Below the pieces are notes generated by a model. The model had not been told where the DNA came from and made no database searches. It saw only the letters and a program-made list of their open reading frames with translations. The translations under genes were made by a program, and so were the position numbers. Positions 1-34,055 of a DNA stretch of 34,055 bases are shown here, in pieces. This DNA comes from Gammaproteobacteria bacterium (GTDB taxonomy: Bacteria; Pseudomonadota; Gammaproteobacteria; Arenicellales; Spongiicolonaceae). The stretch's first letter is position 1. Each line of letters starts with the position of its first letter. Location of the stretch: assembly GCA_028817275.1 (NCBI GenBank), contig JAPPPZ010000054.1, forward strand, positions 1 to 34,055. The letters run 5' to 3'.

Positions 1-328
1 CGGGGATGCGGTTCTGGTTGCGGTCGCCGCAGTATTCCAGCGAAATCGCCCGCTCGCTGTCGTGGCGGCTGAATACATCACGCTCCTGATTTTTGTAGCA
101 GGTGGTGAGCAGTTTTTTGAGTCGCAGAAACTCAAAATTGCGGGAAAAATAATTGAAGAAATTACTCACCCGCGGATCATCGCAGTTGCACAGCACCACC
201 TTGCCGTGGAAGTGCTCTTTGTAATGCGCCAACTCGCGCTCGATGTCGGCCAGTTGGGTGTAGAACTCGTCTTTTTTGGCCGTTTTGGCGCGGTTCAGAT
301 TTTTGTTTTTGGCGATGCGGGTGGACAT
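1..328 (-). CDS. Adenine-specific DNA methyltransferase, EcoRI family (N-terminal part, cut by window edge)
   Basis: The minus strand is open from an ATG at 328 to the window edge, giving the first 109 residues. The start reads MSTRIAKNKNLNRAKTAKK, followed by the stretch DEFYTQLADIERELAHYKEH, a strand-like KVVLCNCDDPRVSNFF segment, and LLTTCYKNQ near residue 76. I recognise this as the N-terminus of the EcoRI-type adenine methyltransferase family, which methylates adenine N6 in DNA using S-adenosylmethionine. The CDDP(R)VS segment is typical of that family. The catalytic NPPF-type motif would lie beyond the window, so activity cannot be judged. No Shine-Dalgarno is visible before the ATG; an extended -10 element lies about 30 bp upstream. 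It is convergent with nothing here: clpA reads on the same strand and ends about 105 bp upstream of this start. Whether a restriction partner exists cannot be seen. The family call rests on recalled sequence similarity. Confidence 0.82.
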   Translation of the reverse strand, partial: MSTRIAKNKNLNRAKTAKKDEFYTQLADIERELAHYKEHFHGKVVLCNCDDPRVSNFFNYFSRNFEFLRLKKLLTTCYKNQERDVFSRHDSERAISLEYCGDRNQNRIP

Positions 329-358
329 TTCGGCGGTTGGCTTGGTTGACTTCCGGCG

Positions 359-367
359 ATTATACCA
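359..367 (-). promoter_or_regulatory. Extended -10 promoter element for the methyltransferase gene
   Basis: On the minus strand the sequence reads TGGTATAAT, a perfect extended -10 (TGn plus TATAAT). The predicted transcription start is near 352, which gives an untranslated leader of about 24 nt before the ATG at 328. No convincing -35 box precedes it, as is common for extended -10 promoters. This gap (329-433) otherwise holds only GC-rich sequence and no clear terminator after clpA. Confidence 0.6.
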
Positions 368-433
368 ATTCGGCGGGCGATTGGCGGGGCAAGGGCGTCC
401 AAGTCGCGCTTTGCGGCGCGCGCCAACCGCGAT

Positions 434-2731
434 TCATTCCTCCGCCACCGCGGCCGGGATTTTTTGCGCGGCGGTTATTTTAAGGTGAAGTTTGCCGCCT
501 TTCACCTTCACCGCCACCTCGCCGCCGCCGGACAATTCGCCGAACAATAATTCGTCGGCCAGCGGGCGTTTAATTTTTTCGCGGATCACCCGCGCCATGG
601 GGCGGGCGCCCATGGTTTCGTCGTAGCCGTGGTCGGCCAGCCAGGCCACGGCGCCGGGGGTGGCGCTGAAGTGCACATTCTTTTCCGCCATCTGCTGCTC
701 CAGTTCCATGAGAAATTTTTCCACCACATGCAAAATGGTGGCGCGGTCCAGCGGGTTGAAACGGATGACAGCGTCCAGTCGGTTGCGGAATTCGGGGCTG
801 AATGTGCGGTTGATGGCTTCGGTGTCGTCGCCGCTGTGGTCCTGGCGGGTGAAGCCCATGGAGGCGCGCGACGTCTGCACGGCGCCGGCGTTGGTGGTCA
901 TGACGATAATCACATTGCGAAAATCAGCCTGGCGCCCGTTGTGGTCGGTGAGGGCGCCGTGGTCCATCACCTGCAGCAGCAGGTTGAACACATCGGTGTG
1001 GGCTTTTTCAATTTCGTCCAGCAGCAGAACACAGTGCGGGTGCTTGCTGACGGCGTCGGTCAGCAGCCCGCCCTGGTCAAAACCCACGTAGCCCGGCGGC
1101 GCGCCGATGAGGCGCGAGACGGTGTGGCGCTCCATGTATTCGGACATGTCAAAGCGCGCCAGTTCAATGCCCAGGGCAAGCGCCAACTGGCGGGTGATTT
1201 CGGTTTTGCCAACGCCGGTGGGGCCGCAGAAAAGAAAAGAGCAGATGGGCCGCCGCTGCTGGTCCAGTCCGGCGCGGGCGAGTTTAATGGAGGACGCCAG
1301 CGCGCCGATGGCCTGGTCCTGGCCGAACACCACCATCTTTAAGTCGCGCTCCAGATTCTTCAGTGATCTCCGGTCCGAGTCGGAGACATGCTTCGGCGGA
1401 ATGCGCGCCATGCGCGACACCACCATCTCAATGTCGGCCAGGGACACAGTTCTGGTTTTGCGCCGCCGGCCGGGGGCAAAGCGGCCCAGTTGCACCCGCG
1501 CGCCGGCCTCGTCCACCACGTCAATGGCCTTGTCCGGCAGGTAGCGGCCGCCGATGTGGCGCTGCGACAACTCCACCGCGGCGCGCAATGCCGGGCGCGT
1601 GTAGCGGACGTTGTGGTGCTGTTCAAAACGCGAGCGCAAACCGTACAAAATCTGCACGCTTTCATCCACGCTTGGCTCGGCGATGTCAATTTTCTGGAAG
1701 CGCCGCGACAGCGCGCGGTCTTTTTCAAAAATGCCCCGGTATTCCTGGTAGGTGGTGGAGCCAATGCAGCGAATGTCGCCGGCGGCGAGGGCCGGCTTGA
1801 GCAGGTTGGAGGCGTCCATGGCGCCGCCGCTGGCGGCGCCGGCGCCGATGATGGTGTGAATCTCGTCGATAAAAAGAATGGCCTTCGGCAAACGCTCAAG
1901 GGCGGCCAGCACCGCCTTCAGCCGCTGCTCAAAATCGCCCCGGTATTTGGTGCCGGCGAGCAGCGCGCCCATGTCCAGGGAGTAAACCGTGCACTCGGCC
2001 ATGGTTTCGGGAATTTCGCCGGCGACAATTTTTCCGGCCAGGCCCTCGGCCACCGCGGTTTTGCCGACGCCGGCCTCACCCACGTAAAGCGGGTTGTTTT
2101 TGCCGCGCCGGCACAGCACCTGAATGGTGCGCTCCAGTTCCTCCTCGCGGCCGATGAGCGGGTCGATTTTTCCGCGCCGCGCCAGTTCGTTTAAGTCGCG
2201 GGCAAAAGTTTTCAGCGGGTCGCCGCGGCCGTCGTAGCCGGGGTCGTCCTCATCCATGCCGGACGGCAGCGGGGCGTACGATTCCGACGGCTCGCGCAAA
2301 TTTTTTGTGATGCCGTGGGCCAGGTAATTGGTCACGTCGTGGCGGGTGATTTCCTGCTTGTGCAAAATCAGCAGGGCGTGGCTCTCCTTCTCGGAAAAAA
2401 TCGCCACCAGCACATTGGCGCCCACCACCTCTTTCCTGCCGGCGCCGCGCACATGCAAAATGGCGCGCTGCAGAACGCGCTGAAAACCGTCCCCGGGCTC
2501 CGGCTTGTCGCCGCGCCCCTCGGGAATGCGCGGGACATGCGTGTCAATATATTCTTTCAGGTCGCGGCGCATCGCCTCCAAATTGCCGCCGCAGGCGCGC
2601 AAAGTTTTGGCCGCGCTGGGGTTGTCCAGCAGCGCCGCCAGCAGGTGCTCCACAGTGATGACCTGGTGGGACATCTCGCGGGCGGCATTCACCGCGACGC
2701 TCAGGGAGCGCTCCAGTTCCCTGGAAATCAT
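434..2731 (-). CDS. clpA: ATP-dependent Clp protease ATP-binding subunit ClpA
   Basis: ClpA is the hexameric AAA+ unfoldase that feeds substrates, including N-degron proteins delivered by ClpS, into the ClpP peptidase in the cytoplasm. The order of domains is normal: an N-terminal ClpS/substrate-binding double repeat (about residues 1-145), a first AAA+ module with Walker A GEAGVGKT (near 219-226) and Walker B ILFIDEIHT, and a second module with GPTGVGKT, LLLDEIEKAH and a GAPPGYVGFDQGG pore-region stretch. The ClpP-docking loop, IGL in E. coli, appears as MGF just before the FSPEFRNRLD segment, which fits the [LIVM]-G-[FL] pattern. Its length of 765 residues matches the family. The ATG at 2731 overlaps the clpS stop by one base. 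A GTG one codon upstream is also possible and gives a 4-bp overlap. Either start implies translational coupling to clpS. Confidence 0.98.
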   Translation of the reverse strand: MISRELERSLSVAVNAAREMSHQVITVEHLLAALLDNPSAAKTLRACGGNLEAMRRDLKEYIDTHVPRIPEGRGDKPEPGDGFQRVLQRAILHVRGAGRKEVVGANVLVAIFSEKESHALLILHKQEITRHDVTNYLAHGITKNLREPSESYAPLPSGMDEDDPGYDGRGDPLKTFARDLNELARRGKIDPLIGREEELERTIQVLCRRGKNNPLYVGEAGVGKTAVAEGLAGKIVAGEIPETMAECTVYSLDMGALLAGTKYRGDFEQRLKAVLAALERLPKAILFIDEIHTIIGAGAASGGAMDASNLLKPALAAGDIRCIGSTTYQEYRGIFEKDRALSRRFQKIDIAEPSVDESVQILYGLRSRFEQHHNVRYTRPALRAAVELSQRHIGGRYLPDKAIDVVDEAGARVQLGRFAPGRRRKTRTVSLADIEMVVSRMARIPPKHVSDSDRRSLKNLERDLKMVVFGQDQAIGALASSIKLARAGLDQQRRPICSFLFCGPTGVGKTEITRQLALALGIELARFDMSEYMERHTVSRLIGAPPGYVGFDQGGLLTDAVSKHPHCVLLLDEIEKAHTDVFNLLLQVMDHGALTDHNGRQADFRNVIIVMTTNAGAVQTSRASMGFTRQDHSGDDTEAINRTFSPEFRNRLDAVIRFNPLDRATILHVVEKFLMELEQQMAEKNVHFSATPGAVAWLADHGYDETMGARPMARVIREKIKRPLADELLFGELSGGGEVAVKVKGGKLHLKITAAQKIPAAVAEE

Positions 2732-3066
2732 CACTCCGGCTCCATCACGCAGCGCAGCGGATGCTGGTGCTTGCGCGTTAAATTGTTCACCTGGCGCACT
2801 TTGGTCTCGGCGATCTCACTCGGATAAACCCCGCACACGCCGGCGCCCTTGCGGTGCACATGCAGCATGATCTGCACCGCCTCCTCCTGCGGATGAAAAA
2901 AAATTTCCATCAGCACCATCACCACAAACTCCATGGGGGTGAAGTCGTCGTTCAACAGCACCACCTTGTACAGCCGCGGCTTCTGCACCCGCCGCCGCGC
3001 CCGCGTCCGCGGCACCACCAGCGCCATGCCGCCGCGCTGATGCTGATGGGGGTCGTAGTCGCTCAT
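2731..3066 (-). CDS. clpS: ATP-dependent Clp protease adaptor protein ClpS
   Basis: ClpS binds N-degron substrates and hands them to ClpA. The 111-residue protein has a basic, flexible N-terminal tail followed by the core fold. The hallmark [17 protein letters not shown] segment supplies the N-end-binding acidic residues. [19 protein letters not shown] follows, carrying the histidine of the binding pocket and the region that contacts ClpA. It lies immediately upstream of clpA with overlapping stop and start, the usual clpS-clpA operon. No Shine-Dalgarno is evident before the ATG. A TATACT -10-like element lies 27 bp upstream, giving a leader of about 20 nt. Confidence 0.97.
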
Positions 3067-3093
3067 ATGTCGCCGTGAAGTGGTTGGGCGGAG

Positions 3094-3099
3094 AGTATA
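3094..3099 (-). promoter_or_regulatory. -10 element (TATACT) upstream of clpS
   Basis: The minus strand reads TATACT about 27 bp before the clpS ATG, placing the transcription start near 3087. I see no good -35 hexamer at 16-18 bp spacing, so the promoter call rests on the -10 alone. Confidence 0.45.
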
Positions 3100-3129
3100 G
3101 CATACCGCCGGCCGGCGGCGAGGGCGGCC

Positions 3130-3192
3130 GAACCACCGTTTCTGCAGTCCAAACCACCATTCCCGTCATTTTCGCACTGCAGGCCGTCATTC
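3130..3192. repeat. Degenerate 21-bp tandem repeat array (three units)
   Basis: Three consecutive 21-bp units fill part of the clpS / amt-operon gap. The period is exact in two independent words: AACCACC recurs at 3131 and 3152, and CCGTCATT recurs at 3163 and 3184, both 21 bp apart. The units resemble those at 9513-9659 and 13409-13471, sharing the core (A)ACCACC(A/G)TT. Read on the plus strand the array encodes Thr/Val/Ile/Ala-rich heptads, but there is no plausible gene here. Confidence 0.7.
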
Positions 3193-3220
3193 CGCGCCCC
3201 GCATCGGCAGCCTCCGGCCG

Positions 3221-3247
3221 AAAAAAAGGCGGCGCCAAGCGCCGCCT
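3221..3247 (-). terminator. Rho-independent terminator of the amt operon
   Basis: On the minus strand an 8-bp perfect GC stem (GGCGGCGC pairing with GCGCCGCC, loop of three) is followed directly by seven T residues. It lies about 24 bp after the stop of the small gene downstream of amt, so it ends that transcript. Read from the other strand there is no T-tract, so it is unidirectional. Confidence 0.9.
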
Positions 3248-3270
3248 GTTGAGTTCAGGCTGCCGCCGTT

Positions 3271-3456
3271 TTACTGCGCGGCTTTTTGTTTGTCCTCTTC
3301 CAGTTTGCCGGACTCCTGGCGGATCATGCGGATGTGCCAGGCGATCCAGAAAATCACGCCGGCAATCACCAGCGGGACTTCCATGCCGACAAAAGGATAG
3401 ATGGGGCCGATGTCGGCGATGGCGCCGGCCCAGTTTGCGAAGTCTCCGGTTGTCAT
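3271..3456 (-). CDS. Small single-pass membrane protein encoded directly downstream of amt
   Basis: This 61-residue protein starts MTTGDFANWAGAIADIGP. It has one hydrophobic helix (about residues 25-41, VPLVIAGVIFWIAW) and ends in a charged tail rich in Lys, Glu and Gln. I do not recognise a named family. The start at 3456 is supported by a good Shine-Dalgarno (TGAGGT, about 7 nt upstream); a longer frame from 3612 would run into amt and is unlikely. The gene begins only 25 bp after the amt stop and is followed by a strong terminator, so it must be co-transcribed with the transporter. A role as a small partner or assembly factor of Amt is inference from position only. Confidence 0.72.
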   Translation of the reverse strand: MTTGDFANWAGAIADIGPIYPFVGMEVPLVIAGVIFWIAWHIRMIRQESGKLEEDKQKAAQ

Positions 3457-3481
3457 GGTGTTAACCTCAGGTTGCGGATGG

Positions 3482-4837
3482 TCAGTTGCGCTCGGCGGCG
3501 GCGACGGCCTGGGCCTCGGCCTCCAACTCGGCGTTGTTGGCGGTGTCCAGGCCGGCGATTTCAACCTCGCGCGGGATGCGCAGGAAGCCGCAGGCGTGGA
3601 TGATTTTGGCAATCACCCAGCCCGGCAGGAAGCCGAGCACGCCGAACATAATCACCGCGCCAATGAATTGCCCCAGCGGGTTGATGGCGGCGTAGTCGGG
3701 GTTGGGCGATGACGGGTAGCCCCACAGCATGAAGCCGGCCACCACCACGCCGAAGAAGCCGGCGTAGCCGTGCACCGCAACGGCGCCGACGGCGTCGTCC
3801 ACCTTGAAGCGGCGCTCCACCCAGTAGTGCATTTTGTACATCACGATGACGCCGACGATGGCGATGAACATGGCCTGGATCGGATGGTACAGGTCGTTGC
3901 CGGCCGAGGCGGCAATGATGCCGGCGAGGCCCGAGGAGTAGGTCCAGAAAGCGTCACCCTTGGACACCCAGTAACCGGCCAGCAGGCCGCCGGCCAGGGA
4001 CATCAGAAAGTTAAAGGTGATCGCGCTCAGGGTGGTGGGCGCCAGGTAGATGTTGGTGGCCGAGTAGAAAACCCCGTCGCCAGACTGCACATCCCACATG
4101 GGCACATTGCACGCCACATAGAACCCCCAGAAGCCGGTGTAAATCATGAACAGGCCGATGGCCACCAGCCACGGGTTGCGCGGATTGATGTTGCGCGGCG
4201 TGCCGTCGGCGGCGAACTTGCCGATGCGCGGCCCCAGCACCACCAGTACGCCGAGGGCGAAGCCGCCGGCAATGGCGTGGATGACGCCGGAGGCGTAGGC
4301 GTCGTGGTAGCCGAGCAGTTGCACCATCCAGCCCTCGGCGTGCCAGCCCCACGAGGCGTCGATGATCCAGAACACCGAGCCGATGGCCACCGCCAAAATC
4401 CAGAAGCCGCCGGAGGTGATTCTTTCAATCACCGAGCCGGAGACAATGGACGCCGCGGTCCACGAGAACAGCAGAAACGCGGCCCAGAACACGCCGTTGA
4501 TGCGCGCCCAGCCGTTTTCCAAATCGGCCCCGCCGCCCATGTGCGCGCCCATGACGTCGCTCCACGGCACCGCATGCGGCGCCGCCACCAGGCCGCCGAT
4601 GATGCCCGGCCCGTTGGGGAAGGCGAAATAAATCCACCAGCCGAAAAAGAAGAAGGTGATGGTCACCAGCGGTATCAGCATGGTGTTTTTCATCAGCGTG
4701 TGCAGGTGGTTTTTGTGGCGCGAGGCCGCGACCTCATACAAGCAAAAACCCACATGAATGAAAAACATCAGCACCACGGTGAGCCAGTAGTAAAACTCGG
4801 TGAAAATCGTCACCAAGGATGAAAGTTGATCGCTCAT
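3482..4837 (-). CDS. amt: Ammonium transporter, Amt family
   Basis: Amt proteins are trimeric inner-membrane channels that take up ammonium. The 451-residue protein has about eleven hydrophobic segments. The two pore histidines are present, in SGVIHAIAGGF and in VGAVAVHGYAGFFG, the latter preceded by the family DDAVG acidic stretch. GNDLYHP and SAGGLLAG-type small-residue helices also fit the family. The first residues (MSDQLSSLVTIFTEFYYWL) lead straight into the first helix. The ATG at 4837 has a strong AGAGAGGA ribosome site; an upstream in-frame extension to 4912 adds a non-membrane tail and is rejected. There is no glnK beside it; instead a small membrane protein gene follows. The 235-bp upstream gap carries palindromes described separately, so nitrogen or carbon control is plausible but not shown. 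Confidence 0.95.
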   Translation of the reverse strand: MSDQLSSLVTIFTEFYYWLTVVLMFFIHVGFCLYEVAASRHKNHLHTLMKNTMLIPLVTITFFFFGWWIYFAFPNGPGIIGGLVAAPHAVPWSDVMGAHMGGGADLENGWARINGVFWAAFLLFSWTAASIVSGSVIERITSGGFWILAVAIGSVFWIIDASWGWHAEGWMVQLLGYHDAYASGVIHAIAGGFALGVLVVLGPRIGKFAADGTPRNINPRNPWLVAIGLFMIYTGFWGFYVACNVPMWDVQSGDGVFYSATNIYLAPTTLSAITFNFLMSLAGGLLAGYWVSKGDAFWTYSSGLAGIIAASAGNDLYHPIQAMFIAIVGVIVMYKMHYWVERRFKVDDAVGAVAVHGYAGFFGVVVAGFMLWGYPSSPNPDYAAINPLGQFIGAVIMFGVLGFLPGWVIAKIIHACGFLRIPREVEIAGLDTANNAELEAEAQAVAAAERN

Positions 4838-4906
4838 GGTGTCCTCTCTGTGATGGTGATTGGGAATGCACCGCCCGGCGGCGGTTTGGTTTGGGGGCAC
4901 CTTACC

Positions 4907-4918
4907 TGACAATTGTCA
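4907..4918. promoter_or_regulatory. Perfect 12-bp palindrome upstream of amt
   Basis: TGACAATTGTCA is a perfect palindrome 70 bp before the amt start codon. Its minus-strand arm also contains TTGACA, a consensus -35 word, although no -10 follows at proper spacing. It could be an operator for a dimeric regulator; which one cannot be told from the sequence. Confidence 0.45.
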
Positions 4919-4946
4919 ATTTTTCCATTGCCGGGGGCGGGCGGGG

Positions 4947-4970
4947 AAATGTGGCGTTTTTGCCACATTT
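4947..4970. promoter_or_regulatory. Inverted repeat (9-bp arms) in the amt / small-gene divergent region
   Basis: AAATGTGGC and GCCACATTT face each other across a 6-nt GTTTTT loop. The arms start like a CRP half-site (AAATGTG) but are spaced two bases wider than a CRP site. It has no T-tract afterwards, so it is more likely an operator or an RNA hairpin than a terminator. Confidence 0.45.
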
Positions 4971-5000
4971 TCCGGCCGGGGTGGAAAAAATTTGCCAAAG

Positions 5001-5016
5001 TGTGACCACAGTCACA
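5001..5016 (+). promoter_or_regulatory. CRP/FNR-type operator, perfect TGTGA-N6-TCACA
   Basis: The site matches the CRP core consensus exactly: TGTGA, six bases, TCACA. Its centre is at 5008.5. A possible -10 (TATGGT, 5039-5044) predicts a start near 5050, which puts the centre at about -41.5, the class II activator position. The target would be the two small membrane-protein genes starting at 5073. The distance to amt on the other strand (about 170 bp) makes amt a less direct target. Binding itself is inferred. Confidence 0.65.
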
Positions 5017-5072
5017 GTAGTTTGAAATCGCCTTTGTTTATGGTGGATTTTTCCCGCTGAAAGGAGGATTCC

Positions 5073-5310
5073 ATGAACGAAATTTCATCCCAGGGCGCGC
5101 AGAAGCGCATTGATTTTCTCGGAAGGTGGGCGCTGGCTTCTTTTGCCGTGCTCGTGGTGCTGGCCGGCTGGCTCGGCAACAGCATTAATACCGGCAAATT
5201 CGGTATAATGTTCTGGCCCGGCGTTGCAGGCGCCGTGGTCGCCGCTGTTTTCTGCGCCGGCCTCACGTGGATTACGCACCAGCACATCAAACGACTGGAG
5301 GAACATAAAA

Positions 5311-5318
<8 letters not shown>
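5073..5318 (+). CDS. Small two-helix membrane protein, function unknown
   Basis: This protein of 81 residues has two hydrophobic helices (about residues 19-36 and 44-67) joined by a short loop containing NSINTGKFG, with a polar N-terminus and a charged C-terminal tail (HQHIKRLEEHKND). It recalls in shape the small subunit of some sodium/solute symporters, but no large symporter subunit follows and I do not claim that family. The ATG is preceded by a near-perfect AAGGAGG ribosome site, one of the strongest in the window. The stop overlaps the next small gene by 8 bp, so the two are coupled. A CRP/FNR-type site upstream suggests control by carbon or oxygen status. Confidence 0.7.
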
Positions 5319-6946
<1,628 letters not shown>

Positions 6947-6949
6947 GCG

Positions 6950-8539
6950 GTGAGGGCGGCGCCTGCACCACCGGCGCCCGCCGCCGACGCCCACGCCGGG
7001 CGCGTCCTCATCATAGATTTCGGCGCGCAATACACCCGCCTCATCGCCCGGCGCATCCGCGAGTTGGGTGTCTACTGTGAAATTTTCCCCTGGGATTCGC
7101 CGCCGGCGCGCATGCAAAAATTCGCCCCGCAAGGGGTTGTCCTGTCCGGCGGACCCGAAACGGTGACCGCCGCCAACGCCCCGCAAGTACACCCGGCAAT
7201 TTTCAAACTCGGAGTACCGCTGCTCGGCATCTGCTACGGCATGCAGGCCATGGCGCGGCAACTGGGCGGGGCGGTGGAGGCATCCGCAAAGCGCGAGTTC
7301 GGCAACGCCCGGTTGACTCTGCAAAACCCCTCGGCGCTTTTTGACGGTTTCGGCAGCGGCGAGCAATTCAACGTGTGGATGAGCCACGGCGACCATGTCA
7401 CCAAGCCGCCGCCCGGCTTCACCCGGGCCGCCGCCAGCGACAACGCACCGTGCGCCGCCATTGCCGATGAAAAAAAACGCCGCTACGGCGTCCAGTTCCA
7501 CCCCGAAGTCACCCACACCGAACACGGCGCAAAAATTCTCCGCAACTTCGTCCGCGGCATCTGCGGCTGCGCCGCCAACTGGAAAGTCAAAAACATCGCC
7601 GCCGGCATGGTGGAACAGATGCGCGCCAAAACGGCCGGCGGCAACGTACTGCTGGCATTGTCCGGCGGCGTGGATTCCTCGGTGGCCGCCGCCCTGCTCC
7701 AGCGTGCCGTGGGTGAACGTTTGCACTGCGTTTTTGTGGACACCGGCCTGTTGCGCGCCGGTGAGGGCGACCAGGTGATGTCGGTGCTGCGCGAAAACCT
7801 CGGCGTGCAAGTCACGCGGGTGGACGCCGCTGAAGAATTTTTCACCGCCCTCGGCGGCGTCACCGAACCGGAACAAAAACGAAAAATCATCGGCAAATTA
7901 TTTGTGGAAATTTTCGAACGCGAAGCCGCGCGCCTGAAAAATATTTCCTTCCTCGCCCAGGGCACCATCTACCCCGATGTCATCGAATCCGCCGGCAAGG
8001 CCGACGGCGGCGGCGCGCATGTCATTAAATCGCACCACAACGTGGGCGGCCTGCCGCAGCGCATGAAACTCCGCCTGCTGGAACCGCTGCGCGAATTGTT
8101 CAAGGACGAGGTGCGGCAAATCGGCATGGAGTTGGGCCTGCCGCGCGAGATGGTTTTTCGCCACCCGTTCCCCGGCCCCGGGTTGGGCGTGCGCATTCTC
8201 GGCGAGGTGAAAAAAGAGTCTGCTGCCATCCTGCGCCGCGCTGACAAAATTTTCATGGAGGAATTGCACCGCCACGATTTATATGACGTCGCCGCGCAGG
8301 CCTTCGCCGTGTTTTTGCCGGTGAAGTCAGTGGGCGTGGTGGGCGACGGCCGCAACTATGAATATGTCATCGCCCTGCGCGCGGTGCAGACCGCCGATTT
8401 CATGACCGCCAACTGCATGGAAATTCCCTGGCCGCTGCTGCGCGCTGTCGCCGGCCGCATCATCAACGAAGTGCGCGGCGTCAGCCGGGTCGTCTACGAC
8501 ATTTCCAGCAAGCCGCCGGCCACCATTGAATGGGAATGA
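6950..8539 (+). CDS. guaA: GMP synthase (glutamine-hydrolysing)
   Basis: GuaA converts XMP to GMP using glutamine and ATP. The N-terminal class I amidotransferase domain has its nucleophile Cys95 in GICYGMQAM and the His184/Glu186 pair in [10 protein letters not shown]. The ATP-pyrophosphatase loop is SGGVDSS (residues 238-244). The C-terminal dimerisation and XMP-binding region ends [17 protein letters not shown], as in the family. The length of 529 includes a slightly long alanine/proline-rich N-terminus from the GTG start at 6950, before the core [14 protein letters not shown] start further in is possible, but the 3-bp spacing from guaB favours this one. Confidence 0.98.
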
Positions 8540-8988
8540 CGCCGCAAGACCAGTCCTTTATGCAACGCGCGCTGCAACTTGCGCGCCAGGCTTTTGATGA
8601 CGGCGAGGTGCCGGTGGGCGCCGTGGTCACCGTCGGCGATGCCATCATCGGCGAAGGCCGCAACGCCACCATCAAAGCCTGCGACCCCACCGCCCACGCC
8701 GAGGTCACCGCCCTGCGCGCCGCCGCCGCGGACCAAAAAAATTACCGCCTGCCCGCCGCCACCCTCTACACCACCCTGGAGCCATGCCCCATGTGCGCCG
8801 GCGCCATCGTCCTCGCCCGCATCGCCCGGGTGGTTTTTGCAACCCATGACCCCCGCGCCGGCAGCGGCGGCAGTGTGTTCAACCTTTTGCAAGCCGGCGA
8901 GTTAAACCACCGTTGCGAAGTGGAAACCGGCCTGTGCGCCGAGCAAAGCGCCAATTTACTGCGCGAATTTTTCCGCGCCCGGCGGTGA
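8536..8988 (+). CDS. tadA: tRNA-specific adenosine deaminase
   Basis: TadA deaminates A34 of tRNA-Arg(ACG) to inosine, which is needed to read CGN codons. The 150-residue protein carries the zinc deaminase signature: His54 and Glu56 in TAHAEV, and Cys84 and Cys87 in EPCPMCAGA. The tail [16 protein letters not shown] is typical of TadA rather than of cytidine or guanine deaminases. The ATG at 8536 overlaps the guaA stop as ATGA, so translation is probably coupled. An in-frame ATG at 8530 would add two residues. A guaB-guaA-tadA order is common in Gammaproteobacteria. Confidence 0.95.
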
Positions 8989-9026
8989 GTCTCCCTGCCG
9001 ACGCACACGCCGTCCTCGGTTGACGT

Positions 9027-9377
9027 TCAGCAGCACGGTTCTTTTTGCCCGCAACACTTCAGACTCAGTTCTTTGATTTCTTCCTCGTCCGCTAAGCAGC
9101 AGCACGGCCCGCCCATGGCTTTTCGCTCTTCCCAGTTCAAGCGGTTGCTGGTTCTCTGCAGGATGGAAAGCGCGGCTTTAACCCGCCGGCGGGTTGTGGG
9201 GTCGGCTGCGTTGATAAAGTCGGCGTTTTCCGTCAACTTTTCCAAACAAGTACAGGTGTCCTTCAGCAGGTCGTGAACGGACAAGTCACCGTCAATCCAC
9301 TCCTCATGTCTGCGCCAGCGTTCTGCTCGCGCTCGCCGCTGGCGCAAAATGCGCTCAAGGTCGGGGGCATCGGTCAT
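9027..9377 (-). CDS. Small cysteine-rich protein of unknown function
   Basis: I do not recognise this 116-residue protein. It starts MTDAPDLERILRQRRARAER with a basic helical segment. It continues with a helical middle part containing TCTCLEKL (Cys42, Cys44) and finishes with a dense cysteine cluster: GGPCCC (92-94), KCCG (108-109) and a terminal EPCC (115-116), nine cysteines in all. No signal peptide or membrane helix is seen, so it is probably cytoplasmic. The cysteines suggest metal binding, which is inference. The start at 9377 has a GAGGTGA ribosome site; a longer frame to 9857 runs through the repeat array and is unlikely. A TATACT -10 on this strand lies about 80 bp upstream. It is convergent with tadA (38-bp gap). 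Confidence 0.68.
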   Translation of the reverse strand: MTDAPDLERILRQRRARAERWRRHEEWIDGDLSVHDLLKDTCTCLEKLTENADFINAADPTTRRRVKAALSILQRTSNRLNWEERKAMGGPCCCLADEEEIKELSLKCCGQKEPCC

Positions 9378-9456
9378 GGCGGTCACCTCAGTCGGCGCCG
9401 GGCCGGCGGCGGTTTTCGGCGGCGGGAATGGTGAAGTTCTCGGTTGGAATGGCGGC

Positions 9457-9486
9457 AGTATAACACAAAAACCACCGCCGGCCCAA
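9457..9486 (-). promoter_or_regulatory. Possible promoter for the cysteine-rich gene (TTGGGC-18-TATACT)
   Basis: On the minus strand TTGGGC (9486-9481) is followed after 18 bp by TATACT (9462-9457), preceded by TGTGT. The predicted start near 9450 gives a leader of about 70 nt, which ends in a good ribosome site before 9377. Moderate -10, weak -35. Confidence 0.45.
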
Positions 9487-9512
9487 ATGTTGGCGGGAAA
9501 AACAGTTGTCGT

Positions 9513-9659
9513 CATGCAACTTTCAGCACTGTTACCGCCGCTGACGGTGTTGTTTCTGCCAATAGCAGTACCGTTAATTCCGCCATGATAGTTGCCAACG
9601 CCGCCATTTCCGACCTTGCAGTCACCATTTCTGCACCTGCAACCACCATTTTCGCCGCC
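9513..9659. repeat. Degenerate 21-bp tandem repeat array (about seven units)
   Basis: Seven 21-bp units run head to tail. The phase is exact: CCAT recurs at 9583, 9604, 9625 and 9646, and GTT recurs at 9531, 9552 and 9573. The last three units share (C/A)CCATTT and the last two share GCA(G/A)(T/C)CACCATTT. The segment 9519-9539 matches 17 of 21 positions with the array between sucC and sucD, and the last unit matches 17 of 21 with a segment of the yejA leader (26532-26552). The right part doubles as the signal-peptide-like start of the MORN-type pseudogene. Confidence 0.78.
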
Positions 9660-9870
9660 CCGGCTTTCGCCGACCATAACCTCACCGACGAACAGGGGTG
9701 GAAGCAGGGGCATTGGACGGAATTCCCCGAGGTGGACGGACTGCCGGCGGCTGAAAGGTGAATATGTCGACGGCAAACGGCACGGCCATTGGATTAAGGA
9801 GTTTGTCAGCGGCGAGGAGCATAAATGGCACCGTGGCGGAACAGGGTTTATCGACATAGAAAAGCATTAA
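9585..9870 (+). pseudogene. Frameshifted MORN-repeat-type secreted protein
   Basis: From the ATG at 9585 the frame encodes a secretion-signal-like leader (MIVANAAISDLAVTISAP... ending AAPAFA, an Ala-x-Ala cleavage motif), then LTDEQGWKQGHWTEFPEVDG, and stops at 9761. The downstream frame, +1 relative to it, continues the same theme without a gap: GEYVDGKRHGHWIKEF, then a stop at 9870. GxYVDGKRHGHW is a typical MORN-type module and GWKQGHWTEF its degenerate partner, so one small indel around 9740-9760 has split a once continuous gene of about 95 codons. The leader is built from the 21-bp repeat. A strong terminator lies 12 bp after the final stop, supporting a genuine former gene. Sequencing error in this single spot is an alternative. 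Confidence 0.62.
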
Positions 9871-9882
9871 ACTAATCCCCAC

Positions 9883-9913
9883 CGCCGCCGGCCCCCACCG
9901 GCGGCGATTTTTT
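9883..9913 (+). terminator. Rho-independent terminator after the MORN-type pseudogene
   Basis: A perfect 9-bp GC stem (CGCCGCCGG with CCGGCGGCG, 6-nt loop) is followed by A and six T residues on the plus strand. It lies between the pseudogene stop (9870) and the convergent exonuclease gene end (9930). Confidence 0.82.
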
Positions 9914-9929
9914 CCACCCCCGCCGCAAA

Positions 9930-10745
9930 CTATTTCTCATTCCCCGGCTCCGGCCCGGGCAACTGGGCTTCGGACTTGTGCCATGCATCCAGAAACTCGT
10001 TGAAGTGCGGCAGGTTTGCGTCCTGCATTTTTTCGCGCACCAGGTCGCACTCCTCGCGCCACTTGCGCTCGGTGAAATTGCCGCGAATTAATTCCCAGCG
10101 CAGGTAAATTAAATACGTGTTGAGTGCGTCCAGTTGGCAGTAGTTGCGGATGCCCTGAATGTCGCCGGCCAGGTACTTCCCCCAAACCTTGCTGCCGTCC
10201 ATACCCGACTTGCCCGGCAGGCCCAGCAGCATGGCCGCCTCGTCCAGGGAAACAAACGCGCGCGGGTTGTAGGCGGCCAGCACATCCATCAGGTCGGTGT
10301 GGCGGAAGTGGTAGCGGTTGAAATAATTATCCCAGCGAAACTCGCGGTCGTGTTCGCCGGTGTCCCAGTAGCGCTGCGACGCGACGCCGTGCAGCAGCGC
10401 GCGGTAGTGCAGCACCGGCAAGTCAAAACCGCTGCCGTTCCATGTAACCAGCCGCGGGGTGAACTCCAGCCCCTTGAAAAATTTTGCGATGATGTCCTTC
10501 TCGCCGTCCTGCTCTTTACCCACCGCCGATACCCGCAGTTGGTCGCGGCCGCGGCGGTACACCACGGCCATGGCGATGACCTTGTGCAGGTGCACCGACA
10601 AAAAATCGCTGCCGCCGCTTTTCTCGCGCTGCTTGGCGAACATGGCCTCGCCGATGTCGCGCTCGTCGGCGTCGGTGAGTCCGTAAATGCGCCGGCCGTT
10701 CTCAAGGTCGGGAATTGTTTCAATGTCAAAAGCAAGAATGTCCAT
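9930..10745 (-). CDS. Predicted 3'-5' exonuclease related to the PolB exonuclease domain
   Basis: This 271-residue protein has the DEDD exonuclease fold: motif I FDIETIPD at the N-terminus, motif II in NGSGFDLPVLHYR, and motif III YCQLDALNTYLIYLRW. These acidic residues coordinate two metal ions that cut DNA or RNA from the 3' end. The family is a stand-alone version of the family B DNA-polymerase proofreading domain; its cellular role is not established. The ATG at 10745 has a GAGGAG site upstream. It lies 17 bp after recJ, so a 5'-3' exonuclease and a 3'-5' exonuclease appear to be co-transcribed behind sucCD. That suggests a repair link but does not prove it. Confidence 0.9.
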   Translation of the reverse strand: MDILAFDIETIPDLENGRRIYGLTDADERDIGEAMFAKQREKSGGSDFLSVHLHKVIAMAVVYRRGRDQLRVSAVGKEQDGEKDIIAKFFKGLEFTPRLVTWNGSGFDLPVLHYRALLHGVASQRYWDTGEHDREFRWDNYFNRYHFRHTDLMDVLAAYNPRAFVSLDEAAMLLGLPGKSGMDGSKVWGKYLAGDIQGIRNYCQLDALNTYLIYLRWELIRGNFTERKWREECDLVREKMQDANLPHFNEFLDAWHKSEAQLPGPEPGNEK

Positions 10746-10762
10746 GGGTTTCTCCTCAGGTT

Positions 10763-12508
10763 TTACAGTGGTTGCAGGTGTTCGATGACCAGTTGCACTT
10801 TTTCCCCGCGCCAGGTGTTCACGTCCAGCCGGTAGGCGGCGTGCACTTTTTCGTACGCCGGCGCCGCATCACCGTCATTAAGGTGCGAGAACGCCATGGC
10901 CTCCAGTGTCTGCGCGCCGCCGGGCAGCGCCAGTTGCAATTTAAGATGGCGCGACTTCACGCACTCCGCCGCGCGCACTTCAAACTCGTTGTCAAACAGC
11001 GGCTCGGGGAAATTCTGCCCCCATGGGCCGCCGGCCGCAAGTTGCCGGGCAACGCCTAAACACAAGTCGCCCTCGCCTAAGGCGCCGTCGCTGTCCACCG
11101 CGCGGTTGGCGGCGCGCGCCTCGGCGTGGCATGCGGCGGACTCGGTGAAAGCGGCGGCGAACTCGGCAAAATTTTCCGCTCGAATGCTGAGGCCGGCAGC
11201 CATGGCGTGGCCGCCGAAGTGGTTGATTAAATCCGGCCGCCGGGCGGCAATGCCGGCAAACAAGTCGCGCACATGCACGCCGCGAATGGAACGCGCCGAG
11301 CCTTTTAATGTTTCTTCGTCGTGGCCGGCGAAAACCACGCACGGGCAGCCGTAGGCGTCCTTCAGGCGCGATGCGACCAGCCCGATGACGCCCTGGTGCC
11401 AGCGCGGGTCGTATAAACACAAGGCGGGAATGTCGCCGTTTTTTGCGATATCAAGGCTGCCGATGATTTCCTCGGCCTGGGCTTGCATTTGTTCCTGGGT
11501 GCTGCGGCGTTCCCGGTTAAGTTCATCCAGTTGCGCGGCGATTTCGTTGACCGTTTTTTCGTCATCGCCCAACAGGCAGTCCACGCCGATGTTCATCCCG
11601 GCCAGCCGGCCGGCGGCGTTCAGGCGCGGCGCAATGCGAAATCCGATGTCGCGCGCCGTCACCTCTTCCGCCTGCAGCGCGCTCACCTTGAGCAGCGCGC
11701 GAATCCCCGGGCGGCACCTGCCGGCGCATATCCGCGCCATGCCGGAGCGCACCAGAATGCGGTTGAGGTACTGCAGCGGCACCATGTCGGCGATGGTGCC
11801 GAGCGCCACCAGGTCCAGGTAGTCGGCCAGATTTGGCTCAGCGCGGCCACTGTCCTTGAACCAGCCGCGCTCACGCAGCCGGGCGCGCAGGGCGAGCAGC
11901 ACATAAAACGCCACGCCGACGCCGGCCAGGGTTTTGTCGGGGAAACCGTCGTCGGCGCGGCTGGGGTTGACCACGGCATCGGCGCGCGGCAGCGAGTCGC
12001 CGGGCAGGTGGTGGTCGGTGACGATGACGGTGATGCCGTGCTCATGCGCGCGGTCGACGCCGGCGTGGCTGGAGATGCCGTTGTCCACGGTGACCAGTAC
12101 ATCCGGCTGAAGTTTCACCGCCACCGCCTCGGCCACCTCCGCGCTGAGGCCGTAGCCCAGGGTAAAGCGGTCGGGAACAAAATAGCGCACCTCAGCCGCG
12201 CCGCAGGCCTCAAGCGCCAACTTCATGAGCGCGGTGCTGGTGGCGCCGTCCACGTCGTAGTCGCCGACCACGGTGATGGCGGCCTGCGCTTCCACGGCAT
12301 CGGCGAGGATGCCGGCGGCGGCGTCAATGTCGCGCAAACTGTCCGGCGGCGGGATGCGCGACAGCGAATAGTCCAACTCGCTCTCGTCGCGCACACTGCG
12401 CCCGGCGTAGACCCGCGCCAGCACCGGGTGCAGTGACGGGAACCGCCGGGCCAGGGCGGCGGCGTCCACTGCATCGCGGCGGCGGATGGATTTGGCGGTG
12501 GCCGTCAT
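10763..12508 (-). CDS. recJ: Single-stranded-DNA-specific exonuclease RecJ
   Basis: RecJ degrades single-stranded DNA 5' to 3' in recombination and mismatch or base-excision repair. The 581-residue protein carries the DHH phosphoesterase motifs: GDYDVDGATSTAL (Asp83, Asp85, Asp87), VTVDNGISS, TDHHLPG (165-167) and LVALGTIADMVPL. The RIAPRLNAAGRLAGM segment and the GGHAMAAGLS DHHA1 motif follow, and the C-terminal OB-like domain is present. The length matches the E. coli protein. No clear ribosome site precedes the ATG at 12508, which lies 27 bp after the sucD stop, so it is probably read through from sucCD. Confidence 0.97.
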   Translation of the reverse strand: MTATAKSIRRRDAVDAAALARRFPSLHPVLARVYAGRSVRDESELDYSLSRIPPPDSLRDIDAAAGILADAVEAQAAITVVGDYDVDGATSTALMKLALEACGAAEVRYFVPDRFTLGYGLSAEVAEAVAVKLQPDVLVTVDNGISSHAGVDRAHEHGITVIVTDHHLPGDSLPRADAVVNPSRADDGFPDKTLAGVGVAFYVLLALRARLRERGWFKDSGRAEPNLADYLDLVALGTIADMVPLQYLNRILVRSGMARICAGRCRPGIRALLKVSALQAEEVTARDIGFRIAPRLNAAGRLAGMNIGVDCLLGDDEKTVNEIAAQLDELNRERRSTQEQMQAQAEEIIGSLDIAKNGDIPALCLYDPRWHQGVIGLVASRLKDAYGCPCVVFAGHDEETLKGSARSIRGVHVRDLFAGIAARRPDLINHFGGHAMAAGLSIRAENFAEFAAAFTESAACHAEARAANRAVDSDGALGEGDLCLGVARQLAAGGPWGQNFPEPLFDNEFEVRAAECVKSRHLKLQLALPGGAQTLEAMAFSHLNDGDAAPAYEKVHAAYRLDVNTWRGEKVQLVIEHLQPL

Positions 12509-12535
12509 TGCGCCGCTGTCACCGTCGCCGCCATC

Positions 12536-13408
<873 letters not shown>

Positions 13409-13414
<6 letters not shown>

Positions 13415-13471
13415 GAAAACGGTGGTTGCGACGGTGAAAGTGGCGGCTACAGTGTTAAAAGTGACGGTTGC
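13409..13471. repeat. Degenerate 21-bp tandem repeat filling the sucC-sucD gap (three units)
   Basis: Three 21-bp units occupy exactly the space between the sucC stop and the first codons of sucD. On the plus strand the words TGAAAACGGTGG (13414), TGAAAGTGGCGG (13435) and TAAAAGTGACGG (13456) are spaced by 21 bp. On the coding (minus) strand the units read GCAACCACCGTTTTC and related sequence, the same family as at 3130 and 9639. No ribosome site for sucD is present inside the array. Confidence 0.78.
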
Positions 13472-14632
13472 TCAGGCCGCGGCGGCGGTGATTTTTTCGG
13501 CGGCGTCGGCCATGGTGTCGGCGGCGATGATACTGAGGCCGCTGGCTTTGATGATTTCCCGGCCCTGCTCCACATTGGTACCGGCGAGGCGCACCACCAG
13601 CGGCAGGCTCAGGCCGGTCTCGCGCGCGGCGGTGACCATGCCTTCTGCAATCACGTCGCAGCGCATGATGCCGGCGAAGATGTTGACCAGAATTGCTTTC
13701 AGGCTTGGATTCTTAAGCATGATGCGGAAACCGGCGCTCACCTGCCCGGCGGTGGCGCCGCCGCCCACGTCGAGAAAGTTGGCCGGCGCGCCGCCGTACA
13801 ATTTAATGATGTCCATGGTCGCCATGGCCAGGCCGGCGCCGTTGACCAGGCAGCCGATGTTGCCGTCCAGGGAAATGTAACTGAGGCCGAACTTGGAGGC
13901 TTCAATCTCGGCCGGGTCCTCCTCGTCCAGGTCGCGCAAGGCGCGAATGCCGTCCTGGCGGAACAGCGCGTTGTCGTCAAACGTCATTTTTGCATCCAGC
14001 GCGACCAGTTTGCCGCCGGCGGTGAGGACCAGCGGGTTGATTTCCACCAGCGACGCATCGGTTTCCTCATATGCGCGCAGCAGCGCGGTTAAAAATTGAA
14101 CGGCATCGCCTTGCGAATTTTTCGGCACACCGATTTTTTCTGCCAGCGCGGCGGCCTCACCCTCGGCAAGTCCGCCGGCCGGGGGCACCGTCGCCCGGTG
14201 AATTTTTTCCGGCGCTTGCGCGGCCACTTCCTCAATCTCGGTGCCGCCCTCGGAACTCGCCATCACCGTCACGCGCTGGCCGCGGCGGTCGGTGACGATG
14301 CCTAAATACAACTCGCGGGCGATGGCCACGCCCTCTTCCACCAGCAGGCGTTTAACCTCGCGCCCGGCCGGGCCGGTTTGCGCGGTGACCAGCGTCATGC
14401 CGAGAATGCGCGCGGCGTGCTCGCGAACTTCATCCACCGATTTGGCGACCTTCACTCCGCCGCCCTTGCCGCGCCCGCCGGCATGAATCTGCGCCTTCAC
14501 CACCCATGTATCACCGCCCAATTCGCGCGCCGCCGCCACCGCCTCGTCCACCGAAAAACATGCCACACCGCGCGGCGTGGCCACGCCGTGGGCGCGCAGA
14601 ATTTCTTTGGCCTGGTATTCGTGAATCTTCAT
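13472..14632 (-). CDS. sucC: Succinate-CoA ligase, beta subunit
   Basis: SucC is the ATP-grasp, nucleotide- and succinate-binding subunit partnering SucD. The 386-residue protein begins [17 protein letters not shown] as in the family. It has the ATP-grasp lysine region [19 protein letters not shown], the metal-binding [21 protein letters not shown] and the C-terminal [16 protein letters not shown] and [10 protein letters not shown] segments. It is the first gene of sucC-sucD-recJ-exonuclease. A TATACT element 18 bp upstream implies a leader of about 11 nt without a Shine-Dalgarno. Confidence 0.98.
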
Positions 14633-14650
14633 CGGGGAAAAACCGCGCCG

Positions 14651-14656
14651 AGTATA
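14651..14656 (-). promoter_or_regulatory. -10 element (TATACT) upstream of sucC
   Basis: On the minus strand TATACT, preceded by GTTG, ends 18 bp before the sucC ATG, predicting a start near 14644. It faces away from a second TATACT on the plus strand at 14678, making a compact divergent promoter pair. No strong -35 is seen. Confidence 0.5.
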
Positions 14657-14677
14657 ACAACATTCGGCAGCGGCGGT

Positions 14678-14683
14678 TATACT
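14678..14683 (+). promoter_or_regulatory. -10 element (TATACT) upstream of the argO-like exporter gene
   Basis: TATACT ends 23 bp before the GTG at 14707, with a GAGG ribosome site (14697-14700) in between, so this gene has a short conventional leader. The -35 region overlaps the divergent sucC -10. Confidence 0.5.
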
Positions 14684-14706
14684 ACCACGCCGACCCTGAG
14701 GCCGCC

Positions 14707-15345
14707 GTGCATACTCATGCTTTTTTCGAAACCGCCCTGCGGGGTTTTCTGCTCGGCGGCGGACTCATCATCGCCATCGGCGCGCAAAACGCTTTCGTGC
14801 TGAAACAGGGCCTGATGAAAAAACACGTGTTCGCGGTGTGCGCGGTGTGCGCGCTGTGGGACGCGCTGCTGATTGTGGTCGGCGTGATGGGACTCGGCGT
14901 GCTGTTCAGTTCGTCGGCGATGCTCACCAACGTTCTGGCCGCCGGCGGCGCCCTGTTTCTGCTGGTGTACGGCTGCAATTCATTCCGCCACTCATGGCGC
15001 GGCGGCGACAAGTTGCACGCCGCGGATGGTGACACCGCCGCCGGACTCGGCAAAACCCTGGCGCTGGCCATGGCTTTCACCGTGCCCAACCCGCATGTTT
15101 ACCTGGACACCGTCATTGTCATCGGCGGCATCGCCGGTACTCTTTCGCTGGCCGACAAGGCGCCGTTTGCCGGCGGCGCGGCGCTGGCTTCGGTGGTGTG
15201 GTTTTTCGCCCTCGGCTACGGCGCGCGGCTGGTGATTCCGCTGTTCCGCAAAGCCGCCACCTGGCGCGTCTTAAATTTCGCCATCGGCTGCGTGATGTGG
15301 TGGATCGCCGCCGAGTTGGCGCTGTTCATCGCCGCGCGCTGGTGA
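14707..15345 (+). CDS. LysE/ArgO-type amino-acid exporter
   Basis: LysE-family proteins export basic amino acids (lysine, arginine) from the cytoplasm. The 212-residue protein has about six hydrophobic helices and the family signature [23 protein letters not shown] at the first helix. [20 protein letters not shown] follows in the middle; the NPH-YLDT motif distinguishes LysE/ArgO from RhtB proteins. The GTG at 14707 has a GAGG site 7 nt upstream; the frame continues open further upstream but that part lies before the promoter. Substrate specificity is inferred. Its end overlaps the convergent sulfurtransferase gene by 20 bp. Confidence 0.9.
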
Positions 15346-16186
15346 TGCGCGCAATCTCGCGCGCGCCGCCGCCCACCCACGCGCTCCACGAGCCGGGATA
15401 CAGGCGCGAGCCGCTGAGTCCAGCGCATTCCATGGCCAGAACATTGTGGCAGGCGGTGACGCCGGAGCCGCACATGTGCACAACGGCAGCGGCGTTTTTT
15501 TCACTCACGCCGATGCGCGCAAAACGCTCGCGCAATTTTTGCGGCGCAAGGAAGCGGCCGTCACCATCCAGATTTTCTTCAAACGGCAAATTCAGCGCGC
15601 CGGGAATGTGGCCGGCGACCGCATCAATCGGTTCTTTTTCGCCGCGGTAGCGCGCGGCGGCGCGGGCGTCCACTAAAACGAACCGTTTTTGCGCGCGCTG
15701 TTCCACGTCAACGGTGTTCACGGTCAACGTGTCATCGGCGATGGCGGTGAACTGGGACGGCGGGGGTGAAGGCGGCGGCGCCGTGTCCAGCGCATAACCG
15801 GCGCGCAGCCAGGCCTGCAATCCGCCGTTCAACAACCGCGCCGACTCATGCCCGGCCCATCTCAGCATCCACCACATCCGCGCCGCAATGGCGCCGCCGG
15901 CGTCGTCGTAAACCACCGCATGGTCACCGGCGGTAAGGCCGAGGCGGCACAGAGTGCGCGCAAAAGTTTGCATCGCCGGCAACGGGTGGCGGCCGCGGCC
16001 GCCGCCGGGGTTTTGCGCCAGGTCCCGGTCAAGGTGAACGTACAACGCGCCGGCGATGCGGCCGGCGCCGTAATCGGCACGGCCGCGCTGCGGGTCGGCA
16101 AGGGAAAAGCGGCAGTCAAACAGCCGCAGGCGCGGCGCGTTCAGCATTGCATGCAGTTCCGCCGCTTCCGCCAAGTGCCGCGCCAT
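15326..16186 (-). CDS. sseA: 3-Mercaptopyruvate sulfurtransferase
   Basis: The enzyme transfers sulfur from 3-mercaptopyruvate to thiol acceptors or cyanide. The 286-residue protein consists of two rhodanese domains. The N-terminal one, inactive, contains DCRFSLADPQRG and HLDRDLA. The C-terminal one has the active-site Cys239 in the loop CGSGVTA, the pattern characteristic of mercaptopyruvate sulfurtransferases (thiosulfate sulfurtransferases have CRKGVTA-like loops). Conserved AGHIPGALNLPF precedes it. The ATG at 16186 is 17 bp from the divergent oxidase gene and has no ribosome site but a TATGAT box 6 nt upstream. Confidence 0.93.
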   Translation of the reverse strand: MARHLAEAAELHAMLNAPRLRLFDCRFSLADPQRGRADYGAGRIAGALYVHLDRDLAQNPGGGRGRHPLPAMQTFARTLCRLGLTAGDHAVVYDDAGGAIAARMWWMLRWAGHESARLLNGGLQAWLRAGYALDTAPPPSPPPSQFTAIADDTLTVNTVDVEQRAQKRFVLVDARAAARYRGEKEPIDAVAGHIPGALNLPFEENLDGDGRFLAPQKLRERFARIGVSEKNAAAVVHMCGSGVTACHNVLAMECAGLSGSRLYPGSWSAWVGGGAREIARITSARR

Positions 16187-16191
16187 TTTGT

Positions 16192-16198
16192 TATCATA
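16192..16198. promoter_or_regulatory. Overlapping bidirectional -10 elements between sseA and the FMN oxidase gene
   Basis: The gap between the two divergent start codons is only 17 bp and contains the odd palindrome GTTATCATAAC. It reads TATCAT towards the oxidase gene (16192-16197) and TATGAT towards sseA (16198-16193). Each hexamer ends exactly 6 nt before its start codon, so both messages would begin at or beside the start codon. No -35 hexamers are obvious on either side. Confidence 0.55.
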
Positions 16199-16203
16199 AC
16201 ACG

Positions 16204-16872
16204 ATGAGTGAACACCGCCCCTTTTCCGAGCGCGTCCGCGTCCGCCGCACCCCGCACAAAGCGCGCTACGACCCGGCGGTGATTCGCAAATTTATTGACG
16301 AGGCCATGTTCTGCCATGTGGGCTACGCCATTGACGGCCAGCCCATGGTGACGCCCACCATGCACTGGCGCGACGGTGAAAAAATTTACTGGCACGGTTC
16401 CTCGGCCAGCAAAATGCTGCGCACGGTTAAGGATGCGGCGGTGTGCGTGACGGTGAGTCACATGGACGGCCTGGTGCTGGCGCGCTCCGGCATGCACCAC
16501 TCGGTGAACTACCGCTCGGTGATGGTGCTCGGCCGGGCAAACAAGGTGGACGATGCGGCCGAGAAAGAACGCCAGTTGAAAATTTTTGTTGAGCGCCTGT
16601 TCCCCGGCCGCTGGGACAGCCTGCGCCCGGCGACCGCGCAGGAATTAAAAGCGACCACCGTCATGTGGACCACGCTCAGCGAAACCTCGGCCAAAATCCG
16701 CACCGGCCCGCCGGCGGACGACGAGGAGGATTACACTTTCCCGGTCTGGGCCGGCGAAATTCCCCTGCGCCGGACCGCCGCCGAACCCTCACCCTGCCCG
16801 CGCCTGCCGCAGGGGCTGGAAGCGGGGGCCGATGTGGCCGGGTTTCTGGCGTGGATGAAGCGGGGCGGGTGA
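16204..16872 (+). CDS. Pyridoxamine 5'-phosphate oxidase-like FMN-binding protein
   Basis: The 222-residue protein belongs to the split-barrel flavin-binding superfamily. Visible features are VRVRRTPHKARYD at the start, FCHVGYAIDGQPMVTPTMHWRDGEKIYWHGSSASKML for the flavin phosphate and dimer region, and VNYRSVMVLGRA. This pattern is close to the NimA-like/heme-or-flavin binding family rather than to PdxH, so the substrate is unknown. The ATG at 16204 is preferred; an in-frame extension to 16147 would overlap the divergent sseA gene and pass through the shared -10 elements. The C-terminal proline-rich segment is a lineage-specific tail. Confidence 0.82.
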   Translation: MSEHRPFSERVRVRRTPHKARYDPAVIRKFIDEAMFCHVGYAIDGQPMVTPTMHWRDGEKIYWHGSSASKMLRTVKDAAVCVTVSHMDGLVLARSGMHHSVNYRSVMVLGRANKVDDAAEKERQLKIFVERLFPGRWDSLRPATAQELKATTVMWTTLSETSAKIRTGPPADDEEDYTFPVWAGEIPLRRTAAEPSPCPRLPQGLEAGADVAGFLAWMKRGG

Positions 16873-16909
16873 CTGCAACTTTGCCGCCGGCGGCAGCGGC
16901 GCGGGTTTG

Positions 16910-16938
16910 TTGACTGGCGCGGAAAAATTTTTTATATT
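16910..16938 (+). promoter_or_regulatory. Sigma-70 promoter TTGACT-17-TATATT for the phosphate transport operon
   Basis: TTGACT (16910-16915) and TATATT (16933-16938) are separated by exactly 17 bp with an A/T-rich spacer end. This is the best full -35/-10 pair in the window. The predicted start is near 16945, 31 bp before the DUF47 ATG. No Pho-box repeat (CTGTCAT type) is visible, so phosphate control is not supported by the sequence. Confidence 0.75.
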
Positions 16939-16975
16939 TGATTGCAAAAGCAGCCGCCGAACCCTCACCCTCGCC

Positions 16976-17641
16976 ATGCAACTTGTGCAAAAACCTTCCT
17001 CCCTTTTCGGCCGTACGCGGGTGCTGGAGGGGCAGATTGATGAATTTCTGGACAAGGTGGTGGAGGCCGGGCTCATTTTTAAGAGCGCGGTGGACACCTA
17101 CCTCGGCCACGGCGCGTGCCGGGAATTTGAGAATTTTTTGCGCGACGAGGAGAAGGTGGAAAGCCGCGCCGACAACCTGCGGCGCGCGGTGGAGACCGAG
17201 TTGTATGCGCAGACGTTAATTCCCGAGGCGCGCGGCGATGTGCTGCGGCTGCTGGAGGACATGGACAACCTGATTAACATGTACGAGGGCAACCTGTTCC
17301 GCTTTTCCATCCAGCAACCGGACATTCCGCGGCAGTTCAACGATGGCTTCCGCCAACTCACCGCAACCGTCGTCACCTGCGTCGAGTCGGCGGTGGCCTC
17401 GGCGCGCGCGTTCTTCCGCGACACCCAGGCGGTGCGCGACCACAACAGCAAGGTGATGTTCTACGAAACCCAGGCCGACACCCTGAGCACCTCGCTGCAG
17501 CGGCAGATCTTCGGCCACGACCTGGAACTCGCCCACAAACGCCACCTCGCCTATTTCGTGGAGAAGATCGACATCATCGCCAACACCGCCGAGGACGTGG
17601 CTGACGGCCTGGCGATCTACGCCATCAAGCGCAAGATCTGA
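16976..17641 (+). CDS. DUF47 family (PhoU-like) phosphate transport regulator
   Basis: This 221-residue all-helical protein begins MQLVQKPSSLFGRTRVLEGQ and contains the long helices typical of the DUF47/TIGR00153 family: EAGLIFKSAVDTYL, FLRDEEKVESRADNLRRAVETEL, LLEDMDNLINMYEG and KIDIIANTAEDVADGLAIYAIKRKI. Family members resemble PhoU and are nearly always encoded beside low-affinity phosphate transporters, which they are thought to regulate. Here a PiT gene starts 32 bp downstream. The ATG at 16976 is chosen over upstream in-frame codons because these would lie before or within the promoter. Confidence 0.9.
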   Translation: MQLVQKPSSLFGRTRVLEGQIDEFLDKVVEAGLIFKSAVDTYLGHGACREFENFLRDEEKVESRADNLRRAVETELYAQTLIPEARGDVLRLLEDMDNLINMYEGNLFRFSIQQPDIPRQFNDGFRQLTATVVTCVESAVASARAFFRDTQAVRDHNSKVMFYETQADTLSTSLQRQIFGHDLELAHKRHLAYFVEKIDIIANTAEDVADGLAIYAIKRKI

Positions 17642-17673
17642 GGCCGGCCGGGGGCCGCCGCCGGGGCGCACGC

Positions 17674-18723
17674 ATGGATTTCACCGTCTTCCTGTTCCTC
17701 GCCAGCGGCCTGTTTCTCGGCTGGTCCCTGGGCGCCAACGACGCCGCCAACGTCTTCGGCACCGCGGTGGGCACCCGCATGGTGCGGTTCACCACCGCCG
17801 CTGTCGTGTGCAGCATTTTCGTGGTGTTAGGCGCCGTTATCAGCGGCGCCGGCGCCGCCGGGACGCTTGGTGAACTGGGCAGCATCAACGCCCTGCCCGG
17901 CGCGTTCACCGCCGCCCTCGCCGCCGCCACCACAGTCTACGCCATGACCCGCGCCGGCTTGCCGGTGTCCACCACCCAGGCCATCGTCGGCGCCATCATC
18001 GGCTGGAACCTGTTCAGCGGCGCCGCCACCGACACCGCCACGCTGACCAAAATCGTCGGCACCTGGGTGGCCTGCCCGCTGGCCGCCGGGCTCATCGCCG
18101 TTCCGCTCTACCAGGCCACCGCCGCCATCCTGCGCCGGGCGCGCCTGCACCTGCTGCGCCAGGACGCCCTGGCCCGCGCCGCCCTCATCGCCGCCGGCGC
18201 CTTCGGCGCCTACAGCCTGGGCGCCAACAACATCGCCAATGTCATGGGCGTGTTCGTGCCGGTGTCGCCGTTCACCGAGTTCAGTGCCGGCGGCATCGGC
18301 ATGAGCTCGGCGCAGCAACTGTTCCTGCTCGGCGCCGTCGCCATCAGCGTCGGGGTGTTCACCTATTCCAAACGCGTGATGATGACGGTGGGGCGCGAAC
18401 TGTCGGAGATGTCGGCGGTGGCGGCGTGGGTGGTGGTGGTAGCGCACTCGGTGGTGCTGTTCATGTTCGCCTCGCGCGGCCTGGAGTCGCTGCTCGCCGG
18501 CGCCGGCCTGCCCACCATCCCGCTGGTGCCGGTGTCCAGTTCGCAAGCCGTGGTCGGCGCCGTGGTCGGCCTCGGCTTGCTCCACAACCGCCGCAACATC
18601 CGCTGGCGCACCCTGGCCGCCATCGCCGCCGGCTGGGTAACAACGCCGCTCATCTCAGCCCTGCTGTGCTTCGTCGCGCTGTTCTTTCTGCAGAATGTGT
18701 TTAATCAGCGGGTGTTTTTCTGA
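17674..18723 (+). CDS. pit: Inorganic phosphate transporter, PiT family
   Basis: PiT proteins are inner-membrane symporters that take up metal-phosphate with protons or sodium. The 349-residue protein has about ten hydrophobic helices and the duplicated signature: GANDAANVFGTAVGT (residues 20-34) in the first half and SLGANNIANVMGVFVP in the second. VSTTQAIVGAIIGW and VSSSQAVVGAVVG are the second half-repeat motifs. Together with the DUF47 gene before it and the promoter at 16910 it forms a two-gene operon. The related sulfate permease branch cannot be fully excluded, but the DUF47 partner favours phosphate. Confidence 0.93.
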   Translation: MDFTVFLFLASGLFLGWSLGANDAANVFGTAVGTRMVRFTTAAVVCSIFVVLGAVISGAGAAGTLGELGSINALPGAFTAALAAATTVYAMTRAGLPVSTTQAIVGAIIGWNLFSGAATDTATLTKIVGTWVACPLAAGLIAVPLYQATAAILRRARLHLLRQDALARAALIAAGAFGAYSLGANNIANVMGVFVPVSPFTEFSAGGIGMSSAQQLFLLGAVAISVGVFTYSKRVMMTVGRELSEMSAVAAWVVVVAHSVVLFMFASRGLESLLAGAGLPTIPLVPVSSSQAVVGAVVGLGLLHNRRNIRWRTLAAIAAGWVTTPLISALLCFVALFFLQNVFNQRVFF

Positions 18724-18727
18724 GCAA

Positions 18728-19084
18728 TCAGCGCACCAGCACAAACCCCGCCGCCCGTGAGACGTGCTGGTCGAAGGTGGCGGTGGCGGTGCAGCCGTGG
18801 CTGCGGTTGGTGGCGTTGATTAAAGTGTCGGCGATGTCGCGGTTGTGTTGTTCATGTGCGTCCACTGCGCGCCATACCATTTCGGGGTTTTGGAAGCGGA
18901 ACTCAGGGCAATGCAGCAAGTGTTTGCACAGCACCCAAGTCAACTCGCAGAGCACGATGTGGTTGATGAAGCCCGGCGACTGCGGGCTGCATTCCCGGAG
19001 TATCCACCGTGTGGCGGCGGGCGACTGCACCGGGTCGTCATCCAGCAGGTAACGCAGCAGGATGCTGGCGTCCAGCCCTTTCAT
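18728..19084 (-). CDS. VapC-type PIN-domain toxin with an internal deletion
   Basis: PIN-domain toxins of type II toxin-antitoxin modules cleave RNA. The 118-residue protein keeps the acidic residues of the site: Asp5 in GLDASILLRYL, Glu47 in VLCELTWVL, Asp83/Asp86 in DIADTLI and Asp105 in TFDQHV. Compared with the usual length of about 130-135 it lacks roughly 15 residues after WVL, where a helix with a YG...I pattern is expected. The protein goes almost directly from WVLCKHLL to NPEMVWRAV. The ATG overlaps the antitoxin stop (ATGA), as in intact modules. The shortened fold and broken antitoxin suggest a decaying locus, though toxicity cannot be judged. Confidence 0.75.
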   Translation of the reverse strand: MKGLDASILLRYLLDDDPVQSPAATRWILRECSPQSPGFINHIVLCELTWVLCKHLLHCPEFRFQNPEMVWRAVDAHEQHNRDIADTLINATNRSHGCTATATFDQHVSRAAGFVLVR

Positions 19085-19295
19085 TTGGACTGGAAACCGG
19101 CGGCCGGCTCGGCGGCTTTGGGGTATTCGTTCCCGGCTTCACCGCCCTCACCTTCACCGGGGTATTGCCGGCGAATTCTGAGGTCGTCCTCAAGCAGAGT
19201 TTCCTCGATCGCCCGTTCCATGTGAACGGCGGCGCGCCCGGCGGCGGTTTCAGGATGCCGTACAAATCGGCGGCTTTCACTGTCCTGGGGACCAC
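19081..19295 (-). pseudogene. Remnant of an AbrB/VapB-type antitoxin (5'-truncated and frameshifted)
   Basis: Two overlapping frames together make one antitoxin tail. The upstream frame reads KAADLYGILKPPPGAPPF, the linker typical of AbrB-type VapB proteins. The phase then changes near 19220 and the next frame reads HMERAIEETLLEDDLRIRR and continues to FQSK, whose stop overlaps the VapC start. The N-terminal DNA-binding domain is absent: the segment begins exactly where the neighbouring exporter gene ends. So the antitoxin has lost its operator-binding half and is also frameshifted. The family assignment rests on the linker and MERAIEE helix only. Confidence 0.6.
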
Positions 19296-19964
19296 TTACC
19301 TCTCCGCTACCGCCAGCCGCAGACCCAGCGCGACGAAGACCGATGCCGTCAGCCAGGCCAGGCAACGGTTGACCGCCGGGTTGCGCCGCAGCAGGGCGCC
19401 GATGCGGGCCGAGAGCAGGACGATGGCGGAGAAAATCAGCGCCGTCAGCAGCACAAATACGCCGCCAAGCGAGGCCATGTATACGCCCGGCGCTTCCGCC
19501 CCCGGCGGGACGAACTGGGGCAGGAAAGCAAGAAAAAACAGCGACACTTTGGGGTTCAGCACGTTCATCAGCAAGCCGCGAAAGAACAGGCTGCGGCGGC
19601 CGGCAGCATGTGCGGCCCGGCCATCACCATTGGCGCCCCCGCCACCGTCAGCCCCGCCGGCGGCATCACCGTTTCCACCCCCGGCACCGCCAAATTCCCG
19701 CACCGTCCGCCATGCGAGGAACAGCAGATACCCCACTCCCAGCACCTTGAACACGGTGAACGCCGCCGCCGAGGTCTGGAAAATCACCGCCGCACCAAGC
19801 ACCGCCGCCGTGGTGTGGGCGGTGTTGCCGAGCGTCAGGCCAAGGGCGAGGGCGAGGCCCTTGCCGCGGCCGTGGAGCATGCTCTGCGCCATCAGGAACA
19901 GATTGTCGCCGGGCATCAGAATGAGCACCGTCGCCGCCGCCGCAAAAACCGCCAACGCCTGCAT
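19296..19964 (-). CDS. RhtB/LysE-family exporter with a glycine-rich insertion
   Basis: The 222-residue membrane protein begins MQALAVFAAAATVLILMPGDN, the RhtB-type first helix (normally with MPGPD/N). It continues through GLTLGNTAHTTAAVLG, FKVLGVGYLLFLAW, RGLLMNVLNPKVSLFFLAFLPQF and a final helix pair. Such proteins export homoserine, threonine or related amino acids. Unusually, the cytoplasmic loop after the third helix (around residues 95-128) is replaced by a low-complexity stretch of Gly, Asp, Asn and Ala, making the protein longer than the usual 205-210. A start at 19994 would add ten residues. No ribosome site decides between them. Confidence 0.82.
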   Translation of the reverse strand: MQALAVFAAAATVLILMPGDNLFLMAQSMLHGRGKGLALALGLTLGNTAHTTAAVLGAAVIFQTSAAAFTVFKVLGVGYLLFLAWRTVREFGGAGGGNGDAAGGADGGGGANGDGRAAHAAGRRSLFFRGLLMNVLNPKVSLFFLAFLPQFVPPGAEAPGVYMASLGGVFVLLTALIFSAIVLLSARIGALLRRNPAVNRCLAWLTASVFVALGLRLAVAER

Positions 19965-20006
19965 GTCGCCGAATACCACCGCCGCCTCCGCCATCGCCGT
20001 TGCCGC

Positions 20007-20035
20007 TTGAAAATCCCGCCGCGCCGCGCTATGCT
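20007..20035 (+). promoter_or_regulatory. Sigma-70-like promoter TTGAAA-17-TATGCT for the binding-protein gene
   Basis: TTGAAA (20007-20012) and TATGCT (20030-20035) are 17 bp apart. The predicted start near 20042 gives a leader of about 34 nt carrying the GGAGG ribosome site at 20064-20068, 7 nt before the ATG. Confidence 0.65.
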
Positions 20036-20075
20036 CGCGGCTCCTGTCCATTCTACGCCACCCGGAGGCCAAGTT

Positions 20076-21308
20076 ATGAAAACTCCACTCTTCCTGTCGG
20101 CTTGCCGACGCACCACCGTCACCCTCGCCGCCGCCGCCCTGTGCGCGCCGCTGGCGTCGACCGCCGCCGAGCCGGTCAAGATCGGCGCGCTGATGCCCCT
20201 CACCGGCGGCCTGCAAGCCTACGGCGAATCCTGCCTGAACGGCGTCCGCATGGCGGTGAACGAAGCCAACGCCGCCGGCGGCCTGCTCGGCGGCAAGGTG
20301 CAAATCATCATCGCCGACACCCAGACCAAGTCCCAGCCCAGCATTGACGCGGCGAAGAAACTCACCTCCATCTCGGCGGTGTCGGGCATGGTCGGCGCGC
20401 TGTCGTCGGGCAACACCATTCCGGTGGCGCAGAGCGTCAGCAGCGTGGACGGCGTACCCACCGTCTCGCCGGCCAGCACCGCGCCCACCATCACCGGGTT
20501 GAACGACGACGATTTTCTGTTCCGCACCGTGCCCTCCGACGCTTTCCAGGGCGTGGCGCTGGCGCAGGTCAGCCGCCAGGAGGGCAAGAGCAAAGTCGCC
20601 ATCCTCTACATCAACAACGACTACGGCGAAGGCCTGGCCGAGAGTTTCACCAACGCCTTTGAAAGCGCCGGCGGCAGCGTCACTGCCTCCGAACCGTTTG
20701 AGCCGGGCAAGGCGTCCTACCGCGGCGAATTGTCCTCCGCGGCCGACAGCGGCGCCGAGGACTTGCTGCTCATCGCCTACCCCGACGACGGCGGCATCAC
20801 CATTCTCAAGCAGGCGCTGGAGGAAGGGCTGTTCCAGAAGTTCATCTTCACCGACGGCATGAAAGCCGAGGATGTGGTGGACCAAATCGGCGCGCAGTAT
20901 TTGAACGGCACTTTCGGCACCGCGCCCAAGGCGCTGGAGACCGACACCTCGCGCATCTTTCGGGCCAACTACGAGAAGGCCTTCGGCGAACTTCCGCCGC
21001 GGCCGTTCATCGACTCAAGTTACGACGCCGCCATGGTGCTGCTGCTGGCCGTCGCCAAAGCCGACTCCCGCGACGGCGTGGATGTGCGCGACGCCCTGCG
21101 CGACGTCACCAACGCGCCGGGCATCAAAATCAAACCCGGTGAATTCGCCAAAGCCCTGCGCGCCATCGGCGATGGCGAGGACATCAACTATGTGGGCGCC
21201 GCCGGCGACCACGAGTTCGACGCTGACGGCGATGTCAGCGGTACGTTTGAGCACTGGGTGGTGAGCGACGGCCGGCTGGAAACGGTCACGGTGTTTGCGC
21301 CGAACTAA
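20076..21308 (+). CDS. Periplasmic branched-chain amino-acid-type substrate-binding protein (orphan)
   Basis: The 410-residue protein has a signal peptide (MKTPLFLSACRR, hydrophobic core LAAAALCAPLA, cleavage near ASTAA). The mature part follows the LivJ/LivK Venus-flytrap pattern: EPVKIGALMPLTGGLQAYGESCLNGVRMAVNEANAAGG, then VQIIIADTQTKSQPSIDAAKKL and VPTVSPASTAPTIT. FLFRTVPSDAFQGVALAQ, DYGEGLAESF and a C-terminal SSYDAAMVLLLAVAKA follow. It would capture an amino acid or amide-like ligand in the periplasm for an ABC importer. No permease or ATPase genes of the Liv type adjoin it, so its partners are elsewhere. The start has a clear GGAGG site. It ends in a strong terminator, so it is transcribed alone. 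Confidence 0.93.
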   Translation: MKTPLFLSACRRTTVTLAAAALCAPLASTAAEPVKIGALMPLTGGLQAYGESCLNGVRMAVNEANAAGGLLGGKVQIIIADTQTKSQPSIDAAKKLTSISAVSGMVGALSSGNTIPVAQSVSSVDGVPTVSPASTAPTITGLNDDDFLFRTVPSDAFQGVALAQVSRQEGKSKVAILYINNDYGEGLAESFTNAFESAGGSVTASEPFEPGKASYRGELSSAADSGAEDLLLIAYPDDGGITILKQALEEGLFQKFIFTDGMKAEDVVDQIGAQYLNGTFGTAPKALETDTSRIFRANYEKAFGELPPRPFIDSSYDAAMVLLLAVAKADSRDGVDVRDALRDVTNAPGIKIKPGEFAKALRAIGDGEDINYVGAAGDHEFDADGDVSGTFEHWVVSDGRLETVTVFAPN

Positions 21309-21334
21309 TTCGCCGCCGCCATCGCCATTAATGA

Positions 21335-21376
21335 AAGGGCGGAGTCCGGGATGCCGGGCTCCGCCCTTGCTTTTTT
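21335..21376 (+). terminator. Strong rho-independent terminator after the binding-protein gene
   Basis: A 15-bp stem (AAGGGCGGAGTCCGG pairing with CCGGGCTCCGCCCTT, one G-T wobble, 4-nt loop) is followed by GC and six T residues. The T-tract overlaps the stop codon of the convergent malate synthase gene by two bases. On the minus strand the stem is followed by only three T residues, so it mainly serves the plus strand. Confidence 0.93.
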
Positions 21377-22961
21377 ACAACTTCAGCAGCGAGCGGTAGG
21401 CCGGCAGGGTGAGAAATTCCACAAACTCGCCGCTCAGCACAATCTCATCCAGCAGCCGCGCGGCTTCACCGAAGTGCTGTTTGCCGGCGCCGCCCAGGGC
21501 GGCCAACTCTTCTTCGCGGATTTTTTTATACAGGGCGGCGTCCACCTTGACGCCGTCGTCGCGGGGCACGGCATGGCGAATCCACTGCCACAACTGGGAG
21601 CGGGAAATCTCGGCGGTGGCGGCGTCCTCCATCAAATTATTAATCGCCGCCGCGCCGGTGCCGCCCAGCCAGTGGTTTAAATACTGCAGCGCGACGCTGG
21701 TGTTTTCGCGGATGCCGCGCTCGGTGATTTTTCCGCCGGGCACCTCCGGGTTCAGCAAGTCCTCCCGCGTCACCGTCACCGCGCAATCGCTGTGCACATG
21801 TTTCTGGTGCGGCGCATCACCGAGGGCGCGGTCAAAAACCTCCCTCGCCACCGGCACCAGGTCGGGGTGCGCCACCCAGGTGCCGTCAAAACCGCCGGCA
21901 GATTCGCGCTCCTTGTCTTTGCGCACGTTTGGAATCGCCACCGCGTTAATCGCCGGGTCGCGGCGGCTGGGAATGAACGCCGCCATGCCGCCGATGGCAT
22001 GGGCGCCGCGGCGGTGGCAGGTGGCGACCAGCAGTTCGGTGTAGGCGCGCATCGCCGGCACCGCCATCGTCACCTGGGCGCGGTCGGGAAGGACACAATC
22101 GGGGCGCCCGCGGAAGTATTTAATAAAACTGAAAATGTAGTCCCAGCGGCCGGCGTTCAAACCGGAGGCGTGCTCGCGCAACTCGTACAGAATCTCATCC
22201 ATGTAAAACGCCGCGCTGATGGTTTCCACCAGCACGGTGGCGCGCACACTGCCGCGCGCGATGCCGAGCATGTCCTGGGCTTTGTTGAACACATCATTCC
22301 ACAGCCGCGCCTCAAGGTAATGCTCAAGTTTGGGCAGGTAAAAATACGGCCCGCTGCCGCGCGCGACGGCCTCGGCGGCGTTGTGAAAAAAATACAAGCC
22401 GAAATCAAACAATGCGCCGGAAATTTCCTCTTCATCAACTTGCACATGCGCCTCCGGCAGATGCCAGCCGCGCGGGCGCACCAGCAGGGTGGCGGTGTCT
22501 TTGTTCAATTCGTACCGCTTGCCGGCATCGCTGGTGAACGCCAGTTGCCGCCGCACCGCATCGCGCAAATTAATCTGCCCGTGAACAATTCCCTCCCACA
22601 CCGGCGATTGCGCATCCTCCAGGTCGGCCATAAAAACCTGCGCGCCGGAGTTGAGCGCGTTAATCATCATGCGGCGGTCCACCGGGCCGGTGATTTCCAC
22701 CCGGCGGTTGTGCAAATCCGGCGGCGCATCGGCGACGTGCCAGTCACTGTCGCGAATCTCCCGGGTCGCCGGGTCGAAATCCAGCGCCCGGCCCCGCGGG
22801 CCCTGCGCAATGTGCCGCTTCTCAAGCAACTCCATGCGCCGTGCATTAAATGCACGGTGCAACTCGGCGACAAAATCAAGCGCCTCAGCGCTCAGAATTT
22901 GCGCAAAGCCCCGGTCCATGGAGCCCGAAACGCGAATGCCGTTTTTGAAAACAGTGTTCAT
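21375..22961 (-). CDS. aceB: Malate synthase A
   Basis: Malate synthase condenses glyoxylate with acetyl-CoA to malate, the second step of the glyoxylate bypass. The 528-residue protein fits isoform [37 protein letters not shown] with the catalytic arginine, [20 protein letters not shown] and [28 protein letters not shown] with the metal-binding glutamate. [19 protein letters not shown] and the C-terminal plug follow. The ATG at 22961 matches the family N-terminus ([11 protein letters not shown]); a GTG eight codons upstream is less likely. There is no isocitrate lyase nearby. It is the last gene of a minus-strand run, 38 bp after the DUF255 gene. Confidence 0.97.
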
Positions 22962-22999
22962 AATCTGGCCGGCGGCCGACGGCACATTAGCACAAACCC

Positions 23000-25039
<2,040 letters not shown>

Positions 25040-25057
25040 CGCAGGCTGCCGGCGCGG

Positions 25058-25336
25058 TTACTTGTTTTCATCCGCCGGGACATAACCGGCCGGCTGGTCC
25101 ACTTCGCCGCCGAAAAAGAATTTTTCCATTTGCGCGGCAAGGTAACTTTTGTGCTCCGGCTTCACCAGGCTCAGGCGTTTTTCATTAATCAGCATGGTCT
25201 GGTGCGCAAGCCACCGCCCCCAGGCCTCGGCGCTGACATTTTCAAACACCCGCCGCCCGAGTTCCCCCGGCCACGGCGGCGACTGCAAACCGGCGGCCTC
25301 TTTTTTCAGCACAACACAGTGGACGGTGCGGGGCAT
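25058..25336 (-). CDS. yggX: Probable Fe(2+)-trafficking protein YggX
   Basis: The 92-residue protein aligns by eye with YggX along its length: [17 protein letters not shown] with the conserved cysteine, [20 protein letters not shown], the hallmark [12 protein letters not shown] and [16 protein letters not shown]. YggX is linked to iron handling and protection of Fe-S clusters from oxidative damage. In E. coli and here it lies directly downstream of mutY, which itself carries a 4Fe-4S cluster; the gap is 45 bp. A CATAAT box ends 6 nt before the ATG and no ribosome site is present, suggesting an additional leaderless start. Confidence 0.96.
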
Positions 25337-25342
25337 GCGGCG

Positions 25343-25348
25343 ATTATG
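25343..25348 (-). promoter_or_regulatory. Possible -10 element (CATAAT) 6 nt before the yggX ATG
   Basis: On the minus strand CATAAT, one mismatch from consensus, ends six bases before the start codon, the same spacing as for guaB and sseA. It would give a leaderless yggX message in addition to read-through from mutY. Confidence 0.35.
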
Positions 25349-25381
25349 CGCGTTTTTTCTTTTGCGCGTTGTTAAAGTGAG

Positions 25382-26449
25382 TCACCGGTTTCCATCATAA
25401 ACCCCGAGCAATTTTTTAACCGGCGCCGCCAGCCCCAGCCGCTGCGGCCCGGCCGGCTCATACCAGGCCACCGGCGGCCGCTCCATGACTTTGCCGGTAA
25501 AGCCCGCCACCCGCGCCGGCACCGGGGTGATTTCCAAAATGTAGTGGGTGAAGCCGTGGCGCAGAACTTCACCGGCCGGCTCCGTTTTAATTTTAATGCC
25601 AAATCTTTTTTCCAACGCCGCCGGGCAGTCCTCCTCCATGGCGCACTGCGGCGGAGTCCACAAGCCGCCCCAGATGCCGGGCGCCGGGCGCCGCTCAAGC
25701 AGAATCCGCCCGCGCTCATCGCGCACAAAAATCATCCGCACCGCCTTCACCGGCAGCGGTTTGCGCTTGGCGGCGGCCGGCAGTTGCGCGGCAACGCCGT
25801 GGCGCCGGGCGCGGCAGCGCGGCGCCACCGGGCAGCGCTCACAAAACGGCGCGCCGCGTACGCAAACCGTGGCGCCCAAATCCATGATCGCCTGGGTGTA
25901 GCGCGCCGCGCGCCGCCGTGGCGTGTTGCGCCCGGCAATGCGCCACAGCAGCCGCTCGGTTTGCGCGGCGCCGGGGCCGGCGCGCGGGCCGCGCACTTTG
26001 TAAAACCGGCACAGCACCCGGCGCGCGTTGCCGTCCAGTATCGCGTGCGGCCGGTTGAGGGTGAGGGCGAGAACGGCGGCGGCGGTGGAGCGGCCGATGC
26101 CGGGCAGTTTTTGCATCTCCGCCAGGCTGCCGGGAAACCCGCCGCGCGCGGCGACCACCTGCGCGGCCCGGTGAAGGTTGCGTGCGCGGGCGTAGTAGCC
26201 GAGGCCGGCCCAGTGGTGCATCACCTCATCGCGCCGCGCGGCGGCCAGGGTTTGGACATCGGGAAAACGCCGCACAAAACGCTCGTAATACGGCACCACC
26301 GCCGCCACCCGCGTCTGCTGCAGCATGATTTCCGCCAGCCACACCGGGTAAGCATCGCGCGACTTCTGCCACGGCAAATCATTGCGCCCATGCCGCGGCT
26401 GCCACCGCAACAGCCGGCGCGCAAACCAGGTGGCGGCATTCGCGGTCAT
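25382..26449 (-). CDS. mutY: A/G-specific adenine glycosylase MutY
   Basis: MutY removes adenine mispaired with 8-oxoguanine. The 355-residue protein has LPWQKSRDAYPVWLAEIMLQQTRV with the catalytic Glu, the helix-hairpin-helix LPGIGRSTAAAVLAL, the ILDGNARRVLCRF segment with the catalytic Asp, and a 4Fe-4S ligand set Cys-x6-Cys-x2-Cys-x5-Cys (CVRGAPFCERCPVAPRC). The C-terminal NUDIX-like domain that reads 8-oxoG is present (LLERRPAPGIWGGLWTPPQ, HGFTHYILEITP). The ATG at 26449 gives the family N-terminus; a longer frame would run into yejA. It is divergent from yejA with only 19 bp between start codons. Confidence 0.96.
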   Translation of the reverse strand: MTANAATWFARRLLRWQPRHGRNDLPWQKSRDAYPVWLAEIMLQQTRVAAVVPYYERFVRRFPDVQTLAAARRDEVMHHWAGLGYYARARNLHRAAQVVAARGGFPGSLAEMQKLPGIGRSTAAAVLALTLNRPHAILDGNARRVLCRFYKVRGPRAGPGAAQTERLLWRIAGRNTPRRRAARYTQAIMDLGATVCVRGAPFCERCPVAPRCRARRHGVAAQLPAAAKRKPLPVKAVRMIFVRDERGRILLERRPAPGIWGGLWTPPQCAMEEDCPAALEKRFGIKIKTEPAGEVLRHGFTHYILEITPVPARVAGFTGKVMERPPVAWYEPAGPQRLGLAAPVKKLLGVYDGNR

Positions 26450-26455
26450 GGCGTT

Positions 26456-26462
26456 TATACTA
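26456..26462. promoter_or_regulatory. Overlapping bidirectional -10 elements between mutY and yejA
   Basis: The 19-bp gap contains TATACTA. It reads TATACT towards yejA (26456-26461), 7 nt before its GTG, and TAGTAT towards mutY (26462-26457), 7 nt before its ATG. Neither gene has a ribosome site. The arrangement mirrors the sseA / oxidase gap. No -35 hexamer is convincing. Confidence 0.5.
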
Positions 26463-26468
26463 ACGCAT

Positions 26469-28352
26469 GTGAAAACCGCCCCGGCCATTTCCATCTCCGC
26501 CGCGCTCATCGCCGTCACCGTCTTCGGTACTGCAACCACCACCTCCGGCGCCGACACCGTCACCACCGCCCACGCCATCGCCATGCACGGCAAGCCGAAA
26601 TACGCCGCCGGCTTCACCCATTTTGACTACGTCAACCCCGGCGCGCCCAAGGGCGGCGTTTTGCGGCTGGCGCGGGAGAGTTCATTTGACAGTTTTCACC
26701 CCTACATCGCCAAAGGCAGCCCGGCCACCACCGACTCCGGCGCGGCCGTCATTCCGTTCATCACCGCCAACGAAACCCTGCTCGCGCTGAGCGCCGACGA
26801 ACCGTACACCGCCTACGGTCTGATCGCCGAAAGCATCACCTGGCCGGCCGACCGCTCGTGGGTGGTTTTTGACTTGCACCCGCAGGCGCGCTGGCACGAC
26901 GGCGCCGCCATCACCGCCGCCGATGTTGTCTGGTCTTTCCGCACTCTCACCGCCGCCGGCCGGCCGTTTTACCGTTCCCTGTTCGCCGGCGTGCGCAACG
27001 TGGAAGAACTGGGCGAGCGGCGGGTGAAATTCACCTTCGCCGGCGGCGAGAGCCGCGAGATGCCGCTGCTGGTGGGGCAGATGCCGGTGCTGCCGCGCCA
27101 CTACTGGCGGCAGCGCGACTTCGCCAAAACGACTCTGGAGCCGCCCCTCGGCAGCGGGCCGTACCGGATTAAAAAATTTGAGGCCGGGCGTTATGTAATT
27201 GAGGAGCGGGTGAAAAATTACTGGGGCCGGGATTTGCCGGTGAACCGCGGCCTGCACAACTTTGACCAAAAGCGCACCGACTACTACCGCGACATCACCG
27301 CCATTCGCCTCGCGCTGAAATCCGGCCGCATTGATTTCCGCCACGAAACCACCGCCAAAGCCTGGGCTCTGGACTACGGCATTGACGCCGTCACCGAAGG
27401 CCGCCTGATTAAAGACTGGATTCCCAGCCGCAAGCCCACCGGGATGCAGGCCTTCATCTACAACGTGCGGCGGCCGGTTTTCCGCCAGCCGCTGGTGCGC
27501 GAAGCGCTGGCTTACGCGTTTGATTATGAGTGGACCAACCGCGCGCTTTTTTTCGGCCAGTACAAAAGAACCCGCAGTTATTTTTCCAACTCCGACCTGG
27601 CCTCGGACGGCCTGCCGGCGGACGCGGAACTGGCGCTGCTCAACCGCTACCGCGGCCGAATCCCGGCGCGGGTTTTTGAACAAGCCTACCGCCCGCCGGC
27701 CACCGACGGCGGCGGCTGGCCGCGGGAAAATTTACTGCACGCGGCGCGCCTGCTGAAGCAGGCCGGGTGGGTGGTGAAGGACTTCCGCCTGGTGCACGGC
27801 GAGACCGGCGAGGCCTTCACCTTTGAATTTATGATCGGCGCGTCCGGTTTTGAGCGCATCCTGCTGCCTTTTGTGCGCAACCTTAAACGGCTCGGCATTG
27901 AGGCGCGGGTGCGGGTGGTGGATTACGCGCAGTACGTCCGCCGCGCGCGCAGTTTTGATTTTGACATGATGGTGCATGCTTTCGGGCAAACCGAATCCCC
28001 GGGCAACGAGCAGCGCGCGCTGTGGGGCAGCGCCGACGCCGACCGCCCCGGCAGCCGCAACTACATCGGCATCAAAAACGAAGTGGTGGACGAGTTGGCC
28101 GAGTTGGTGGCCACGGCGACCACGCGGGAAAATTTAATCGCCCGCACCCGCGCCCTGGACCGGGTTCTGCTGTGGAATTTTTATGTCATTCCCAACTGGC
28201 ACCTGCCGGCGGTGCGAATTTTGTACTGGGACAAATTCTCCCGCCCGGCCGCGCCGGTGCGCGCCGGGGAAATGCTGAGCCGCTGGTGGTTTGACCAAAA
28301 CAAAGCCGCCGCCCTGGAGGCCGGCGCCGGCGGTGGCGGAGAGCAGCAATGA
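26469..28352 (+). CDS. yejA: Extracellular solute-binding protein of a Yej-type peptide ABC transporter
   Basis: This family 5 periplasmic binding protein of about 627 residues delivers oligopeptides to the Yej importer. The leader (VKTAPAISISAALIAVTVFG...) is followed by the YejA-type start MHGKPKYAAGFTHFDYVNPGAPKGG. Then come the SFHPYI, AITAADVVWSF, GSGPYRIKKFEAGRYVIEERVKNYWGRDLPVNRGLHNFD and FGQTESPGNEQRALWGS segments typical of YejA. The GTG at 26469 is chosen because a -10 element ends 7 nt before it; an ATG at 26448 would overlap mutY by two bases. Part of the leader (26511-26552) is made of 21-bp units like those in the intergenic arrays. The stop overlaps the next gene by 4 bp. Confidence 0.93.
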   Translation: MKTAPAISISAALIAVTVFGTATTTSGADTVTTAHAIAMHGKPKYAAGFTHFDYVNPGAPKGGVLRLARESSFDSFHPYIAKGSPATTDSGAAVIPFITANETLLALSADEPYTAYGLIAESITWPADRSWVVFDLHPQARWHDGAAITAADVVWSFRTLTAAGRPFYRSLFAGVRNVEELGERRVKFTFAGGESREMPLLVGQMPVLPRHYWRQRDFAKTTLEPPLGSGPYRIKKFEAGRYVIEERVKNYWGRDLPVNRGLHNFDQKRTDYYRDITAIRLALKSGRIDFRHETTAKAWALDYGIDAVTEGRLIKDWIPSRKPTGMQAFIYNVRRPVFRQPLVREALAYAFDYEWTNRALFFGQYKRTRSYFSNSDLASDGLPADAELALLNRYRGRIPARVFEQAYRPPATDGGGWPRENLLHAARLLKQAGWVVKDFRLVHGETGEAFTFEFMIGASGFERILLPFVRNLKRLGIEARVRVVDYAQYVRRARSFDFDMMVHAFGQTESPGNEQRALWGSADADRPGSRNYIGIKNEVVDELAELVATATTRENLIARTRALDRVLLWNFYVIPNWHLPAVRILYWDKFSRPAAPVRAGEMLSRWWFDQNKAAALEAGAGGGGEQQ

Positions 28353-29530
28353 CCGCGCCCCTGGCCGGCCTCAAAGTCATTGACCTCGGCAAAAACTCGC
28401 CGGCGCCTCTCGCCACCATGATGCTCGCCGACTTCGGCGCCGAGGTGATTCACATCGCGCGCCCCGGCGCCACCGGGCTCGGCGACAGCCACGCCGGCGG
28501 CAAACCGCGCAAGCCGGTGTCGGTGAGGTTTCAGCCCCACGACGCGCTGATGCGCGGCAAGCGGTCGCTGGCGTTGAATTTGAAGTCGCGGCGCGGCCGT
28601 GAAATTTTTCTTAAACTCGCCGCCACCGCCGACATTCTGGTGGAGGAAATGCGCCCGGGAAAAATGGCCGCGCTGGGACTCGGCTACGAGGACTTGCGCG
28701 AAAGTTGTCCGCGCCTGATTTACTGCTCCATCAGCGGCTACGGCCAGGACGGGCCGCTGCGCGAAACCGGCGGCCACGACATCAACTACCTCGCCATGAG
28801 CGGAGCTCTTGACATGATTCGCGCGGCGGACGGCACGCCCACATGCCCGCAGAATCTTCTGTCGGACAACGGCGGCGGCGCCATGAGCGCGGTCGCCGGC
28901 ATCCTCTTTGCCGTGATTGCGCGCGGCAGGACCGGGCGCGGCCAGCATGTGGACGTGGCGTTGACCGACGCCGTGGTTTACCTGATGGCCGATTTTTATG
29001 CGGCGGCTTTGGAGGATGAAGGCGGCGACTCAAGCCGGTGGCGCGGCACCTTCACCGGCGACCTGCCCCACTACCGCCCATACCGCTGCGCCGACGGCAA
29101 GTGGCTCAGCATCGGCGCGCTGGAGACCGCGCTGGCGCGGTCGGTGTTTGAAAAATTGCAGCGCCCGGATTTGTTCGCGCTGCTGGAAGATGAAAAACGC
29201 TGGCCTGAAGCCGCCGCTGCGCTGGAAAAAATATTCGCGGGCCAAACGCGCGACCACTGGTGCGCGCTGTTCAACGGCCGCGACGATGCGGTGACGCCGG
29301 TGCTGTCACCGGAGGAAGCCGCGCGCCACCCGCAAACCAAAGCACGGCGCATGGCGGGTGAACACCACGGCGTAATGCAGGTCGGCGTCGCGCCCAAACT
29401 TTCCCAAACCCCGGGCGCAATCCGCGGCAGGCCGGCCGCGCCCGGCGAACACTCGGCGGAAATTCTGCGCGAACTCGGCCTCAGCGCCGGCCAGATATCG
29501 GCCCTCAGAGAAGCCGGAGTCACCCAATGA
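28349..29530 (+). CDS. Alpha-methylacyl-CoA racemase-like / CoA-transferase family III protein
   Basis: The 393-residue protein belongs to the CaiB/BaiF family: [70 protein letters not shown] and [10 protein letters not shown]. The residues known from alpha-methylacyl-CoA racemases are all present: His143 in [11 protein letters not shown], Asp173 in LSDNGGGAM and Glu259 in IGALET, with Arg102 in the RPG loop. This favours a racemase (epimerising a 2-substituted acyl-CoA) over a CoA-transferase. It sits between yejA and yejB with 4-bp ATGA overlaps on both sides, so it is translated as part of the transporter operon. That is unusual; the substrate is unknown. Confidence 0.9.
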
Positions 29531-30618
29531 CCGCGTACATCATCCGCCGACTGCTGCTCATGATTCCGACTCTGTTCGCCATCATGCTGATTAATTTCGC
29601 GGTGGTGCACATCGCCCCGGGCGGCCCGGTGGAGCAGGCCATCTGGGAGTTGACCGGCGAAGGCGGCGAAATCGCGCGGCGCGCAACCGGCGGTGGTGGT
29701 GAGACTTTCAGGAGCCGCACCGCCGGCGCCGAAAGCGCCTACCGCGGCGCGCAGGGGCTGGACCCGGAGTTCATCGCCGAACTGGAAAAGCGCTTCGGTT
29801 TTGACAAGCCGCTGCCCGAACGTTTCTTCACCATGGTAAAAAATTACATCGTCTTTGATTTCGGCGAGAGTTTTTTCCGCGACCAGAGCGTGGCGCGCCT
29901 GGTGATGGAGAAGATGCCGGTGTCACTGTCGCTTGCAGTGTGGACCACGCTGCTGGTCTACCTGGTTTCCATTCCCCTCGGCATCGCCAAGGCGGTGCGC
30001 GACGGCGGCCGCTTTGACGCCCTCAGCAGCGCGGTGATGGTGGCCGGCGCGGCGATACCGGGATTTTTGTTCGCCGTTTTTCTGCTGGTGATGTTTGCCG
30101 GCGGCAGTTACCTCAACTGGTTTCCCCTCGGCGGCCTGGCCTCGGACAATTGGGAGCAACTTTCCCTGGTTGCAAAAATCACCGACTACCTGTGGCACCT
30201 GGCGCTGCCGGTCACCGCGATGGTGATCGGCGGCTTCGCCACCCTGGCCATGCTGACGAAGAATTCTTTTTTGGACCAAATCAACCAGCAGTACGTCCTC
30301 ACCGCGCGCGCCAAGGGCCTCGGCGAATGGCGTGTGATGTTCGGCCACGTGTTCCGCAACGCCATGCTCATCGTCATCGCCGGCTTCCCCGGCGCCTTCA
30401 TCGCCACGTTGTTCACCGGCTCGCTGCTGATTGAAATTATTTTTTCACTGGACGGACTGGGCCTGCTCGGCTTTGAGGCGGCGCTGCAACGCGACTACCC
30501 GGTGGTGTTCGGCACCCTGTATTTTTATTCCCTGCTCGGCCTGCTGATGAACCTGGCCGGTGACATCGCCTACACCGTGGTGGACCCGCGCATTGACTTT
30601 GAAGCGCGCCAGTCATGA
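29527..30618 (+). CDS. yejB: Peptide ABC transporter permease, YejB type
   Basis: This is one of the two inner-membrane permease subunits of the importer. The 363-residue protein begins [20 protein letters not shown], has the long YejB periplasmic loop between the first and second helices (about residues 36-100, Gly-rich), and about six helices. The EAA-like cytoplasmic motif that contacts the ATPase is in [25 protein letters not shown]. The C-terminus [11 protein letters not shown] is typical of YejB. Start and stop overlap the neighbouring genes by 4 bp each. Confidence 0.95.
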
Positions 30619-31651
30619 AAAACGCCGCGCGCAAAGGCCTGTCGCCGCTGGCCCGCCGCCGCCTGCGCCTGTTTGCGGCCAACCGCCGCGGCTTCTGGTC
30701 GCTGTGGATTTTCGCCGCGCTGTTCACCGTCTCCCTCGGCGCCGAGTTCATCGCCAACGACAAGCCGGTGCTGGTGCGCTACCAGGGCGAATTTTACGCG
30801 CCGATCTTCAAGCGCCACGCCGAGACCGTGTTCGGCGGCGAGTTTGAAACCGAAACCGAATACCGCGACCCGTTCATCATGGAAAAAATCAACGCCGAGG
30901 GCTGGATGCTGTGGCCGCCGATCCGCCACAATTACCGCAGCGTCGCCTGGGATTTGCCGGTGCCGGCGCCGTCACCGCCGGACGCCGCGCACTGGCTCGG
31001 CACCGACGACCAGGCGCGGGATGTGACGGCGCGGCTGATCTACGGCTTCCGCATTTCGGTGCTGTTCGGCTTCGCCCTCACCATCGCCAGCGCGGTCATT
31101 GGCGTCGCCGCCGGCGCGGTGCAGGGTTATTTCGGCGGGCGGCTGGATTTGCTGTTTCAGCGTTTCATTGAAATCTGGCAGGGCCTGCCGGTTTTGTTTC
31201 TGCTGATTATTTTGGCCAGCGTGGTGCGGCCGAACTTCTGGTGGCTGCTGGGGCTGATGCTGTTGTTCAGTTGGACCAATTTCGTCGGCGTGGTACGCGC
31301 CGAGTTTTTGCGCGCGCGCAACTTTGACTATGTGCGCGCCGCCAGGGCCCTCGGCGTCAGTGACGGCCGCATCATGCTGCACCATGTGCTGCCCAACGCG
31401 GTGGTCGCGACGTTGACTTTCATGCCTTTCACCCTCGCCTTCTCGGTCACCGTGCTGACTTCGCTGGACTTCCTCGGCTTCGGCCTGCCGCCGGGGGATG
31501 CCTCCCTCGGTGAACTGCTGGCCCAGGGCAAGGCCAACTTGCAGGCCGCCTGGCTCGGCCTGGTCGGATTTTTTTCCATCGGCGTGATGCTGAGTTTGAT
31601 GATTTTCATCGGCGAGGCGGTGCGCGATGCATTTGACCCGAGAAAAAACCC

Positions 31652-31655
<4 letters not shown>
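30615..31655 (+). CDS. yejE: Peptide ABC transporter permease, YejE type
   Basis: This is the second permease subunit. The 346-residue protein has the YejE N-terminus ([25 protein letters not shown]), a large periplasmic segment ([39 protein letters not shown]) and [19 protein letters not shown]. The EAA loop is [26 protein letters not shown]. The C-terminus [13 protein letters not shown] matches the family. The ATG overlaps the yejB stop by 4 bp. Confidence 0.95.
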
Positions 31656-33260
<1,605 letters not shown>

Positions 33261-33271
<11 letters not shown>

Positions 33272-34055
33272 CTTCTCCCCGCAGCAGTTGCGAGTAGTCG
33301 GCGCCGGCGTTGTCGAAGCCGAGGCCGAGTCGCAGGTTCAGCCGCCGGACGCTGAGGCGGACGCCGCTATGCCAGTTGGGGGTTTCGCTGCCAGAGGACA
33401 GTTGCGCGTAGGGGGCGAGGTTCAGTTCCTTGCACTGGACGGTCCACTGTGCTTCGGCACCCCAGGTGTGCTGGTCGCCGTTGCCGAGGGCTTGCTTGGC
33501 GCCCTGCAGGCGGAACACAAAACCGTTGTCGCCTTGCCAGTGCATGCCCCCGCCGAGGTCGGCTGCGGCGGCGGTGGTTTTGCGGGCGTCGCGGAAGTCG
33601 TTGCGCACACCGGCGGTGGCGAAAGCGCGCAAGGTGCCGGCAAGAAGTTCCCAGGTGCGGCCGGCCTTGCCTTCCAAACCCAGGCGCACAGTGTCGGCGG
33701 TGACGCCGGGCAGGACGCTGCCGTCGTCAAAGGTCGCGCGCTGCAATGCGCTGCGGGTCAGCATGCCATCAGCGCGCAGGGCGAGGTCAAACATATGGAT
33801 GTCATTCGCCGGCCGCCACCATTGCGCGCCGAAGGCGGCCAGGGTGAGGGCCAGGTCGGCGGTCGCGCGGCGCGTTGTGGCCAACTGCGTTTCGTTCACT
33901 TCAACTTCGCCGGCGCCGTAACCCAATGCCAGCCAGCCGTGTGTGCGCTCGTTCAGCCGCAGCAGCAGGTACGGATGCACACTGGTTATCTTGCTTTCGC
34001 TCAGGTTTTTGATTTCAATCCCACCGATGGTCTGCGCCGCGCGCGCCTTGCCGCT
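33261..34055 (-). CDS. C-terminal part of an autotransporter-like outer-membrane beta-barrel protein (cut by window edge)
   Basis: The minus-strand frame is open to the window edge, giving the last 264 residues. It consists of alternating amphipathic strands with aromatic ends: VHPYLLLRLNERTHGWLALGYGAGEVEV, DIHMFDLALRADGML, VRLGLEGKAGRTWEL, GMHWQGDNGFVFRLQGAK, AEAQWTVQCKELNLAPYAQL and VRLSVRRLNLRLGLGFD. It ends LLRGEVRF, a terminal phenylalanine as needed for BAM recognition. This resembles autotransporter barrels (secretion of an N-terminal passenger). The passenger lies outside the window. A codon GTG at 33980 is internal, not the start. Porin-like alternatives cannot be excluded. Confidence 0.72.

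What the first reader, a model, noticed from the sequence alone, without database searches (positions are those of the whole stretch)
9513..9659. Dispersed family of degenerate tandem repeats with an exact 21-bp period
Seven units lie here, three at 3130-3192 and three at 13409-13471. All show words recurring at exactly 21 bp, and units are related across loci: 9519-9539 matches the sucC-sucD array in 17 of 21 positions, and the AACCACC(A/G)TT core is shared by all three. The units are short, contiguous and lack spacers, so they are not CRISPR, REP or ordinary inverted-repeat elements. A 21-bp period is two turns of B-DNA, which would place a bound protein on one face. It also equals seven codons, so an array stays in frame when units are gained or lost. 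Both readings are inference.
Basis: partly seen in the sequence, partly recalled or inferred. Interest (0 to 1): 0.68.

Follow-up and report, generated by a model that had tools for sequence, protein, structure and literature searches.

The report
Genome-wide 21-bp repeat tolerated inside genes
A sponge-associated bacterium and its one sampled relative carry a 21-letter DNA repeat, in short runs at roughly 80 or more places, between genes and also inside core genes, where each unit adds exactly seven amino acids to a loop or tail of the protein; it shows how a spreading repeat can build protein linkers, though what moves it is unknown.

Summary
The three window arrays belong to a degenerate 21-bp family (C-rich strand ~CCACCATTTCCGCACCTGCAA). 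A two-unit pattern gives 161 hits in the 2.02-Mb genome against 2 for the reversed pattern, 131 against 0 in the only congener held, and background in the other relatives. Among named species genomes only one Gammaproteobacteria MAG has it.

Arrays are enriched between genes: 32 of 59 clusters lie in 6.7% of the DNA. Others lie in frame inside conserved genes: PEP carboxylase (40-aa insert), RimM, RluC, IF-2, MetG. All 11 best-placed coding cases share one codon register, read as Thr/Ala/Pro- or Gly/Asn/Asp-rich peptide. About half the length differences between orthologous arrays are 21, 42 or 63 bp. No fully empty site was found between the two species. The sucC-sucD array makes a 57-bp spacer where relatives have -17 to 12 bp.

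Best reading: an old, lineage-specific, non-autonomous dispersed minisatellite, spread as multi-unit blocks, now drifting by unit gain and loss and tolerated because 21 bp is seven codons. It is a new variant of the dispersed-small-repeat kind. A helical-phase protein-binding role is untested.

The parts
9513..9659 (+). Array of about seven degenerate 21-bp units (C-rich strand = +); strongest units 9601-9663; intergenic, running into a broken MORN-type gene
3130..3192 (+). Two to three units in a spacer between two minus-strand genes; six units at the same place in the sister species (about +63 bp)
13409..13471 (-). About three units (C-rich strand = -) filling the 57-bp sucC-sucD spacer; the sucD ATG lies in the last unit; relatives have -17 to 12 bp here
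26473..26577 (+). In-frame array forming the N-terminal signal/linker region of an SBP_bac_5 solute-binding protein (gene 26469-28352); the sister species has 63 bp = three more heptads
19603..19686 (+). Weaker array, same length in the sister species, upstream of a periplasmic-binding-protein gene

Best explanation
This is a lineage-specific, non-autonomous dispersed minisatellite of 21-bp units. Shown: it is genome-wide in one genus, on both strands, enriched between genes, present in frame inside conserved genes, shared at orthologous places by two species, and changed by whole units. Inferred: in an ancestor, blocks of two to several units were copied to many sites by recombination or template switching; since then arrays have drifted by point mutation and by slippage or unequal crossover. 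They persist in spacers, operon joints, signal peptides, interdomain loops and tails because 21 bp is seven codons and, in one codon register on either strand, the unit reads as stop-free, low-complexity peptide (TTISAPA-like or GNGGxDS-like). Copies in the other frames were mostly purged.
For: 161 against 2 hits in own genome, 131 against 0 in the congener and background elsewhere. 32 of 59 clusters in the 6.7% intergenic DNA, p 2e-22. In-frame inserts: PEPC 40 aa against 1 in E. coli, RluC 31 against 4, RimM about 27-31 against 3; hosts identified. One codon register in 11 of 11 best-placed coding arrays; the same register is the most stop-free in intergenic arrays. 30 orthologous pairs, all with an array in both; 10 of 19 length changes are 21, 42 or 63 bp within 1 bp, p 9e-5. 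Two-unit blocks recur between unrelated loci, 75 pairs at 80% or more against 0 for independent columns. sucC-sucD spacer 57 bp against -17 to 12.
Against: No insertion event was caught: no fully empty site between the two species (one near-empty), and no enzyme or moving end was identified. Columns 1, 2 and 5 of the unit change less than background, which hints at DNA-level constraint that a neutral repeat would lack. A third coding frame has 11 weaker hits. About half the length changes are not whole units.
Confidence: 0.6

Rival explanations
1. The arrays are binding sites for a DNA-binding protein (nucleoid or regulatory) that sits on one face because the period is two helical turns, as in iteron-like arrays.
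For: Exact 21-bp phase and no spacers; columns 1, 2 and 5 (CCnnC) change at 0.05 against 0.18 for the rest and 0.109 for background intergenic DNA; intergenic enrichment.
Against: Many copies lie inside proteins in one codon register, which binding does not need; overall the arrays diverge faster than other intergenic DNA; no orientation or gene-context bias; columns chosen after the fact.
Confidence: 0.15
2. The arrays act in mRNA, altering translation of the next gene, as proposed for TAACTGA repeats in Beggiatoaceae.
For: Arrays sit at operon joints such as sucC-sucD; published analog upstream of start codons (PMC4679880).
Against: In same-strand spacers the C-rich strand is sense in 9 and antisense in 5, no clear bias; folding is not unusual in 4 of 6 strands tested; nearly half are inside coding sequence.
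Confidence: 0.1
3. The repeat is selected as protein: a flexible heptad linker useful to the host proteins, with intergenic copies as by-products.
For: One register, two flexible peptide types; heptad gain in the solute-binding protein.
Against: Intergenic copies are the better matches and over half the clusters; two unrelated peptides are read from opposite strands; PEPC, RluC and RimM work elsewhere without inserts.
Confidence: 0.08
4. Chance: codon periodicity of a GC-rich genome.
For: Low-scoring profile matches in Ala-rich genes do arise this way; the unfiltered profile drifted to codon composition.
Against: 161 against 2 with the reversed pattern; 131 against 0 in the congener; background elsewhere.
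Confidence: 0.02

Closest known systems
Rickettsia palindromic elements (RPE) and other small mobile repeats (PMC2229807)
   Same: Dispersed, non-autonomous, between genes and also in frame inside conserved proteins, apparently tolerated.
   Different: RPE are 105-146 bp stem-loops with terminal inverted repeats; this is a tandem 21-bp array with no common inverted ends.
Dispersed TAACTGA heptamer arrays of marine Beggiatoaceae (PMC4679880)
   Same: Gammaproteobacterial, about 170 short direct-repeat sets, with unit-sized indels between related strains in that class of repeats.
   Different: 7-bp near-exact unit, strong orientation toward start codons, few in ORFs; here 21 bp, degenerate, both orientations, about half coding.
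MIRU of mycobacteria (own knowledge; no paper read)
   Same: Dispersed tandem arrays in spacers and operon joints, varying by unit number.
   Different: Units are several times longer and better conserved; not known to me for insertion in protein interiors.

Membership tests
Rickettsia palindromic element / MITE-like small mobile repeat | Terminal inverted repeats or long stem-loop | tested here: not met
   No shared inverted arms at the three window arrays; folding z-scores -0.8 to 1.5 in most strands, one outlier of -3.8 at 3130-3192 minus
Rickettsia palindromic element / MITE-like small mobile repeat | Present in frame inside conserved protein genes as well as in spacers | tested here: met
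Rickettsia palindromic element / MITE-like small mobile repeat | Target-site duplication or empty site showing insertion | tested here: inconclusive
   30 orthologous pairs all occupied; one near-empty site keeps about one decayed unit
Dispersed TAACTGA-type heptamer arrays | Unit of 7 bp, near exact | tested here: not met
   Unit is 21 bp; paired units average 0.47-0.54 identity
Dispersed TAACTGA-type heptamer arrays | Strong orientation toward start codons | tested here: not met
   9 sense, 5 antisense in same-strand spacers
Dispersed TAACTGA-type heptamer arrays | Orthologous sets differ by whole units | tested here: met
   10 of 19 changes within 1 bp of 21, 42 or 63
CRISPR array | Repeats separated by unique spacers | tested here: not met
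   Units are contiguous
Iteron-like protein-binding array | Bound by a specific protein | not testable with these tools
   Only an indirect hint from slow columns
Curated structured RNA family (Rfam) | Match at gathering score | tested here: not met
   0 matches in the window

The most novel reading that the evidence does not exclude
A short tandem array is itself the mobile unit: an unknown activity copies multi-unit blocks into new sites, and the array is kept both as DNA (constrained CCnnC core) and as a ready-made linker peptide in core enzymes, so that one repeat supplies spacers, signal peptides and protein loops across a genome.
Probability: 0.15. Interest if true: 0.75.

Novelty: new variant of a known kind. 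Interest (0 to 1): 0.5.

Why it matters
It is a natural case of one dispersed repeat family seeding loops and tails in many core proteins. Two sister genomes show unit gain and loss in coding and non-coding copies side by side, so how small repeats spread and how protein linkers are born can be tested with more genomes of this genus. It also warns that such arrays break assemblies and mislead the calling of gene starts.

Tried and rejected
The first profile drifted into codon composition, so a null with all codon phases was used. Phage and plasmid carriage: no match in viral contigs (exact pattern) or plasmids. Replication-strand or transcription orientation: no clear bias. Species-specific concerted evolution: best paralog in own genome 0.735 against best non-ortholog in the other genome 0.720, no clear signal. 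A stable RNA hairpin as the common feature: rejected. Fully empty sites between the two species: none seen, so the mode of insertion could not be read. The apparent coding location of 19603-19686 was rejected because the ORF call had been extended upstream through the array. The RimM ortholog was not found in the sister assembly, nor was sucC.

Full report
Observation. The 21-bp periodicity is real at all three places, strongest at 9513-9659 and 13409-13471 and marginal at 3130-3192 taken alone. The shared words and the 17-of-21 match are as stated.

Extent. Blast of the window array against its own genome finds dozens of related arrays in register. A pattern covering two adjacent units, with up to 3 mismatches, has 161 hits against 2 for the reversed pattern. 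Of the related genomes searched only the single congener has it (131 against 0); in the other families of the order hits equal the control. From the isolate name I take it to come from the sponge study PMC6742649 (Stylissa, Papua New Guinea); that bin name is not in the paper's main text, so the sponge origin is inference. No viral-contig or plasmid match was found. With a codon-phase-aware profile, arrays run from 2 to 13 units. In a 637-kb sample of stretches, 59 pattern clusters held 119 of the 161 hits, so about 80 loci by this strict pattern, more by profile. Arrays lie at contig ends more often than expected (8 of 59, counted by hand; p 7e-4), so the count is a lower bound.

Where they lie. 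My own simple gene caller gives 93-94% coding. 32 of 59 clusters are intergenic and 27 in ORFs. Pfam-supported hosts include PEP carboxylase, RluC, RimM, IF-2, EF-Ts, MetG, MiaB, ribosomal protein L3, GidB, GyrA, SspB and DUF4390. Against solved homologs the array puts 40 residues where E. coli PEPC has 1, 31 where E. coli RluC has 4, and about 27-31 where RimM has 3 between its two domains. N-terminal cases (GidB, EF-Ts) may be mis-called starts.

Reading frame. In the 11 best-placed coding arrays (RluC, RimM, IF-2, PEPC, MetG, DUF4390, hydantoinase, calcineurin-like, MiaB, L3, GyrA) the codons start at column 3 of the unit, on either strand; if registers were random, 11 agreeing has probability 2e-5. 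Sense copies read like TTVSAPA, antisense like GNGGLDS. In intergenic arrays these same two frames are stop-free in 21 of 24 and richest in G, N, D, S, T, P and A; the other frames carry more stops, or more His, Phe and Trp. A third frame (antisense, column 2) appears in 11 hits, mostly 3-mismatch matches in Ala-rich genes, and is unresolved. The simplest reading is that spread was blind to frame and selection kept the tolerable frames.

Change over time. The two species are about 92% alike. In 30 array pairs with both flanks matched, the array is present in both. One further G001 array (L058:4543-4605) has only about one decayed unit at the G000 site. Of 19 length differences, 10 are 21, 42 or 63 bp within 1 bp (p 9e-5). 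In the window, the solute-binding protein gene at 26469 has three more heptads in G001. RluC keeps its insert in frame with many substitutions.

How they spread. Neighbouring units are only slightly more alike (0.54) than units of different arrays (0.47). Two-unit blocks recur at 80% or more between different loci in 75 pairs, none with independent columns. A 57-bp block like the sucC-sucD array occurs at another place in G001 at 86%. So blocks, not single units, were copied. Some arrays also share longer flanks, so part of the spread is ordinary duplication of neighbouring DNA.

Operon joint. Between sucC and sucD, relatives and E. coli have -17 to 12 bp; this genome has 57 bp, all of it array, with the sucD ATG in the last unit. 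The G001 contig with sucD ends at this array, and its sucC was not found.

DNA-level constraint. Intergenic arrays diverge by 0.16 against 0.109 for other intergenic DNA and 0.111 at third codon positions. Columns 1, 2 and 5 are slow (7 of 152; p 0.009 against background), the others fast. The columns were picked after seeing the data, and gene conversion or alignment error could contribute, so this is a lead only.

Verdict. It works like a dispersed small repeat tolerated in genes, as Rickettsia palindromic elements are (PMC2229807), but lacks their inverted ends, so I do not file it there. It resembles the dispersed TAACTGA arrays (PMC4679880) but differs in unit, degeneracy, orientation and coding presence. 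I file it as a new variant of dispersed tandem repeats, with the mechanism of spread unknown.

Noticed in passing
window 9586-9870 (+): Remains of a small secreted MORN-type gene (…TTIFAAPAFADHN…GHWTEF, then GEYVDGKRHGHWIKE in another frame), disrupted by a frame change; the array runs straight into its signal-peptide codons. A closely similar intact reading frame is at L080 about 10153-10398 (minus).
   Followed up: partly
L124:13-390 (G000 contig C31): A higher-order array with a 105-bp (5 x 21) period, nearly identical copies, read on one strand as an Asp/Gly-rich peptide.
   Followed up: partly
L038, L085, L084, L092 (flanks of arrays): Stretches of about 130-380 bp beside several arrays are alike at 73-75%, a second, longer repeated element of unknown kind.
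   Followed up: no
L089 about 9716 versus L094:1163-1330: About 1.3 kb extra DNA next to an array in G000 compared with G001.
   Followed up: no
window 3142-3182: CTGCAGT…ACTGCAG inverted arms inside the 3130-3192 array give an unusually stable minus-strand fold (z -3.8); not seen at the other two arrays.
   Followed up: no
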